64,000 nt of DNA from Pseudogemmatithrix spongiicola (lineage in GTDB: Bacteria > Gemmatimonadota > Gemmatimonadetes > Gemmatimonadales > Gemmatimonadaceae), in assembly GCF_030623445.1 (NCBI RefSeq), contig NZ_CP130613.1:1-64000 (forward strand), written 5' to 3'. Within the stretch, counting starts at the first letter, position 1, and each line of letters opens with the position of its first letter. Made by a program: the position numbers and the translations under genes. Shown here one piece after another: positions 1-64,000 of this stretch. The notes beneath the pieces were generated by a model, which was not told the origin of the DNA, ran no database searches, and saw only the letters and a program-made list of their open reading frames with translations.

Positions 1-1398
1 ATGTCGCTTTCGGCCACCGACGCTTGGTCGCGCCTGTTGGATCGCGCTCGTACCGAGCTGTCGGATCACATAGTTGAGACCTGGCTGGTCCCTCTCCAAG
101 CCGCCGAGTACTCGGGCGAGGAGCTCGTGCTCAACGCCCCTGACCAATTCTCGGTCGAGTGGAACGAGCGCCGGCATTCGGCACTCCTCGAATCCTACGC
201 CCCGGTCGCGCTGGGCCATCCGGTCAAGATTGCCCTGCGGGTGCAGCAGGAGCGCCTGCAACGCAGCCAGATGGACCTGTTCGTGCCACAAAAGGGACAG
301 GAACAGGCCACACTAGAGCCAGAAAAGCAGCCGAACAACGTTACGCTGTCGTCCCTGAACGACCGCTATACGTTCGATACCTTCGTCATCGGCAAGTCCA
401 ACGACCTCGCCGCCGCTGCCGCGATGGCCGTCTCGCAGGCCCCGGGCAAGACCTACAACCCGCTCTTCTTCTACGGGCCCACCGGACTCGGCAAGACGCA
501 CCTCATGCAGGCCATCGCGCAAGAGATCGTGCGCAAGAACCCGCAGACCCGCGTCACCTACATCACCACCGAGCAGTTCACCAACGACGTCATCACGTCC
601 ATCGGCAAGGGCGCCATGCACGATTTCCGTCGCCGCTATCGCGAGACGGATCTCTTTCTCGTCGACGACGTGCATTTCATCGGCGGCAAGAACTCCACGC
701 AGGAAGAGTTCTTCCACACGTTCAACGCCCTCTATGAAGCGGGGCGCCAGATCGTGTTGACGTCGGACCGCCCGCCCTCCGAGATCTCCAAGCTCGAGGC
801 GCGCCTCGCATCACGCTTCGCCTGGGGCATGGTCGCCGACATCGGGCAGCCCGACCTCGAGCACCGCATCGCCATTCTCCGCCGCAAGGCGCAGATGGAT
901 CACCTCGAGCACACGATTCCCGACGACGTGCTGCATTTCATCGCCGATCACGTCCAGTCGAACGTCCGTGAGCTCGAGGGCTCCATCATCAAGCTCTTGG
1001 CGTACGCGTCGCTCAAGCACCGCGTCGTCACCGTCGACCTGGCCCGCGAGGCCCTGCGCGACAAGATCCGCACCAGCGAGGGCGCGCCCATGCGCTCCGA
1101 GCGCCAAGACCGCATGGGCGTCATCCAGCAGCGGGTCGCCACGGAATGGGGCGTCACGGTCGAGGGGCTCCAGTCCAAGACGCGCACCAAGACCCTCACG
1201 ATCCCGCGGCAGGTCGCCATGTACCTCGCACGCGAGATCCTCGGCCTGCAGCTCGTCGAGATCGGGCAGGCCTTCGGCGGCCGCGACCACTCGACGGTCA
1301 TCCATTCCCTGGAACGCGTGGCGGAGACGATGAAGGAAAGCGCCGAGTTCCGCGGGCGTGTGGAACGCGTGCGGGAAACCGTCCGGCATTCCTCATAG
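1..1398 (+). CDS. dnaA: Chromosomal replication initiator protein DnaA
   Basis: AAA+ ATPase that binds DnaA boxes and melts the origin; cytoplasmic. The 465-residue protein has the usual length and order: an N-terminal domain I (about 1-80), a linker, and an AAA+ core with Walker A GPTGLGKTHLM near residue 159 and Walker B DLFLVDDVHF near 219. It ends with the domain IV DNA-binding helix, whose signature GGRDHSTVIHS lies near residue 430. The ATG is the first base of the window, so any upstream boxes or promoter cannot be seen. It is followed by a 228-base spacer with origin features and then dnaN, the classical dnaA-oriC-dnaN arrangement. Nothing is unusual in the protein. Confidence 0.98.
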   Translation: MSLSATDAWSRLLDRARTELSDHIVETWLVPLQAAEYSGEELVLNAPDQFSVEWNERRHSALLESYAPVALGHPVKIALRVQQERLQRSQMDLFVPQKGQEQATLEPEKQPNNVTLSSLNDRYTFDTFVIGKSNDLAAAAAMAVSQAPGKTYNPLFFYGPTGLGKTHLMQAIAQEIVRKNPQTRVTYITTEQFTNDVITSIGKGAMHDFRRRYRETDLFLVDDVHFIGGKNSTQEEFFHTFNALYEAGRQIVLTSDRPPSEISKLEARLASRFAWGMVADIGQPDLEHRIAILRRKAQMDHLEHTIPDDVLHFIADHVQSNVRELEGSIIKLLAYASLKHRVVTVDLAREALRDKIRTSEGAPMRSERQDRMGVIQQRVATEWGVTVEGLQSKTRTKTLTIPRQVAMYLAREILGLQLVEIGQAFGGRDHSTVIHSLERVAETMKESAEFRGRVERVRETVRHSS

Positions 1399-1580
1399 TG
1401 TCCACACCGTCCACATCGCCGCGGCGGGCAGTGCGCGTTTCCCCCGGCACTCCCCACGCTCTCCACTGATGGTTCACGTGAGCGACGGCGGCGAAGATAC
1501 GCTCCGACAAGCACTTTCGCGGTTCGTCCACAATCCACACCTTTCTACTACGTCTACTACTTAAGAATTTCAGTAGACAG
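1399..1580 (+). other. Probable replication origin (DnaA boxes plus DnaA-trio-like triplets)
   Basis: The dnaA-dnaN spacer holds four direct copies of the DnaA-box core TCCACA, in two pairs: 1401-1406 and 1410-1415, then 1527-1532 and 1534-1539. Two to three mismatches separate them from the full TTATCCACA. Right after the last box is a triplet run CTA CTA CGT CTA CTA CTT at 1545-1562, then an AT-rich stretch (TTAAGAATTTCAG, 1561-1573). Box, then CTA triplets (3'-GAT on the other strand), then AT-rich DNA is the arrangement known as the DnaA-trio basal unwinding element in Bacillus. The origin call is an inference from motif order and from its position between dnaA and dnaN. Confidence 0.7.
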
Positions 1581-1626
1581 CAACAGCCGGGTTCCGCGCT
1601 GTTCAACATTCTTCCCGCAGCCGCAG

Positions 1627-2733
1627 ATGCGCTTCACGATCACTCGCGAGAAGCTCCAGGAAGGGCTCGCCGCCGTCACGCCGGCCGTGCCCAACAAGAC
1701 GACGCTGCCCGTGCTCGCCAATCTCCTGGTGCAAACCACGGAGAAGGGCATCCGCATCTCCGGCACCGACCTCGACATCGCCGTCTCGACGGAAGTCACC
1801 GCGGATGTCGAAGCGGCCGGCGCAATCACGATTCCGGCGCGGAAGCTCAGCGAGATTGCGCGCGAACTGCCGCCGGCTCCGGTGCGCATTTCGTCGACGG
1901 GCGACCAGCGCATCACCCTCGAGTGCGGGCGATCCAAGTTCAAGCTGCTCGGCTTGCCGAAGTCCGAGTTCCCGAGCTTTCCCGCCGTGCAGTTCGACAA
2001 GGCGGTTCGCGTGCCGTCGGGCGATCTCCAGAAGCTCATCGGCCACACCGCCTTCGCCGCGAGCACCGAGGAGAGCCGCCCGATCCTCAACGGCGTGCTG
2101 TGGGAGCTGCGCACCGACGCGATGCGCATGGTCGCGACGAACGGACATCGCCTGGCCAAGATGGAGGTGCCGGTGAAGGCCGGGCAGAAGGCGGATCTCA
2201 TCATCCCGCCGAAGGCCCTCGAGCAGATCCGCCGCCTGTTTCCCGCGGAGGAGGAACTTGAGGTCGCACAGGGCGAGAACCACCTCGGCTTCCGCTCTCC
2301 CTTCACGTCGGTCTACACGCGGCTCATCGAAGGTCCGTATCCGGGATACGAGCAGGTCATCCCGAAGGACAACGACAAGTACGCCATCGTCGATCGCGCG
2401 GCGCTCGTGAGCGCCCTGCGCCGCATGAGCGTGGTCGCCTCGGACCAGACACACCGCATTCGGCTGTCGTTCAACGCCGGCATGCTCAAGTTCTCCGTGA
2501 GCACGCCGGACCTGGGAGAAGCGCAGGACGAGCTGCCGATCCGCTACGAGGGCGATCCGCTCGACATCGGGTTCAACGCGGCGTACCTCCTCGAGATCCT
2601 GCGCTACCTGCCGACGGACGAAGTGCGCATGACGTTCCGCGCACCGGAGCGTGCGAGCACGATCGAGCCCGAGGGCTGGACCGATGCGGCCAAGTACCTC
2701 TGTCTCCTGATGCCGTTGCGCCTGGTCGACTGA
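1627..2733 (+). CDS. dnaN: DNA polymerase III beta subunit (sliding clamp)
   Basis: Ring-shaped processivity clamp for the replicative polymerase. The 368-residue length is typical of three tandem clamp folds, and the C-terminus ends in the expected MPLRLVD motif. The N-terminal MRFTITREKLQEGLAAVTPAV and the internal TEESRPILNGVLWEL are standard clamp sequences. It starts with ATG after the origin-like spacer. The usual third gene of this locus, recF, does not follow; the next gene is an unrelated lipoprotein on the opposite strand. Confidence 0.97.
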   Translation: MRFTITREKLQEGLAAVTPAVPNKTTLPVLANLLVQTTEKGIRISGTDLDIAVSTEVTADVEAAGAITIPARKLSEIARELPPAPVRISSTGDQRITLECGRSKFKLLGLPKSEFPSFPAVQFDKAVRVPSGDLQKLIGHTAFAASTEESRPILNGVLWELRTDAMRMVATNGHRLAKMEVPVKAGQKADLIIPPKALEQIRRLFPAEEELEVAQGENHLGFRSPFTSVYTRLIEGPYPGYEQVIPKDNDKYAIVDRAALVSALRRMSVVASDQTHRIRLSFNAGMLKFSVSTPDLGEAQDELPIRYEGDPLDIGFNAAYLLEILRYLPTDEVRMTFRAPERASTIEPEGWTDAAKYLCLLMPLRLVD

Positions 2734-2757
2734 GTTCGCAGTCCCGCGCCGTGCGGA

Positions 2758-3612
2758 CTACGGCATACGGATGATGAGGGCGCCGTGCTGCACGAGATCC
2801 TGCGTGCGCCGGCGCCCTTGCAGTTGGAGCCGGAGTTCCGACGACCCGCTGCCGGAGAGAATCGCCGCACCGTCCAACGACACCTCGAGCGCTGCGGTCG
2901 CGCGGCCCGTGCCTGTCACGACGATCGAATCGCCGAACTGCTGGCCCCGACCCGCGAGGGACGACGTCGTCTCACGACGCACGCGCAGTACGAGGATGCC
3001 ATCGCGTACCACCGCGTCCTCGACCGTGAACACGCGGAGGCTCTGCACCTGGAGCACGATGCCGTCACGGCAGAGCGGATAGGAGGCCGAGTCGCGCCAG
3101 GTGCTGCCGCGCGCGAGCGACGACGGGGGTGAGAGCCAGGTCTCGCGCAACGCCTGCACGACTGCTGCGCGCGCATCGCAGGCACCGTCGGCCGGCGTGA
3201 TGAACGCCGGTTGCGCGTCGGCGCTCCGCACTTCCGCGGCGAACGTCACCGGCATGGAGAGTCCCGCGAGCGGCTGCCACGCGGAGTCGCTGCCGACGAT
3301 CGTGCTGAACGCGCGGACCATGCCGACGGCGCGACGCGGGGTCGCGTTCGGCACGAGCGACCATTCGAGTACGGCCTGACTCGCCAGGGTGTCCTCGCGC
3401 TGCGCGGAGTCCACGCGCGAGCGCAACACGGCGCTCAGGGTGACCACCTGGGTCCGCGGACGCCCGATGTTGCGGAGCGACCACGGGCCCGCGAGCGAGT
3501 CCGGTGCGGCAGCGGGCGTCGTTCGTGCGGCTGGCGCGCGCCCACGCCCCGGGCTTGCGGGTCCGCACGCAACGATCACGAGGGCAAGGACAGGCAGGAG
3601 CCGGCGGTGCAT
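2758..3612 (-). CDS. Predicted lipoprotein of unknown function
   Basis: A 284-residue protein starting MHRRLLPVLALVIVACGP. This is a signal peptide with a lipobox (VIVAC, Cys then Gly), so it is probably anchored in a membrane facing the periplasm. After a Pro/Ala-rich linker the body looks beta-rich and shows no catalytic motif I recognise. I chose the ATG at 3612 because it sits directly before the signal peptide; an in-frame ATG five codons upstream (3627) is an alternative. It is convergent with dnaN and lies just downstream of rnpB on the same strand. Confidence 0.75.
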   Translation of the reverse strand: MHRRLLPVLALVIVACGPASPGRGRAPAARTTPAAAPDSLAGPWSLRNIGRPRTQVVTLSAVLRSRVDSAQREDTLASQAVLEWSLVPNATPRRAVGMVRAFSTIVGSDSAWQPLAGLSMPVTFAAEVRSADAQPAFITPADGACDARAAVVQALRETWLSPPSSLARGSTWRDSASYPLCRDGIVLQVQSLRVFTVEDAVVRDGILVLRVRRETTSSLAGRGQQFGDSIVVTGTGRATAALEVSLDGAAILSGSGSSELRLQLQGRRRTQDLVQHGALIIRMP

Positions 3613-3679
3613 GGCCGAAGCATACATCGCGACGCACGACGGGGGCGAGCGCTGGTGCGCCCGCCCCCGCCGCGGCACT

Positions 3680-4063
3680 CGAAGGTTCCGTCTGTAAGCC
3701 GGGTTCTGTCGATGCGTTGCCGCACCGGACGATCATTCCTCTCGGCGCCCGCTCGCGCGTGCGCTCTAGCGGCCAACCCGCGGCGTCTTGTTCGCAGAGG
3801 ACTGCTGCTCGCCGCCTATTTGACCTTGCTCCCGCTGGGGTTTGCCGTGCCGCCGACGTTACCGCCGACGCGGTGGGCTCTTACCCCACCCTTTCACCCT
3901 TACCTCCGGTTTCCCGAAGGCGGTTTGCTTTCTGTTGCACTGTCCGTCACGCAGTGCGCTCGCGCGCGTGCGTGCCCAGGCGTTACCTGGCAGCGTGTCC
4001 AAGGAGCCCGGACTTTCCTCGGCGCAGCCGAAGCCACGACGCGATCGTCCGACGGAACCTCTC
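3680..4063 (-). ncRNA. rnpB: RNase P RNA, bacterial class A
   Basis: Catalytic RNA that matures tRNA 5' ends. On the minus strand the conserved 5' block GAGGAAAGTCCGGGCTCC reads from about 4020 to 4003. The conserved 3' block ACAGAACCCGGCTTAC reads from about 3709 to 3694. The two ends pair in helix P1: AGGTTCCGTC (4060-4051) with GACGGAACCT (3691-3682), a perfect 10-bp stem that fixes both termini to within a few bases. A TAGATT hexamer at 4073-4068 is correctly spaced to be the -10 box; no convincing -35 was seen. The length of about 384 is normal for class A. Confidence 0.95.
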
Positions 4064-4200
4064 CCGCAATCTAGCGCGGAAACGATGACAGCGCCGCGGC
4101 GCCTGTCGCGCAGGCGGTGACGAGACGATGACCTCGCGCGCGCATCGTCGCGGCGCAGGTCCGCCGATCCACTTCATGTCCCGTCCCCGCCGGAGGATCC

Positions 4201-5109
4201 ATGAGCGCCCCGCTGCCTACGCTGAAGGCCCCTGTCGTCACGGTCCTTGATCCCGACGAACGTGCGCGCGTCGATGCCGCCGGCGAAGGGCTCTATCGCG
4301 CGATTCACCGTGAGACCGTCGCCGACGCGCTCGAGGACCTCAAGCGCGGCCGCGTCGGCGCGGTGCTGCTTGGCGTCGTGCGCTGTGGCCGGCAGCTGGA
4401 TCGGCGCGTCGCGACCGTGGTGCGCGAGTTCCCGAGCGTGCCGACGGTGGCGCTGCTGGGCGCTGAGCCGCCAAGCGCCGAGACGTTGCTGCGCATCGGC
4501 AACGCCGGCATCACGCGCCTCGTCGACGTGCGCATTCCGGCGGGCTGGAGCCAGCTCCGGCGGATCCTCGCGGCCGAGGCCATGCGCGCGACGGACCGGC
4601 AGGCCCTCGCCTGCATCCGCGAGGAACTGGCGCCGGTGCCCGACGAGACGTGGCAGTTCTTCGAGGCGCTCTTCGCCGCGAGCGAGCGCAACGACACCGT
4701 GCAGACGCTGGCGCTGCGGCTGCAGGTGCTGCCGAGCACGCTCATGAGCCGCTTCTTCCGCGCCAAGCTGCCGGCCCCCAAGCGCTATCTCGCCTATGCG
4801 CGCCTGCTCCGTGCCGCGCGCCTGTTCGAGGACCAGGGCCACTCCGTCTCCGATGTGGCGAACGCCCTCGACTTCTCGTCGCCGCAGAGCTTCGGGCGCC
4901 ACGTGCAGACGTTTCTCGGGCGCTCGGCAGGGGAGTTCCGGCGGGAGTTCACGTCGGCCGTGATGCTCGACCGCTTCGTCACGGAACTCGTGCGCCCGCA
5001 CCGCGACGCGTTGCGGAAGCTGCGTCCCCTCGCGCTCCGGCCCGGCATGCGCGCGCTTCCGCCGACGGTTGCGGATCGCCGTCCCGCCGTGCATCGCCGC
5101 GCCAGCTAG
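4201..5109 (+). CDS. AraC-type helix-turn-helix transcriptional regulator
   Basis: A 302-residue protein whose C-terminal third (about residues 165-265) has the double helix-turn-helix of AraC regulators: SVSDVANALDFSSPQSFGRH followed by FLGRSAGEFRREF. The N-terminal half resembles a response-regulator receiver fold (VVTVLDPDERARVDAAGEGL, then VPTVALLG), but I see no clear phospho-acceptor arrangement, so it is probably a degenerate receiver or another sensor. A purine-rich GGAGGATCC precedes the ATG. It is flanked by rnpB upstream and convergent pyrE, and its target is unknown. Confidence 0.85.
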   Translation: MSAPLPTLKAPVVTVLDPDERARVDAAGEGLYRAIHRETVADALEDLKRGRVGAVLLGVVRCGRQLDRRVATVVREFPSVPTVALLGAEPPSAETLLRIGNAGITRLVDVRIPAGWSQLRRILAAEAMRATDRQALACIREELAPVPDETWQFFEALFAASERNDTVQTLALRLQVLPSTLMSRFFRAKLPAPKRYLAYARLLRAARLFEDQGHSVSDVANALDFSSPQSFGRHVQTFLGRSAGEFRREFTSAVMLDRFVTELVRPHRDALRKLRPLALRPGMRALPPTVADRRPAVHRRAS

Positions 5110-5123
5110 GCGGCGGGCGGCAC

Positions 5124-5675
5124 CTACATCCGCGCGACGATCTCCGCGGCGGTGACGAGCGCGGCGACCTCGAGGCCGGCCTGCTCGAGCGCCTCGCGTC
5201 CGCCCTCCCCGCGATCGACGACGGCCAGCACGCCCAGCACCTCGCCGCCGGCTGCCCGCACGCTCTCGACGGCGCGGAGGGCCGAGCCGCCGGTGGTGAT
5301 GACGTCCTCGACGACCACCACGCGGTCGCCAGCTTCGAACGCGCCCTCGATCACCTTGCCGGTGCCATGCGATTTCGCTTCCTTCCGCACGGTGAACGCG
5401 CGGATGGGCATGTCGGCGAGCTGGCTGGCGTACGCGATGGCGTAGCTCACGGGATCGGCGCCCAGCGTCAGGCCGCCGATCGCCTGCGGCGCCCAGCCGC
5501 GCTCGCCGATGGCGTGCAAGCCCAGCGGGCCGATCGTCGCAAGCCCTTCGGGATGCATCGTTGTCGGGCGGCAGTCGATGTAGAGGTCCGACTGGCGACC
5601 CGAGGCCAACGTGAATGAGCCGCGGCGCGCGCTGCGCGTGGCGAGCAGGTCGAGGAGACGGGAGCGAGGATCCAT
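5124..5675 (-). CDS. pyrE: Orotate phosphoribosyltransferase
   Basis: Converts orotate and PRPP to orotidine 5'-phosphate in pyrimidine synthesis; cytoplasmic. The 183-residue protein has the type I PRPP-binding signature VVVVEDVITTGGSAL and the N-terminal FTLASGRQSDLYIDCR expected of OPRTases. It stands alone, convergent with the AraC-type gene (14 bases apart) and divergent from the histidine kinase (36 bases between start codons). No other pyr gene is nearby. Confidence 0.96.
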   Translation of the reverse strand: MDPRSRLLDLLATRSARRGSFTLASGRQSDLYIDCRPTTMHPEGLATIGPLGLHAIGERGWAPQAIGGLTLGADPVSYAIAYASQLADMPIRAFTVRKEAKSHGTGKVIEGAFEAGDRVVVVEDVITTGGSALRAVESVRAAGGEVLGVLAVVDRGEGGREALEQAGLEVAALVTAAEIVARM

Positions 5676-5711
5676 GCGCGGAGGCTACCTGCGGAGGGCG
5701 GTCCGGTCAAT

Positions 5712-6626
5712 GTGCCGATGCTGAGCTGGGTGTTGGGGGCCGGTGCACTCGTCGCGCTGCTCGCGCTGCTCCTTACGGAGCGTGAACGCCGCCGCCGCCT
5801 GCGCGAGCGCAGTGCGGAGCTCGAGCATCTCTCGTTCGAGCTTGCGCGTGCGAACCGCGCCAAGAGCGAGTTTCTCGCGAACGTGTCGCATGAACTGCGC
5901 ACGCCGCTCGCCGCGATCGTCGGCTACGTCGACCTGCTGCGGGACGGCTCGTACGGCGAGCTCACGCCGCGCATGATCGGTCCCGTGGAGCGCATCCAGC
6001 AATCCGCCGAGCACCTCCAGGCGCTCGTCGACCAGATCCTCGACCTCGCCAAGCTCTCGGCGGGGCGGCTCGACGTGCAACGTGAGCCCCTCTCGCTGCG
6101 CGCCTTCGTCATTGACGTGGCCAGCGAGATCGAACCGCTGGTGATCGAGAAGGGGCTCGCGCTCTCGGTGCAGGTGCCGGCGTCGCTGCCGCGGGTGAGC
6201 ACCGACCCCATGCACCTGCGGCAGATCCTCGTGAACCTCCTCGGCAACGCGGTGAAGTTCACCACCGAGGGCAGCATCACCGTGCGGGCCACGCTGGTGC
6301 GCGACGTGGCCCGCAATCTCGAGGCACGGGCGGCACGCCAACGGCCGCTCCTTGCGGCGGGCGGTCCGTGGATCGCCCTGCAGGTGGCCGACACCGGCAT
6401 CGGCATCGCCGAGCGCGACCTGCAGCGCATCTTCGAGGAGTTCGAACAGGTGGGCTCCGGCGCGCGCGCCGATTCGGTGCGGCGCGGCACCGGGCTCGGG
6501 TTGACCATCACGCGACGGCTGGCCCGCCTGCTGGACGGCGACATCACGGTGGAGAGCCTGCCCGGGCGCGGAAGCGTCTTTACCTGCTGGTTGCCGCTCG
6601 ACCCGTCGCTGCCGGTGCAGCCCTAA
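5712..6626 (+). CDS. Membrane-anchored sensor histidine kinase
   Basis: A compact 304-residue kinase with one N-terminal membrane helix (about residues 3-21), a short charged coiled segment, a dimerisation/phospho-acceptor domain and a HATPase domain. The H-box FLANVSHELRTPLAA places the phospho-acceptor at His60. The N-box (ILVNLLGNAVKFT) and G-boxes (VADTGIGIAERDL, GTGLGLTI) are intact. There is no periplasmic sensor domain and no adjacent response regulator, so both its signal and its partner are unknown. It starts at GTG 5712 (ATG 5718 also possible), with GGAGGG upstream. Confidence 0.93.
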   Translation: MPMLSWVLGAGALVALLALLLTERERRRRLRERSAELEHLSFELARANRAKSEFLANVSHELRTPLAAIVGYVDLLRDGSYGELTPRMIGPVERIQQSAEHLQALVDQILDLAKLSAGRLDVQREPLSLRAFVIDVASEIEPLVIEKGLALSVQVPASLPRVSTDPMHLRQILVNLLGNAVKFTTEGSITVRATLVRDVARNLEARAARQRPLLAAGGPWIALQVADTGIGIAERDLQRIFEEFEQVGSGARADSVRRGTGLGLTITRRLARLLDGDITVESLPGRGSVFTCWLPLDPSLPVQP

Positions 6627-7531
6627 CGCCCGAAGAGCCCCTTCATCTTCGAGAAGAGCCCGCCGCTCGGCGCGGCCGCCGGGAACGGGTCCTTGAGCAC
6701 CGTGCACAGCGCATCGGCGAACGCGACCACGTCTGCGTAGCGATCGCTCGGCAGCTTGGCGAGCCCCTTCATCACGACCGCCTCGACCTCGGACGTGAAC
6801 TGCAACTCGGGCTTCGCCTTGTTGAGCGGCACGGGCGGCTGCGACAGCAACTGCGTGAACATGTCGCGCGGACTGCGGGCGGTGTACGGCAGCGCACCGG
6901 TGAGGAAGAGATACGCCATCGTCGCCAGCGAGTACTGGTCGGCCGCCGGCGAGACGATCTCACCGGACAGCGCCTCGGGCGCCACGTACATCAAGGTGCC
7001 CACGAAGAACCCGGCGCGCGTCAAACGCTGATCGGGCGTGGTATCCGTGGCCGTCGCGATGCCGAAGTCGAGCAGCTTGACCGTGCGGCTCTCGTGATCG
7101 TACATCACGTTGTCGGGCTTCAGGTCGCGATGCACGATGCCGGCCTGGTGCGCCGCGAACACGGCGCTCGCGATCTGGCTGACGATGGCACAGACCTCGT
7201 CGGGCGGAAACGGCGCGTGCCGCTTGGCGTACGACTCCAGCAGCTCGCCGGCCGCCCATTCGATGACGAGGAATGGCACGCCGTTCTCTTCGCCCGTCTG
7301 GATCGTGCGGATGACGTTGGGGTGCTGGACGCGGGTGCCGAAGCCCGCCTCGCGCGTGAATCGCGCGACCGCCGTACGGTCCTGTCGCAGCTTCTCGCGC
7401 AGCACCTTGAACGCGACCGTGCCATGCTCGGCGTGCGACGCGCGATACACGGTTGCAGTCCCCCCCTCACCGACCCGGTCGACGAGGGTATACCCGGCCA
7501 GCGTCGTGCCTACCAATGCGTCACGCGTCAC
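6623..7531 (-). CDS. Hanks-type serine/threonine protein kinase
   Basis: A 302-residue kinase with a complete catalytic core: Gly-rich loop GEGGTATV (21-28), Lys42 in VAFKVL, the catalytic loop HRDLKPDN (134-141) and DFG in LLDFGIA. It has no PASTA or membrane segment and ends in a short Gly/Phe-rich tail (FSKMKGLFGR), so it looks cytoplasmic. I chose GTG 7531, ahead of VTRDALVGTTLAGYTLVDRV, because the reading frame upstream is Arg-rich noise. It is convergent with the histidine kinase, overlapping by 4 bases. A 16-bp palindrome lies 20 bases upstream of its start. Confidence 0.93.
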   Translation of the reverse strand: MTRDALVGTTLAGYTLVDRVGEGGTATVYRASHAEHGTVAFKVLREKLRQDRTAVARFTREAGFGTRVQHPNVIRTIQTGEENGVPFLVIEWAAGELLESYAKRHAPFPPDEVCAIVSQIASAVFAAHQAGIVHRDLKPDNVMYDHESRTVKLLDFGIATATDTTPDQRLTRAGFFVGTLMYVAPEALSGEIVSPAADQYSLATMAYLFLTGALPYTARSPRDMFTQLLSQPPVPLNKAKPELQFTSEVEAVVMKGLAKLPSDRYADVVAFADALCTVLKDPFPAAAPSGGLFSKMKGLFGR

Positions 7532-7550
7532 GGCGCCGAACCTACGTGCC

Positions 7551-7566
7551 TGCACGCAGGCGTGCA
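7551..7566. promoter_or_regulatory. Palindrome between divergent kinase and GWxTD genes
   Basis: TGCACGC and GCGTGCA are perfect 7-bp arms around a 2-base centre, 20 bases upstream of the kinase GTG and 85 upstream of the GWxTD ATG. The size and placement suit an operator for a dimeric regulator, but no regulator is encoded beside it. Confidence 0.3.
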
Positions 7567-7650
7567 AGCACCGGCGCGAAGCTGGACGGTTCCCGAGGGC
7601 CATGCACCAGCCTGCGGTGTAGATTACTGGCCATTCTGCCCTCGTTCCCG

Positions 7651-9027
7651 ATGCTCCGTCTGCACACCGCGACTGTTCGCCTCGTTGGAGGCCTGCTCCT
7701 GCTGGGAAGCGCCGCCTGCGGCGGCGGCTCGACGCCCAACGCGGGCGCCGGTCCGGCGCCCGCCGTCCAGCGGGACCAGCGCAACCTGTCCTTCGACCCA
7801 CTGCCGCTCTACCGGCAGATGGGCATGATTGCGCGGGGCCAGCCGTTCCCGGTGGTCGGCCGCATCGGCGCCCTGCCCGCGCGAACCACCGACAGCACGC
7901 ACGTCGTCGTCGTCCTGGGCTTTGCGCCCACCGCGTTGCGCTTCAACCGCGAGACGGACGATCGCTTCCGGGCGAACTACACCGTCTCCGTCTCCGCGGC
8001 CCGCGATGGCGCCGCCCCCGTCAACGCACAGACGACCGAGAGCGTGGTCGTCGGGGCGTTCCGCGAGACGGAGCGCACGGACGAGAGCATCCTCTTCCAG
8101 GAAATCCTCGATCTGGTGCCGGGGCGCTATCGCCTCACGATCTCGGTGCGCGACGTGAGCAGCCAGCGTGGCATCGTCGAGGAAGTGGATGTCGACGTGC
8201 CAGACTTCGCGCGGCACCCGCTGTCTGCGCCCCTGCCGGTGAATCGCATCATTCCGCGGGAATCCCGCGACACGTTGCCGTTCCTCCTCGCGCGACCGCG
8301 CGCCGTGGCGTCCCTCGGGCAGGACAGCACGATTCCCATGTACGTCGAAAGCGCGAATCCGGCGGACACCGTCCTCGCGCTTCTCGCGCGCGGCGAGAGC
8401 GGGCGGCTGCTGTGGCGGGATACGGTGCGGCTCGACGGCCACGCGACCATGGCATCGGGCATCGTGCTCGTGCCGGTCACGCGCCTCGGCGTCGGCGTCT
8501 CGCAGGTTGCCCTCGTCGGCAGCAATGGCGCCGACACGTCGTCCGCGTACGTGTTCGTCGGGTTCGGTGATGACCTGCCGATCGCGCGGTTCGAGGACAT
8601 GCTGCAGTTCCTGCGGTTCTTTGCGCGCCCTGCGCGCCTGCAGGCACTGCGGGAAGCGCCGGAAGAGCAACGCCCCGCGGCCTGGGCGGCCTTCATGCGC
8701 GACACCGACTCCATTCCGGTGACGGCCGTCAACGAGGATCTCCGGGCTTACTTCGCGCGGCTCGCACGCGCCAATGCGCGCTTCCGCGAAGACGGGGTCG
8801 CGGGCTGGCAGTCCGATCGCGGCAGGGTGTTCATCGTCCTCGGCGAACCCGACCAGATCCTCGAGCCCTCGTTCACCGACCTCTCGCGGACGCGCCAGCA
8901 GGTGTGGGAGTATCGCGACCGGGCGATCCAGCTGCAGTTCTTCGACCAGACCGGTGCCGGACGCTGGCGCCTCACCCAGGCCAGCGAATCCCGCTTCGAA
9001 GTGGAGCTGCGTCGCCAACTGCGGTGA
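7651..9027 (+). CDS. GWxTD-domain lipoprotein
   Basis: A 458-residue exported protein. The N-terminus MLRLHTATVRLVGGLLLLGS leads into a lipobox (GSAAC, Cys then Gly). The C-terminal domain carries the GWxTD hallmark in the form GWQSDRGRVFIVLGEPDQI. This domain is known mainly from Bacteroidota, Acidobacteriota and Gemmatimonadota, and its function is unknown. The start is the ATG immediately before the signal peptide. The stop codon overlaps the GTG of the next gene (GTGA), so the two are probably co-translated. Confidence 0.88.
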   Translation: MLRLHTATVRLVGGLLLLGSAACGGGSTPNAGAGPAPAVQRDQRNLSFDPLPLYRQMGMIARGQPFPVVGRIGALPARTTDSTHVVVVLGFAPTALRFNRETDDRFRANYTVSVSAARDGAAPVNAQTTESVVVGAFRETERTDESILFQEILDLVPGRYRLTISVRDVSSQRGIVEEVDVDVPDFARHPLSAPLPVNRIIPRESRDTLPFLLARPRAVASLGQDSTIPMYVESANPADTVLALLARGESGRLLWRDTVRLDGHATMASGIVLVPVTRLGVGVSQVALVGSNGADTSSAYVFVGFGDDLPIARFEDMLQFLRFFARPARLQALREAPEEQRPAAWAAFMRDTDSIPVTAVNEDLRAYFARLARANARFREDGVAGWQSDRGRVFIVLGEPDQILEPSFTDLSRTRQQVWEYRDRAIQLQFFDQTGAGRWRLTQASESRFEVELRRQLR

Positions 9028-9629
9028 CAGTCGCACCGCCCTCGCCGCTGCGCGCCGAGCTCGCGCGCAAGGCGCTGCACCTTCTCACGGCAGCGCTGCC
9101 GCTCGCGTGGGTCGCCGGAACCGTGACCACGGCCCAGCTGCGCGCCGTGCTGACATCGGCCGTGCTGGTTGCCCTCACCATCGAGCTGCTGCGGCGTAAC
9201 TCCGCCGCCATTGGCCGGCAGTTCATGGCGATGGTCGGCCCGCTGCTGCGCGGCCACGAGACGCAGGCGCTCACGGGCGCGACGTGGTTGGCCATCGCGA
9301 TGACCGCTGTCGTGTGGGTGGCGCCGGAGCGCGCGGCGGTGGCTGCGCTCTGGGCCGCTGCCGTCGGGGACGCGAGCGCGGCCGTCGTCGGGCGGAGCGT
9401 TGCCGCGCTCCGCAACGCGCCGCAGGGCAAGAAGTCGTGGGTCGGGTCGCTGGCCGCCGTGGTGTCCACCGCGATCGGCTGTCACCTGCTGGCGCAGGCT
9501 CCGTGGCCCGTCGCGTTCGGGCTCGGAGCCGTCGCGGCGATCGCCGAGTACCCGCGCCGTCCGCTCGATGACAACCTCCGCGTCGCCACCGCCGTCGCCG
9601 TCGCCGCCGTCCTCGCGGGCCTGCGATAG
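9024..9629 (+). CDS. CTP-dependent diacylglycerol/polyprenol kinase-like membrane protein
   Basis: A 201-residue integral membrane protein with about six hydrophobic segments. The signature GDASAAVVGR followed by GKKSWVGSLA matches the active-site loop of the dolichol/phytol kinase and CTP:phosphatidate family, which phosphorylate lipid alcohols with CTP. The exact substrate cannot be told from sequence. The GTG at 9024 overlaps the upstream stop by 4 bases. It ends 9 bases before polA, so the three genes probably form one transcript. Confidence 0.75.
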   Translation: MTVAPPSPLRAELARKALHLLTAALPLAWVAGTVTTAQLRAVLTSAVLVALTIELLRRNSAAIGRQFMAMVGPLLRGHETQALTGATWLAIAMTAVVWVAPERAAVAALWAAAVGDASAAVVGRSVAALRNAPQGKKSWVGSLAAVVSTAIGCHLLAQAPWPVAFGLGAVAAIAEYPRRPLDDNLRVATAVAVAAVLAGLR

Positions 9630-9638
9630 TTTACGCCC

Positions 9639-12614
9639 ATGAGCACTCCCGGACGTCCGCGCCTCTATCTGATCGATGGCTACGCGCTGATCTACCGCTC
9701 GTTCCACGCCCTCGGGGGCGGCGTCCCGCTGCGCAATGCGCGCGGCGAGAACACCGGCATGGCCAAGGGCGTCAGCGAGTTTCTCCGCCGCCTCATCGAG
9801 AAGCACAAGCCGGAGTACCTCGGCTGGGTGAACGACGCCGGCTCCTCCGGCCGCGAGGAACTGCTCGAGGCGTACAAGGCCAACCGCGTCGCGCTGCCCG
9901 AGGAAGAGCAGCAGGATTTCGATACCGGCGTCGAGCGCGTGCACCAGCTGCTCGCCGGCTATCGCATCCCCACGCTCGAACTCGATGGCTTCGAAGCGGA
10001 CGACGTCATCGCGACGCTTGCGCCGCAGGGCGTGGCGGCCGGACTCGAGGTTTGCGTGGTCTCGGGCGACAAGGACCTGCTGCAGCTCGTCCAGCCCGGC
10101 GTCTGGGTGTTGAATCCGTGGCACGGCCCGCCGGGGCGCACGACCGAGAAGTGGTACGGCGTCGACAACGCACACGAGCGCCTCGGCGTCCCGGCCGAGC
10201 GCGTCATCGACTACCTCGCGCTTGTCGGCGATACGGCCGACAACGTCCCTGGCGTAAAGGGCATCGGCGACAAGGGCGCGCTCGCACTCATCGAGAAGTG
10301 GGGCACGGTCGAGAACATGCTGGCGCACGTGGACGAGATCGAACCCACGCGCGCGCGCAACGCGCTGAAGAACGCGGAAGCCGAGGCGCGGCTCTCGAAG
10401 GAACTCGTCACGCTCAAGCGCGATCTCCCGATCGCCCTCGACCTTTCGTCGCTCACGCTCGATCCCCCTGACTGGGTCGCGTTGCGCGACCTGTTCGTGG
10501 AGCTCGAGTTCGGCACGGCGGCGCGCACGGCTGCCGTGAATGCCGAAGCTGCCGGCGCGGCGCCGAACGCGGGGCTCGAGCGCGCGGCGGAAGCCGCGGT
10601 GGACGTGGAAGGGCACATGGTGAGTGCGCGCGCGGCGCGGGCCGCCGTGCCCGGCACACCGGCGCCCGTGGCGACCGACTATCGCGTGGCCGACACACCG
10701 GCGCTGCTGGCCGAGGCCATCGCCGAGGCGCGCGCCGCTGGCGTCATCGCCGTCGACACCGAGACGGTGCTCGATGCGGGAGCGCCGCCGATCATCACGC
10801 CGATGCGCGCGAATCTCGTCGCGATCTCCATGGCGACGGCGCCCGGCAAGGCGTGGTACTTCCCGCTCGCGCACCGCATGCCCGGCAGCGCACAGGGTGG
10901 CCTCGCGCTGGGCGATGAGCCCGCACCAGCCAAGTCCAAGGCCAGCGCCGCACCCGCCAGCATCGCCGCGCGCCTGCTCGCCGAGGGACCACAGCCGGTG
11001 GTGAATCTGCCGCCGCTGGAGAGCGAGCCGATGGCCCCGCTCCGCGCGTTGCTCGAGGACCCGGGCGTCAAGAAGACGGCGCACAACGTGAAGTACGACT
11101 TGCTGGTCTTCCGCCGCGCGGGCATCACGCTGCGCGGCGTCGACTTCGATTCCATGCTGGCGAGTTATGTCCTCGACCCGAGCCGCCGCTCGCACGCCAT
11201 CGACGCGCTCGCGGTCGAGTTCCTCGGCGTGGCCATGACGGGCTACGACGAACTCTGCGGCAAGGGGAAGCAGCAGATGCCGTACGACGAAGTGCCGATC
11301 GCGGCGGCGCGCGACTACTCCTGTGCCGACAGCGACATCGCGCTGCGGCTGCGCGAGCTGTTCCTGCCGCGGCTCGCCGAGCAGGGCGCAACGGCGCTGC
11401 TGCACGAGGTCGAGCTCCCGCTCGTGGATGTGCTCGCCGAGATGGAGTGGACCGGCATCACCATCGACGTGCCGTGGTTCCGGTCGCTCAAGACGCGCTT
11501 CGAGGCGGCGCGCCTCGACCTCGAGAAGCAGATCCACGCCGAAGCCGGCGAGAGCTTCAACGTCAACAGCAACCCGCAGCTGCGGACGATCCTCTTCGAG
11601 AAGCTCGGCCTGCCCATCAAGAAGAAGACCGCCACAGGCCCGAGCACCGACGCCAGCGTGCTGCAGGAGCTCGCCGACGAGGGGCACGCGCTCCCGCAGC
11701 TGCTCATGGAGTACCGCGAGCTGGCGAAGCTGGAGAGCACGTATCTCGACACGCTGCCCGGACTCGTCAATCCGCATACGGGCCGTCTCCATACCTCGTA
11801 TGCGCAGACGGTCGCGAGTACCGGCCGACTCGCGTCGCACGACCCGAACCTGCAGAACATCCCGATTCGCCGGGAGCTCGGGAAAGACATCCGCCGAGGG
11901 TTCATCCCCCGCGCGGGCTGGCGCCTGCTCGCCGCCGACTACTCGCAGGTCGAACTGCGCCTGCTGGCGCATCTCAGCGGGGACCCGGCCTTCGTCGCGG
12001 CCTTCGAGGCCGGCGGTGACATCCACCGCCAGACGGCGAGCGTCATCTTCGGCGTGCCGCTCGAGGCCGTCACGTCAGAGATGCGCGCACGCGCCAAGAC
12101 CATCAACTTCGCGACCATCTACGGCCAAGGCGCACACGCACTCTCCCGCCAGCTCAAGATCGATCACGCCGAGGCGAAGGCCTTCATCGAGACGTACTTC
12201 GAGCGGTTTGCCGGCGTGCGCACCTGGCTCGATACCGCGGTGGCCGAGGCCCGCGAGCGCGGATACGTCGAGACCATCTTCAAGCGCCGACGCTACATCC
12301 CCGAGATCAAGGACCGGAACTTCAACACCCGGGCCTTCGGCGAACGTCTCGCACAGAACTCGCCGATCCAGGGTTCGGCGGCGGACCTCATCAAGAAGGC
12401 GATGATTCGCATCCATCACGCGCTGGGGGAGGCGAAGCATACGGCCCGCATGTTGCTCCAGGTGCACGACGAACTGGTGTTCGAGTGTCCGCCTGACGAG
12501 GAGACGGCGCTCCGCGCCTTGGTCGATCGCGAGATGACCGGTGCCGTGCAGCTCCGCGTGCCGCTGGTGGTGGACATCGGGAGCGGCGAGAACTGGCTCC
12601 TGGCTAAGGCCTAA
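9639..12614 (+). CDS. polA: DNA polymerase I
   Basis: A 991-residue repair and Okazaki-processing polymerase with three domains. The N-terminal 5' nuclease covers residues 1-290 and includes GFEADDVIATLA. The 3'-5' exonuclease retains catalytic DTE in VIAVDTETVL (near 370), so proofreading is probably active. The polymerase domain has motif A (LAADYSQVELRLLAHLSGD, near 764), motif B (RAKTINFATIYGQG) and motif C (LLQVHDELVFE, near 940). An Ala-rich linker near 290-340 and an insertion near 425-440 make it slightly longer than the E. coli enzyme. It starts at ATG 9639. Confidence 0.98.
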   Translation: MSTPGRPRLYLIDGYALIYRSFHALGGGVPLRNARGENTGMAKGVSEFLRRLIEKHKPEYLGWVNDAGSSGREELLEAYKANRVALPEEEQQDFDTGVERVHQLLAGYRIPTLELDGFEADDVIATLAPQGVAAGLEVCVVSGDKDLLQLVQPGVWVLNPWHGPPGRTTEKWYGVDNAHERLGVPAERVIDYLALVGDTADNVPGVKGIGDKGALALIEKWGTVENMLAHVDEIEPTRARNALKNAEAEARLSKELVTLKRDLPIALDLSSLTLDPPDWVALRDLFVELEFGTAARTAAVNAEAAGAAPNAGLERAAEAAVDVEGHMVSARAARAAVPGTPAPVATDYRVADTPALLAEAIAEARAAGVIAVDTETVLDAGAPPIITPMRANLVAISMATAPGKAWYFPLAHRMPGSAQGGLALGDEPAPAKSKASAAPASIAARLLAEGPQPVVNLPPLESEPMAPLRALLEDPGVKKTAHNVKYDLLVFRRAGITLRGVDFDSMLASYVLDPSRRSHAIDALAVEFLGVAMTGYDELCGKGKQQMPYDEVPIAAARDYSCADSDIALRLRELFLPRLAEQGATALLHEVELPLVDVLAEMEWTGITIDVPWFRSLKTRFEAARLDLEKQIHAEAGESFNVNSNPQLRTILFEKLGLPIKKKTATGPSTDASVLQELADEGHALPQLLMEYRELAKLESTYLDTLPGLVNPHTGRLHTSYAQTVASTGRLASHDPNLQNIPIRRELGKDIRRGFIPRAGWRLLAADYSQVELRLLAHLSGDPAFVAAFEAGGDIHRQTASVIFGVPLEAVTSEMRARAKTINFATIYGQGAHALSRQLKIDHAEAKAFIETYFERFAGVRTWLDTAVAEARERGYVETIFKRRRYIPEIKDRNFNTRAFGERLAQNSPIQGSAADLIKKAMIRIHHALGEAKHTARMLLQVHDELVFECPPDEETALRALVDREMTGAVQLRVPLVVDIGSGENWLLAKA

Positions 12615-12865
12615 AGACGGCCGTCGCCATTCGTGACGCCGTTGCAGCTTGCGTCAACTGTCGGCGGAATTCCGGACAGGCAGACCTAGCGGGGTCAGCG
12701 CTTCCGCTGTAAATCCTTTGATGGCAACCCGTTGCCCTCGTAGATGTCATGCGGCCCGGTGTTTGCTATCGTACGCGGTACCGAGCGCAGCATCGCCACG
12801 CAGTCACGATTCGGCGTGATGCGCGTCACTTAGCGGTCCCCCTTCGCCCCGCCCCGAGCCACCCT

Positions 12866-13255
12866 GTGCCTGTTGCCACCGCCAAGCGCGGATTCACGCT
12901 GATCGAGCTTCTGATCGTCGTCGTGATCATCGGCATCATTGCGGCGATTGCGGTGCCGAAGTTCCAGAACACGAAGGGCAAGGCGAACGCCGCGGCCCTG
13001 CGCGCCGACCTGCGCAACCTGGCGAGCGCCCAGGAAGCGTACTTCTACGAGCACGCGCGTTACACCACGGACACGTCCGACCTGAAGTACCGGGGATCCA
13101 AGGGCGTCTATCTCACGATCATCGCCGCCAACACCGGCGGCTGGTCGGCGAAGGCCACGCACCCACAGTCGTATCCGCTGACCTGCGCCATCTTCTGGGG
13201 CCAGGTCAGCGCCCCGACGCCTGGCGACCCCGAAGGGGTCGTCGTCTGCCGCTGA
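12866..13255 (+). CDS. Type IV pilin-like protein (prepilin)
   Basis: A 129-residue prepilin with a short leader ending in Gly, followed by the class III signal FTLIELLIVVVIIGIIAAIA with Glu5. It is cleaved by a PilD-type peptidase after the Gly and assembled into a pilus or pseudopilus. The C-terminal domain is small with one Cys near the end (VVCR) and one in LTCAIFWG, possibly a disulfide loop. I chose GTG 12866 because it gives a normal 9-residue leader. No other pil gene is adjacent. The preceding 250 bases after polA hold only a small GGCAAC/GTTGCC palindrome (12723-12736). Confidence 0.85.
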   Translation: MPVATAKRGFTLIELLIVVVIIGIIAAIAVPKFQNTKGKANAAALRADLRNLASAQEAYFYEHARYTTDTSDLKYRGSKGVYLTIIAANTGGWSAKATHPQSYPLTCAIFWGQVSAPTPGDPEGVVVCR

Positions 13256-13287
13256 GCGCAGACGCGCGCGACGGCACGCCGTTTCGC

Positions 13288-13623
13288 GTGCCACCCATCC
13301 CACCCCCCAAGGACGCCGCCGCCCTGCTCGACGAGTGGGTGGAGTTCGCGCGTCGGCGGGATGGCATGATTCACGCGATGGACGGCGGACTCTGGTTGCA
13401 TCGCCACGTGTGGCTCGGCCGACCCATGGCGCACTTGGTGTCCACGGATCGCGAGCGCCTCCTCGCGTGGGGACGTCGCGTCGGCATTCCCGCCGAACGC
13501 CTGCAGCATCATCCCCTCAAGGATCCGCGCAGCGGCGAACGCCGCGAGGCGTGGCATTGGGACCTCGGCGGCCCGTACCTGCCGCCGCGACGATCGGACG
13601 CGACGGTCGAGTCGGCGGACTAG
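13288..13623 (+). CDS. Small conserved-looking protein, function unknown
   Basis: A 111-residue soluble protein rich in Trp, His and Arg (GMIHAMDGGLWLHRHVWLGR, then EAWHWDLGGPY). It faintly resembles the DUF4031 family in pattern, but I cannot assign it. The GTG start at 13288 has no clear ribosome-binding site; an internal ATG 24 codons later is possible. It begins 33 bases after the pilin and overlaps the convergent permease gene by 4 bases. Confidence 0.5.
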   Translation: MPPIPPPKDAAALLDEWVEFARRRDGMIHAMDGGLWLHRHVWLGRPMAHLVSTDRERLLAWGRRVGIPAERLQHHPLKDPRSGERREAWHWDLGGPYLPPRRSDATVESAD

Positions 13624-14528
13624 CGGCCCAGGTGTGCCGGGGCGACGGCGCGTCCTCGCTGCGTCGCCAAGAGCACCAACGTGAGCACGTACGGCATCGC
13701 GAGAAAGAGCTGGTACGGGAGGGCGAGTCCGAGCGATTGCACGAGGTACTGCAGCGCGAAGGCCGCTCCGAACACCAGCGCCGCGCCTGCCGTGCCCCAC
13801 GGCGTCCACCGACCGAGAACGACGATGGCGATCGCGATGAACCCGCGGCCCGCGCTCATGTTCTCGTTGAAGCTCCCGACCTGCGCCAGCACCAGCGTTC
13901 CGCCGCACAGGCCGCCCATCGCGCCGCTGAACGCAATCGCCAGCGCACGCACGCGACCGGCTGCGACGCCCGCGGCTGCAGCGGCGGCCGGAGACTCGCC
14001 GACCGCACGCAACGCCAAGCCCGCATGCGTATGGCGCATCCACCACGCGACCAGCGGCACCAGCACATAGAGCGCATACGTCGGCGCCGGTTGCGTGAAG
14101 AGCACCCTGCCAACGACCGGGATGTGTGAGAGGATGGGCAGCGCGATCGGACCGGTGGTGGGCAGCGCGGCACCGACGCCGACCAACGTCGGTGCCAGGT
14201 GGAATACGGTGCCGGTGACACCGAGTCCGAGTACGGTGATGGCGGTGCCCGTGATGATTTGGTCGCTGCCGACGCGCACCACGAAAAAGGCGAACACGCT
14301 CGCCAGTGCGAGCCCCGCCGCCGCCGCGCCGAGATATCCGATGCCGCTGCCACCCGCGAGCGCGGCCGCCGCACCCCCGAGGCAACCCGCGATGATCGCA
14401 CCCTCCATCCCCAGGTTGATCACGCCCGCACGCTCCGACACCAACTCCCCGAGCGCCGCGAACGCGAGCGGCGTGGCCGTGCGTATCGTCGCTTCGAGGA
14501 ACGGCACGAGCAGCAGCTCCAGCATCAC
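13620..14528 (-). CDS. BMP-type nucleoside ABC transporter, permease 2
   Basis: A 302-residue membrane protein with about nine or ten hydrophobic helices, of the BPD_transp_2 family (LELLLVPFLEATIRTATPL, then ERAGVINLGMEGAIIAGCLG). It forms the channel with the adjacent permease. The RAGVxNLGxEG motif is diagnostic of nucleoside/BMP permeases such as YufQ and NupQ. It is the last gene of the operon and overlaps the upstream permease by 4 bases. Confidence 0.93.
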   Translation of the reverse strand: MMLELLLVPFLEATIRTATPLAFAALGELVSERAGVINLGMEGAIIAGCLGGAAAALAGGSGIGYLGAAAAGLALASVFAFFVVRVGSDQIITGTAITVLGLGVTGTVFHLAPTLVGVGAALPTTGPIALPILSHIPVVGRVLFTQPAPTYALYVLVPLVAWWMRHTHAGLALRAVGESPAAAAAAGVAAGRVRALAIAFSGAMGGLCGGTLVLAQVGSFNENMSAGRGFIAIAIVVLGRWTPWGTAGAALVFGAAFALQYLVQSLGLALPYQLFLAMPYVLTLVLLATQRGRAVAPAHLGR

Positions 14529-15463
14529 GCTCCCGCCTCGCGGCGTCGGCGCGCGCGCCAGCGCGTCGCGCCCAGCACCGCCAGCAGCGTGGTCGCGGTG
14601 ACGATCTGTACGGCGACCGCGGGCACACCCGCTGTGCGCTGCATTGCCGCGCCGCCGGCCTCGAGCGCGCCGAACCCGATTGCGGTGACCACGACCCAGC
14701 GCGGATCGAGCCGCGCGAGCAGCGCCACGGCGATGGCGGTGTAACCGTAGCCCGGGGAGATGCCCTCATAGAGCGCCCACGTCACCCCGCCGACCTCCGA
14801 CGCCCCGGCGAGGCCGGCCAGCGCACCGCTCGCGATGAACGCCCGCGCCGTCACGCGTGAGACATCGACGGCACCAGCGCTCGCCGCGGCACGTGGGCCG
14901 GCTCCGACGGCACGGATGCGAAAGCCCGCGGCGGTATGTCGCAGCACGAACCACAGCATGCCCGCGGCAAGCAGGCCGAGCGCAAAGCCCAGATGCAGGC
15001 GTTGCCCCGGCACGAGGAATGGCCAGCGCGCCGCGGCCGCGAAGCTCTCCGACATCGGATACACGCGTGTCGGTTCCTGCAGCGGACCGCGCACCATCCA
15101 ACTCACCAACGCCGCAGCGACGAAGTTGAGCATGATCGTGCTGATTACCTCGAGCACGTGGAAGCGACGACGCAGGAGGGCGGCGATTCCGGCCCAGAGG
15201 CCGCCCGCTGCGGCGCCGGCCAGGAGCATCGCCAGCACCACCAGCGCACGGGGCCAGGTCGGCGTGGCGAGCGCCACGGCCGACGCCCCGATGGCACCCA
15301 GCACCAACTGCCCTTCAGCACCGATGTTCAGCACGCCGGCGCGGAAAGCGAGCGCCACCGCCAACCCGACGAACAGCAGCGGGGTCGCGCGCACCAGCGT
15401 GGCCGACAGCACGGCGAACGCGGAGCCGAAGGCTCCGTCCCAGAAGGCGAGCAACGCTTCCAT
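14525..15463 (-). CDS. BMP-type nucleoside ABC transporter, permease 1
   Basis: A 312-residue membrane permease of the same family, with the paired motif RAGVLNIGAEGQLVLGAIG near residue 45. It is the heterodimer partner of the downstream permease. Its ATG shares one base with the ATPase stop (TAATG), implying tight translational coupling. The ATP-binding, binding-protein and both permease genes together make a complete importer. Confidence 0.93.
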   Translation of the reverse strand: MEALLAFWDGAFGSAFAVLSATLVRATPLLFVGLAVALAFRAGVLNIGAEGQLVLGAIGASAVALATPTWPRALVVLAMLLAGAAAGGLWAGIAALLRRRFHVLEVISTIMLNFVAAALVSWMVRGPLQEPTRVYPMSESFAAAARWPFLVPGQRLHLGFALGLLAAGMLWFVLRHTAAGFRIRAVGAGPRAAASAGAVDVSRVTARAFIASGALAGLAGASEVGGVTWALYEGISPGYGYTAIAVALLARLDPRWVVVTAIGFGALEAGGAAMQRTAGVPAVAVQIVTATTLLAVLGATRWRARRRREAGA

Positions 15464-16917
15464 TACGCGTCGGCCCCCACGAGGGCGCGGGCGTATGGGC
15501 TGCGGTCCGTCGGGTCGGCAGGCGGCGCGACCTCACGCACCGTCCCGTCGAAACACACCACGATACGGCGGGTCAGCGCGAGGATCTCGTCGAGATCCGT
15601 CGAATAGACCACCGCGGCACCCTGCCCCGCGCGCGCGAGCTCGCGGATGGTCGCGAGCACGCGCGCCGTTGCCCGAACGTCCAGCCCGCGCGTCGGATTC
15701 TCCGCGACCAGCGCCTGCGGCGCGCGATGCCGTTCGCGTCCGACCACAAAGCGTTGCTGGTTGCCGCCCGAGAGGGAGCGCATGGCTGCCTCCGCCCCCG
15801 CTGCGCGCACGTCGTACTGCGCGATCACCCGCTCGGCGACACGATGCTCTTGTGCCCAGTCCACGCGGCCGCGCAGTGTGCCGGCATGCGCGAGGGCGAG
15901 GTTTTCCGTGAGCGTGAACTCCGGGATCACCGCGTCCTCAAGACGATCCTCGGGCACGAAGCCCACGGTCGCCGGGCGCTGCACGCTGCCGGACGTCGGC
16001 GCGATCCGGCCCGCGAGCACCCGCAGGAGCTCGCGCTGACCCGCACCTTCCACGCCCAGCACGCCGAGGACTTCGCCCGCGCGCACCACGAGATCGGTGG
16101 CGCGGAGGCGAACGCGTCCCGCGGCGTCGCGCACCGATGCGCCCTGCAGGGCAAAGACGACAGGGCCGTCCGTCGCATCCAACGGCGCGGCACCGTCGGC
16201 CGCCAGCGCATCGCCGACGATGGCCGCAACAACCGCATTCTCTTCCAACGCGTCCGCGGCACCGGTGAGCACCGTGCGTCCGCGACGCAGCACGGTGACG
16301 TCATCGGCGACGCCCAGCGCCTCGCGCACCCGATGCGTGATCAGGACCACCGTACCACCCGCCGCGGCGAAGCGCCGCATCCAGCGATACAAGTCCTCGC
16401 TCTCCGACGGCGTCAGGACCGCCGTCGGTTCGTCGAGTATCAACGTGTCGGCGTTGCGCGCGAGCGCGCGCACGATCTCTGCACGCTGCTGCGCACCGAT
16501 CGGCAAGTCCGCCACGCGCGCGTGCGGATCGAGGGCGAGACCCGTCGCCTCCCCGACACGCCGCACGGCCGCGACGGCGTCTGACGCCCGGAACCTTCCG
16601 TGGCCGCCCAGCGCCACGTTCTCCGCGACGGTGAAGGCCGGAATGAGCATGAAGTGCTGGTGCACCATGCCGATGCCGGCGCTGATGCTGTCGCGTTCGG
16701 AGGCGAATCGCACGGGACGGCCGCTGCGTTCGTACGTGCCGCGGTCCGCCGGGATCATGCCGAACGCGATGCGCATCAGCGTGGTCTTGCCGGCGCCGTT
16801 CTCGCCGAGCAAGGCATGGATGCTGCCGCGCCGGACATGACACGTCGCGCCGTCAAGCGCGCGTGTGTCGCCGAAGGACTTGTGGATGTCGGTGAGGGCG
16901 AGCGCCAGTGCGCTCAC
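15463..16917 (-). CDS. BMP-type nucleoside ABC transporter, double ATPase
   Basis: A 484-residue protein with two ABC domains in one chain, as in YufO/RbsA. The first has Walker A GENGAGKTTL and the signature-like LPIGAQQRAEIVRAL. The second has the degenerate Walker A GVEGAGQRELL and the canonical signature LSGGNQQRFVVG. A weak second P-loop is normal for this subfamily. I chose GTG 16917, immediately before SALALALTDIHKSFGDTRAL; it overlaps the Nif3 stop by 4 bases (GTGA). Confidence 0.95.
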   Translation of the reverse strand: MSALALALTDIHKSFGDTRALDGATCHVRRGSIHALLGENGAGKTTLMRIAFGMIPADRGTYERSGRPVRFASERDSISAGIGMVHQHFMLIPAFTVAENVALGGHGRFRASDAVAAVRRVGEATGLALDPHARVADLPIGAQQRAEIVRALARNADTLILDEPTAVLTPSESEDLYRWMRRFAAAGGTVVLITHRVREALGVADDVTVLRRGRTVLTGAADALEENAVVAAIVGDALAADGAAPLDATDGPVVFALQGASVRDAAGRVRLRATDLVVRAGEVLGVLGVEGAGQRELLRVLAGRIAPTSGSVQRPATVGFVPEDRLEDAVIPEFTLTENLALAHAGTLRGRVDWAQEHRVAERVIAQYDVRAAGAEAAMRSLSGGNQQRFVVGRERHRAPQALVAENPTRGLDVRATARVLATIRELARAGQGAAVVYSTDLDEILALTRRIVVCFDGTVREVAPPADPTDRSPYARALVGADA

Positions 16918-17690
16918 AGGCCCGTGGGCGCGTGCAGGAACTGCCACGGCACGCCGAAGCGGGTCTCGAGATGCGCGGCCAGCGCGCGCACGCCCAGCGT
17001 CTCCGTCGCATAGTGGCCGGCATACACGATGACGAGTCCGTACTCGGCTGCCTCTACGGCGCTCCAGTGCGGACCCTCGCCGACGATGAGCGTGTCGACG
17101 CCGCTGCTGTACGCTTCGCGCAGGGTGTCCACTTGGGCTCCGGATCCCGAGCAGATCGCCCAGCGATGCGTGCGATGCCCGGCCGGCACCGCGCTGGCCA
17201 CGGTGTGGTGCCCCCAGGGTTCGGCCCACGCGCGCACGCGGGCGATCAACGTTGCGGTGTCGAGGTCCGCGTCGCCGCGGACGCCACAATGGATATGCTG
17301 GTGCTTCGCGAAGCCGCCGGTCACGCTGAGGCCGAGCTCACGTGCCAAGAGCGCCGAGTTGCCGAACGTGGCGTGGGCGTCGAGCGGCAAGTGCGCACTG
17401 TAGACGGCGATGTCGTGCGCGAAGAGCGCGCGCACGCGCGCCTCGTGCGGGCCCGTGAGTGGGCGGAGGCCGCCCCAGAACAAGCCGTGATGCACGAGCA
17501 GCAGGTTCGTGCCGGCATCCGCCGCCATCGCAATCGTCTGCAGCGAGGCATCCACCGCGGCGGCGATGCGCGTGACGGGGCCGCGGTGCCCGACCTGCAC
17601 GCCATTGAGCGCCGGCGGATAGTCGGGCGTCGTCGCGACCGCGAGCTCGGTATCCAGGTACGCGGCGAGTTCGGTCAGCGCAACGCTCAT
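16914..17690 (-). CDS. Nif3-like dinuclear metal centre protein
   Basis: A 258-residue member of the Nif3/YbgI/YqfO family, which forms toroidal hexamers with two metal ions per subunit. The metal-ligand motifs LLVHHGLFW and, near the C-terminus, GEGPHW and YAGHYATE are all present. The family's biochemical role is still unsettled. It is embedded in the nucleoside importer operon, overlapping both neighbours by 4 bases, which hints at a role in processing the imported purine or pyrimidine. That link is my inference. Confidence 0.92.
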   Translation of the reverse strand: MSVALTELAAYLDTELAVATTPDYPPALNGVQVGHRGPVTRIAAAVDASLQTIAMAADAGTNLLLVHHGLFWGGLRPLTGPHEARVRALFAHDIAVYSAHLPLDAHATFGNSALLARELGLSVTGGFAKHQHIHCGVRGDADLDTATLIARVRAWAEPWGHHTVASAVPAGHRTHRWAICSGSGAQVDTLREAYSSGVDTLIVGEGPHWSAVEAAEYGLVIVYAGHYATETLGVRALAAHLETRFGVPWQFLHAPTGL

Positions 17691-18709
17691 GGGGTCGCGA
17701 CGAGCGTCGGACCGCGACCGTCGGCGAAGGCGCGACGGACGGAGTCGATGCGCGCTTGCACGGATGCGGCCAGCGCAGGCGCGGCAGGGTTCGGCACCCA
17801 GCGCACGACGTCAGATGCCGTGCCGAAGCGCACCACGCGCGGCGTGAACGAGCCGTCGCGCACCTCGCGGGCGAGGAGAAGGAACGCGTGCGGGATATCG
17901 ATCACCACCGATCCGAGCGCCGCTTGGGGTGCGAGCGCGTTCTGGTCAGCGTTGGACCCGACGATCCAGACACCCGGCGTCTCGCGCACCGCCTGGAAGA
18001 TGCCTTGACCGGCCGCGTCCGCGTTCTGGAAGATCACGTCTGCGCGTCGGGCGATGAGGGCCAGCGCTTGTTCCTTGCCGGCACCCGCGTCGTCCCAGTT
18101 GCCGATGAATGCCGTGAGCACCGTCACGTTGGGGTTCACGGACTTGGCGCCCGCGGTGAAGGCGTCGAAGCTCGCGCGGACCGGCGGAAGTTCCGTGCCA
18201 CCGATGACGGCAAGCACGCCGGTCCGCGTCACGGCCGCGGCGGCAATGCCGGCGAGATACGACGGTTCGTCGAATGCGAAGCTCATGGCGGCGATGTTGG
18301 CGCCGGTACCCGTGCCGCCCGTCGTGGCGTACACGGTCTTCGGGAACTCCGGTCCCACGCGTTGCGCCGCGTCCTGAAACTCAAAGCCGTGCCCAATCAC
18401 CAGGGAATAGCCGCTCGCACCGTATTGGCGAAAGTTCTCTTCGAACTCCGCCGGCGTGCGCGTTTGGACATGCCGCACCTCGGCACCCAGCGTATCGCGG
18501 ACCCGTATCAAGCCGTCGTAGGCGGCGGCGTTCCACGACTGATCCGAGATGGGACCGGGTGTGAGGAGAGCGACCCGAAACCCTTGATTTTCTTGCACAT
18601 CCGCATCGCGACCACCACAACCAAGAATCCCGAGGACGAGGCTGTGGATAAGAACGATTCGCTTCGCGCTGCCGCGAAAGTGATACCAACCTAAATGTTT
18701 ACTTGACAA
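17687..18709 (-). CDS. BMP-family substrate-binding lipoprotein
   Basis: About 340 residues. The signal peptide RIVLIHSLVLGILGC ends in a lipobox with Cys then Gly, followed by a BMP (PnrA-like) periplasmic binding fold (VALLTPGPISDQSWNAAAYDGL). It captures nucleosides for the importer encoded downstream. No ATG is available; two adjacent TTG codons (18712 and 18709) are the only plausible starts. A promoter with TATCTA at 18720-18715 and TTGTGA 18 bases further upstream would start transcription almost on the second TTG, suggesting a leaderless message. A perfect DnaA box (18643-18651) lies inside its 5' end. Confidence 0.85.
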   Translation of the reverse strand: MSSKHLGWYHFRGSAKRIVLIHSLVLGILGCGGRDADVQENQGFRVALLTPGPISDQSWNAAAYDGLIRVRDTLGAEVRHVQTRTPAEFEENFRQYGASGYSLVIGHGFEFQDAAQRVGPEFPKTVYATTGGTGTGANIAAMSFAFDEPSYLAGIAAAAVTRTGVLAVIGGTELPPVRASFDAFTAGAKSVNPNVTVLTAFIGNWDDAGAGKEQALALIARRADVIFQNADAAGQGIFQAVRETPGVWIVGSNADQNALAPQAALGSVVIDIPHAFLLLAREVRDGSFTPRVVRFGTASDVVRWVPNPAAPALAASVQARIDSVRRAFADGRGPTLVATP

Positions 18710-18764
18710 CAATTTAGATAGTTCCAGTAATCAAATGTTCACAACCCACAATTTCTGTGGATAT
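18643..18764. promoter_or_regulatory. DnaA-box pair in an AT-rich stretch
   Basis: TGTGGATAA at 18643-18651 is a perfect DnaA box (reverse complement TTATCCACA). TGTGGATAT at 18756-18764 matches 8 of 9. The DNA between is unusually AT-rich for this window, and the second box pairs with CCCACAATT to form CCACA-N5-TGTGG. The region holds the start and promoter of the BMP lipoprotein gene. It may be a DnaA-regulated promoter or a secondary DnaA-binding locus near parABS. Confidence 0.45.
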
Positions 18765-18822
18765 CGTGTGTCTGGTGACCGAGACAGGGTGCCGATGGTG
18801 GCGCGCTACTGCCGACTTCCAG

Positions 18823-19248
18823 CTAACGCGCGACGCGCGCCTCGCGACCGTCCGCACTGCGTCCCACCAGTGCGAGCTCGGTCATCTTCACCGTGCCGTT
18901 GATGCGCGCGCCCTCCATCACGACAATTGACTTTGTCACGATGTCGCCGTTGACCACCGCCGTGGGCTGCAACTCAAGCCGATCGGCCGCCGAGACGTTT
19001 CCGTCCACGAGGCCACCGACCACGATCTCGTGCGCGCTGACGTCGCCGCGGATCGCGCCGTCCTTGGCCAGCATCACCTGGCGCGCCTGCCGCACGCTGC
19101 CGTCGATCTGGCCCTCGACCTTCAGCACGCCCGCGCAGGAAATGTCGCCGCTCACCGTGGTTCCTGCGGAGACGATGGAAAGCGTGGTTTCACCGCCCGC
19201 CCGCGGAGCGCTGCGTCCGGTATTCTCGTCCTTCGAAAAGATTGCCAT
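18823..19248 (-). CDS. Bactofilin (polymer-forming cytoskeletal protein)
   Basis: A 141-residue bactofilin. It has short variable ends around a right-handed beta-helix core of repeated hydrophobic/Gly steps (TTVSGDISCAGVLKVEGQID, then VVGGLVDGNVSAADRLELQ). Bactofilins self-assemble into filaments without nucleotide and place cell-wall enzymes or ParABS components. I chose ATG 19248 (MAIFSKDENTGRSAP), a normal bactofilin N-terminus. It lies downstream of parA-parB and a membrane coiled-coil gene on the same strand, a context known from Myxococcus, where bactofilins help position ParABS. Confidence 0.93.
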   Translation of the reverse strand: MAIFSKDENTGRSAPRAGGETTLSIVSAGTTVSGDISCAGVLKVEGQIDGSVRQARQVMLAKDGAIRGDVSAHEIVVGGLVDGNVSAADRLELQPTAVVNGDIVTKSIVVMEGARINGTVKMTELALVGRSADGREARVAR

Positions 19249-19282
19249 GTGCTCGTTCGCTCGGATGCGACACCGGGGCGCG

Positions 19283-19737
19283 TCAGCGCCCCCCGATGCC
19301 AGGTGGGGTGCGGGGGACGGCTGCGGCCGTATCACGGGCCGCCGCGAGGGCCTGCTGCGCCGTCGCCGCGCTCAGCATGCGCTGTACCTGCTCGTAGCGG
19401 GCCTGCAGTTCCGTCAGGGTCGCCGAGAGCGTGTCGATGCGCTCGGCCTCCGCGCGAAGGCGCGCGATTTCTTGTGTCATGAGCGGCACCCGCGCCGCTT
19501 GTGCTGCCATCCAACTCCACGAGACGGCGGCGATGGCGAGCAGTAGCAGCGTCACGCGCGAGGTGGCGAATGCCAGCGCACGCACCTGCCACGGCTTGAT
19601 CACGTAGTGCCGGTGTGCGAGCCCGGACTCGCGGTGCAGATGCACGTATAGCGCCCCGCCCTCCGCATCGAGGATGTGGCCGTGCGCATCGCGCGCGCCG
19701 GTCGCCTTCACCTGCCGTGGCGTGGGCCGTGCGGGCA

Positions 19738-19738
<1 letters not shown>
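19283..19738 (-). CDS. Membrane-anchored coiled-coil protein, LytM-like N-terminus without a peptidase
   Basis: A 151-residue protein with three parts: a cytoplasmic N-terminus (1-58), one membrane helix (about 60-78, VTLLLLAIAAVSWSWMAAQA) and a periplasmic coiled coil (about 85-130, LMTQEIARLRAEAERIDTLS). This matches the N-terminal half of M23/LytM peptidases that usually accompany bactofilins, but the protein stops before any catalytic HxxxD/HxH domain. It sits between parB (ends touch at 19738) and bactofilin. It may serve as the membrane anchor linking bactofilin to the envelope; that is inference. Confidence 0.75.
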
Positions 19739-20712
<974 letters not shown>

Positions 20713-20724
20713 AACTGCTTTACT

Positions 20725-20787
20725 TACAACAACTTATAAATCAATAACGCGCGAAAATCGCACAAGTTGTTGCAGTACAACGACTTA
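20725..20787. repeat. Three copies of CAACNACTT between parA and parB
   Basis: TACAACAACTTA (20725-20736) and TACAACGACTTA (20776-20787) are direct repeats with one mismatch. AAGTTGTTG (20764-20772) is an inverted copy that forms a near-palindrome with the second repeat around a 5-base centre. The block fills the AT-rich spacer that must contain the parB promoter or leader, and its last copy covers the parA stop codon. The likely role is an operator; the binding protein is unknown. Confidence 0.45.
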
Positions 20788-21552
20788 GGAATTTCGTTCG
20801 ATCAGTTCCTTGGCAACACCCATGTATGCCTGTGCGCCAACACTCGCCACATCATAGAGAATGATAGGCTTCCCGAACGACGGAGCTTCCGCGAGTCGGA
20901 CATTTCGCGGAATAACGGCATCGAACACCTTGGCGCCGAAGTATTCGCGCGCATCGGCCGCGACCTGGCGCGACAGGTTCAGGCGCGCGTCGTACATCGT
21001 CAGCAGCACGCCGTCGATCCCGAGCGACGGATTCACGCCCTGCTGCACCAAGTGCACGGTATTCAGGAGCTGCGACAAGCCCTCGAGGGCGTAGTACTCA
21101 CACTGCAGTGGGATGAGCAGGGAATCCGCAGCCGCCAGCATGTTGATCGTGATCAAGCCGAGTGATGGCGGGCAATCGATCAAGATGAAATCATAGGATT
21201 CGCGCACCCGCTCCAGGGCGCGGCGCATTGCGAGCTCGCGCTCGTCCTCGTTCACCAGTTCGATTTCGGCCCCTGCGAGATCGGGCGTCGCGGGAAGCAC
21301 ATCGAGGTGCTTGAACTGCACGCCGCGGCGGATGGCCTCGCTGACCCGGGTGGGATCCAAGAGAGCATCGTAGACGGTCTCCTCGAAGCTGTCCCGTGAG
21401 AGCCCGATACCGCTCGTGGCGTTCCCTTGGGGGTCTCCATCGACGAGCAGCGTGCGCTGCTCCGCCGCTGCGAGCGAGGCGGCCAAGTTCACGGCGGTCG
21501 TCGTCTTTCCGACGCCGCCCTTCTGGTTTGCGATTGCGATGATTCTGGCCAC
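20785..21552 (-). CDS. parA: Chromosome-partitioning ATPase ParA
   Basis: A 255-residue Soj/ParA ATPase that drives segregation of ParB-parS complexes on the nucleoid. The deviant Walker A KGGVGKTTT lies at residues 11-19, with LLVDGDPQGNATSG and FILIDCPPSLGL following. I chose GTG 21552 (VARIIAIANQKGGVG) because it places the P-loop at the normal distance from the N-terminus. It is followed by parB 72 bases downstream on the same strand. Confidence 0.97.
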   Translation of the reverse strand: MARIIAIANQKGGVGKTTTAVNLAASLAAAEQRTLLVDGDPQGNATSGIGLSRDSFEETVYDALLDPTRVSEAIRRGVQFKHLDVLPATPDLAGAEIELVNEDERELAMRRALERVRESYDFILIDCPPSLGLITINMLAAADSLLIPLQCEYYALEGLSQLLNTVHLVQQGVNPSLGIDGVLLTMYDARLNLSRQVAADAREYFGAKVFDAVIPRNVRLAEAPSFGKPIILYDVASVGAQAYMGVAKELIERNS

Positions 21553-21561
21553 GTGTCTGCG

Positions 21562-21606
21562 AAAAAGAAGCGGGGGGTGTGTCGGCGAATATACCGACGC
21601 ACCCCC
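21562..21606 (-). terminator. Intrinsic terminator upstream of parA
   Basis: On the minus strand a 13-bp stem (GGGGGTGCGTCGG at 21606-21594 with CCGACACACCCCC at 21585-21573, one T-G pair) encloses the loop TATATTCG. It is followed by GCTTCTTTTT. It would end transcripts from the SIMPL-mnmG side. The AT-rich loop TATATT could also be the -10 box of parA. Confidence 0.65.
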
Positions 21607-21623
21607 GCAGTAACTAGTCACAG

Positions 21624-21639
21624 TGTTTCACGTGGAACA
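21624..21639. promoter_or_regulatory. parS: parS centromere site 1
   Basis: TGTTTCACGTGGAACA; its reverse complement TGTTCCACGTGAAACA matches the bacterial parS consensus TGTTNCACGTGAAACA at all 16 positions. It is the ParB loading site, directly upstream of parA. Confidence 0.93.
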
Positions 21640-21661
21640 TTCCCACACGCTTCAGTGGGTA

Positions 21662-21677
21662 TGTTCCACGTGAAACC
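21662..21677. promoter_or_regulatory. parS: parS centromere site 2, inverted relative to site 1
   Basis: TGTTCCACGTGAAACC matches 15 of 16 consensus positions. It forms with site 1 a long inverted repeat: 16-bp perfect arms extended inward by CCCAC/GTGGG around an 8-base loop (ACGCTTCA). Its last base is the first base of the SIMPL-gene stop codon (minus strand). Confidence 0.9.
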
Positions 21678-22435
21678 TATGGAAAGATGGCGACTCGCAG
21701 CTGTACGGAAGCCTCGATTGTGATCAAGCCTGCTTCGATGGGCGTCGGGGCCGCGTCTGCGGCAGCACGCATCATCACAACCGGCCGCGCAAACTCCGGC
21801 GCTCCGGGGCTGCCGCCGCTCGACATCTCGAGAATCCGGCCCACACGCACTCCGGCAGCCCGCGCCATGACCTGAGCGTCCGCTAGTGCCTTCCGCACGG
21901 CCGCATCGAGGGCCTCACGCCGCGCCGAATCCGGATTGGCGAGGGTGAAATGCGGACCAGAAATCTGTGTCGCTCCCTGGCCGAGCGCCGCATCGAGGAC
22001 CGGCCCGATCTTCGTAAGATCGCTGAGCGTCACCTGAATCTCATTCCGCGCCACGTAGCCCGTGAGCGTCGGGCGCCCGCCCTCCCGCGGGTACTGGAAC
22101 TCGGGACTCACCTGGACACTGCGCGTTTGCACCTGCGCGCCCGTGACACCGAGCCTGCGAAGCGCATCCAAGACGGACGATTGGATCCGTGCATTGTCGC
22201 TCGCTGCCTGAGCGGCCGTCCGTGCGCGACTCTCCACGGCGACTCCCATCTCGGCGCGATCCGGGGCAATCGAGACGCTCGCCTGCCCCGAGACGGTCAG
22301 TGAGGGAATGACCTCCGCCTCCGCCCGCTGCGACGCGGTCTGCGCCTGAGTGGACGCCGGCCACAGGGCAACTACGGCGACAACGGCGAAGAGCGCGGCG
22401 TTCACGCGCGTCGCGCGGAGGATGCTGCTGCACAT
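21677..22435 (-). CDS. SIMPL-domain (DUF541) exported protein
   Basis: A 252-residue protein with a cleavable signal peptide (AALFAVVAVVALWPASTQA) and a SIMPL/YggE domain (LTVSGQASVSIAPDRAEMGV, then AVRKALADAQVMARAAGVRV). Family members are periplasmic and linked to oxidative or membrane stress, but their biochemical role is unknown. ATG 22435 has GAGG six bases upstream. It occupies the place between mnmG and parA where rsmG is found in many bacteria. Confidence 0.9.
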   Translation of the reverse strand: MCSSILRATRVNAALFAVVAVVALWPASTQAQTASQRAEAEVIPSLTVSGQASVSIAPDRAEMGVAVESRARTAAQAASDNARIQSSVLDALRRLGVTGAQVQTRSVQVSPEFQYPREGGRPTLTGYVARNEIQVTLSDLTKIGPVLDAALGQGATQISGPHFTLANPDSARREALDAAVRKALADAQVMARAAGVRVGRILEMSSGGSPGAPEFARPVVMMRAAADAAPTPIEAGLITIEASVQLRVAIFP

Positions 22436-22628
22436 CTGGACCTCACGAGTAAATAGTTTCACAACGATACTAAAATTAGCTGCGCCGCGTCGCCGCTCGA
22501 GCGTGCGATGAAGCCGCCAGCGGGCGCCGCCTAGAGATACCCCGGACGCTCTTCCATGTCCCGCACGAACGGTGTCCGCCCTACCGCCACAAAAAAGCCG
22601 CCGCCGTGCGCCCGATGCGCGCCGCGCG

Positions 22629-24527
22629 TCACCACCGGCCAAGTTCAAAGGCGAGGTTCTGGAGGTCTGCGGGACTGACGCCTGGCACGCTCGCGGCCTC
22701 GGCCAGCGTCGCCGGACGTCGGGCGGCCAGCTTCTGCCGAGCCTCGACGCTCACGTTGATGAGGCGATCGTAGGCTAGGTCCGCCGGGAGCGCGAGCGAG
22801 GCCAGCCGCTGCAGCCGCGCCGCCGCCGTCCGTTCGCGCTCGAGATAGCCCGCGTACTTGATCTCCAGGTCGGCGGTCGTGACGGCGTCCGGACCCAACG
22901 TCACGCCGACGCCCGCCGCGGCAAATAAGTCGCGAAGTGCTACTTTCTGACGCTTCGCGACGTCAATCAGCGGAACGGCCTGCGTGAGCGTCGACTCGCC
23001 GCAGGCAACCAGCACCGCCTCGGCCGCCTGCGGGGTGAGGCTGGTGCGCGCGGCCAGTACGCGGGCCTCGCGCTCGTCCTCGAGCCGACGCTCCGCCAGC
23101 CGGCGTTCCGCGTCCGTGTACAGGCCCAGCGCGTCGCCGATGGCATACAGGCGCGGGATGGCGTTGTCCTGCCGCACGGTCAACCGGAACTCCGATCGTG
23201 AGGTGAACAGGCGGTAGGGCTCATCCACGCCGCGCGAGACCAGGTCGTCTACCAAGACGCCGATGTACGACGTGTCGCGCCCAAGCGTCACCGGCGCGTG
23301 GTCCAGCGCCGCGGCGGCGGCGTTGAGGCCGGCCACCACGCCCTGCCCGCCCGCTTCCTCATAGCCGGTGGTGCCGTTGATCTGCCCGGCCAGGAAGACA
23401 CCCGGCAGCGCCCGCAGTTCCAGCGACGGCCACAACTGCGTCGGTGGCACATAGTCGTACTCGATCGCGTAACCCGGCCGCGTCATCACCGCCTGCTCCA
23501 AGCCCGGGACCGCGTGGAGCAACTCCAGTTGGGCGTCGACCGGCAGCGACGTCGACAGGCCGTTGACGTACATCTCCTGCGTGTCGTGGCCCTCCGGCTC
23601 GAGGTACAGCTGATGGCGCTCCGCATCGGGGAAGCGCACGATCTTGTCCTCGATGCTCGGGCAATAGCGCGGCCCCCGGGTGCCGATGGCGCCGCCGTAC
23701 ATCGCGGACTCCTCGAGCCGCCGCTGCACCACGTCCTTTGCCGGCTGCTCGACGTACGTGATGAAGCAGGGCAGCTGCTCCGGATGGCGCGTGCGGCCGC
23801 TCGCGCGACGCGGCGTGTCCCAGAAGGCCGACCAGGAGAAGTCGAAGCGCTCGATCTCGCTGTCCTGCCGTTCGAGCCGCCCGAGGTCCACGCTGCGGCC
23901 GTCAATGCGCGGTGGCGTTCCCGTCTTGAAGCGACCGGTCTCGAGACCCAGCTCCCCGAACTGTTCGGCGAGCGTCACCGTCGCCGCCTCGCCGGCGCGG
24001 CCACCGCTCACGCTCGTGCCGGTGCCGATGTGAATGCGTCCGCGCAGGAACGTGCCGGTGGTGATCACGACGGCACGCGCACGGATCTCCCGTCCATCGG
24101 TCGTCAACACGCCCGTGAGACGACCGTTGCTGCCGAACAACAGGCGCTCCGCCGTGCCCTGGACCGTCGTCAGCAGCGGCTGACGCTCGAGCAGGCTGCG
24201 CACCGCCCGACGATACAGTCCACGATCGGCCTGCGCGCGCGGCGCCCACACCGCCGGCCCCTTGCCGCGGTTCAGCATGCGGAACTGCAGCGTTGCGAGA
24301 TCCGTCGCGCGGCCCATCACGCCACCCAGCGCGTCGATCTCGCGGATGACCGTGCCCTTGGCGATGCCCCCCATGGCGGGATTGCACGAAAGCTGGCCGA
24401 TGGTCTCGAGCGACGTCGTCAGCAGCGCGGTGCGCGCACCACGCCGTGCGGCGGCCACGGCGGCTTCGGTACCGGCGTGGCCGCCGCCAATCACGCAAAC
24501 GTCTACGTCGTGCGCAGGTCGGGCCAT
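22629..24527 (-). CDS. mnmG: tRNA uridine-34 carboxymethylaminomethyl modification enzyme MnmG
   Basis: A 632-residue FAD enzyme that, with MnmE, installs the cmnm5 group on U34 of certain tRNAs. It has the N-terminal dinucleotide fold VCVIGGGHAGTEAA and the conserved CNPAMGGIAKGT block. The flavin-binding G-E-A-G-G-Q region (YEEAGGQGVVAGLNAA) and the C-terminal helical domain that contacts MnmE are also present. Neither rsmG nor mnmE is adjacent. Confidence 0.97.
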   Translation of the reverse strand: MARPAHDVDVCVIGGGHAGTEAAVAAARRGARTALLTTSLETIGQLSCNPAMGGIAKGTVIREIDALGGVMGRATDLATLQFRMLNRGKGPAVWAPRAQADRGLYRRAVRSLLERQPLLTTVQGTAERLLFGSNGRLTGVLTTDGREIRARAVVITTGTFLRGRIHIGTGTSVSGGRAGEAATVTLAEQFGELGLETGRFKTGTPPRIDGRSVDLGRLERQDSEIERFDFSWSAFWDTPRRASGRTRHPEQLPCFITYVEQPAKDVVQRRLEESAMYGGAIGTRGPRYCPSIEDKIVRFPDAERHQLYLEPEGHDTQEMYVNGLSTSLPVDAQLELLHAVPGLEQAVMTRPGYAIEYDYVPPTQLWPSLELRALPGVFLAGQINGTTGYEEAGGQGVVAGLNAAAAALDHAPVTLGRDTSYIGVLVDDLVSRGVDEPYRLFTSRSEFRLTVRQDNAIPRLYAIGDALGLYTDAERRLAERRLEDEREARVLAARTSLTPQAAEAVLVACGESTLTQAVPLIDVAKRQKVALRDLFAAAGVGVTLGPDAVTTADLEIKYAGYLERERTAAARLQRLASLALPADLAYDRLINVSVEARQKLAARRPATLAEAASVPGVSPADLQNLAFELGRW

Positions 24528-24573
24528 TCCCCTAATCTACAGGAGCCGCCAGACCCATCACCACGCACCGCCG

Positions 24574-24864
24574 ATGCCGATTCCCCTCTCCGCCAACGCG
24601 TCCACCCTCCTCTTCCAGAAGGCCGCCTTCGAGCGCGCCGGCCTGACGCGCGCCACCATCGATGCGTGGCTGACGCTGACGCCCGAGGAGTTTCGCGTGG
24701 AGGGCGAACTCATCGCCGTCGGGCCGGTGTTCGATGCCGAAGCGCTCCAGGCCCTCGTCTCCGCATTGGAAGACAAGGGTCTGGTGTACTACGACGACTT
24801 CTTTGAGATGAGCGGCAGCTGGCCCGATTGGGTCAGCTTGCACGCCATGGCCGCGCGGCGCTGA
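24574..24864 (+). CDS. Small soluble protein, function unknown
   Basis: A 96-residue acidic protein (MPIPLSANASTLLFQKAAFE, ending WPDWVSLHAMAARR) with no membrane segment or motif I recognise. The ATG at 24574 fits the frame and composition. It diverges from mnmG and is convergent with the dienelactone hydrolase gene (3 bases apart). Confidence 0.6.
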   Translation: MPIPLSANASTLLFQKAAFERAGLTRATIDAWLTLTPEEFRVEGELIAVGPVFDAEALQALVSALEDKGLVYYDDFFEMSGSWPDWVSLHAMAARR

Positions 24865-24867
24865 CCA

Positions 24868-25713
24868 TCAGTTGAGATGGCGCCGGAACCAGCGCAGCGT
24901 CTCCGGCCACGCTCGACGCGCCGCCTCGAGATTGGCCGGCCGCTGGTCTTGCGCCCGCAGGAAGCCGTGGCCGGCGCCGGCGTAGATGTGCTGCTCGAAG
25001 GTCCCGCCGATTGCCTTGATCGTTGAGTCCGCGCGGCCGATCGTCGCATTCACGCGCTGATCGTCTTCGCCGTAGAGGCCGAGCACCGGGATGCGGACCT
25101 TTGCGATGTCCTCGGCGGACGGCGACGAGCCGTAGTACACCACCGCGGCCTTGAGGCCCGGCGCGTTGAAGACGGCGTGATTGAACGACGCCGAACCGCC
25201 CCAGCAGTAGCCCACCACGCCGTACACCTTCTTCGCGGCCGGCAGGTTCATGCCATACTGCCCGACGGCCGCGACCATCGCGTTCATCTTGTCGGGCGTG
25301 ACGCGCTGGATCATCGCGCGCGCGTCAGCGGCGGCCATGGAGTCCGTGGTGGCGCCTCCGCGCTCGATCGACAGCAGGTCCGGCGCGATGGCGATGAAAC
25401 CATCGGCGGCGAGCTGATCCGCCACGCCGCGCACCCAGCTCGAAAGTCCGAAGATCTCGTGGATGACCACGACGACCGGCGCGTTGTCACGGCGCTCGGG
25501 ATACACGACCCATGCCGCAATCGAGTCGCGCGAGCCGGGAGCGGCAGGAATCATCGCCCACTCGGCGTGCCGAGGGCTGTTCTGCAGGCGTGCGGCGACG
25601 TCGGCCGCACCGGCGGGAATCGCGGTGCCCTGCGATTCGGCAGATACCGACTCCACGGAACAGGCGCCCACCGTGAGCGCGAGGGGCAGCAGGGCTAAGG
25701 CTACGAAGCGCAT
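24868..25713 (-). CDS. Dienelactone hydrolase family lipoprotein
   Basis: A 281-residue alpha/beta hydrolase with a Cys nucleophile in VVGYCWGGSASF, an Asp in LYGEDDQRV and a His in AGAGHGFL, the Cys-Asp-His triad of the DLH family. Unlike cytoplasmic DLHs it begins with a signal peptide and lipobox (LALTVGAC, Cys then Ser), so it should act at the periplasmic face of a membrane. The substrate is unknown. Confidence 0.92.
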   Translation of the reverse strand: MRFVALALLPLALTVGACSVESVSAESQGTAIPAGAADVAARLQNSPRHAEWAMIPAAPGSRDSIAAWVVYPERRDNAPVVVVIHEIFGLSSWVRGVADQLAADGFIAIAPDLLSIERGGATTDSMAAADARAMIQRVTPDKMNAMVAAVGQYGMNLPAAKKVYGVVGYCWGGSASFNHAVFNAPGLKAAVVYYGSSPSAEDIAKVRIPVLGLYGEDDQRVNATIGRADSTIKAIGGTFEQHIYAGAGHGFLRAQDQRPANLEAARRAWPETLRWFRRHLN

Positions 25714-25803
25714 CGTGTACTCCAGGGAAGATCGCGAAACGGAATGCGGGAGATGGCCGCAGCCACCTCCCGCATGAACGTACAGTGTGCCCGGACCGTT
25801 CGC

Positions 25804-26994
25804 CTACGCGGGACGCGGCGCCAGTTCGGGGAAGGCCACCGCGCCCAGGCGCTCCGCCAACAGCTGCCGCGCCCGCGCGACGATCTCGTCCGTGGACGGC
25901 GAGTCGGCATACGCCTGCAGCAGGCGCTCGCGCAGCTCGGCGGCCGAGGGCAGCTGCGGCAAGTGCGGCAGGTGCGCCTGCAGCTCGTGCCACGCGTCCT
26001 CGCTGCGCGCCTGGCCCGCGGCGAGCCGCGCCCGAAGCTCGATGACCTTCGGGTGCGCATCGAACTGCTCGCGCGCGTGCTGCAGGGCATGGGCCGCGTC
26101 GGCACGCGTCGTCGCGAACTGCTCCGCGAGCTGGCGCGCCACGCGCTCCAGCACGGCCGTGCCCACCCGGCGCTCGTTCCGCACGACTTCACGCGGCGGT
26201 TCGCCGAGCTCCCACACGAGGCCGACCCACGACATGGCCTTGAGGGCGTAGTACGTCGGATCGACCTCGTACCAGCGGAACCCCTGGCGCGTCGAGCGCT
26301 GGTACGCGTGATGGTTGTTGTGCCAACCCTCGCCCAGCGTGATGACGGCCAGCCACCAATTGTTGCGCGAGGTGTCGCCGGTGACGTAGCGCTGCGAGCC
26401 ATGCACGTGCGCCAACGAGTTGATGAAGAAGGTGCCGTGGTAGAGCAGTACCGTGCTGCCGAAGAAGCCGATCAACAAGCCCGACCAGCCGTCGAGCAGG
26501 AAGCAGCCGACGGCGAGCAGGATCGCCGGCAGCAACTGGTGCCGGTCGAGGAAGCGGAGCTCCGGATACTTCGCCAGGTCCGGAACCTCGTCGAGGCGCG
26601 TGGAGCCATGCTTCTGGTCGAAGATCCAGAGCACGTGCGAGTACAGGAAGCCGCGGTGTAGCGGCGAATGCACGTCGTCTTCCTGGTCCGAATGCCGGTG
26701 ATGGTGCCGGTGCAGGGCCGCCCACCAGAGTACCGACTTCTGCGCCGAGCTCATGGCGAGCATCGTCAGCAGGAACTGCCCGACGCGCGACGTCTTGAAC
26801 GACCGGTGCGAGAAGTAGCGGTGATAGCCGGCCGTGACCCCGAACATGCGGACCACATACAGCAGAAGGGCCAAGACGATCGAGGTGGTCGTCACGCCGG
26901 TCCAGAACGCCGCGATCGGCGCCAGATGGACCACGATGAAGGCCACCGTGTTGGGATAGATGATGTCGTCGTGGAATTCGGCGGTCTGACTCAA
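25804..26994 (-). CDS. Acyl-CoA/acyl-lipid delta-9-type fatty acid desaturase
   Basis: A 396-residue membrane desaturase with all three di-iron histidine boxes: HRYFSH, HRHHH (in ALHRHHHRHSD) and HNNHH (EGWHNNHHAYQ). It introduces a double bond into saturated acyl chains for membrane fluidity. After the desaturase core (about 290 residues) there is a roughly 100-residue helical, charged C-terminal extension, longer than in many bacterial homologues and of unknown role. Confidence 0.94.
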   Translation of the reverse strand: MSQTAEFHDDIIYPNTVAFIVVHLAPIAAFWTGVTTTSIVLALLLYVVRMFGVTAGYHRYFSHRSFKTSRVGQFLLTMLAMSSAQKSVLWWAALHRHHHRHSDQEDDVHSPLHRGFLYSHVLWIFDQKHGSTRLDEVPDLAKYPELRFLDRHQLLPAILLAVGCFLLDGWSGLLIGFFGSTVLLYHGTFFINSLAHVHGSQRYVTGDTSRNNWWLAVITLGEGWHNNHHAYQRSTRQGFRWYEVDPTYYALKAMSWVGLVWELGEPPREVVRNERRVGTAVLERVARQLAEQFATTRADAAHALQHAREQFDAHPKVIELRARLAAGQARSEDAWHELQAHLPHLPQLPSAAELRERLLQAYADSPSTDEIVARARQLLAERLGAVAFPELAPRPA

Positions 26995-27031
26995 GTCGTG
27001 CTCAGGCAGGGGTATGCGTGAAAGCTAATCG

Positions 27032-28003
27032 TCACGCAAAACGGGCCATCCAATCGGCCACGTGCGCTTCCATATAGTAGTGCGGGGCGATCGGCGATCC
27101 GGCGATCCAGCCGACATGTCCGCCGGTCGGCGTGAAATCGACGTGCAGCGCCCGGTTCGTCCGCGCGTGCTGGCGGACTTCGTCAAGGACAGCTGACGGC
27201 AGGAATGGATCGTCGACGGCCGAAAAGAGAAGGGCCGGCGTGACGATGCGCGGCAGGAAGCCGAGCGAGCTGGAGCGCTGGTAATAGTCGTCCGCCCCGA
27301 GGAATCCGTGGACGGGTGCGGTAAAGACGTCGTCAAACTCCCAGAAACTCCGCGCGCGCAGGAGCCGGGCCCGATCCACGGGCAGCGTCGGATGCACGTC
27401 GAGGGCGGCGAGCGCCTTGCGGCGCAGGCTCTGCACGAAGTGCCGCACATACACCCTGGAAAAGCCGCGTTCGAGGTGGCGGGCGCCCTCGGCGAGGTCA
27501 AACGGCGTCGAGACGGCCGCGGCCGCGCGGAGCGTCGGCGGCGCGGTGTGTTCGCCGAGCCACTTGAGCAGCACGTTCGCGCCGAGGGACACGCCGACGG
27601 AGAGGAGGGGGGACTCGGGGTGCCGGTTCGCGAGGGCGTGAAGGAAGAACTGCGCATCCGAGGTTTCGCCGGAGTGATACATGCGCGGCGCGCGCGGGAT
27701 GCGGCCGTCGCAGCTCCGCCAGATGAGCATCGCGGCCCCCCAGCCTCGCCGCCGCGCTTGGTGCAGGAGGCCTTGGGCATAGGTGGAGCGGATGGTGCCC
27801 TCGAGGCCGTGGAAGATCGTGAGGATCGGCGCGGCGGCTGTCGGCGGATCGATGAGGGCCACGGAGACCTCGTCGCCGTCAGGCACGGCCCAGCGTTCGA
27901 TGCGGTCGTGCGCGGGCGGCACGCGGCGCACCAGTTTGCCGAATACCGTGGGCAGATGGGGACCCGGCAGCCACCAGGCCGGACGAAACGTTTGGTCGGA
28001 CAC
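27032..28003 (-). CDS. YheT-family alpha/beta hydrolase
   Basis: A 323-residue hydrolase of the YheT/AB-hydrolase-4 family (WWLPGPHLPTVFGKLVRR is its typical start). It has the oxyanion region FHGLEGTIRSTYA, nucleophile Ser in VGVSLGANVLLKWLGE, Asp in SAVDDPF and His in GGHVGW. I chose GTG 28003 because it gives the canonical family N-terminus. It diverges from the ArsC-like gene. Confidence 0.9.
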   Translation of the reverse strand: MSDQTFRPAWWLPGPHLPTVFGKLVRRVPPAHDRIERWAVPDGDEVSVALIDPPTAAAPILTIFHGLEGTIRSTYAQGLLHQARRRGWGAAMLIWRSCDGRIPRAPRMYHSGETSDAQFFLHALANRHPESPLLSVGVSLGANVLLKWLGEHTAPPTLRAAAAVSTPFDLAEGARHLERGFSRVYVRHFVQSLRRKALAALDVHPTLPVDRARLLRARSFWEFDDVFTAPVHGFLGADDYYQRSSSLGFLPRIVTPALLFSAVDDPFLPSAVLDEVRQHARTNRALHVDFTPTGGHVGWIAGSPIAPHYYMEAHVADWMARFA

Positions 28004-28083
28004 AGCGTACCCGGTAGATTTCCGTCTCTGTTGCGCCGCACACTGCGTGCGCAGCATTGTCCGCAATATCAGGGGAATACTGG

Positions 28084-28443
28084 GTGGAAGTGCAGGTCTT
28101 TGGCACGCAGAAGCATCAGGACACGCGACGGGCGCTGCGGTTCTGGAGCGAGCGACGCGTCAATGTGCACTTCGTGGACCTCACCCAACGCGCGGCCAGC
28201 AAGGGCGAGCTGCAGCGTTTCGCGCAGAAGTTCGGCGTGACAGCGCTCATCGATAAGGCCGCGAAGCGCTATGCCGCACTTGGCTTGGGGGCCGCGCGCT
28301 ATTCCGATGAGAAGTGGATGCAAGTCCTCACCGATGAACCGCTCGTGCTGACGCAGCCGCTGACCCGTTGGGGCAGCAAGCTGACCATCGGCCTCGCGGA
28401 AGACGACTGGAAGGCCTGGGTGGCCTCGGAGCGTACGGCGTGA
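28084..28443 (+). CDS. ArsC/Spx-like thioredoxin-fold protein lacking the catalytic cysteine
   Basis: A 119-residue protein with the ArsC/YffB fold pattern: VEVQVFGTQKHQDTRRALRF, then the domain's later FGVTALIDKAAKRY. Where the family has its redox Cys, this protein has His11, and there is no cysteine anywhere in it, so it cannot be a thiol reductase. GTG 28084 is chosen because AGGGG precedes it at the right distance. The stop overlaps the terC-family start by 4 bases (GTGA). Confidence 0.8.
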   Translation: MEVQVFGTQKHQDTRRALRFWSERRVNVHFVDLTQRAASKGELQRFAQKFGVTALIDKAAKRYAALGLGAARYSDEKWMQVLTDEPLVLTQPLTRWGSKLTIGLAEDDWKAWVASERTA

Positions 28444-29438
28444 TCTGGATGTGGACCGGTTTCTTGGTGTTCGTCGGCATCGTGCTGGCGCTGGATCTTG
28501 GCGTGTTCAACCGCACGCCGCATGCGCCGACCCTGCGCGAGGCGTTGCTCTTCACGGCCGGCACGGTCGTGATGGCGTTGGGGTTCGCGGTGTTCGTGTA
28601 CGCCGCGTACAACGGCCACTGGCTCGGTTTGGGCACGGCCATCGACGCGGTAGACAAGAACGTGAACGACGGGCGATTGGCGGCCGTGAAGTTCCTCACG
28701 GGCTACGTCGTCGAGCTCTCGCTGAGCATGGACAACGTGTTCGTGATCGCGCTGATCTTCCAGCACCTCAAGGTGCCGCCCGTCTACCAGCACCGCGTGC
28801 TCTTCTGGGGCATCCTCGGCGCCTTGGCCATGCGCGGTGCGATGATCGGCATCGGCGCGCAGCTGGTGGCGCGCTACCACTGGATCCTCTACGTGTTCGG
28901 TGCCTTCCTGGTGATCACGGCGATCCGGATGCTGTGGCGCAAGGAGGAGGAGTCAGAGGCCGAGGTTGAGAGCGTTGTGGTACGCTGGCTCCGCCGCCAC
29001 TTCCCGGTGACGGATCGGTACCACGAGCAGCACTTCCTCGTGGAGATGAACGGCAAGAAGTTCCTGACGCCGCTCGCGGTCGCCCTCGTGCTGGTCGAGA
29101 CGACGGACCTGATCTTCGCGGTGGACTCGATTCCCGCGATCTTCGCGATCACCGCCGATCCGTTCTTGGTGTTCACGTCGAACGTGTTCGCGATTCTGTG
29201 CCTGCGCAGCCTGTACTTCGGGCTCGCCGGACTCATTGAGAAGTTCCGCTACCTCAAGGTGTCGCTGGCGCTGGTACTCGGCATCGTCGGCGTAAAGATG
29301 CTCGGAATGAAGTGGATTAAGGGCTGGTTGGGGGAGGATACGAACTTCTGGCTGCTGGGCATCATCTTTGGCGTGTTGATTGGCGGTGGTATTGCCAGCT
29401 GGGCCGCCGATCGTGGGGAATCGAAGAGCGCTTCATAG
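28440..29438 (+). CDS. TerC-family integral membrane protein
   Basis: A 332-residue membrane protein with about eight or nine helices. It carries the TerC signature pair, ELSLSMDNVFVIALIF near residue 98 and VETTDLIFAVDSIPAIFA near 218, whose acidic residues are thought to bind metal. Family members are linked to manganese efflux and tellurium resistance. No manganese riboswitch is visible upstream. It starts at GTG 28440 (ATG 28449 possible) and is translationally coupled to the ArsC-like gene. Confidence 0.93.
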   Translation: MIWMWTGFLVFVGIVLALDLGVFNRTPHAPTLREALLFTAGTVVMALGFAVFVYAAYNGHWLGLGTAIDAVDKNVNDGRLAAVKFLTGYVVELSLSMDNVFVIALIFQHLKVPPVYQHRVLFWGILGALAMRGAMIGIGAQLVARYHWILYVFGAFLVITAIRMLWRKEEESEAEVESVVVRWLRRHFPVTDRYHEQHFLVEMNGKKFLTPLAVALVLVETTDLIFAVDSIPAIFAITADPFLVFTSNVFAILCLRSLYFGLAGLIEKFRYLKVSLALVLGIVGVKMLGMKWIKGWLGEDTNFWLLGIIFGVLIGGGIASWAADRGESKSAS

Positions 29439-29445
29439 CGCTCTT
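29424..29445. terminator. Hairpin over the terC-family stop codon
   Basis: AAGAGCGCT-TCAT-AGCGCTCTT is a perfect 9-bp stem with a 4-base loop, and the TAG stop straddles the loop and right arm. No U-run follows, so it is a weak or factor-assisted terminator, or protects the 3' end. Confidence 0.5.
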
Positions 29446-29463
29446 CTAGTCATTGACTTTCGT

Positions 29464-29482
29464 TATTCTGAAAAACAGAATA
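29464..29482. promoter_or_regulatory. Operator-like palindrome overlapping a promoter
   Basis: TATTCTGAAAAACAGAATA has perfect 7-bp arms around AAAAA and ends 4 bases before the GTG of the downstream HTH gene. A TTGACT box at 29453-29458 lies 17 bases from CAGAAT (29476-29481), so the palindrome covers the -10 element. Autorepression by the adjacent HTH protein is the simplest reading. Confidence 0.6.
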
Positions 29483-29486
29483 CAGT

Positions 29487-29999
29487 GTGCAGCAAGCACC
29501 CCAGACCCGACCCTTCGATCTCGTGGTTGCCCTCCGACTCACGAAGCCGGCGGGAACGCTCGTTGCAATCGGTGATGAGCTGGCGGCATCGCCGAGCCAA
29601 GTGCATGCCGCGCTGCGTCGCCTGGAGCTCGCCGGGCTGCTGCGGCCTGATTCACGCGCCACCAACACGCGGGCCCTCCTCGAGTTTCTCACCGGCGGCG
29701 TGCGATTCGCGTATCCCGCCCAGCGCGGACCGCTGCGCGAGGGGGTGCCCACCGCCTACTCGGCCGCGCCCCTGAACGCGACGGTCGACGCCATCGATGT
29801 GGTTGTCTGGCCGGCCCCCGGCCATCCGCAAGCCGTTCGCGGCTTCAGCGTGACGCCGTTATTTCGGCGTGCGCCCCTGCTCATCGACCGCTCGCCCGAC
29901 ACGTATCGGGCGCTGACGATCGTCGATGCCCTGCGCCTTGGTGATCCCCGAGTGCGTCCGCACGCGCGGGCGGCGCTCGAAGCGCTGTTCGGGAGCTAG
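29487..29999 (+). CDS. Winged-helix DNA-binding regulator
   Basis: A 170-residue protein with an N-terminal winged helix (LVAIGDELAASPSQVHAALR, then RLELAGLL) and a C-terminal domain of unknown type (TVDAIDVVVWPAPGHPQAVR). It could be MarR-like or related to AbiEi-type antitoxin regulators; I cannot decide. GTG 29487 has no Shine-Dalgarno sequence and lies only about 6 bases past the predicted -10 box, suggesting a leaderless mRNA. Its 3' end overlaps the convergent tag gene by 119 bases. Confidence 0.75.
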   Translation: MQQAPQTRPFDLVVALRLTKPAGTLVAIGDELAASPSQVHAALRRLELAGLLRPDSRATNTRALLEFLTGGVRFAYPAQRGPLREGVPTAYSAAPLNATVDAIDVVVWPAPGHPQAVRGFSVTPLFRRAPLLIDRSPDTYRALTIVDALRLGDPRVRPHARAALEALFGS

Positions 30000-30612
30000 G
30001 TCTCGCCGGCGCCGACGTCGGCAGCGTGGTGCGCGAACGAAGTGCTGCGATCTCCTCGTGGCGAAAGCACGTGTCCAGGTGATCGTTCACCAGTCCCATG
30101 GCCTGGAAGAACGCGTAGGCGGTAGTGGGCCCAACGAAGCGCCAGCCGCGACGGCGGAGCTCCTTGGCCATTGCGGTCGATTCATGAGTCACGCTCGGGA
30201 CGTCCTCGCGCCGCCGCCGCACAGCCTGGCGCTCCGGAGCGAACCCCCACACGAAGCGCGCGAGCGACCCCTCCCGCTCGACAAGTTCAGCGTACGTCCG
30301 GGCGTTGTTGATGACGGCCTCGATCTTACCGCGGTGCCGCACGATGCCGGCATCGCCCAGGAGCCTGGTCACATCACGAGTGCCGAACCGCGCCACCACC
30401 ATCGGGTCAAAGTCAGCAAACGCGGCTCGAAACGCCGCGCGTTTCCGGAGGATCGTGATCCAACTGAGGCCAGATTGAAAACCCTCAAGGGAGAGTTTTT
30501 CAAAGAGACGCCGATCGTCGCTGACAGGAACCGCCCACTCGGTGTCGTGATAGCGCACGTACTCAGCGTCATCACCACACCACCAACAGCGCACTAACGA
30601 GCCCTTAGGCAT
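29881..30612 (-). CDS. tag: DNA-3-methyladenine glycosylase I
   Basis: Excises 3-methyladenine from alkylated DNA. The catalytic core (residues 1-190) is typical: RCWWCGDDAEYVRYHDTEWA at the start, FQSGLSWITILRKRAAFRAA, and the zinc-ligand stretch VNDHLDTC near residue 178. The family normally stops near residue 190. Here about 50 Arg/Ala/Pro-rich residues follow that are simply antisense to the convergent regulator gene. That tail is probably non-functional read-through into a neighbour rather than a domain. Confidence 0.92.
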   Translation of the reverse strand: MPKGSLVRCWWCGDDAEYVRYHDTEWAVPVSDDRRLFEKLSLEGFQSGLSWITILRKRAAFRAAFADFDPMVVARFGTRDVTRLLGDAGIVRHRGKIEAVINNARTYAELVEREGSLARFVWGFAPERQAVRRRREDVPSVTHESTAMAKELRRRGWRFVGPTTAYAFFQAMGLVNDHLDTCFRHEEIAALRSRTTLPTSAPARPSSRTALRAPPARADALGDHQGAGHRRSSAPDTCRASGR

Positions 30613-30627
30613 ACGCAGAATACATAA

Positions 30628-31152
30628 TCAGGCGTAGCCACGCAGCGCGAAGAACTTCGACACTTCTTCCGCGTCCTCGACCACCTCCAACCAGCCCGGG
30701 CGCAGCGCCAAACGGACTACCAGCGACCCCGACTCCGACACCACGGCGATCGCATCCGTGAAATCACACTTCGCCACAGCATCATCCGGCAACTCGATGC
30801 CAGGAATGCCGCTGAACTGGATCGTATGGTCGGGCCCCAGGTCCGGTCGCCGCTCAAGCCAGGTGACACCACGGAACACCACGACGTCATTGCCGTTCGA
30901 GGTGAACGCCGAGTCGCGCGCGGGAAGCGCTTCGGAATCCGGCAGGAAATCCGCAACGACGCACGAGACCTCGAAGCCCGTTTCGATCTCCGCGCGATCC
31001 ACGTGTGCGCGCACCGTCCCGCCGCTGCGCAACCGCACGCGGAACTCGCCCTCCGCCAATTCCCACGCGGCCCAGCCATGCCGCAGGCGGCGGAACGCTT
31101 CGAGGGAATCGGTGTCCGCAATGAACGAATAGCTTCGGAGCGCTTCAGCCAT
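30628..31152 (-). CDS. Conserved-looking protein, function unknown
   Basis: A 174-residue soluble protein (MAEALRSYSFIADTDSLEAF, ending EEVSKFFALRGYA) with an alternating beta pattern and no signal, membrane helix or known motif. It begins with ATG and ends 15 bases before tag on the same strand. Its composition matches its neighbours, so it is probably a real gene. Confidence 0.6.
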   Translation of the reverse strand: MAEALRSYSFIADTDSLEAFRRLRHGWAAWELAEGEFRVRLRSGGTVRAHVDRAEIETGFEVSCVVADFLPDSEALPARDSAFTSNGNDVVVFRGVTWLERRPDLGPDHTIQFSGIPGIELPDDAVAKCDFTDAIAVVSESGSLVVRLALRPGWLEVVEDAEEVSKFFALRGYA

Positions 31153-31182
31153 ACGACAAATGTAGAGACGAACCCCGTCCGC

Positions 31183-32685
31183 TCAGAACACCAGCAGCAA
31201 CACGCCGACGACGACGCAGATGGCAACCGCATCCAATGCCAACCCTGCTCGCGCCATCTGGCGTACGCTCAGTACGCCGCTGCCGAACACAATGGCATTC
31301 GGCGGAGTCGCCATCGGCAACGCGTAGCCCACGGACGCCGCCAGCCCGATGGTCAGCATAAAGAGGAGCGGCGGCTGCCCAAGCGCGGCCGCGAGCGAAA
31401 CGGCAATCGGCATTCCCATCGACGCCGTCGCGGCATTGGACGCCAGCTCCGACACGATCACGGTGACGACGGCGATGCCAGTTAGCACCAACGGCAGTGG
31501 CAGACCCTCGAGTCCGCCCATCCACTGACCGATGCGAGTCGCCAAGCCGCTGGACTCCATGGCTGCGGCGAGCGAGAGCCCGCCGCCGAACAACAGCAGC
31601 ACATCCCAGGGCAAGGCACGCGCCTCTCGCCATGTCAGCAACGGTCGCGGCGCACTCCGGGCGCTTGACTGACCGGTCAGCAAGAACAGCGAGATGCCGC
31701 CAATGATCGCCACGCCGGCGTCCGTCAGCCCAGGCACGAGATCCGTGAGCCCGAACACCGTCACCGGGCTGATCACCTTCGGTTCGCGGAAAAACCAGGC
31801 CAGCGCCATCCCGAGGAACACCCAAAGCACCCGCCGCTCGCCGCTCGAGATCGGACCGAGCGCGGCCTGTTGCTCCCGGAGCGCGCGCACGCCTTCGGCA
31901 TCCAGCACCACTCGCTCCCGGTGGAACACGTGCACCAGCAGCACCCAGCAGACGGGCAGCAGGATCGCCGCGATGGGCAATCCAAACTTAAGGAACGCGA
32001 AGAAATCGAGATTCACGCCGATGAGCTCACGTGCCGCGCCGGCGAGAATCAGGTTCGGCGGAGTACCGATCAATGTCGCCATGCCCCCGATGCTCGCCGC
32101 AAACGCGACGCCGAGGAGGAGGGCGACCTGCTGGCTGCGTGCCGCGGCATCGTCGCCGAACCGCGCGCCGATCGCCAGCGCGATCGGGTACATCATCGCG
32201 GCTGTCGCAGTGTTCGAGATCCACATCGAGATGAAGGCGGTGGCCAGCATGATGCCGAGCACCAACCGCCGCGAGTCGGTACCCACCCGGAGAATCACGC
32301 CAAACGCCATGCGCTCGTGTGCACGCCAATGCTGCAGCGCCTCCGCCAGCAGGAAACCGCCGAGATACAGGAACACGACCTCATTCGCGAACGGCGCGGT
32401 CGCCTCGCGCGCCGAGGTCGCACCCAGCGCGGGAAACAAGGCGATCGGGAGCAGTGCCGTGACCGCCAACGGGAGGCACTCGCTGATCCACCAGATGGCC
32501 ATCCAGGTACCGACCCCGAGCACGGTGGCCTGCGCGGCGTCCAACCCACCGGGTGCCAGGAGTCGCAGTGCGACAAAGGCCAACGGGCCGGCAACCAGCG
32601 GCAATCGACGCGGCAGCGTCGCGGGAGTAGACGAAGTGGGGTCCACGGCGGCAAGTTGACCCGCTCGTGGGGTAAAGACAAGCAC
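31183..32685 (-). CDS. DASS/SLC13-family sodium:anion (dicarboxylate or sulfate) symporter
   Basis: A 500-residue transporter with about 11-12 helices. It carries the two substrate/sodium-binding SNT-type loops of the DASS family, MWISNTATAAMM near residue 155 and ELASNAATASMGMPI near 417. It imports di- or tricarboxylates or sulfate with Na+; the substrate cannot be told from sequence. GTG 32685 is preferred because GAAGGG precedes it; GTG 32646 is an alternative. Its start lies 23 bases from the divergent outer-membrane protein gene. Confidence 0.92.
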   Translation of the reverse strand: MLVFTPRAGQLAAVDPTSSTPATLPRRLPLVAGPLAFVALRLLAPGGLDAAQATVLGVGTWMAIWWISECLPLAVTALLPIALFPALGATSAREATAPFANEVVFLYLGGFLLAEALQHWRAHERMAFGVILRVGTDSRRLVLGIMLATAFISMWISNTATAAMMYPIALAIGARFGDDAAARSQQVALLLGVAFAASIGGMATLIGTPPNLILAGAARELIGVNLDFFAFLKFGLPIAAILLPVCWVLLVHVFHRERVVLDAEGVRALREQQAALGPISSGERRVLWVFLGMALAWFFREPKVISPVTVFGLTDLVPGLTDAGVAIIGGISLFLLTGQSSARSAPRPLLTWREARALPWDVLLLFGGGLSLAAAMESSGLATRIGQWMGGLEGLPLPLVLTGIAVVTVIVSELASNAATASMGMPIAVSLAAALGQPPLLFMLTIGLAASVGYALPMATPPNAIVFGSGVLSVRQMARAGLALDAVAICVVVGVLLLVF

Positions 32686-32708
32686 AGCCGCCCTTCAGTC
32701 CCGACTCG

Positions 32709-34862
32709 GTGTTCCTCGCTCTCGCGCTCGCCCTCACCCTGCAAGACACGCTGGCTGCAGCGCGCAGCGACACGGCGACCTATCGCACCGAAGCCCTGCG
32801 CGCCCTCGTGGCCGAAGCCGCCGAGGTGAACCGACGCGTGCCGGCGGCGCTCGGCGGATATCGCGCCCAGCTCGAATCCGAGATCTCGATCGGCAACCGA
32901 CGCTCCGAGCGCATGGAGATGTCCGTCCAGCTCGAGCAGATCGCGAGCACGCTGGAGTGGGACCGCACCGGGCGCTACCGCCAGACGGTCATCGGTTACC
33001 GCTCGCAGCAACTCGGCACGAGCATCGCCACGCTCGGCTTGTTTCGCTCGGGCTGGGCGGTGCCATCCCTGTACGGCAACCGACTCGCGCTGCTCTTCGG
33101 GCGTGACACCGTCGACGCCATGCGGCGCCGACGTCCGACGGACCCGCAGTACGCGGTGCATCCCCTCGCCGACGACCGGGAGTACTACTATCGATTCTCG
33201 GGCGGCGACACCGTCTTCACGATGCAGGTGGATGGGCGCGAGATTCCGATCGTGCGCGTCGACGTGCACCTGCGCGACGACGTGCCAGCCCGCAGCGTCG
33301 TCTTCGTCGGCGAACTCGACCTCGATGCGACGCGCAAGCAACTCGTGCGGATGCGCGGCTACTTCGCGGTCGTCGGCGGGCCCAAGCCGCGCTTCGACAT
33401 CCTCCGCGAAGCGCGCCTGCAGGGCATCGCCTTCATCGAGGCGGTGAACGCCGAAGTCGACGGGCAGTTCTGGTTGCCAGGCTACCAGCGCTTCGAGGCG
33501 CACGCCACCTCGAACACCGTCGGCGAGAGCCGCGCCATCTTCCGGATCATCACGCGCTATCGTGACCGTGAACTCTATCCGCCGCCACCTGACGTCGCGG
33601 TCGGCACGCCCGGGGATACGCTGCGCGTACAGCCGTTTCGGCTCGCGGTCGAGTCCATGGACTCGCTCTCGCGGTATCGTGGCTGGACCAGCGAACTCGG
33701 CGCCGCCAACGTCGATGTCTCTGCCGAGGACTTCAACGACGTGGCGCCGGACCAGTGGAACCCACGCGGACGGCCGCGATTCTCCCTCGAGACGGAACGG
33801 TTCCTGGACGTCATCCGCACGGACCGCGTGCAGGGTGTGTTCCTCGGCATCGGCGGCGTCTATCGCTTCCGCGACGCTGCGCCTGGCTGGGCGTTGCGCA
33901 GCGCTGCCGGATACTCCTTTAATGAAGGGACCGTTCGCGGGCGGGCCATCGTCGAGCACCGGCGCGGTCGCAATCTCTCACAGCTGCGGGCCTCGCGTTC
34001 GCTGGACCTCACGAACGACTTCCGGAACCCCTACGACTCGGGCACGACCACCGGCGCGCTCTTCGGTCGCGACGACTACGACTACGTCGACCGACGCAGC
34101 GCCACGCTGCTCCTGCAACGATTCCTCGGCAACGATTGGGACGGCTTGGTACGCCTCGAATCAGGGTACGCGCAGGATCGCGACATGCGCGAACGTTGGC
34201 TGGAGAGTCCGGTAGGCCTCGGTGGCGCCTTCCGCCGTAACCGACCTGCGCGCTCGGGCGACTATTGGCGGAACGTCATCACATTCGAATGGCGCCCCGA
34301 TGTCGCGCTGGAGTTCCTGCGGCCGGGTGTCGGGACGAAACTCATCTACGAACGGGGCGACGGGGAGCTCCGATATCAACGAGCCGAAGGTCGGTTCACG
34401 GTTCGCGTGAATCGCGGACGGCTGGCCTTGGGCACCCGTCTCGACGTCGGTGCCGTCAGTCCCGATGCGCCTCCGCAGCAATTCTTCGAACTTGGCGCGA
34501 ACCAGAACCTGCCGGGCTACGACTACAAGCAGTTTGCGGGAGATCAAGCGGCGGTGCTCCGGGGGCAGGTCTACCGTGGCTTCGGCATCCTTGGTGCGCC
34601 GGTGCGCATCACGCAGCGGGTCTGGCTGCCGCCGATCGCGCCGGGGCTGGCCCTCAACGTCCAGGCCGGGTACGTGCGGGCGACGACGGCCGCGTCGCGG
34701 AACACGGTCATGCAACTCGGATCGACCGAAACGGGCCACGTACGGTCCTCGGCCTCGCTGACGCTGCGCTTCTTCGGACAGGCCGTGGGACTGGGCATCG
34801 CCCGCCCGTTGGACTATCCTGCAGGATGGCGATGGGTGCTGGAGCTCGGGCAGCGGTTGTAA
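32709..34862 (+). CDS. Predicted outer-membrane beta-barrel protein
   Basis: A 717-residue exported protein: a short signal-like start (MFLALALALTLQDTLAAA), a soluble region to about residue 330, then a long run of alternating, aromatic-rich strands ending LELGQRL. It resembles the DUF5686/BamA-like surface-antigen proteins in overall plan, with a C-terminal stretch GQAVGLGIARPLDYPAGWRW like the last strands of a 16-stranded barrel. The cargo or function is unknown. GTG start. Confidence 0.75.
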   Translation: MFLALALALTLQDTLAAARSDTATYRTEALRALVAEAAEVNRRVPAALGGYRAQLESEISIGNRRSERMEMSVQLEQIASTLEWDRTGRYRQTVIGYRSQQLGTSIATLGLFRSGWAVPSLYGNRLALLFGRDTVDAMRRRRPTDPQYAVHPLADDREYYYRFSGGDTVFTMQVDGREIPIVRVDVHLRDDVPARSVVFVGELDLDATRKQLVRMRGYFAVVGGPKPRFDILREARLQGIAFIEAVNAEVDGQFWLPGYQRFEAHATSNTVGESRAIFRIITRYRDRELYPPPPDVAVGTPGDTLRVQPFRLAVESMDSLSRYRGWTSELGAANVDVSAEDFNDVAPDQWNPRGRPRFSLETERFLDVIRTDRVQGVFLGIGGVYRFRDAAPGWALRSAAGYSFNEGTVRGRAIVEHRRGRNLSQLRASRSLDLTNDFRNPYDSGTTTGALFGRDDYDYVDRRSATLLLQRFLGNDWDGLVRLESGYAQDRDMRERWLESPVGLGGAFRRNRPARSGDYWRNVITFEWRPDVALEFLRPGVGTKLIYERGDGELRYQRAEGRFTVRVNRGRLALGTRLDVGAVSPDAPPQQFFELGANQNLPGYDYKQFAGDQAAVLRGQVYRGFGILGAPVRITQRVWLPPIAPGLALNVQAGYVRATTAASRNTVMQLGSTETGHVRSSASLTLRFFGQAVGLGIARPLDYPAGWRWVLELGQRL

Positions 34863-35422
34863 TCGTCGCCGCGTTCGCGGTCGTGGCCTGTGATGGGCCG
34901 CCGGCCGCCGAAGCGGCGCTGACGCCCTTCGAGCGTGTGCTGGCCGACTCGTTGGCCGGCGACTCGGCCGCGCTCGCCACGCTGCCGCCGGCGCTGCACG
35001 AGTTGCTGGTCGTGCGCGCAGCGCTGGACGGCGCGTCGAATAGCCGTTGCGACCTCATGCCCTCGCGGCAGCGCCACGAGCTGCGCCGTCGTTTCCGCCT
35101 CACGTTCGAGGATTCGTCGCGCGTATTGCTGTACGCGGTCGCCGACGATTCCACGGGCCGTCTGGACCGCGTGGAGTACATCCGGCGCATCCCGACACGC
35201 GGTCAGCGCGGCCTCATCTGGGACGGCGAGCGGGACCGCACGACCTCGACCTGGTGGAGCGAAACGCGCTGGGGCCTGTCACGGCGCGTCGAGCGCGGCG
35301 ACATCCCGCGGGGCGGCCCGCTGCCTCGCGCGCTGCGCGCGCTGGGCCGCCAACTCATGATGTCGCCGTGTGCGGAGCCGGCCGACAGCGCCGAGACCGG
35401 GTCGCCGACTACGGCGCCGTGA
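34826..35422 (+). CDS. Predicted lipoprotein, function unknown
   Basis: A 198-residue protein (MAMGAGARAAVVIVAAFAVV, lipobox AVVAC then Asp). Asp right after the lipidated Cys is the inner-membrane retention signal in Proteobacteria; whether it applies here is unknown. The body is Arg-rich with two further Cys (NSRCDLM and MSPCAEP). It overlaps the end of the upstream barrel gene by 37 bases, and the convergent murB by 14. Confidence 0.7.
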   Translation: MAMGAGARAAVVIVAAFAVVACDGPPAAEAALTPFERVLADSLAGDSAALATLPPALHELLVVRAALDGASNSRCDLMPSRQRHELRRRFRLTFEDSSRVLLYAVADDSTGRLDRVEYIRRIPTRGQRGLIWDGERDRTTSTWWSETRWGLSRRVERGDIPRGGPLPRALRALGRQLMMSPCAEPADSAETGSPTTAP

Positions 35423-36389
35423 ACTCGCCGATGAAGCCGATCTCGGGCTCCAGCGACTGACCGAAGCGTTCGCGCACCGCAGCCTGCGCGTGCGCGATCA
35501 CGGCCCGCACGTCGGCCGCCGTCGCACGACCGACGTTCACGACGATGTTGGCGTGCATGAACGAGATCTGGGCATCGCCGATCCGGAAGCCCTTGAGGCC
35601 GCACTGATCGATCAGGCGCCCTGCGCCCACGCCTTCGATCTTCTTAAAGATCGATCCGGCGCTCGGATGTACCTCGAGCCACGGATGCCTCGCGCCGCGC
35701 CACGCCAGGTTCTCCTGCAGGATGCGCTGCAGGGTATCCTGCTCCCCCGGCGTAAGCTGGAAATCCACGCGCAGCGCGATCTCGCCGCTTCCGTGCAGGC
35801 GGCTGGTGTCGTAGCCGAACGCCATCTCGTCGGCGGAGACGACGGTGCGTGCACCGGAGGGTAGCAGCAGCTCCACGTTCGCCACGACCTCGGCGATGAA
35901 CATCGTGCGCTCGCGCTCGGGTGCGGGTGAGAGGAAGTGCAGGTTCTGCCACACCGCCCCGCCCACCGTACTCGGGATCCCCACGTAGTGCTCGAGGCCC
36001 GACCACCCGGCGGCCACAGTCTGCCGAATCAGCTCCGCGACCGTCGCGCCGCTCTCGGCTTGGACGCGCCCGTCGCTGCCGAAGCGGATGGCGTTCGCAC
36101 GGTTGCGGACGACCAATCCCCGGAAGCCGGCATCGCCGACCAGGATGTTCGCTCCCAGGCCCAGCACGAACACGGGAACGCCAGCCTCGCGTGCCGCCAC
36201 GATGGCGCTGGCGAGTTCGTCGGCCGTCATGGCATCGTACAGCACGTCCGCGGGACCACCGATGCGGAACGTGGTGTACGGAGCAAGAGGTTCGCGGAGT
36301 CGGAGTCGCTCGGCGCCAAGAGCGGGTGCGAGCATGGCCGCGAGCGTTTCCGGCGTCTGGGCCGGCGTAACTGACGAGGACGAATGCAT
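35409..36389 (-). CDS. murB: UDP-N-acetylenolpyruvoylglucosamine reductase
   Basis: A 326-residue FAD enzyme that makes UDP-MurNAc for peptidoglycan. It has the FAD-binding YTTFRIGGPADVL and GLGANILVGDAGF, the catalytic Ser in PSAGSIFKK and the C-terminal Glu in EPEIGFIGEF. The ATG at 36389 shares the palindrome ATGCAT with the start of the divergent M16 gene. Further upstream the frame is only antisense to that gene. An internal start is possible but would trim only a few residues. Confidence 0.95.
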   Translation of the reverse strand: MHSSSSVTPAQTPETLAAMLAPALGAERLRLREPLAPYTTFRIGGPADVLYDAMTADELASAIVAAREAGVPVFVLGLGANILVGDAGFRGLVVRNRANAIRFGSDGRVQAESGATVAELIRQTVAAGWSGLEHYVGIPSTVGGAVWQNLHFLSPAPERERTMFIAEVVANVELLLPSGARTVVSADEMAFGYDTSRLHGSGEIALRVDFQLTPGEQDTLQRILQENLAWRGARHPWLEVHPSAGSIFKKIEGVGAGRLIDQCGLKGFRIGDAQISFMHANIVVNVGRATAADVRAVIAHAQAAVRERFGQSLEPEIGFIGEFTAP

Positions 36390-37799
36390 ACGATGCGGGA
36401 AATCAACCTGCGGCCGCTGCGGCTCGCAATCGCCGCGCTGGCGCTGCTGCTCCTCGCGCCGGCGATGCTCGCCGCGCAGCTGCGTGCCGAACTCGAGCGC
36501 ACCATCCAGCGCCGGGTCCTCGCGAACGGGCTCGAGGTGATCGTCGTGCCGAGTCGCGGCGTGCCGCTGGCCACGATCGAACTCGTCGTGAAGAACGGCG
36601 CCTTCACCCAGCCGCCGGAGTACGCCGGGCTCGCGCATCTCTTCGAGCACATGTTCTTCAAGGCGAACGACACCTATCCGGAGCCCGACGCCTTCCTCGA
36701 CCGCGCGGCGGATCTGGGCGCGCTGTTTAACGCGACCACCCGCGAAGAGCTGGTCAACTACTACGTGACCGTCGTCTCCGACTCCGTCGAGGGCGGCATG
36801 CAGTTCCTCAACGCGGCGCTGCGCGGGGCGCAGTTCCGCGCCGATGAGCTGGCGCGCGAGAAGCAGGTCGTCCTCGGCGAATACGACCGCGCCGAGAGTT
36901 CGCCGTTCTTCCGATTGGACGAGTCCATCGGCCGCGTGCTCTGGGGCGACTTCTGGAGCCGCAAGAACACCATCGGCGACCGCGACGTCATCCGGAACGT
37001 CACGCCCGAGCAGATGAAGACGATCCGCGATCTCTACTACGTGCCCAACAACTCGGCGCTCATCGTGAGCGGCGACGTAAGCGCGCCCGCGATGTTCGCG
37101 CTGGCGGAGCGCGTGTTCGGCAGCTGGCCGCGCGGGGAGGATCCGTTCCGCCGCGCTCCGGTGCCCGCGGTGCCGCCGCTGCGCGAGAACCGCGGCATCA
37201 TCGTGGAGGAAGACGTCAACGCCGTGACGGTGCAGATTCAGTGGCATGGGCCCAGCGCGTCCAAGGACGAGGCCGCGACCTTCGCGGCGGACGTGTACTC
37301 GGACGTGCTCAACCAGCCCACCTCCCGCTTCCAGCAACGCCTGGTCGAGAGCGGACTCTGGCAGGGGGTCGTCGTCAACTACTACACGCTGAACCACGTG
37401 GGGCCCATCACCGTCAGCGGCCAGACGTCGCCGGAACGCCTGCGCGAAGCACTCGCGGCGCTGCACGAAGAGCTCCGCGCGACGCTCTCGCCCGGCTACT
37501 TCAGCGCCGACGAACTCGAGGACGTGAAGGCGCACCGCGCGGTGACGACGGCGTTCGGCCAGGAGCGCGCGACCGAGAACTCGCACACCATCGGGTTCTG
37601 GTGGAGCGTCATCGGACTCGACTACCACTTCCGCTACATCGACGAAATGGCCCGCCAGACCGCGAGCGACCTCCAGCGCTACGCGCGCACGTTCATCGTC
37701 GGCAAGCCGCACATCACCGGCGTGATGCTGCCGCGCGGGACCCGTGAACGCCTGAACCTGACCGAGGCCGAGCTGGCGACGCTCGGGAGCGCCCGATGA
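36384..37799 (+). CDS. M16-family zinc metallopeptidase, active subunit
   Basis: A 471-residue exported peptidase: signal peptide (RLAIAALALLLLAPAMLAAQ), then the inverted zinc motif HLFEH in AHLFEHMFFKAN and a downstream Glu-containing helix. It has two M16 repeats in one chain and pairs naturally with the next gene product. It starts at ATG 36384 or ATG 36393, and overlaps the next gene by 4 bases (ATGA). Confidence 0.93.
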   Translation: MHTMREINLRPLRLAIAALALLLLAPAMLAAQLRAELERTIQRRVLANGLEVIVVPSRGVPLATIELVVKNGAFTQPPEYAGLAHLFEHMFFKANDTYPEPDAFLDRAADLGALFNATTREELVNYYVTVVSDSVEGGMQFLNAALRGAQFRADELAREKQVVLGEYDRAESSPFFRLDESIGRVLWGDFWSRKNTIGDRDVIRNVTPEQMKTIRDLYYVPNNSALIVSGDVSAPAMFALAERVFGSWPRGEDPFRRAPVPAVPPLRENRGIIVEEDVNAVTVQIQWHGPSASKDEAATFAADVYSDVLNQPTSRFQQRLVESGLWQGVVVNYYTLNHVGPITVSGQTSPERLREALAALHEELRATLSPGYFSADELEDVKAHRAVTTAFGQERATENSHTIGFWWSVIGLDYHFRYIDEMARQTASDLQRYARTFIVGKPHITGVMLPRGTRERLNLTEAELATLGSAR

Positions 37800-39097
37800 T
37801 CCGCACGATCCTCCTGCTGCTGTTCGTCGCCGTCCAGGCGTTGCCGGCACAGACCCTTCCCGACACGGGCACCATCCGCTTCGAGGTCGGCGGCGTCCGC
37901 ATCATCCATCGCCAGACGGACAACAACCTCTTCTTCGCGAAGCTCTACCTCCTCGGCGGCACGCAGCTTGTCACGGCGGAGACGGCGGGTATCGAGCCCT
38001 TCTTGCTCGACGTGAGCGAACGCGGCACGGCGCGCTACCCGGGGGAGCGTCTGCGGCGCGCGCTCGCGCGCACCGGCGGCCAGATGGGCGTCGAGGCGCA
38101 CCGCGACTGGACGGTCTTCGGCATGGGTACGACCACCGACCGCCTCGACTCCACGTGGGCGATCTACACCGACCGCTTGCTGCGGCCGACGCTTGCCGCC
38201 GAGGACGTGGAGTTCGTGCGCGCGACGACGGTCGCCGCGCTCGCCCAGCGGCAGGACTCGCCGGACGCGCTGCTCGACTACCTCGCCGACAGCGTGGCCT
38301 TCGCGGGACATTCCTACGGGCTCTCCCCGCGCGGCACGGCGGAATCGGTGGGCCGCATCAGCCGCGAGCAGCTGCAGCGCTTTCACCGCGAACAGCTCCA
38401 GCAGTCACGCATGCTGCTCGTCGTCGTGGGCAACGTGCCCCGCGAGAAGCTGCGGCAGATGGTCGCATCGTCGCTCGGGACGCTGCCGCGCGGCGAGTAC
38501 CGGTGGACGACGCCGGCGGCCGGACAGCAGCGACCGGGATCCAGCGTGCATATCGAACCGCGCCGATTGCCAACCAACTACATCCTTGGGTGGTGGGAGG
38601 GCCCGCCGGCCGGTCATCCGGACGTGCCGGCGCTGCGCGTCGCCTCGGCCATCCTCTCGGGCCGTCTCTTCGCCGAAGTGCGGTCGCGCCGCAACCTCAC
38701 GTATGCCGTCGAGGCGCGCTATCGGGATGAAGCCCTCACGTCGGGCGGCCTCTACGTGACGACCACGCGTCCGGACACGACGCTCGGCATCATGCGCGTC
38801 GAGATCCGCAACCTGCAGACCTTCGCGATCCCGACGGAGAACCTGCGGCCGCTCATCCAGCAGTTCCTCACCGAGTACTTCCTCGACAACGAGTCGTCGG
38901 GTGAGCAGGCAGACTTCCTCGCGCGCGCCGAGCTGTATCGCGGCGACTTCCGGGCGGCCGAGCGGTTCGTCGCGGACCTACGCGCCGTCACCGGCGAGGA
39001 CGTGCAGCGCGTCGCCCGCACCTACATGCGCAGCATGCGGTTCGCGTACATCGGCAACCCGACGCAGGTGAATCGCTTCCGCCTCATGGGATTCTGA
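37796..39097 (+). CDS. M16-family peptidase-like protein, inactive subunit
   Basis: A 433-residue exported paralogue (signal MIRTILLLLFVAVQALPAQ). The position of HxxEH reads GIEPFLLDVSE, so zinc cannot bind. The substrate-clamping region of the second domain is kept (SRRNLTYAVEARY). Active/inactive M16 pairs form a closed chamber, so these two products probably form a heterodimer in the periplasm. Confidence 0.92.
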   Translation: MIRTILLLLFVAVQALPAQTLPDTGTIRFEVGGVRIIHRQTDNNLFFAKLYLLGGTQLVTAETAGIEPFLLDVSERGTARYPGERLRRALARTGGQMGVEAHRDWTVFGMGTTTDRLDSTWAIYTDRLLRPTLAAEDVEFVRATTVAALAQRQDSPDALLDYLADSVAFAGHSYGLSPRGTAESVGRISREQLQRFHREQLQQSRMLLVVVGNVPREKLRQMVASSLGTLPRGEYRWTTPAAGQQRPGSSVHIEPRRLPTNYILGWWEGPPAGHPDVPALRVASAILSGRLFAEVRSRRNLTYAVEARYRDEALTSGGLYVTTTRPDTTLGIMRVEIRNLQTFAIPTENLRPLIQQFLTEYFLDNESSGEQADFLARAELYRGDFRAAERFVADLRAVTGEDVQRVARTYMRSMRFAYIGNPTQVNRFRLMGF

Positions 39098-39107
39098 GGC
39101 GGAAGCG
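39074..39107. terminator. Bidirectional hairpin over the M16 stop codon
   Basis: CGCTTCCGCCTC (39074-39085) and GAGGCGGAAGCG (39096-39107) are a perfect 12-bp inverted repeat with a 10-base loop. The TGA stop of the M16 gene spans the loop and right arm (39095-39097). It lies between the convergent M16 and his operons; no U-run is present on either side. Confidence 0.55.
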
Positions 39108-39139
39108 GCAGGCACGCGCGGCGCGCGCTCTACAGGCGT

Positions 39140-39739
39140 TCAGCGCGCGCGCTGCGTGAAGACATCGCGGACACCGTCGAGCGAACCGCCGACCGCACGG
39201 AGCGCCACGAGGGCGTGATAGATCAGGTCCGCGGCCTCTTCCGTGGCCCGCGCGACGTCGTTGTCCGCACAGGCGGTCACCAACTCACTGGCTTCTTCGC
39301 CGATCTTCTTCAGGCGGAGATTGCGATCTGCCAGCAGCTTCTGCGTGTAGCCCTTGCCGGCAGCCGCGGGTTCCGCGGCGCGCGCCGCGATCGTGGCGTC
39401 GAGCGCCGCGAGCGCGTCGCCGCGCGCCGTCTCGCCGAAACAGGTGCGCGTGCCGGTGTGGCACGCGGGTCCGGTGGGCTCGACGCGCGCAAGCACCGCA
39501 TCGCCGTCGCAGTCGGCGACCAACTCACGCACGTGCAGCACGTTGCCGCTCGTCGCGCCCTTGTGCCACGGTCCGCGCGTCCGGCTGAAGAGATGCAGTT
39601 CGCCGCTCGCGAGTGTGCGTTCCAGCGCCTCGCGGTCGGCCCACGCGACCATGAGCACGGCGCCGGAGCGCAGGTCCTGGGCAATCACGTTCACCAAGCC
39701 GTTGCCCTTCGTGAAGTCGAGGCGATCCAGGTCAATCAT
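39140..39739 (-). CDS. hisIE: Bifunctional phosphoribosyl-AMP cyclohydrolase/phosphoribosyl-ATP pyrophosphatase
   Basis: A 199-residue fusion for steps 2 and 3 of histidine synthesis. The N-terminal HisI half has the HKGATSGNVLHV motif and zinc/metal Cys and Asp residues (DCDGDAVLARV, then CHTG and TCFGE). The C-terminal HisE half has KKIGEEASELV. ATG 39739 starts the normal HisI sequence [16 protein letters not shown]. It is the last gene of the his operon and overlaps hisN by 8 bases. Confidence 0.97.
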   Translation of the reverse strand: MIDLDRLDFTKGNGLVNVIAQDLRSGAVLMVAWADREALERTLASGELHLFSRTRGPWHKGATSGNVLHVRELVADCDGDAVLARVEPTGPACHTGTRTCFGETARGDALAALDATIAARAAEPAAAGKGYTQKLLADRNLRLKKIGEEASELVTACADNDVARATEEAADLIYHALVALRAVGGSLDGVRDVFTQRAR

Positions 39740-40493
39740 CGAAATAGTCCCGCACGGTGGCCGCGAGGGCCTTGTTGGTGGCAATGGCGGAACCCGCAAA
39801 GGCGCTCGGCGTGCCATCGAGGGCGGTGAACACGCCGCCAGCTTCTTCAATGATTGGCTGGAAGCACGCGGCGTCCCAGGGATTCACGATGGGATCGACC
39901 ATCGCCTCGGCGCGGCCGGTGGCCACCAGCAGGTACCCGTAACAGTCACCCCATGTGCGGGCGATGGCCGCCTCACCGATGAGCGTCCGCCACCCATCGA
40001 GCAGGGCGGTGCTGCGGAACGTACGCTCGTCCGTGATGAGTACGGTCGCGCCGGCGAGCGTCGCGCAATCGCTGACCCCGGTCCGCTGACCGTTCCACCA
40101 GCAGCCTTCTCCCGGCGCGGCCGCGATGGTCTCGTCCACGGCCGGAAAGCACGCCGCACCGGCCAACACGCGGTCGCCCTCCACCACCGCGACCAGCGAT
40201 CCCCAGAGCGGCACGCCGCGCACGAAGCTCTTGGTGCCATCGATCGGATCGATGATCCAGCGGCGGCCCGACGTTCCCTCGTGCTCGCCAAGCTCCTCGC
40301 CGAGGACGCCATCGTCCGGAAAGCGCTCGGCAATCCACGCGCGTGCGGCGGCTTCCGCTTCGCGGTCGGCAACCGTGACTGGCGATCCGTCGGCCTTCGT
40401 CTCGACCGTGAGCACGGACCGATAGTGTCCGAGCGCGACGGCACCGATGTGGCGCGCGAGCGCCTCGGCGGCCTGCAGCAAGTCGCGGCTCAT
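39732..40493 (-). CDS. hisN: Histidinol-phosphatase, inositol-monophosphatase type
   Basis: A 253-residue Mg2+ phosphatase with the IMPase signatures [12 protein letters not shown] and [17 protein letters not shown]. Its place inside the his operon and the absence of a HisB N-terminal phosphatase domain indicate it removes phosphate from histidinol phosphate (the HisN type known from Actinobacteria). It overlaps hisF by 4 bases. Confidence 0.9.
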
Positions 40494-41257
40494 GCGGCCA
40501 CCTCGCGCACCGGAAGCGCCGCCGCGCGCATCGCATCCTTGAGCGCCGCGACGGTCGTCGTGCCGTCGTGCAGGATACCGGCCACGAGCGCGGCGTCTGC
40601 GCCGCCAGCGACGATCGCCTCACGCACATGCGCCGCCGTGCCCGCACCTCCCGACGCGATGACCGGCACCGAGACGGCGTCGGCGACCGCGCGCGTCAAC
40701 GCGAGATCGTAGCCATCCCGCGCGCCGTCGCGGTCGATGCTCGTGAGCAGGATCTCCCCCGCCCCACGTCGCGCGCACTCCGCCGCCCACTCCACGGCGT
40801 CGAGGCCGGTCGGGCGACGCCCACCCGCGACGTACACGCGCCATCCGTCGCCTTCCCGCTTGGCGTCGATGCTGGCGACGATGCACTGCGCGCCGAAGCG
40901 CTCCGCGCCTTCCGTGATGAGTTCCGGGCGCCGTACGGCCGCGCTGTTCACGCCGACCTTGTCGGCGCCCGCGCGCAATGCGGCCGACATCGCGTCGACC
41001 GAATCGATGCCGCCGCCGATCGTCAGCGGGATGAACAGGCGTTCGGCCGTCCGCCGCGCGAGCTCCAGCGTGGTGCCGCGGGCTTCGTGCGTGGCGGTGA
41101 TGTCGAGGAAGACGATCTCGTCCGCGCCTTCCGCTTCGTAGCGCGTGGCCAGTTCGACCGGGTCACCAACGTCGCGCAACCCGACGAACTGCGTGCCCTT
41201 CACCACGCGCCCGCGGTCCACGTCGAGACACACGATCAACCGTCGCGTCAGCGTCAC
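40490..41257 (-). CDS. hisF: Imidazole glycerol phosphate synthase, cyclase subunit
   Basis: A 255-residue TIM barrel that uses ammonia from HisH to form imidazole glycerol phosphate and AICAR. The catalytic Asp pair lies in [15 protein letters not shown] and [10 protein letters not shown], with the phosphate-binding loops TIGGGID and ASGGAGT. Its length is typical, and it overlaps hisB by 4 bases. Confidence 0.97.
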
Positions 41258-41796
41258 TCGACCTCCAGCGCGATGGCGCCCTTGGTCGAGAACACCGCGC
41301 CGGAGTCCTTGGCGGCATCGCGCAGCGCGAAACCCAGCGCCTTGAACGCCGCCTCGACGATGTGATGCCGGTCCTCGCCGCGCAGCACGCGCAGGTGGAG
41401 CGTGAAGCGCGCCGCGTCGCAGAACGAGCGCATCCAGTGGTCGTACAGCGAGCTGGGGATCGGACCTTCATAGTACGGCCGCCCGCCCACATCGAGCACG
41501 GCGTGGACCAGCGCCTCGTCCATCGGCACGGTGCGATCGCCGTAGCGCGCCGCCGTCGCGGGCAAGGCTTTCGCGATGGCCGGGCCGACGGTGAGTGCGA
41601 CGTCCTCGATCAAATGGTGCCGCAGGTCGCCGCGCGCGTGGATGGTGAGGTCGATGCCGCTGTACTTCGCCAGCGCCGTCAGCATGTGATCGAGAAAGGG
41701 AATCGACGTATCCACCGTCGCCTTCCCCTCCCCGAGCCGCGCTTCGACGCGGATCTGCGTTTCCTTGGTGCTGCGTTCCACGACCACGGGCTTCAT
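41254..41796 (-). CDS. hisB: Imidazoleglycerol-phosphate dehydratase
   Basis: A 180-residue monofunctional enzyme with the manganese-ligand His motifs RHHLIEDV and [13 protein letters not shown]. No HAD phosphatase domain is fused, consistent with the separate hisN in the operon. ATG 41796 begins [19 protein letters not shown]; upstream sequence in this frame is antisense-like noise. It overlaps hisA by 4 bases. Confidence 0.97.
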
Positions 41797-42506
41797 TCGG
41801 CGAACTCCTCGGCGACGATGCGCGCATCGAGCGCATCGGTGTACAGCGCCATGCCCAGCACGGCCGCGGCCACCCCGCGGTCTTCCAGGCTGCGCAGGTC
41901 CAGCAGCGTGCCCACGCCGCCGGAAGCGATCACCGGCCACGGCGATGCGTCCACGACGTCGGCCATCAAGGCGAGATCCGTGCCCTGCATCTTCCCTTCC
42001 TTCTGCACGGCGGTCACGAGCAGACCCGCGAGCGGCAGCGCCTCCAGCTCCCGCACGAGCTCGACGATTTCGCGCGTCGACTCCTTGGCCCATCCCCGCG
42101 TGACGACCGTGCGGCCCTTCACGTCCGCGGCGAGCACAAGCCGACCCGGTGCGCGGTCGGCCTGCTCGGCCAACCACTCCGGATCCTCGACGCCGCGCGT
42201 CCCGACGACGATGCGGTCCGCGCCTTCGTCGAGGAGTGCATCGATGGCCTCCGCGTCGCGCACGCCCCCGCCGACCTGCACCGGCACGCCCGAGCGCGTG
42301 ATGAGCTCCCGCAGCAACTCGCGGTTGTCGCCGCGGCCTGTCGCCGCGTCGAGGTCCACCAGGTGCAGGCGCGAGAACCCCGCGGCCACCCAGCGCTGCG
42401 CAACGCGCAGCGGGTCGTCGAGGCGCACGGCCTCTTTCGCATAATCTCCGCCGACCAACTGCACGCAGTGGCCGTCGCGAAGGTCGATGGCAGGAATGGC
42501 TAGCAT
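41793..42506 (-). CDS. hisA: ProFAR isomerase
   Basis: A 237-residue TIM-barrel isomerase for step 4, starting MLAIPAIDLRDGHCVQLVGG with the catalytic Asp in the first strand. VQVGGGVRD and IASGGVGT form the phosphate sites. Its ATG shares one base with the hisH stop (TAATG). Confidence 0.97.
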   Translation of the reverse strand: MLAIPAIDLRDGHCVQLVGGDYAKEAVRLDDPLRVAQRWVAAGFSRLHLVDLDAATGRGDNRELLRELITRSGVPVQVGGGVRDAEAIDALLDEGADRIVVGTRGVEDPEWLAEQADRAPGRLVLAADVKGRTVVTRGWAKESTREIVELVRELEALPLAGLLVTAVQKEGKMQGTDLALMADVVDASPWPVIASGGVGTLLDLRSLEDRGVAAAVLGMALYTDALDARIVAEEFAE

Positions 42507-43129
42507 TACACAGAACGGAGGGTGGGAACCGCGCGCCGCGCGTCGTCGAGGAACGCCTCGATGAACCGCCGGCCGGGAGTGCTGCTCTTCTCGGGATGGA
42601 ACTGGACGCCGACGCAGCGCCCATGACGAACGGCTGCGGGGAAGCGATCGCGACCGTGCGTCGACCACGCGATGACGACCGACGGATCGCTCGGCCGGCA
42701 CGCGAAGCTATTGGCATAGTATGCGACATCGAGCCCGCTGGCGGAGAACATCCCGTCGCGGCGGTCGTCGAGGGCATTCCAGCCGATCTGCGGCAGCCGG
42801 TCGGCGTCAATCCGCGTGACGCGTCCCGCGAAGATCCCCAACCCAGCGCCGGGACCTTCATCGCTCCCGTCGAACATCAACTGCATGCCGAGGCAGATGC
42901 CCAGCGTGGGCAGGCCGGCGAGGATGGCCGCACGCATCGCATCCCTGCCACCGGCAAGCCGCTCGGCGGCAGGCGCGAAGGCTCCAACGCCCGGCAGGAT
43001 GAGCACGTCGGCGCCCTCCGCCGCTGCGCCGGGGTCGGTGCTCACCTGCAGGCTGCGCTCCGGACCGTCCAGCGCCTTCAGCAAGGAATGCAGGTTGCCC
43101 GCGCCGTAATCGAAGACGTGGATGCGCAT
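42506..43129 (-). CDS. hisH: Imidazole glycerol phosphate synthase, glutamine amidotransferase subunit
   Basis: A 207-residue class I amidotransferase supplying ammonia to HisF. The Cys nucleophile lies in GICLGMQLMFDGSDE and the His-Glu pair in GVQFHPEKSS; DYGAGNLHSLLKAL is the typical start. The ATG at 43129 is the last base of the hisC stop (1-base overlap). Confidence 0.97.
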   Translation of the reverse strand: MRIHVFDYGAGNLHSLLKALDGPERSLQVSTDPGAAAEGADVLILPGVGAFAPAAERLAGGRDAMRAAILAGLPTLGICLGMQLMFDGSDEGPGAGLGIFAGRVTRIDADRLPQIGWNALDDRRDGMFSASGLDVAYYANSFACRPSDPSVVIAWSTHGRDRFPAAVRHGRCVGVQFHPEKSSTPGRRFIEAFLDDARRAVPTLRSV

Positions 43130-44178
43130 CACGCGAAGACCTCGTCGAGCGCCGCAATCACGCGGTCGGTCTCCGCCGTCGGCGCGGCGCCGATGCGCAG
43201 CGCATCCCCGATGCCGGGGAGTCCGGAGAACGCGCGGACGCCGATGCCCCGCGAGCGGAAGCGATCGGCCACGTCCTTCGCTGGTCGGTCGAGCGCCGCG
43301 AAGACGAAGTTGCCCTCCGAGGCCCACACCGTCACCCCCGGAAGGCGACGCATCGCCGCCGCGAGGCGATCGCGCTCGATGCATGTCTGGCGTGCGACCT
43401 CGCGCACCCATTCGCCGTCCTGCGTCAGTGCCGCGGCCGCCGCGAGCTCCGCGGCCGCATTCACTTTGTACGGACCGCGCGCCTTCGTCACCGCCGCCAC
43501 GAGGGCCGCGCTGCCCACGCCATAGCCGACGCGGAGGCCTGCGAGTCCCCAAGCCTTCGAGAACGTGCGCGTCACGAGCACGTTTTCGCGCTGCGCGGCC
43601 TCGCGGCGCAGGTCATGCGCATCAGTGAACTCCCCGTAGGCTTCATCGAGCAGCACGATCCCCGGGGCCTCGTCGAACAGCCGCACGAGCTCGCCGCGCG
43701 GCGTCACCGTCCCGGTCGGATTGTTCGGCGAGCAGGCATAGATGATCGCCGCGCGCGTCGCCAGCAGCGCGTCCACGTCCATCGCTCCATCGCGGCGCAG
43801 CGGCACGGCGATCGGCGTCACGCGGTTCAGCCGCGCGAACGTCGGGATCATCGAGAACGTCGGATCGGCATGCGCAAGCGTTGCGCCGTCGGTGGCGACC
43901 GCACGGATGCATGCGTCCAGCACGTCGTCGCTGCCGCAGCCTGCGACCACCTGATCCGCGGCGATGCCGAGCGGCGCGGCCACCGCCTGCGTCAACGCAC
44001 CCGCGCTGACCCGCGGATACTCGCGGAGCAGCTCGGTCGTCGCCGCCTGCACGGCGCGCAGCGCCGAGGGCGGCGTGCCCCAGAGGTTCACGTTGTCCCG
44101 CAGGTCGAGTGACACGTCATCGAGCGGGGACGGCGCGTAGAGCGGAATGCCGCCGAGGTCAGGGCGCAGCGGCATCAT
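43129..44178 (-). CDS. hisC: Histidinol-phosphate aminotransferase
   Basis: A 349-residue PLP enzyme of aminotransferase class I/II, with the PLP lysine in RTFSKAWGLAGLRVGYG and the substrate motif SPNNPTGTV. ATG 44178 overlaps the hisD stop by 4 bases; a second ATG follows at once (44175). Confidence 0.96.
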   Translation of the reverse strand: MMPLRPDLGGIPLYAPSPLDDVSLDLRDNVNLWGTPPSALRAVQAATTELLREYPRVSAGALTQAVAAPLGIAADQVVAGCGSDDVLDACIRAVATDGATLAHADPTFSMIPTFARLNRVTPIAVPLRRDGAMDVDALLATRAAIIYACSPNNPTGTVTPRGELVRLFDEAPGIVLLDEAYGEFTDAHDLRREAAQRENVLVTRTFSKAWGLAGLRVGYGVGSAALVAAVTKARGPYKVNAAAELAAAAALTQDGEWVREVARQTCIERDRLAAAMRRLPGVTVWASEGNFVFAALDRPAKDVADRFRSRGIGVRAFSGLPGIGDALRIGAAPTAETDRVIAALDEVFA

Positions 44179-45482
44179 GCCCCACCCCACTGCCGCGCAG
44201 CCGCGGCGTGCGCCGGCAGGCCTTCGGCGCGCGCGAACGTGTCGACGTCGTCGGCCAATCGGCGCGCCGCCTCGCGATCGATGCGCTGCCACGTGGTCCA
44301 GCGGACGAAGTCCAGCGTCGAGAGGCCGGACCAGATGCGCGCCAACCCCCCAGTCGGTAACACGTGATTCGCGCCGCTCATGTAGTCGCCGAACGCCACG
44401 CTCGCCGTCTCACCGATGAAGACCGTGCCGGCGCCGCGCAGCTCGGCCAGCACCCTGCCCTCCACGGCCGGCGCGACCGCCAGCAGCAGGTGCTCGGCAG
44501 CCCACGCGTTGGCGAACTCCACGGCATCGACGAGCGACTCCACCGTGAGGATCCCACCCCGCGCCGCGAACGCTGCGCGAATCACGTCCGCGCGCGGCTC
44601 GGCATCGACGCGCGATTCAAGCTCGCGCCGGACCTCGGTGGCCAGCGCGTCGCTATCCGTGACCAAGACCACGGCGGCGACGGGATCGTGCTCCGCCTGC
44701 GCGAGCATCTCGCGCGCCACGACGGCGGGTGTCGCACTCGCGTCGGCGAGCACCAGCAGCTCACTCGGGCCCGCCGGTGAGTCGATGCCGACGCGGCCGG
44801 ACACCTGCAACTTCGCTTCGGCGACGTAGGCGTTTCCGGGGCCGACGATGCGATCCACGGCGGGAATGCTCGCCGTGCCGTAGGCCATCGCCGCAACGGC
44901 ACCGGCGCCGCCCACGGCGAACACGCGATCGACGCCGGCGATCGCCGCCGCCGCGAGCAGGACGGCACTCGGCGCGCCCCTCGCGTCGGGAGGCGAACAC
45001 ACGATCACTTCGCGCACGCCGGCGACGCGCGCAGGCACGGCCCCCATGAGCAGCGAGCTCGGGTACGTCGCGCGCCCCCCCGGTGCGTAGACGCCAACGC
45101 GCGCGAGTGGGTCGGGACGACGCCCGATGATCGCGCCGTCTGGCGTCGCCACTTCCCGCGGCTCGGGGCGGAAAGCCTCGTGCACGCGCCGGATGTTGGC
45201 TGCGGCGCGCTCGAGCGCACGACGCAACGTCGCATCCAGGGATGTGAGCGCGGCCTCCCACGCGTCACGCGGTACCTCAAGGCGGTCCAGCGTCGCGCCG
45301 TCAAACTCGCGCGCGTACGCCAGCAGCGCCGCGTCGCCCTCGGCACGCACGCGCGCGAGAACGGTGCGCGTGCGCTCACGGACGGCGTCGTCGGTCGTGG
45401 TATTGCGGTCGAAGAGGGCGCGCCGCGCCGTCGCGTCGAGCGAGGTGAGCGGACCCACGGCCGCGAAGCGAAGCGCGCTCAC
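44175..45482 (-). CDS. hisD: Histidinol dehydrogenase
   Basis: A 435-residue NAD enzyme for the last two oxidations. The zinc ligands lie in MLAQAEHDPVAAVVLVTD and MSGANHVLPTGGLAR, and the general-base region is WAAEHLLLAV. GTG 45482 overlaps the hisG stop by 4 bases and gives a normal length. Confidence 0.97.
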   Translation of the reverse strand: MSALRFAAVGPLTSLDATARRALFDRNTTTDDAVRERTRTVLARVRAEGDAALLAYAREFDGATLDRLEVPRDAWEAALTSLDATLRRALERAAANIRRVHEAFRPEPREVATPDGAIIGRRPDPLARVGVYAPGGRATYPSSLLMGAVPARVAGVREVIVCSPPDARGAPSAVLLAAAAIAGVDRVFAVGGAGAVAAMAYGTASIPAVDRIVGPGNAYVAEAKLQVSGRVGIDSPAGPSELLVLADASATPAVVAREMLAQAEHDPVAAVVLVTDSDALATEVRRELESRVDAEPRADVIRAAFAARGGILTVESLVDAVEFANAWAAEHLLLAVAPAVEGRVLAELRGAGTVFIGETASVAFGDYMSGANHVLPTGGLARIWSGLSTLDFVRWTTWQRIDREAARRLADDVDTFARAEGLPAHAAAARQWGGA

Positions 45483-46351
45483 GCCAGCAACCTCTCGATG
45501 CGTGTGACGAGAATGCCCTCGGCGCCGATCGCCTTGAGGGCGTTGATGGTGCGGTAGATGCCCGACGCCGGGCACACCGCGTGCACGGCGACCTTGCTCC
45601 CGCCGTTCATCACGTCGATCACCGTCGGGCCGGAGATGCCCGGGAGGATCTGCTTGACTTCGTCGAGCCTGGTGCGCGGGACGTTGGCCATCAGGTAGCG
45701 CTGGCCACGCGCCGCCAACACCGACCCCAGGGCATCCACGAGTTCGCGCAACGTGCGATCGCGTTCGCCGACCGGGGCGCGGCCACTCGCAGGACCGGCG
45801 ACCACGAGGTGCGCGGTGGACTCGAGTACGTTGCCGATCTCCCGCAGCCCGTTCACCCGCAGCGTCGAACCGGTCGAGGTAAGGTCGACGATCACGTCGG
45901 CGATGCCGAGGTGCGGCGCGATCTCGACGGCGCCGGAGACTGGCACCAACTCGACGCGCTTGCCGGCTGCGGCGAAGAAGCGCTGGGTGAGTTGCGGGAA
46001 AACGGTCGCGATGCGCGTGCCGTCGGGAATCTCGGCGATGCTGCGCACGCTGCCGTCATCCTTGGCGGCGACCACGAGGCGGCAGCGGCCGAACCCGAGG
46101 TCGAGTCGCGATTCGAGCGGCCGGCCGGACTCGCTGACGAGGTCCCAGCCGGTGATGCCGGCATCGGCCGCGCCGTCCGCGACGAACTCCGGGATGTCCT
46201 GGGCGCGCACGAAGATCGCCTCGAATTCGCCCCCGAGGGATGCGACGAGTGCGCGCTCCGAGGAGGCGCGGACCTCAAGTCCGGCGTCAGCGAGCAAGGA
46301 TCGGGCGTCGTCGTGCAGACGGCCCTTGTTGGGAATGGCGAGGCGGAGCAT
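45479..46351 (-). CDS. hisG: ATP phosphoribosyltransferase, long (self-regulated) form
   Basis: A 290-residue enzyme for the first committed step. The length and C-terminal ACT-like tail (VHAVCPASGIYRTINALKAI) mark the HisG-long form, which binds histidine for feedback inhibition and needs no HisZ; none is present. ATG 46351 (MLRLAIPNKGRLHDD) is the true start. The in-frame extension upstream is the attenuator region, whose terminator ends 26 bases before this ATG. Confidence 0.97.
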   Translation of the reverse strand: MLRLAIPNKGRLHDDARSLLADAGLEVRASSERALVASLGGEFEAIFVRAQDIPEFVADGAADAGITGWDLVSESGRPLESRLDLGFGRCRLVVAAKDDGSVRSIAEIPDGTRIATVFPQLTQRFFAAAGKRVELVPVSGAVEIAPHLGIADVIVDLTSTGSTLRVNGLREIGNVLESTAHLVVAGPASGRAPVGERDRTLRELVDALGSVLAARGQRYLMANVPRTRLDEVKQILPGISGPTVIDVMNGGSKVAVHAVCPASGIYRTINALKAIGAEGILVTRIERLLA

Positions 46352-46375
46352 GGAAGCGGGGAGCGGAGGAAAGGC

Positions 46376-46415
46376 GAAAAAACAAAACGACCCGTCCGGC
46401 AGTTCCGGACGGGTC
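46376..46415 (-). terminator. his operon attenuator (intrinsic terminator)
   Basis: On the minus strand GACCCGTCCGG (46415-46405) pairs perfectly with CCGGACGGGTC (46399-46389) around the loop AACTG, followed by GTTTTGTTTTTT. It ends just before hisG. Its 5' arm is also the 3' arm of the alternative antiterminator, so formation depends on leader translation. Confidence 0.92.
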
Positions 46416-46487
46416 GAGGGTGTCTGGGCCAGCGTGCGAGCGGCGGTCAGCAGCTCCGGGACACGCGCGATGCCCACCCCCGACCCG
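46410..46487 (-). promoter_or_regulatory. his operon antiterminator pairing
   Basis: On the minus strand CGGGTCGGGGGTG (46487-46475, codons 16-20 of the leader) can pair with CACCCTCGACCCG (46422-46410): 12 Watson-Crick pairs and one G-U. The downstream segment overlaps six bases of the terminator's 5' arm, so the two structures exclude each other. A ribosome stalled on the His codons leaves the upstream segment free, whereas one reaching the leader stop covers it. Confidence 0.8.
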
Positions 46488-46533
46488 CCGGGCCGTGGTG
46501 GAGATGCGCGTGATGGTGCTGGATGAACGCCAT
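46447..46533 (-). CDS. hisL: his leader peptide
   Basis: A 28-codon leader starting MAFIQHHHAHLHH, with six His codons among the eight codons 6-13, then GPAGRGWASRVSRSC and TGA. TAGGG lies 7 bases upstream of the ATG as a ribosome-binding site. It precedes hisG by 95 bases, and the intervening RNA holds a mutually exclusive antiterminator and terminator. The peptide itself has no function; its translation senses charged tRNA-His. Confidence 0.92.
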   Translation of the reverse strand: MAFIQHHHAHLHHGPAGRGWASRVSRSC

Positions 46534-46641
46534 GCCGAACCCTAGTTGGCCCCCCCAGCCCCGGTCAACCCATTGTCCAACTTATCTGGAAACGGAACTG
46601 CGAAGCCATTGCGCGAGTTACAGTTGGCACAGCGCATGGGA

Positions 46642-46659
46642 TTGTGATATTTTTCACAA
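46642..46659. promoter_or_regulatory. CRP/FNR-type operator
   Basis: TTGTGATATTTTTCACAA contains TGTGA-N6-TCACA, the exact consensus of CRP-class regulators, with arms extended by one T/A pair. It lies 67 bases upstream of the cupredoxin ATG and about 108 upstream of the divergent his leader ATG. The position suits control of the cupredoxin gene. No CRP-family gene is in the window. Confidence 0.65.
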
Positions 46660-46726
46660 CCTCGGGGAAATCCCCGAAGCTGCAAACCATCACATTTTTT
46701 TCTGTTCGGCCTGGAGGCCATTCGAA

Positions 46727-47224
46727 ATGCAGTTCAAGGGTCTGGCGCTCGTCGCGAGCGCGATCATGTTCGCCGCCTGCGGCGGCGGTTCCGAGTCGCA
46801 GCCGGCTGCCGAGACGTCGCCGGCCGCCGCACCTGCTGCCGAGGCCGCTCCGGCCGCCGGCGCGGTGACTGCTGCGCCCGCCACGGGCACGACGCACGAG
46901 ATCAAGATGGTTGGCGACGACAAGGGTTATCGCTTCGAGCCGGCCAACATCACGATCAAGCAGGGCGATGCCATCAAGTTCGTCGCGGTGTCTGGCTTCC
47001 CGCACAACGTCGCGTTCGTCGGTACGGGCCTGGCCGACGCGGTCAAGGCGCAGCTGAACGCCAACCTCGGCCCGGCGCGCCTCGCCGACCTCTCGTCGCA
47101 GATGTACCTCGCGGCGAACGAGGGCTTCACGATGTCGTTCGCGAACATCCCGGCCGGCACGTACGAGTACAACTGCACGCCGCACCTCGCGATGAACATG
47201 AAGGGCGTGATCACGGTGCAGTAA
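46727..47224 (+). CDS. Plastocyanin/azurin-like blue copper lipoprotein
   Basis: A 165-residue lipoprotein (QFKGLALVASAIMFAAC then Gly-Gly-Gly) with an Ala/Pro-rich tether (about 22-50) and a cupredoxin domain. The type 1 copper ligands are visible: His in FPHNVAF and Cys-x2-His-x3-Met in YNCTPHLAMNMKG. It probably carries electrons in the periplasm. ATG 46727 has GGAGG 9 bases upstream. Its 5' region contains the CRP-type palindrome and a TCGGGG-AAAT-CCCCGA hairpin (46662-46677). Confidence 0.93.
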   Translation: MQFKGLALVASAIMFAACGGGSESQPAAETSPAAAPAAEAAPAAGAVTAAPATGTTHEIKMVGDDKGYRFEPANITIKQGDAIKFVAVSGFPHNVAFVGTGLADAVKAQLNANLGPARLADLSSQMYLAANEGFTMSFANIPAGTYEYNCTPHLAMNMKGVITVQ

Positions 47225-47258
47225 GCAGGACTGCCGCGCCTTCGGGCGAGGGCACGAC

Positions 47259-47293
47259 GGGCGGTGGCGAGCGAGGCTCGCCACCGCCCGTTT
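47259..47293 (+). terminator. Strong hairpin after the cupredoxin gene
   Basis: GGGCGGTGGCGAGC (47259-47272) pairs perfectly with GCTCGCCACCGCCC (47276-47289) around GAG, then GTTTG. It is a 14-bp stem with only a short T-run. Confidence 0.7.
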
Positions 47294-47326
47294 GCATTGG
47301 TGCATTGAACGCGCTACTAGTCCCGT

Positions 47327-48973
47327 ATGCCCCCTGCGACCGTCCGCTCGCGTCCGCCGCGCGCACCGCTCACCGGAATGCTGTGGTTCGGCGCGCGACT
47401 CTCGCTCGCCCTGCGTCGCACGCGCCGCTTCCGTCGCTGGTGGCTCAGCGTCGGTGGCACCGTCACCGTGATCGCGCTGCTGCTGCCGGTCGCGACGCGC
47501 ACGCCCGACTCGGCATTGGCGGAAACCGCGTCGCGCGCGGTCGCCGACAGCGTGCGGAGCGCCGTGCGGCTGCAGCGCGCCGTGCAGCGCGCCGCCGTCG
47601 CCGATTCGCTGGTGACCGCGGCCGAGTCGGTGCTCGCGGCCGCATCGGTTCCGCGCGCCGCGCCGCCGCGCCGCGCGCCGTCCGCCGCATCGCTCGCGGC
47701 GGCGATCGCGCGTGCGCAAGACGGACGTGCACGCGAGGCCGTGCTCGCGCTCGCGGCGCATCCCGCGCTCGTCGCGGGCCCACGCATGCGCGCGACTGCC
47801 GACTCGCTCCGCAACGCACGCGACCCGGGTGACGCCTACCGCCTCTCGGGCACCATTCTCGCCATGGCCGAATATCGGCTGCGAAGCCTCAGTCCAGACG
47901 ACGAACCGTCCGTTGCACCACCAAGCGTGACGGTGACGGCGGGCGTCGACACGGCGGCGGCACACGCAATCCTCCGCGCCGAACGCGATACCTTGGATGC
48001 CGCGCGCCGCCAGCACGAGGCCGCGCGCGCCGCAGCCATCGAAGCGACGCAGGCGGCGGACGCCGCGCGCTCCACGGTGCCACTCGTCTCCCCCGGCCTC
48101 GCGATGCTCGTGCTGGTGCTGCTCGGTCTGGTCGTGCGCGTGGCCGTGACGCTCATGCGGGAGTTGCGGGAGCCGACGCTCGCCCATCCCCTTGAGGCCG
48201 AACGCGCGGTCGGCGCCCCTGCGCTCTCCTGGGTGCGCGACGCGCTCCCCGAAGGACCGCTGCGCTTCCGCCCCACAGGCGTCGATCCGTTTCGCGTCCT
48301 CTACCTGCACCTGACGTCCACCGGCACGCGCGCTCGTGCGGTGATCGTCACTGGAGACGACGCGCCCGTGGTCGCCGCCGTCGCGGCGCGGCTCGCCATT
48401 GCCGCTGCCGCCGATCACCGCACGACGCTCGTGGCGGAATGGGATACGGAGCAGGTGGCGTTGGCGCGCATCTTCCGCGATCACCCGGAGCCCGGGGTGA
48501 GCGACGCGATGGCGGGGGCGTTCGCCTGGCGCGAGGTGGCGCGAAACGTAGGATCGAGTGACGGACTCTCGATCGCCATGCTGCCCGCCGGTACGACGCA
48601 AGCACCGGTGACGGACGAGCAACGCGCCGCGGCGCTCGCGGAGTTCCAGCAGTTTCGCGCGGCGTTCGAGTTTTCGATCGTTGCGGTGTCGCTCGCCGAT
48701 CTCGCGCATGGACGCGCCCTCGCGCCGGATGCACCGGTGGTGCTCGCGGCATCGATCGGCGTCACGCCCGTCGACGCGCTGCAACGCTCCGCCGAGCTGG
48801 TGGAGCGCGCCTCCGCTCCGTTGCACAGCCTCGTGCTCTGGGACGCGCCGCGCCCGCCCCTGCCCTCACGGGCAGAGCTGGCGGCGTGGTTGTCGAAGCG
48901 AAAGGGCCGGACACCCGGTGGCTCGTTCAAGGCCGTTCAAGAGGCCATCAGAAAGCCAGTAGAAGGGCAGTAA
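47327..48973 (+). CDS. Wzc/GumC-like membrane protein with a degenerate ATPase domain
   Basis: A 548-residue protein: one membrane helix (about 40-57), a long Ala/Arg-rich, probably coiled periplasmic region (about 60-245), a second helix (about 255-275) and a cytoplasmic P-loop-like domain. This is the plan of polysaccharide co-polymerases/BY-kinases. The nucleotide loop reads VIVTGDDAPVVAAVAARLA instead of GxxxxGKS/T, so it lacks the Lys and probably cannot bind ATP. A switch-like LIVAVSL-type strand (FSIVAVSLADLAHGRALAPD) remains. No Tyr-rich tail is present. The next gene starts 6 bases downstream. Confidence 0.65.
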   Translation: MPPATVRSRPPRAPLTGMLWFGARLSLALRRTRRFRRWWLSVGGTVTVIALLLPVATRTPDSALAETASRAVADSVRSAVRLQRAVQRAAVADSLVTAAESVLAAASVPRAAPPRRAPSAASLAAAIARAQDGRAREAVLALAAHPALVAGPRMRATADSLRNARDPGDAYRLSGTILAMAEYRLRSLSPDDEPSVAPPSVTVTAGVDTAAAHAILRAERDTLDAARRQHEAARAAAIEATQAADAARSTVPLVSPGLAMLVLVLLGLVVRVAVTLMRELREPTLAHPLEAERAVGAPALSWVRDALPEGPLRFRPTGVDPFRVLYLHLTSTGTRARAVIVTGDDAPVVAAVAARLAIAAAADHRTTLVAEWDTEQVALARIFRDHPEPGVSDAMAGAFAWREVARNVGSSDGLSIAMLPAGTTQAPVTDEQRAAALAEFQQFRAAFEFSIVAVSLADLAHGRALAPDAPVVLAASIGVTPVDALQRSAELVERASAPLHSLVLWDAPRPPLPSRAELAAWLSKRKGRTPGGSFKAVQEAIRKPVEGQ

Positions 48974-48979
48974 CGGCAC

Positions 48980-49420
48980 ATGAACTACATAATTGGGACG
49001 GAACTGATGTCCCTGGAGCGGGCGCACTTGGTACGGCTCGGCGTATGGGCGCTCGCCTCCATCGTCGCGGGCACAGGGCTCATCGTCTGGGCGCGGCGCA
49101 GCGGGATCCCCGGCTTCTGGCGGCACGCCGGCATCCAGACTGCCGCATGGGGCGCGGTCGACCTCGCGATTGTGGCGTTCGCGTGGCATGGGCTCGTCTT
49201 GCGCGATCTGCCAGAGGCCATCGCGCTCGACCGCTTCTTGTGGCTCAACATCGGACTCGATGTCGGCTACGTCATGGTCGGCATCACGCTGCTCGTCATC
49301 GGCCGGCGTGCACCGACGCGCCCCGGTCTCATGGGCGCCGGCGCGGCGATCATCGTGCAGGGGCTCGCACTGGCGGTGCTGGATGCAATCCTGAGCGGCG
49401 CCATCGTGCGTGCAGCGTGA
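48980..49420 (+). CDS. Small four-helix membrane protein, function unknown
   Basis: A 146-residue protein with about four membrane helices (LVRLGVWALASIVAGTGLIV, then AGIQTAAWGAVDLAIVAFAW, GLDVGYVMVGITLLVIGRR and IIVQGLALAVLDAILSG). I do not recognise a defined family. It follows the BY-kinase-like gene closely and is probably co-transcribed with it. Confidence 0.7.
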   Translation: MNYIIGTELMSLERAHLVRLGVWALASIVAGTGLIVWARRSGIPGFWRHAGIQTAAWGAVDLAIVAFAWHGLVLRDLPEAIALDRFLWLNIGLDVGYVMVGITLLVIGRRAPTRPGLMGAGAAIIVQGLALAVLDAILSGAIVRAA

Positions 49421-49445
49421 CCGCCGACTAAGTTCCCGACGGACG

Positions 49446-50042
49446 ATGACTGGGTACTCCGACCGCATCAATCACGCCTTCGCCTTCGCCGCCAAGCACC
49501 ATGACCGCGAAGTCCGCAAGGGTACGCGCCTGCCCTACCTCACCCAGCCCGCCAACGTCGCGCTGATCCTGACGCGCTACGGGCGAGATGAGGATACGGT
49601 CGTCGCAGGCATCCTCCATGACGTGGTCGAGGACTGCCAGCGCGAGGGCTGGACGCGCGAGATGCTCGACGAGCGCATCGCCGCGAAGTTCGGGGACGCC
49701 TCGCTCGAGGCCGCGCTCGCCGTGACGCGGCGCAAGCACGACGACGACGGCATCGAGCTCGCGCGCGATGACGTGCGCGCCGACTGTCTCGAGCGGCTCG
49801 CGCAGGCGTCGGACGCGGCCCGCTGGGTGTTCGCCGCTGACAAGGTGCATCACGCCGGCTCGCTGCTCGCGGATCTCCGCCGCACCTTCGATCCCGAAGC
49901 GGCCTGGGGTCGCCTGCCCGGAGGGCGCGGCGCCGTGCTGCAGTGGTATCGCGATGCGCTCGCGCGCTTGCGCGCGCTGGGATTCTCCGCGCCGATCGTC
50001 GACGAGCTCGCCGCGCTCGTCGCCGCGCTCGAGGAGCGCTAG
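49446..50042 (+). CDS. HD-domain hydrolase resembling small alarmone hydrolases
   Basis: A 198-residue HD protein of the RelA/SpoT-hydrolase type (HAFAFAAKHHDREVRKGTRL, then GILHDVVEDC with His58-Asp59 and ADKVHHAGSLLADLR). The first metal His of the family, in the motif PYxxHP, is Gln34 here (LPYLTQPANVA), so activity or metal use may differ. (p)ppGpp hydrolysis is only a possibility. Its TAG stop lies inside the left target duplication of the adjacent IS481 element. Confidence 0.8.
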   Translation: MTGYSDRINHAFAFAAKHHDREVRKGTRLPYLTQPANVALILTRYGRDEDTVVAGILHDVVEDCQREGWTREMLDERIAAKFGDASLEAALAVTRRKHDDDGIELARDDVRADCLERLAQASDAARWVFAADKVHHAGSLLADLRRTFDPEAAWGRLPGGRGAVLQWYRDALARLRALGFSAPIVDELAALVAALEER

Positions 50043-50043
50043 C
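50038..50043. repeat. Target-site duplication of IS481 element, left copy
   Basis: GCTAGC, identical to 51079-51084. It contains the TAG stop of the HD gene. Confidence 0.85.
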
Positions 50044-51078
50044 TGTTGTTGGTGAGGAGGTTGTTCACAGGAGCGTAGCGGATGCAAGCTGGGGTTGCTG
50101 AGACGCTCAACCGGCACCCCGCCAGAGGCTCCTGTGAACATCCACAAGAATGCACGTCTGACCGTCGCGGGGCGACTCGCCGTCGCGACCGCCGTTCTGG
50201 GCGGGCAGGATCCCGCCGCCGTCGCCCGGGGCGCGGCCTGTTCCGTCCGCACCGTCTGGAAGTGGGTCGCCCGCTTCCGCACCGGCGGCGCGGCGGCGCT
50301 CGCGGACCGCTCGTCGCGCCCGCATCGCCTCACCCAGCTCCCGCGGCCGCAGCGCCGCGCGATCCTTCGGGGCCGCACCCGGCGGCGCTGGAGCTCGACG
50401 CGCATCGCCCAGGAGACGGGCATCCCGCTCTCAACGGTGATCCACTTCCTGCGCCGCCACGGCCTGCAGCGGCTCCCTCGGCTCGAGCCGCCGCGCGCGG
50501 TGCGCCGCTACGAGATGCGGGCACCGGGCGAGCTGCTGCACGTCGACACGAAGAAGCTCGGGCGCATCGGCCGCGTGGGGCACCGCATCCACGGCGACCG
50601 CCGGACCCGCGTGCGCGGGATCGGCTGGGAGGCGGTGCACGTCGCGGTGGACGCCTACTCGCGCGTGGCCTACGCCGAGGTCCTGCCCGATGAGCGCGCG
50701 GCGACCACGGCGGCCTTCCTCGCACGGGCGATCGCGTGGTACGCGGCGCTCGGCGTGCGGGTGCGCGCCGTGCTCACCGACAACGGGAGCTGCTATCGCA
50801 GCCACGCGGTGCGCACGCTCCTCCGCTGCGACGGCATCACGCACAAGCGCACCATGCCCTACACGCCGCGCACGAACGGCAAGGTCGAGCGGCTGATCCA
50901 GACGCTCCTGCGGGAATGGGCGTACGCGCGCCCCTACCCCTCCTCGCGGGTGCGCACGGAGTGGCTCGCGCGCTACCTGCGGACGTACAATGAGGCGCGC
51001 GGACACTCAGCCCTCAACTACCTCCCCCCCATGCTGCATCTCGCTGCGGCCCTGTGAACAACGTCCTCACTAACAACA
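50044..51078 (+). mobile_element. Intact IS481-family insertion sequence
   Basis: A 1035-bp element bounded by 28-bp inverted repeats with two mismatches. The left begins TGTTGTTGGTGAGGA and the inverted right end TGTTGTTAGTGAGGA; both end GTTGTTCACAGG. It is flanked by the 6-bp direct repeat GCTAGC and encodes one full-length DDE transposase. Both ends, the open reading frame and the duplication are intact, so the insertion is recent and the element is probably still mobile. Confidence 0.95.
50134..51057 (+). CDS. IS481-family transposase
   Basis: A 307-residue transposase with an N-terminal helix-turn-helix (LTVAGRLAVATAVLGGQDPA, then CSVRTVWKWVARF) and an integrase core. The DDE residues are in LLHVDTKKLGRI, VLTDNGSCYRS and NGKVERLIQTLLREW. 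GTG 50134 (VNIHKNARLTVAGR) matches the canonical IS481 start and has AGAGG upstream; an upstream TTG is less likely. Confidence 0.96.
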   Translation: MNIHKNARLTVAGRLAVATAVLGGQDPAAVARGAACSVRTVWKWVARFRTGGAAALADRSSRPHRLTQLPRPQRRAILRGRTRRRWSSTRIAQETGIPLSTVIHFLRRHGLQRLPRLEPPRAVRRYEMRAPGELLHVDTKKLGRIGRVGHRIHGDRRTRVRGIGWEAVHVAVDAYSRVAYAEVLPDERAATTAAFLARAIAWYAALGVRVRAVLTDNGSCYRSHAVRTLLRCDGITHKRTMPYTPRTNGKVERLIQTLLREWAYARPYPSSRVRTEWLARYLRTYNEARGHSALNYLPPMLHLAAAL

Positions 51079-51084
51079 GCTAGC
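51079..51084. repeat. Target-site duplication of IS481 element, right copy
   Basis: GCTAGC; it contains CTA, the reverse complement of the ispG TAG stop. Confidence 0.85.
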
Positions 51085-52318
51085 GCCCCGCCCCGCTCGT
51101 CGCCGGATACGTCCGTGCGACGTAGTCGTTGAGGATCTCGAGGAACTCGGGCACGATGTTGTCGCCCTTGAGCGTGACCTTCAGCTTGCCGTCCACGTAG
51201 ACCGGCGCCTTCGGCTCCTCGAACGTGCCGGGCAGCGAGATGCCGAGGTTCGCGTGCTTCGACTCGCCGGGTCCGTTCACGACGCAGCCCATCACGGCGA
51301 CCTTCATCTCCTCGACGCCCGGGTGCGACTCGCGCCAGACCGGCATCTGGTCGCGCAGGTAGTTCTGGATGTCCTCGGCCATCTTCTGGAAGAACGTCGA
51401 CGTCGTGCGTCCGCAGCCCGGGCAGGACGTCACCTGCGGCGTGAAGGAGCGCAACTCGAGCGACTGCAGGATCTGCTGTGCGACCAGCACCTCTTCGGTA
51501 CGGTCGCCGCCAGGCCGCGGCGTGAGCGAAACGCGAATGGTGTCGCCGATGCCCTCGGCGAGAATCAGCGAGAGCGCGGCGGTCGTGGCCACCACGCCCT
51601 TCGTGCCGAGACCGGCCTCGGTGAGCCCGAGGTGCAACGGATAATCGCAGCGCGCCCCGAGGCGACGGTACACGGTCACGAGATCCTGCACCTGCGAGAT
51701 CTTGGCCGAGATGAGGATCTGGTCGTGGCGCAGTCCGGTCTCTTCTGCGAGTGCGGCCGAGCGCAACGCCGATTCGAGCATCGCCTCGAAGTACACCTCC
51801 TTCGCCTCGAGCGGCTCGGCGCGCGTCGCGTTCTCGTCCATCATCGACGTCAGCAGGTCTTGGTCGAGCGACCCCCAGTTGACGCCGATGCGCACGGGCT
51901 TGTCGTTGTCGACGGCGACCTGCACGATGGTGCGGAAGTTGTCGTCGCGATGCTTGGTGCCGACGTTGCCGGGATTGATGCGGTACTTCGCCAGCAACTC
52001 GGCGGTCTTCGGGAACTTCCGCAGCAACAAGTGGCCGTTGTAATGGAAGTCGCCGACGATCGGCACATCCACGCCCTTGTCGGCCAGTCGCTGCATCAAC
52101 TCGGGGATGGCTGCGGCCGCCTCGTCATTGTTCACCGTGACGCGAACGATCTGCGAACCGGCCCGCCACAGCGCCGCGACCTGGGTCGCCGTGCCGGCGG
52201 CGTCGGCGGTGTCCGTGTTGGTCATCGACTGCACCACGATGGGATGGTCGGACCCGACCTTTACGGATCCGACGGTGGCGGTGACAGTCTTGCGACGGGG
52301 CTTGAAAGGCGACGACAC
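51080..52318 (-). CDS. ispG: 4-hydroxy-3-methylbut-2-en-1-yl diphosphate synthase
   Basis: A 412-residue [4Fe-4S] enzyme for the penultimate step of the MEP isoprenoid pathway. The TIM barrel begins [20 protein letters not shown]. The cluster Cys residues are in SCPGCGRT and [15 protein letters not shown] 52318 is chosen; sequence upstream in this frame is Cys/Arg-rich and unlike the family. It is the short bacterial form with no plant-type insert. Confidence 0.96.
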
Positions 52319-52659
52319 GGAAAACCTGCGGAATGGGGTGGGGAAGGGCCTCGGAAGGCACCTCCGATACCTACAATGGTAGCAACGCGCGAGGGCGTGC
52401 CCAACGGTCCCGACAGCCGGCGGCTGCGCCTGACGGAGCCGGGCCGGACGACCCGCCGCCCCCGATGTCACGCAACATTCCGATGCGGCTGGGAACCCCG
52501 TGCTATTGCGGGGCGTTCCCGGCCACCCTACCTTTCCAGAGTCCCCTAGACTGACTGGGGGATGGTCCAACGCGAGGGACCATAGAGTCTCGCGAGTCCG
52601 ATTGTGCAGGTGCGGCGCGTTCCGCTCCCAGCATCAATCAACATCATCAGGAGTAGGGA
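52319..52659. other. Divergent intergenic region between ispG and cspA
   Basis: It contains both promoters and the cspA leader. A candidate cspA promoter is TTGCGG (52506-52511), 17 bases, TACCTT (52529-52534), predicting a leader of about 118 bases. Within it ATGGTCC (52562-52568) pairs with GGACCAT (52577-52583), and the loop CGCGAG (52571-52576) can pair with CTCGCG (52589-52594), an H-type pseudoknot. AGGAG precedes the cspA ATG. Confidence 0.55.
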
Positions 52660-52869
52660 ATGCGTACGACCGGCAAGGTGAAGTGGTTCAACGATGCGAA
52701 GGGCTTTGGGTTCATCACGCCCGACAACGGCACCAAGGATTGCTTTGTGCACTACAGCGCGATCCAGGGCACCGGCTTCAAGTCGCTCGCCGAGGGTGAC
52801 ACCGTTGAGTTCGACATCGTGCAGGGGGCCAAGGGCCCGGCTGCCGAAAATGTGAACAAGGTTTCGTAA
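52660..52869 (+). CDS. cspA: Cold-shock protein
   Basis: A 69-residue single cold-shock domain with RNP1 KGFGFI and RNP2 CFVHY. This is an RNA/ssDNA chaperone of the CspA family. The long structured leader upstream and the strong terminator downstream suggest a monocistronic, post-transcriptionally controlled gene. Confidence 0.97.
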
Positions 52870-52890
52870 CCACGAGCCGGCACAATCGGG

Positions 52891-52930
52891 CGGGGCCCGG
52901 AGCGAAAGCTCCGGGCCCCGTTTGACTTTT
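52891..52930 (+). terminator. cspA terminator
   Basis: CGGGGCCCGGAGC and GCTCCGGGCCCCG form a perfect 13-bp stem closed by a GAAA tetraloop, followed by TTTGACTTTT. Confidence 0.92.
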
Positions 52931-52954
52931 CAGCAGGTGTGAGCGGCGGCCGAG

Positions 52955-53395
52955 TCAGGCGTCGCCGAGCGGCGGCGGCGCAGCCGCCCGGGCGGGACGG
53001 CCCCGGGGGCGCCGGACGACGGTCTCGACCGCCGCGGCGAGTCGCTGGTTGAGATGGTCGCGCAGCTGCTGCAAGTCCGCCCCGACGTGGACGAACGCAC
53101 CGGCATGCAGGCTACCCACGAAGTCCGCCGCGGGCGATACGCTGGCGCGATGCACATCCTGACGGCCAAGCAGTCGGCGGGAGACCAGAAACGCGTCCCG
53201 CGTCGGGATCCCAAGCGCCTGATGCAGGTCACGCGTGAGCAGCAGCTCTTCGAGCAGCGCCACCGGAATGCGGCGCTCTACCCCTTGCCGACCGGGAGCA
53301 AGCGCGAGCTCGCCCAGGCGAAGCAGAAGATTGTCAAACGTCTTCTGGTCTAGCTCAAGAATGGCAGCCGCAGTGGCTCCGGTAACCGCTCTCAA
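52955..53395 (-). CDS. Small protein with basic tail, function unknown
   Basis: A 146-residue protein (ATAAAILELDQKTFDNLLLR, then GELALAPGRQGVERRIPVAL). It ends in a basic, AT-hook-like RRPRGRPARAAAPPPLGDA that suggests nucleic-acid binding. TTG 53395 is chosen because AGAGG lies 6 bases upstream. An operator-like GATTGCG-N10-CGCAATC (53431-53454) sits 36 bases upstream. Not a family I recognise. Confidence 0.6.
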   Translation of the reverse strand: MRAVTGATAAAILELDQKTFDNLLLRLGELALAPGRQGVERRIPVALLEELLLTRDLHQALGIPTRDAFLVSRRLLGRQDVHRASVSPAADFVGSLHAGAFVHVGADLQQLRDHLNQRLAAAVETVVRRPRGRPARAAAPPPLGDA

Positions 53396-53430
53396 AAAGA
53401 ACCTCTAGTCTCAGTATTACAAAAATGTAC

Positions 53431-53454
53431 GATTGCGCGCAGAAAATCGCAATC
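53431..53454. promoter_or_regulatory. Inverted repeat upstream of the 146-residue unknown protein
   Basis: GATTGCG and CGCAATC, perfect 7-bp arms 10 bases apart, in an AT-rich spacer between this gene and argH. It is a candidate operator. Confidence 0.4.
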
Positions 53455-53495
53455 GAATAATACTTTGACCAGAGTATATCGAGCTCGAGGCCCTT

Positions 53496-54881
53496 CTATA
53501 GAAGCGATTGCTTCGCGTCTGCAATCTGCCGCCGTACCGACGAGGGCCCGGTGCCTCCGGCGATGTCTCGGTGGCTCAGCGAGCGCTCCGGCGCGAGTTC
53601 GGCGAGCACATCCTGCTCAAAGGCAGAATGCGCGGCGACGAAGGAGCTAAACGGCAGGCTGCTCAGGTCGACTCCGCGCTCCTCGGCCTCGCGCACCAGC
53701 CGCCCGACCGCGCCATGCGCATCGCGGAAACTCACGGAGCGCCGCACGAGATAATCCGCGAGATCGGTCGCCATCATCGCGCCGCTGACCGCCTCGCGCA
53801 TTCGCGTGAGCTCGAAGCGCAGCGTCGCCACGGAACCCGCGACGGCCGGAAGCAACAGCGTCATCCCGTCGACCGCATCGAACAGGGCACGCTTGTCCTC
53901 CTGCAGGTCCTTGTTGTAGCCGCTCGGAAGGCCTTTGAGCGTGCCCACCAAGGCCACGAGATCGCCCAGCATGCGGGCGCCCGATCCTCGCGCCAGCTCC
54001 AGCGCGTCGGGATTCCGCTTCTGCGGCATCATCGAGGAGCCCGTGGAGTAGGCGTCGCCGTAGCGTACGAACCCGAACTCGCTCGACCCGAACAGAATCA
54101 GGTCTTCGGCGATGCGCGAGCAGTGCGTACCGAGCATCGTGAGCGCAAACAGCGATTCGGCGATGAAGTCGCGGTCACCCACGGCGTCGATCGAGTTGCG
54201 CGAGATCGCCGCGAACCCAAGGGCATCGCGCAGCTGCTCACGGGGGACGGGAAACGCGGAACCCGCGATGGCACCGGAGCCGAGCGGCAGGACGGCGGCC
54301 GCCGCGCGCGCGGAGGCGACGCGTTGCCGGTCGCGGGCAAGGGGCCAGAAGTGCGACAGCAACCAGTGCGCCACCGACACGGGCTGCGCCCGTTGCAGGT
54401 GCGTGTACGCCGGCATGATCGCATCCTGCTGCGCTTCCGCCTGCAGGAGAATCGCCTCCTGCAGCTGCCGGATCAGGACATCGACGCGGTCGAGCGCGTC
54501 CATCGTCCACATCCGCGTGTCCGTGGCCACCTGGTCGTTCCGGCTCCGGCCCGTTTGCAGACGCCCGGCCGGTCCGCCGACTTCGAGGTGCAGCAGTCGA
54601 TCCACGAAGGTGTGGACGTCCTCATCGGAGGCGATGGGCTGTTCGCCCGCCGCAATGCGCGCGGCGACGCGATCGAGCCCGTCGCGGACGAGGGCGGCCT
54701 CCTCGGCGCTATAGACACCGGCCGTCGCCAACGCCGACGCCCAGGCCTGCGAGAGCTTCACGTCGAAGGGCCAGAGGCGAAGGTCCGTCCCGATGGATCG
54801 GTTGACGGCCTCGAGTTCGGGCGCGGGACCACCGGCAAAACGGCCGCCCCAAAGTTTGTGCGAGCCGTCGTGACTGCTCAC
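53496..54881 (-). CDS. argH: Argininosuccinate lyase
   Basis: A 461-residue enzyme splitting argininosuccinate to arginine and fumarate, the last step of arginine synthesis. It has the superfamily signature GSSMMPQKRNPDA, the N-terminal LWGGRFAGGPAPELEAVNRS and the His-containing AYTHLQRAQPVSVAHW. It lies downstream of argR on the same strand; a GCAT-N4-ATGC palindrome is 56 bases upstream. argG is not adjacent. Confidence 0.97.
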   Translation of the reverse strand: MSSHDGSHKLWGGRFAGGPAPELEAVNRSIGTDLRLWPFDVKLSQAWASALATAGVYSAEEAALVRDGLDRVAARIAAGEQPIASDEDVHTFVDRLLHLEVGGPAGRLQTGRSRNDQVATDTRMWTMDALDRVDVLIRQLQEAILLQAEAQQDAIMPAYTHLQRAQPVSVAHWLLSHFWPLARDRQRVASARAAAAVLPLGSGAIAGSAFPVPREQLRDALGFAAISRNSIDAVGDRDFIAESLFALTMLGTHCSRIAEDLILFGSSEFGFVRYGDAYSTGSSMMPQKRNPDALELARGSGARMLGDLVALVGTLKGLPSGYNKDLQEDKRALFDAVDGMTLLLPAVAGSVATLRFELTRMREAVSGAMMATDLADYLVRRSVSFRDAHGAVGRLVREAEERGVDLSSLPFSSFVAAHSAFEQDVLAELAPERSLSHRDIAGGTGPSSVRRQIADAKQSLL

Positions 54882-54936
54882 TGCGAGACTCCTGCGCCGC
54901 GCGGCGCCGTGGGTTCAGGAAGACCCGAAACCTAGC

Positions 54937-54950
54937 CGCATAGATATGCG
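54937..54950. promoter_or_regulatory. Proposed ArgR operator upstream of argH
   Basis: CGCATAGATATGCG: perfect 5-bp arms around AGAT, the same GCAT-N4-ATGC arrangement as at the argC promoter. It sits 56 bases upstream of the argH ATG, between argR and argH. Confidence 0.6.
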
Positions 54951-54992
54951 ATTGGAAGGGAACGCCCGCTGCGCAGCCCGCTGCGCCCGCCG

Positions 54993-55463
54993 CTATCGCG
55001 GCCGCTTCGCGAGCGAGGTCACCCGTCGCGCGAGGCGCTCCCGCGCCTGTTCGCTGCGACAGATCATCAGGATCGTATCGTCGCCGGCGATCGTGCCAAG
55101 CACATCGGGCGACGCCTCGGCGTCGATGGCCGAGGCCACGGGCTGCGCGCCGCCGATGACGGTCTTGAGCACCAGCAGTGGTCCGACGCCGTCGAGCGAG
55201 AGGAACAGTTGTGGCAGGATTGCCGCGAGTGGCGCGCGGCTGCCGTCATCGGCCGCGGCGGAATCTCCGGCGACGTAGCGCAGGCCCTCCGGCGACGCGA
55301 CGCGCGCCACGCGGAGGTCGCGCAGGTCCCGCGACAGCGTGGACTGCGTGACGTCCCAGCCCTGCCGATGCAGGAGCTGGCGAAGCTCCTCCTGGCTCCC
55401 GATCTCGCGCGTGGCGATGAGCTCGAGGATGGCGTGCTGGCGTTCGCGCTTGTTGACGGTCAC
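54993..55463 (-). CDS. argR: Arginine repressor
   Basis: A 156-residue regulator. The N-terminal winged helix is RERQHAILELIATREIGSQE, then TQSTLSRDLRDLRVARV with the family SR signature. The C-terminal arginine-binding hexamerisation domain (VLGTIAGDDTILMICRSEQA) includes the GDD arginine ligands. GTG 55463 is chosen since the upstream frame is Pro-rich noise. It diverges from argC and probably controls both argH and argCBD. Confidence 0.95.
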   Translation of the reverse strand: MTVNKRERQHAILELIATREIGSQEELRQLLHRQGWDVTQSTLSRDLRDLRVARVASPEGLRYVAGDSAAADDGSRAPLAAILPQLFLSLDGVGPLLVLKTVIGGAQPVASAIDAEASPDVLGTIAGDDTILMICRSEQARERLARRVTSLAKRPR

Positions 55464-55525
55464 GGGGCGGGGAAGGGGGACGGCGGGAGTGTACCACAGG
55501 GGCGAAGGCAGAGGAAGCGCGCGCA

Positions 55526-55567
55526 TTGACACGCCGCCAAGGCATTATTATGCATTATGCGTGCATA
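55526..55567 (+). promoter_or_regulatory. argC promoter with overlapping ArgR operators
   Basis: A perfect -35 TTGACA (55526-55531), a 17-base spacer and TATGCA (55549-55554) predict a start site on the argC GTG at 55561. GCAT-TATT-ATGC (55542-55553) and ATGC-GT-GCAT (55557-55566) are two adjacent palindromes covering the -10 box and the start codon. ArgR hexamers typically bind paired boxes. Confidence 0.6.
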
Positions 55568-56523
55568 AGATTCCAGTCGGCGTGCTCGGCGCCTCCGGTT
55601 ACGCGGGGCGCGAGCTTTCGGCGTTCATCGCCCAACATCCGCGCCTCACGCTCGCGTTCGCCACGGCGAACGCGCAGCGCGGGGAGACGCTGGAGCTGCC
55701 CGGCGGCGCCGTCACGTTCATCGCCACCGACGATGCGCCGTTGGCGTCCGCCGAGCTGGTGTTCTCGTCGCTGCCGCATGGTGCGAGCGCCGAATGGGTC
55801 GCGCGCGCGCGCGCGGCGGGTGCACGCGTCGTGGATCTCTCCACGGACCTGCGCATCGGGAATGGTGCGGCGGAAGCCGTGCCGTACGGACTCACCGAGT
55901 GGACCCGCGAGGCGGTTCGCAGCGCGCGCGTGGTCGCGAACCCTGGCTGCTATCCGACCTCGGCACTGCTTGCGCTGCTGCCGCTGCTCGAGCGCGACTT
56001 GATCGCGTCGGGCGCGACGGTCTCCATCTCCTCCGCCAGCGGTGTCACCGGCGCCGGTCTCTCCCCGCGCCTCGATCTGCTTTTCGGTGAAGTGACGGAG
56101 AACTACCGCGCGTACGGCGTGGGCAACTCGCATCGGCACCTGAACGAGATGCGTGCCGCCGTGCAGCTGCTCGCGCGCGACGTCGACCTCCTGTTCACGC
56201 CGCACCTGCTGCCCATCGCGCGCGGCATCCTCTCGACGATCACCGTGCCGCTACGCGCGCCCCTGGCGGATCCGCTCGAGCCGTGGCGCACGCGCTACGC
56301 CGGCGAGCCGTTCATCGAGGTCGTCGACGCGCTACCGGAACTGCGCCAGGTGCAGCGGCGCAACGTCGCGCGCATTGCCGTGCGCCGCGTCGAACATGTG
56401 CGTACACCAACCCTGCAGATCTTCTCGGCCATCGACAACCTCGTGAAGGGAGCCGCCGGCCAGGCGCTGCAGAACGCCAACCTGATGCTGGGCCTCGACG
56501 AGACGCTCGGACTGCCGCGATGA
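55561..56523 (+). CDS. argC: N-acetyl-gamma-glutamyl-phosphate reductase
   Basis: A 320-residue NADPH enzyme for step 3 of arginine synthesis. It has the Rossmann start VGVLGASGYAGRELSAFI and the catalytic Cys in VANPGCYPTSALLALLPLL. GTG 55561 is the only suitable start, has no ribosome-binding site and lies inside the operator, so translation is probably leaderless. It overlaps argB by 4 bases. Confidence 0.96.
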   Translation: MHKIPVGVLGASGYAGRELSAFIAQHPRLTLAFATANAQRGETLELPGGAVTFIATDDAPLASAELVFSSLPHGASAEWVARARAAGARVVDLSTDLRIGNGAAEAVPYGLTEWTREAVRSARVVANPGCYPTSALLALLPLLERDLIASGATVSISSASGVTGAGLSPRLDLLFGEVTENYRAYGVGNSHRHLNEMRAAVQLLARDVDLLFTPHLLPIARGILSTITVPLRAPLADPLEPWRTRYAGEPFIEVVDALPELRQVQRRNVARIAVRRVEHVRTPTLQIFSAIDNLVKGAAGQALQNANLMLGLDETLGLPR

Positions 56524-57278
56524 CCACGCGCGTGTTCAAGTTCGGCGGTCGCGCCCAAGGCGCCGCCGCGTTGCCCGCGGCCATCACGGCGGCGGCCGCG
56601 CAGGCGCAGGTCGTGGTCGTGCACGGCGGCGGCGACGAGGTCAGCGCGATGCAGCGTCGCCTGGGGCTGGAGCCGCAGTTCATCGGTGGCCGGCGCGTGA
56701 CCAGCGAGGCCGACCTCGACGTCGTGCGCATGCTGCTCTCCGGCAGCGTCAACAAGCGGCTCGTCGCACACCTGCTCACGGCCGGTGCGCGTGCGGTCGG
56801 CATCAGCGGTGAAGATGGTGGGTTGCTCACGGCGCGCGTGACGGACAGCGCGTTCGGCCGCGTGGGGCGCGACGTCATTGCGGACCCGGCGCTGCTGCGC
56901 GACCTACTGGCCGCCGGTTGGCTCCCCGTCGTCTCGCCGCTCGCGCGCGACCGCGACTCTGCCGACGGTCTCGGGCTCAACGTGAACGGCGATGACGCCG
57001 CGACGGCGATCGCCGTCGCGCTGCATGCCGACGAGCTGTGTTTCGTGGCCGATGTCGACGGCGTCCTTGAGGCGGGGCAGCGCATTCCGCGTCTCGATCC
57101 CGCGGGGATCCATGACCTCGCATCACGCGGCATCGCCCAAGGTGGCATGCTCGCCAAGCTCGAAGCCGCGGTCGCGGCCCTCGAGGCCGGGGTCGGCGCG
57201 ATCCGCATTGGCACGCTCGACCTCCTGCACGATCCGCAGGCCGGTACCACCATCGTTCCCGCTGTCTCCGCCACATAA
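56520..57278 (+). CDS. argB: Acetylglutamate kinase
   Basis: A 252-residue amino-acid kinase (VFKFGGRAQGAAALPAAITA, VVVHGGGDEVSAMQRRLGLE, then LNVNGDDAATAIAVAL). It phosphorylates N-acetylglutamate for step 2. Related kinases act on LysW-bound substrates, but no lysW is nearby. ATG 56520 overlaps the argC stop. Confidence 0.94.
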   Translation: MTTRVFKFGGRAQGAAALPAAITAAAAQAQVVVVHGGGDEVSAMQRRLGLEPQFIGGRRVTSEADLDVVRMLLSGSVNKRLVAHLLTAGARAVGISGEDGGLLTARVTDSAFGRVGRDVIADPALLRDLLAAGWLPVVSPLARDRDSADGLGLNVNGDDAATAIAVALHADELCFVADVDGVLEAGQRIPRLDPAGIHDLASRGIAQGGMLAKLEAAVAALEAGVGAIRIGTLDLLHDPQAGTTIVPAVSAT

Positions 57279-57288
57279 GGACCGCCCC

Positions 57289-58470
57289 GTGACCGCAGCC
57301 GCTCTCCCGATGACCGATTCCCTGCTTGGTACCTATCGTCGCGCCCCGATGGAGCTGGTGCGGGCCGAGGGCGTGCGCCTGTATGACGCCGACGGCAAGG
57401 CGTACCTCGACTTCGCGTCGGGCATCGCCGTCAACGCGCTCGGATACAACGATGCCGGCGTGAACGCGGCCATCGCGGAAGCCGCGGCCACGGGACTCAT
57501 CCACACGTCGAACCTCTTCCGCACGGCACCGGGCGAGCAACTCGCGGACAAGCTCGTCGCGGCGTCGTTCGCCGATAAGGTCTTCTTCTGCAACTCGGGC
57601 GCCGAAGCCAACGAGGGGGCGTTCAAGTTCGCGCGGCGCTGGGCGCGCAACGTCGGCGGGCCGGCCAAGCACGAGATCATCTCGCTGCGCGGGGCCTTCC
57701 ATGGTCGCCTGTTCGGCACGGTCGCGGCGACCGACCGGCCGCAGTACCGCAACCATTTCCGCCCACTCGCGGGCGGCATCCACATCCACGAGCGCTCCAT
57801 CGACGAGCTCAGCCGCGTCATCAGCGACGAGCAGACGGCGGCCGTGATTGCGGAGCCGATCCAGGGCGAGGGTGGCGTGCGTGTGCTCGACGCCGGCTTC
57901 GTGCGTGAGCTGCGGGCGCTGACGGCGGAGCGCAACGTCCTGTTGATCCTCGACGAGATCCAGTGCGGCTACGGCCGCACGGGCAGCTTCTTCGCCTACG
58001 AGCAGTACGGCATCACGCCGGACCTGCTGACGATGGCGAAGCCGATGGCCGGCGGCCTCCCGATGGGCGCGGTGCTGCTCACCCAGCGCGTGGCGGAGGC
58101 GGTGCAGCCCGGTGACCACGGCACCACGTTCGGCGGCGGTCCGCTGGTGGCCCATGTGGCCAACCACGTGTTCGACCGCCTGCGCGACCCGGCGCTGCTG
58201 GCGCACGTGCGTCGGGAGGGCGAATGGTTGGGCGACCAGCTGCTGGCGCTGTCCGCGCGCTCGGCGAAGGTGCGCGCGATTCGCGGCCGCGGCTTCATGT
58301 GGGGCGTCGACGTGACGGATCCGGCGAAGGACGTCGTGGCCCGCGCGCTGTCGCAGGGCCTCATCCTCGTCGGCGCCGGCGACCACACGCTGCGCCTGCT
58401 GCCGCCGCTGGTGATGGAGCGCCGGGACCTGGCCCAAGGCCTCAACGCCCTCGAGGCAGCGATCGGCTGA
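57289..58470 (+). CDS. argD: Acetylornithine aminotransferase
   Basis: A 393-residue class III PLP aminotransferase: FFCNSGAEANEGAFKFAR, LILDEIQCGYGRTG and the PLP lysine in LTMAKPMAGGLPMGA. GTG 57289 has AAGGA 7 bases upstream. It is the third gene of the argCBD operon, 10 bases after argB. Confidence 0.95.
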   Translation: MTAAALPMTDSLLGTYRRAPMELVRAEGVRLYDADGKAYLDFASGIAVNALGYNDAGVNAAIAEAAATGLIHTSNLFRTAPGEQLADKLVAASFADKVFFCNSGAEANEGAFKFARRWARNVGGPAKHEIISLRGAFHGRLFGTVAATDRPQYRNHFRPLAGGIHIHERSIDELSRVISDEQTAAVIAEPIQGEGGVRVLDAGFVRELRALTAERNVLLILDEIQCGYGRTGSFFAYEQYGITPDLLTMAKPMAGGLPMGAVLLTQRVAEAVQPGDHGTTFGGGPLVAHVANHVFDRLRDPALLAHVRREGEWLGDQLLALSARSAKVRAIRGRGFMWGVDVTDPAKDVVARALSQGLILVGAGDHTLRLLPPLVMERRDLAQGLNALEAAIG

Positions 58471-58555
58471 TCGGACCGTCGGCGGCGGCCCCCTCTGGTG
58501 GGATGCCGTCGCCGGACGCAACGTTGGGGCGCCAATCCACCCCCGCCCAACTTCC

Positions 58556-59455
58556 ATGCGCGCTCCGCCACCCCTCGAGCTCCGCAGCCTCGGACGCACC
58601 GGCGCCACGACCATCCTTGGCCTCGGCACGCGCCGCCTCGCCGAGGCGGGGCAGCAGGCGACGATCCGCGTCATCCGCGAGGCCATCGATGCGGGCGTGA
58701 ACGTGTTGGAGATCTCGCCCGGCTTCGCGGAGGGCCGTGCGGAGCGCTGGGTGGCGATGGCGCTCAAGGACGGCTACCGCGAGAAGGTGAACCTCGTGTG
58801 GCAATGCGCGGCGTACCTGCGCGACTACAAGACGTCGATGGCGCAGCTCGAGGCGACGTTGGCGGCGCTGAAGACGGATCGGGTGGAGGTCTTCTCCTTC
58901 CACCAGATGATCTACGACAACGATCCCGACTGGCTCTACGACCACGGCGGGCTCGATGCCGCGCAGGAAGCGCGGGATCAGGGCCGCGCACGCTGGCTCG
59001 GCTTCCACAGCGAGAAGTCCCCGCACATCGCACTCAAGCTGCTGGCGCGCGGCTTCGCCTGGGACGTGGGCCTGATGCCGCTCAATCCGTTCGACGCATC
59101 GTTCCGGAGCTTCGAGAAGCAGGTGTTGCCCGAAGTGATCCGCCGCGGCGGCTCGGTGATCGGTACCAAGCCGCTGGCCGGCGGCGCGGTCAACGGCAGC
59201 AAGGTCGTGAAGGTGGAGGACGCCTTCCGCTACGTGTGGTCGCTGCCGGTGAGCAGCGTGCTCGTGGGCTGCGACAGCGGACCGATCCTCAAGAAGACGC
59301 TGAAGTCCGCGGCGACGTACAAGCCGTTCCACGCGGGCGAGATGGACGCGCTGCGTGCGAAGGCGCGCGCGGTGGCGGGTGACGGGCGCTTCGAGCGCTA
59401 CAAGACCACGCAGGAATTCGACATGCCCGCCGGCTTGGCGGTGCACGGCTACTGA
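58556..59455 (+). CDS. Aldo/keto reductase-like protein lacking the catalytic tyrosine
   Basis: A 299-residue TIM-barrel protein of AKR type (LELRSLGRTGATTILGLGTR, then RARWLGFHSEKSPHIALKLL). The first AKR motif DxSPxYG is altered: Asp is Glu52 and the catalytic Tyr is Phe57 (LEISPGFAEG). The Lys and the His (FSFHQM) remain. Normal AKR chemistry is doubtful; a lyase-like or binding role is possible. ATG start. Confidence 0.8.
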   Translation: MRAPPPLELRSLGRTGATTILGLGTRRLAEAGQQATIRVIREAIDAGVNVLEISPGFAEGRAERWVAMALKDGYREKVNLVWQCAAYLRDYKTSMAQLEATLAALKTDRVEVFSFHQMIYDNDPDWLYDHGGLDAAQEARDQGRARWLGFHSEKSPHIALKLLARGFAWDVGLMPLNPFDASFRSFEKQVLPEVIRRGGSVIGTKPLAGGAVNGSKVVKVEDAFRYVWSLPVSSVLVGCDSGPILKKTLKSAATYKPFHAGEMDALRAKARAVAGDGRFERYKTTQEFDMPAGLAVHGY

Positions 59456-59472
59456 CCCCGGTTTCCAACGCG

Positions 59473-61605
59473 ATGCACATCCGTTCGACGAGCCGCGCCC
59501 CGCGCGCGGCGTTCGTGGCGTTCCTCCTGCTGGTTTCCGCGCCGATCACGCTCGCGGCGCAGCACGCGCGCGTACCGGGCTTCTCGCAGCAGTCGACCGA
59601 GGCCCAACGCGCCGCCGAGCGTGCGGCGATCGCCACTCCCGATACGGCGCGCGCCCAGGCGCTGGCGCGGGCGTTGGCCGACCGGCCGCACATCGCGGGG
59701 ACACCCGCGCAGGCGCGCACCCGCGATCTCGTGATCGCCGCGATGCGCGAAGCGGGGCTCGCGACGGAAGTCGGGGAGTATGAGGTCTGGCTGCCGCATA
59801 CGGTGGATTACGGCGTGTGGCGCATCCAGCCGCAGCCGAAGCAACTGGAGCTGCGCGAAGGCCGCGTGCCGGAAGATCCGACGACGATGCAGCACGACGA
59901 ATACCCGACCGTGAACGGCTACAGCGGCACGGGTGACGTGACGGGCGAAGTGGTCTATGTGAACTACGGCCTCATCGAGGACTACGCACAGCTCGACTCG
60001 ATCGGCGTGAGTGTGCGCGGCAAGGTCGTGATTGCGCGCTATGGCCGGAGTTTCCGCGGCATCAAGGCGCGTGAGGCGGAGAAGCGCGGCGCCCTGGCGC
60101 TGCTGATGTACTCGGATCCACAGGACGACGGCTACGTGCGCGGCGACGTGTATCCCGAGGGGGCATACCGGAACGACCGCGGCGTGCAACGCGGCAGCGT
60201 GATGAACGGGGCCGGCGATCCGACGACGCCGGGCTACCCATCGCGGCGCGGCGCGCGCCGCATCCCCATCGACTCGCTCCCGGTGCCGCGGATTCCGGTG
60301 CTGCCCCTCTCGTACGGCAACGCCATCGAGCTGCTGCGCGATGTGCGTGGCGCGGACATCCCCGCGACGTGGCAGGGCGGCTTGCCGTTCCACTATCACG
60401 TCGGGCCCGGCCCGGTGGTGGCGCGGGTGCGCGTCTTCAGCGATTCGGCCACGGCGGCGTACAAACCGATCTGGAACACCTATGGCATCATTCGCGGCTC
60501 TGACTTCCCGGACGAAGTGGTGATCATCGGCGCGCACCGCGATGCGTGGAGTCCGGGGGCCGTGGACAACGTCTCGGGGACGGTGAGCGTCGTGGAAGCC
60601 TCGCGCGCGGTGATGGCGCAGGTGCGGGCGGGCTGGCGCCCGCGGCGCACGATGATCTTCGCCACCTGGGACGCCGAGGAGTGGGGATTGGTCGGCTCGA
60701 CGGAATACGTCGAAGATGATTCGTTGCGCCTGATGCGCGGTGCGGTGGCCTATCTCAACCAAGACGTGTCGGCGAGCGGGCCGTCGTTCGGCGGCGGCGG
60801 GAGCCCGAGCCTGCGCGGCCTGCTGCGCGACGTCGCCAAGGGTGTGCCGGACCCGAGCGGCAGTGGCAGCGTGTACGACGTCTGGCGTGCGCGCACGCGC
60901 CCGGCGGACGGCGAGGAGCCGGCGATGGGCGATCCCGGCGGCGGCAGCGACTTCGCCGGGTTCTACAACCACCTCGGCATCCCGCACAGCGATTGGGGCT
61001 TCGGCGGCGGCAACGGGATCTATCACTCGAACTACGACTCCTACACGTTCATGGAGCGCTTCGGGGATCCGGGCTACCGCTACCACGCCGCGGCGGCGCG
61101 CATCGGCGCGGTGATGATGATGCGCCTCGCGAACGCCGACGTGCTCCCGTACGACTACGCGGAGTTCGCGCGGACGATGCGGCGGTACCTCGCGCCGATC
61201 GATCGCGCTCTGGCGCAGCGCAGCTGGGGCGGCTCGTCCGCGTCGCTCGCCGCGGCGATCGATCGCATGGAACGCGCGGCGACGGCCTTCAATGCGACGC
61301 GCGATTCCGCACTCGCGGCGGGCGTTCCGCGCGCCCGGCAGGTCAGCACCAACGCGGCGTTGCGCGAGGTCGAGCGCGCGATGACGCGACCGGAGGGCTT
61401 GCGCTCGCGGCCGTGGTATAGGAATCTCATATACGTCGCCGACGTCGATAATGGCTACGGCACGATGGTCTTTCCTTCGGTCAACGAAGCGATTCGCTAC
61501 GGAACCGAAGCGCTGTACGCGGCGGAGTTGCAGGATCTCGTCGGGCGGTTCGATGCCGCGACGGCCGCGATCGAACGGGCGACACGCAGCGTGCGCGGGC
61601 AGTAG
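59473..61605 (+). CDS. M28-family (PSMA/glutamate carboxypeptidase II-like) exopeptidase
   Basis: A 710-residue exported zinc peptidase: signal AAFVAFLLLVSAPITLAAQ, a protease-associated insert (about 140-330), the M28 domain and a TfR-like dimerisation tail. All di-zinc ligands are present: His and Asp in IIGAHRDAWSPGAVDN, the Glu pair in WDAEEWGLVGS, Asp in NQDVS and His in GIYHSNYDSY. It trims peptides in the periplasm. Confidence 0.95.
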   Translation: MHIRSTSRAPRAAFVAFLLLVSAPITLAAQHARVPGFSQQSTEAQRAAERAAIATPDTARAQALARALADRPHIAGTPAQARTRDLVIAAMREAGLATEVGEYEVWLPHTVDYGVWRIQPQPKQLELREGRVPEDPTTMQHDEYPTVNGYSGTGDVTGEVVYVNYGLIEDYAQLDSIGVSVRGKVVIARYGRSFRGIKAREAEKRGALALLMYSDPQDDGYVRGDVYPEGAYRNDRGVQRGSVMNGAGDPTTPGYPSRRGARRIPIDSLPVPRIPVLPLSYGNAIELLRDVRGADIPATWQGGLPFHYHVGPGPVVARVRVFSDSATAAYKPIWNTYGIIRGSDFPDEVVIIGAHRDAWSPGAVDNVSGTVSVVEASRAVMAQVRAGWRPRRTMIFATWDAEEWGLVGSTEYVEDDSLRLMRGAVAYLNQDVSASGPSFGGGGSPSLRGLLRDVAKGVPDPSGSGSVYDVWRARTRPADGEEPAMGDPGGGSDFAGFYNHLGIPHSDWGFGGGNGIYHSNYDSYTFMERFGDPGYRYHAAAARIGAVMMMRLANADVLPYDYAEFARTMRRYLAPIDRALAQRSWGGSSASLAAAIDRMERAATAFNATRDSALAAGVPRARQVSTNAALREVERAMTRPEGLRSRPWYRNLIYVADVDNGYGTMVFPSVNEAIRYGTEALYAAELQDLVGRFDAATAAIERATRSVRGQ

Positions 61606-61658
61606 CGCCGCCGCGCGGTTGCCGGCGGGGGTGGTTCCGGGACCACTCCCGCGTGAGC

Positions 61659-61690
61659 GAGGGGGCATCGCCGAACGGCGATGCCCCCTC
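61659..61690 (+). terminator. Hairpin after the M28 gene
   Basis: GAGGGGGCATCGCC and GGCGATGCCCCCTC form a perfect 14-bp stem with loop GAAC. GCGTATATTC follows, with no U-run. The TATATT just after it could serve as the -10 box of the next gene. Confidence 0.65.
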
Positions 61691-61707
61691 GCGTATATTC
61701 CGCCGTG

Positions 61708-62844
61708 ATGCCGCTCACGCCTGAGGATCGCGACCGCTACGCGCGCCACCTGAGCCTGCCGCAGGTGGGCGCCGCCGGACAGGAACGCCTGCGCGCGAGT
61801 TCCGCGCTGATCGTCGGACTCGGGGGGCTCGGTTCGCCGGCGGCGCTGTATCTCGCCGCGGCCGGCGTCGGGCGACTCGGGCTCCTCGATCACGATCGCG
61901 TCGCGGTGCACAACCTTCAGCGCCAGGTGCTGCACGATACGGCAGGCGTCGGTACGTCGAAGGTCGCGTCGGCGCGCGCGCGCCTCGAGGCCCTCAATCC
62001 GGGCGTCACGCTCGACACCTGGGAGGTCGCGCTCACGCGCGACAACGCGCGCGGCATCGTCGCGGACTACGACATCGTCCTCGACGGCACCGACACGTTC
62101 ACGACGCGCTATCTCCTCAACGATGCCTGCGTCCTGGAACGGAAGCCGTTGGTGCACGCGAGCGTGCATCGCTTCGAAGGCCAGGTGTCGGTCTTCGCCA
62201 CGGCGGACGGTCCTTGCTATCGCTGCCTGCATCCCGAGCCGCCGCCGGCCGGGAGCGTGCCAAGCTGCGCCGAGGGTGGCGTGTTGGGCGTACTGCCGGG
62301 TTTGCTCGGCACGCTGCAGGCGACCGAGGCGCTCAAGTGGCTGCTCGGCATCGGCGAGCCGCTGGTGGGGCGCCTGCTGGCGGTCGACGCGCTGAGCATG
62401 CGCATGACGCAGATGCGCTTCGCGCGCGATCCGTCCTGTGCGTGGTGTGCGACGCGCACGGCGACGGCGCTGCTCGCAGACTACGCGGCGTTCTGCGGCG
62501 AGGCCGGGGCGCCGACCTGGGACGTGACGCTGCGCGACATCGATCCCCGCGATGCGGCGGCTGCGCTTGCCCGCGGTGAGCTCTACGTGCTCGACGTGCG
62601 CGAGGACTGGGAAGTCGACGCCGCGGCCGTGCGCGGCGCGATGCATGTCGCGATGGGGTTGATCCCGGCGCAGCAGGCGCTGCTGCCGCGTGACAAGCCG
62701 ATCGCCGTGCTGTGCCACCACGGCATGCGCAGCGCGATGGTGGCCGACTACCTGCGTGCGGCCGGGCATGCGCGCGTCCTCAACATCCGCGGTGGCATCG
62801 ATCGCTGGAGCGTCGAGGCAGATCCGCAGGTCCCGCGCTACTGA
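61708..62844 (+). CDS. MoeB/ThiF-type adenylyltransferase fused to rhodanese
   Basis: A 378-residue E1-like enzyme. The nucleotide loop is GLGGLGSPAALYLAAAGVGR, the Arg/Asp ATP site is HNLQRQVLHD, and an active-site-like Cys lies in SVPSCAEGG. A zinc knuckle of two Cys pairs (CYRC and CAWC) follows. A C-terminal rhodanese domain has the persulfide Cys in LCHHGMRS. It activates a ThiS/MoaD-like carrier and loads sulfur; which carrier is unknown. It starts at ATG 61708. Confidence 0.93.
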   Translation: MPLTPEDRDRYARHLSLPQVGAAGQERLRASSALIVGLGGLGSPAALYLAAAGVGRLGLLDHDRVAVHNLQRQVLHDTAGVGTSKVASARARLEALNPGVTLDTWEVALTRDNARGIVADYDIVLDGTDTFTTRYLLNDACVLERKPLVHASVHRFEGQVSVFATADGPCYRCLHPEPPPAGSVPSCAEGGVLGVLPGLLGTLQATEALKWLLGIGEPLVGRLLAVDALSMRMTQMRFARDPSCAWCATRTATALLADYAAFCGEAGAPTWDVTLRDIDPRDAAAALARGELYVLDVREDWEVDAAAVRGAMHVAMGLIPAQQALLPRDKPIAVLCHHGMRSAMVADYLRAAGHARVLNIRGGIDRWSVEADPQVPRY

Positions 62845-62846
62845 CG

Positions 62847-63755
62847 GTGGCGGCCGCCCTGGCGTTCGCGTTGGCAGCGACCGTGCTGCTGTGGGCCCAG
62901 CGGGCCTGGCGCGCGACGCGACGCGCGCAGCGGTTCCGCCGACGTTTTCCCGCCGACGTCGAGGGCGTCGTAATCGGGGCGCAGGCGCGCACGTATGTCG
63001 GCGACCCGCATCGCGCGCTCTTGCTCATCCACGGCTACAACGACTCTCCGGCCTCGCTCGACGACATGGCGCGGGCCATCCATGCGTCCGGGTGGACGGT
63101 GCGCCTGCCCCTGCTGCCCGGGCACGGTCGTTCCCTCGAAGCCTGGGATGCCTGGCGCGGCGAGGAGGCCGTGGCGGCGGTCCGCGCGGAGTATGCCGCG
63201 CTGCGCGCGCGGCACGGGACGGTCGTCGTCGGTGGCCTTTCCATGGGTGGCGCACTGGCCACGTGGGTGGCCGCGGAAGCGGATGTGGATGGGCTCTTGC
63301 TGTTCGCCCCGATGCTCTTCGTGCCACGGCCGATGCAGGTGGCGGTCAGCACGGCGCGCATGTGGTCGTTGGTGACGCAGCACGTGAGCGGTGGCGGCGC
63401 GCGTTCGCTGTGGGATCCCGAAGCCCAGCGGCGGAGCATCAGCTACGGCTGCTCGACGCGGCGCTCGCTGGAGGCGCTGGAGTACGTGGCCGAGGGCGTG
63501 ATTCCCCGGTTGGGATTCGTGCACGCCCCGACGCTGGTGTGCCAGTCGCGCCAAGACAACCGATTGCCCGAGGACCAGAGCCGTCGGGCGATCGCGCGCA
63601 TCGGCGCGGCGGACAAGACGGTGCACTGGGTCGAGGGCGCGGGCCATGTGCTGACGATGGACTTCGGCTGGCCCGCGTTGGCCGCGACGGTGGTGGCGTG
63701 GCTCGAGGCGCGATGGCCGGCCGCGCCGGCCGGCCGCGTCTCCGGCGCGCGCTGA
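62847..63755 (+). CDS. Membrane-anchored alpha/beta hydrolase
   Basis: A 302-residue serine hydrolase with an N-terminal membrane helix (AAALAFALAATVLLWAQRAW), oxyanion HGYNDSP, nucleophile Ser in GGLSMGGALATW, Asp in SRQDNRL and His in EGAGHVLTM. It resembles carboxylesterase/monoglyceride-lipase enzymes. GTG 62847 is 2 bases after the upstream stop. Confidence 0.88.
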   Translation: MAAALAFALAATVLLWAQRAWRATRRAQRFRRRFPADVEGVVIGAQARTYVGDPHRALLLIHGYNDSPASLDDMARAIHASGWTVRLPLLPGHGRSLEAWDAWRGEEAVAAVRAEYAALRARHGTVVVGGLSMGGALATWVAAEADVDGLLLFAPMLFVPRPMQVAVSTARMWSLVTQHVSGGGARSLWDPEAQRRSISYGCSTRRSLEALEYVAEGVIPRLGFVHAPTLVCQSRQDNRLPEDQSRRAIARIGAADKTVHWVEGAGHVLTMDFGWPALAATVVAWLEARWPAAPAGRVSGAR

Positions 63756-63794
63756 CTAGATTTCGGCAGCGATTCCCCGATTCGTACGGAGCAC

Positions 63795-64000
63795 ATGATG
63801 GCGGACATCACCTGCGCGCGCTGCGGCGCGACCAAGCCTGGGTTCGAGCGCGCCCCGTTTCCGGGTGCGATCGGCGCGCGCGTCCTCGAGGGCATCTGCC
63901 CCGATTGCTGGGGCCAGTGGCTCAAGCAGCAGACGATGCTGATCAACCACTACGGCCTCAACGTGATGGATCCGCAGGCGCGCCAGTTCCTGACGCGGAA
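63795..64000 (+). CDS. YggX-like Fe(II)-trafficking protein with two CxxC pairs (partial)
   Basis: The first 68 residues of a gene running off the window end. LYPGELG-like PFPGAIGARVLEGICPDCW and GQWLKQQTMLINHYGLNVMD align with YggX (oxidative-damage protection, iron traffic). Classical YggX has one Cys near the N-terminus; here C7, C10, C35 and C38 form two CxxC pairs, a zinc-ribbon or rubredoxin-like layout. ATG 63795 or 63798. Confidence 0.85.
   Translation, partial: MMADITCARCGATKPGFERAPFPGAIGARVLEGICPDCWGQWLKQQTMLINHYGLNVMDPQARQFLTR

Follow-up and report, generated by a model that had tools for sequence, protein, structure and literature searches.

Introduction

In enteric bacteria, the hisL attenuator combines a His-rich leader peptide, a protecting hairpin and mutually exclusive antiterminator and terminator folds ahead of hisG, and its leader ORF carries a Shine-Dalgarno site. 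The locus described here shares this arrangement, but differs from enteric hisL in belonging to a different phylum, in having a longer post-His part of the leader that harbours two of the pairing segments (1 and 2), and in being predicted to be leaderless. Outside the enteric bacteria, His leader-peptide attenuators have been reported in Firmicutes, namely the B. cereus group, Peptostreptococcaceae and Erysipelotrichales (PMC9413887, 2022), and at hisS/hisZ in bacilli (PMC2965389); at the time of the latter report (2010), leader-peptide systems had, to its authors' knowledge, not been shown beyond Proteobacteria and Actinobacteria. These systems likewise place a His-rich leader, a terminator and an antiterminator outside the Proteobacteria, but they are scattered and lineage-specific, whereas here one alignable RNA occurs in much of a phylum. 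In Actinobacteria, histidine operons were reported to lack a conserved RNA structure in their upstream regions (PMC1262725).

Leaderless leader peptides are known from trpL of Sinorhizobium meliloti (PMC7298713), from trpL, leuL and ilvL of Streptomyces lividans (PMC8079986) and, as cited in PMC13236596, from cysteine-responsive short ORFs of mycobacteria (Canestrari 2020). In each of these cases a leader ORF at the 5' end of the transcript controls the downstream operon, as is proposed here; however, the precedents concern Trp, Leu, Ile/Val and Cys, while the present leaders concern His, Tyr/Phe, Leu and Thr in another phylum and are leaderless by prediction. No description of a leaderless His leader peptide was found in the literature search, and Gemmatimonadota are mentioned neither in PMC9413887 nor in PMC2965389. 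A full-text search covering mostly non-subscription literature returned no report of such an attenuator in Gemmatimonadota, though a large attenuation survey may contain an earlier one.

Judged by comparison of relatives and by folding models, the leader of the his operon analysed here is very likely a ribosome-mediated transcription attenuator. It shares its mechanism class with enteric his attenuation and lies outside the Rfam family RF00514 (His_leader): no Rfam match to that family was obtained in the window (the whole 64,000-nucleotide stretch of DNA that was analysed), in 401 bases searched at E values up to 10, or in three relatives, and a relaxed Rfam threshold yielded chance matches only.

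The his operon and its leader ORF

The source genome is a single 3.26-Mb contig. A complete his operon lies on the minus strand, beginning with hisG (45482-46351), which encodes a 290-aa ATP phosphoribosyltransferase with a HisG C-terminal domain (TIGR00070, 8.1e-63; TIGR03455, 2.2e-26). It is followed by hisD, histidinol dehydrogenase (44175-45482, start approximate; TIGR00069, 5.9e-144), a hisC-like histidinol-phosphate aminotransferase (43129-44292, ORF as listed; TIGR01141, 1.9e-74, slightly below the curated cut-off) and hisH (42506-43123, start approximate, inside the ORF 42506-43552; TIGR01855, 2.8e-46). Further downstream are hisA (41793-42701, ORF as listed, true start probably internal; TIGR00007, 1.4e-65), the hisB dehydratase (41254-41799, start approximate, the C-terminal part of the ORF 41254-42861; NF002111, 1.8e-49), hisF (40490-41257; TIGR00735, 1.2e-103) and a hisN-like histidinol-phosphatase (39732-40493; TIGR02067, 7.6e-80). 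Elsewhere in the window, an IS481-type transposase ORF occupies 50095-51057 on the plus strand (PF13011, PF00665, PF13683), and the class A RNase P RNA at 3679-4060 on the minus strand is the only Rfam match.

Upstream of hisG, a hisL-type leader ORF of 28 codons, MAFIQHHHAHLHHGPAGRGWASRVSRSC*, spans 46447-46533 on the minus strand, from an ATG at 46533 to a TGA at 46449-46447. Direct reading of this strand confirmed what the first-pass annotation had claimed, namely six His codons in eight; these regulatory codons occupy 46495-46518, within leader codons 6-13 (QHHHAHLHH). The leader of a his operon is thus rich in codons of the operon's own amino acid. Another 15 codons follow the last His, and segments 1 and 2 of the RNA structure described below lie in the leader codons for Gly-Pro-(Thr/Ala)-Gly-Arg-Gly.

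The distribution of this arrangement was followed with a HisG search over 395 genomes of the phylum, which gave matches in 272; 127 hisG upstream regions were analysed, a His-rich leader being defined as a short ORF with at least four His in ten codons. Such an ORF was present in 121 of the 127 regions, which bears out the expectation that the His codons would be conserved in relatives. The leader peptides (for example MTTLRHHHALHHHGPTGRGTAAHAEHRA, MNSRRHHHVHHHGPSGRG... and MNTRIHVRHHHHHAAHTGCGKVVRA) have a variable N-terminus, followed by the His block and a GPTGRG-like motif. This peptide motif is RNA structure: it is conserved because its codons, spelling CGGCCCG-ACGGGYCGSGG, form the paired segments.

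Promoter and predicted leaderless start

In the source genome, a putative his promoter is arranged as TTGACC, 18 nt, TAGGGT, 5 nt and the leader ATG (46568-46533), with the -35 hexamer at 46563-46568 and the -10 hexamer at 46539-46544, both on the minus strand. The first-pass annotation did not include this promoter abutting the leader ATG. A generic sigma-70 scan of the source region missed it as well, since the -10 element is only TAnnnT, and it was recognised only through comparison of relatives. The pattern TTGACn-16..19-TAnnnT, at most 16 nt from the leader start codon, occurs at 90 of 121 leaders (72 of 87 in the same family) and in 0 of 1210 shuffles. In 85 of these 90 promoter-matched leaders the gap between the -10 element and the start codon is 5-10 nt, and in 74 of them the ATG is preceded by C or T. 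Shine-Dalgarno-like motifs were seen at 6 of 121 leaders. From the promoter position and the near absence of such motifs, the first transcribed base is expected to be the A of the ATG or to lie a few nucleotides ahead of it, and the His leader peptide is probably leaderless.

The attenuator could instead be transcribed from a start farther upstream, leaving the TTGAC/TAnnnT elements unused and giving the leader a longer 5' UTR. This possibility draws on the start having been predicted from sequence, on the roughly one quarter of relatives without an exact promoter match and on a TGTGA-N6-TCACA operator-like palindrome farther upstream. Nevertheless, it is considered unlikely: TTGAC is equally placed, at 16-19 nt spacing, in the 72 same-family leaders and in none of the shuffles, the -10 hexamer sits where a Shine-Dalgarno sequence would be, and several sister leaders for Tyr/Phe, Leu and Thr share the layout.

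The palindrome in the source genome is CRP/FNR-like (TGTGAAAAATATCACA, 46643-46658); it is flanked on one side by the his promoter and on the other by a divergently oriented plastocyanin-like gene (PF00127), which starts at about 46727 on the plus strand. Among relatives, TGTGA-N6-TCACA is found upstream of the His leader in 42 of 121, as against 1 of 2540 shuffles.

Terminator, antiterminator and protecting hairpin

Between the leader ORF and hisG, an intrinsic terminator is formed by segments 3 and 4 (3:4) on the minus strand, as CGACCCGTCCGG-AACTG-CCGGACGGGTCG. The 12-bp hairpin with its AACTG loop occupies 46388-46416 and is followed by the T tract TTTTGTTTTTT at 46377-46387; within 46000-47000, a terminator-like site was found only at 46416-46377. 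The T tract had been expected to end shortly before hisG, and the terminator does lie 25 nt from the gene. The earlier count of 11 bp has to be revised to the 12 bp given by the fold, the hairpin and the T tract themselves being present as described.

The antiterminator pairs segment 2 (CGGGTCGGGGGTG, 46475-46487, minus strand), which consists of the Gly-Arg-Gly codons, with segment 3 (CACCCTCGACCCG, 46410-46422, minus strand), which overlaps the 5' arm of the terminator. The helix, 46487-46475 with 46422-46410, contains 13 bp including one G-U, the length first noted; the overlap, formerly given as six bases, is seven on the full 12-bp arm, of which six fall in the 11-bp arm counted earlier.

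Segment 2 can alternatively pair with segment 1, forming a protecting hairpin (1:2) that is an addition to the first-pass annotation. The upper part of segment 1 is CGGCCC (46490-46495, minus strand), in the His-Gly-Pro codons. The hairpin is predicted to arise from the region of the regulatory codons when no ribosome is stalled there, and 97.5% of its cells are paired in an RNAalifold analysis of 52 relatives. Per-sequence pairing extends it by a lower stem on the same strand, CACGCGC at 46512-46506 with GCGCGTG at 46468-46462. The segments resemble one another, segment 1 (CGGCCC) being like segment 3 (CGGCCCGTC) and segment 2 (GACGGGYCG) like segment 4 (GACGGGCCG), an economical design. A fold z-score of -3.35 speaks against chance.

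Conservation and covariation in the phylum

A terminator was found in 120 of the 127 upstream regions, and leader and terminator together in 118, compared with 1 of 381 dinucleotide shuffles; a chance origin is therefore rejected. When a 52-sequence alignment was given to RNAalifold, hairpin 1:2 (CCAC-GGCCC with GGGYCGGGG in the alignment) and the terminator were chosen unprompted. Taken jointly, these two helices have 98.7% of their cells paired, and six pairs are changed on both sides across the 52 sequences, corresponding to 24 both-side-changed cells against 4.6 in shuffles (0 of 500). Most of this covariation belongs to the terminator, in which 4 of 9 aligned pairs are changed on both sides, as compared to 2 of 7 in hairpin 1:2.

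For the antiterminator, 86.5% of cells are paired, and sliding the helix lowers this share to 34-57%. Covariation in this helix is weak, 25 of 500 column shuffles reaching its score, and exchanging partners among species is uninformative (own 26.1, swapped 24.3), because segments 2 and 3 are nearly invariant. Hence, compensatory changes in both the terminator and the antiterminator stem, as the first-pass annotation had proposed to look for, are clear in the terminator and weak in the antiterminator, and they appear also in hairpin 1:2. The lower part of that hairpin is plausible, since its pairing of the His-Ala-His codons with a GCGCGTG-like tail scores modestly above swapped or shuffled tails (own 17.5, swapped 16.4, shuffled 14.5, within the family).

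Searching 84,980 species for a DNA pattern built from segments 2 to 4 gave 25 places. The matching records carry Gemmatimonadetes, Gemmatimonadota, Gemmatimonadaceae or Gemmatimonas titles, except one 'bacterium' and one 'Candidatus Kuenenia', the latter probably a mislabelled bin. In the source genome, the covariance model R1 rises above noise only at the his leader. One genus (g75; L127, L128, L130) has hisG regions with neither a His leader nor a terminator, an apparent loss of the attenuator. In another genome (G132, L161), the His leader and terminator are kept, and the hisG reading looks frameshifted or truncated and enters a hisN-like frame, through decay or an assembly error.

Folding with and without a ribosome

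Since equilibrium folding of the whole leader fails to separate stalled from unstalled states in relatives, the effect of a ribosome was assessed on transcripts ending at the 5' arm of the terminator, before segment 4, with a pairing probability of at least 0.5 taken as pairing. When a ribosome was placed at the first His codon, the terminator 5' arm paired with leader sequence beyond the His codons in 115 of 117 relatives, as compared to 64 of 351 cases with a shuffled spacer. In ribosome-free folds, segment 2 paired with the preceding His/Gly-Pro codons in 97 of 117. For the source genome, the antiterminator is the minimum-energy fold of the whole leader with the ribosome at codons 6-10, and the terminator forms with the ribosome at codons 12-13 or at the stop. 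In silico, then, antiterminator and terminator are mutually exclusive, and a ribosome positioned at the regulatory codons releases the antiterminator, although the antiterminator helix covaries weakly. In the finished leader at equilibrium, the terminator wins in 100 of 117 relatives despite a ribosome on the first His codon; therefore, read-through must depend on folding during transcription, that is, on kinetics.

Stalling, read-through, the transcription start site and the response to histidine are put forward as predictions. The transcript would begin at the leader ATG or a few nucleotides from it, and translation of the leader peptide would set in at a leaderless 5' end. Under a shortage of charged His-tRNA, the ribosome would stall on the His codons and cover segment 1, so that segment 2 could pair with segment 3 while segment 4 has yet to be transcribed; with segment 3 captured, no terminator would form and RNA polymerase would enter hisG. 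When histidine is plentiful, the ribosome would reach the stop codon, hairpin 1:2 would re-form or segment 2 would be swept clear, and 3:4 would end transcription ahead of hisG. An untranslated leader would form 1:2 and be terminated too. The enteric logic attributed to this locus from its sequence is supported by conservation, by covariation in 1:2 and 3:4 and by the folding in silico.

The leader might also act through translational control of hisG, a trans-acting factor or T-box-like tRNA binding, with no stalling in cis. T-boxes or HisR do serve other his operons (PMC9413887), and Shine-Dalgarno-like motifs precede the hisG start in only 19 of 127 genomes. Such control is nevertheless very improbable here: the final hairpin and T tract end at least 25 nt before the hisG start and leave it uncovered, what is conserved is a start codon followed in frame by His codons, and Rfam gives no T-box match; a T-box at the his leader was rejected. 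It is scarcely credible that the terminator is constitutive or ends an upstream transcript, with the His-rich ORF arising by chance from a stretch rich in CAC/CAT. GC-rich hairpins are common, and the divergent orientation of the upstream plastocyanin-like gene makes a stray terminator conceivable; but this terminator is preceded by a conserved promoter and followed by hisG, all on one strand, and the 118 regions, from many genera, preserve His codons, spacing, segment 2 and terminator as a set. A plain terminator was rejected as well.

Sister attenuators and a second hisG lineage

Besides the his leader, the covariance model R1 matched other operons in the phylum. Thr-rich leaders (MTNAAIRTTGTTTTTTTRLTGRGRECLRR*) with terminators precede aspartokinase in two genomes (L165, L168) and show, by eye, the TTGACA/TAnnnT layout of the his leader. 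Tyr/Phe-rich leaders with terminators, such as MTRAQSYAYYYYYTTHTTGRSWRTR, stand upstream of DAHP synthase at 10 of 30 same-family loci (L184-L186, L188, L189, L192-L194, L196, L209), and Leu-rich leaders with terminators, such as MHRANLLLLSSALGLLGRGLLCMGGKERTE, upstream of leuA at 3 of 8 loci (L217, L219, L220). A promoter match was obtained for 7 of these 13 aro and leu leaders, in 6 cases at 6-7 nt from the start codon. Upstream of trpE, no Trp leader was found in 28 same-family loci. In one genome (G093, L166), a further copy of the His leader precedes hisC, in addition to the one at hisG. Aspartokinase and hisC were identified by reading of translations, DAHP synthase and leuA by family searches.

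A divergent hisG lineage within the phylum carries His leaders at 13 of 21 readable loci (L162, L164, L170, L291-L320), with a terminator of different sequence (GCCGGCC..GGCCGGC); several f7 genomes of this lineage keep the terminator without a leader of at least four His. On balance, these observations favour a phylum-wide toolkit for amino-acid sensing, in which leaderless attenuators with one shared layout, the promoter adjoining the ATG, respond to His (hisG), Tyr/Phe (DAHP synthase), Leu (leuA) and Thr (aspartokinase), together with two unlike His RNAs on two hisG lineages, the logic having either persisted or arisen anew upon replacement of the operon.

In family searches of the source genome, ilvB was not found and leuA only as a remote match; many same-family genomes show the same picture, hinting at auxotrophy for branched-chain amino acids.

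Implications

Three things are new and were absent from the first-pass annotation: an RNA shared across the phylum, a leader predicted to be leaderless, and sister attenuators for Tyr/Phe, Leu and Thr. For annotation, the covariance model R1 constitutes a new RNA family for RNA libraries and annotation pipelines. An over-long hisG call running through the terminator, of which the first-pass annotation had warned, is possible in the source genome, where the reading frame of hisG (ATG at 46351) has no stop codon as far back as a GTG at 46477; hisG starts here may thus be annotated too far upstream. As regards regulation, classical His attenuation is extended to much of a phylum for which no such report was found. 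Under leaderless coupling, the ribosome must load at the extreme 5' end of the nascent transcript, and transcription-translation coupling thereby becomes testable in a group with little genetics.
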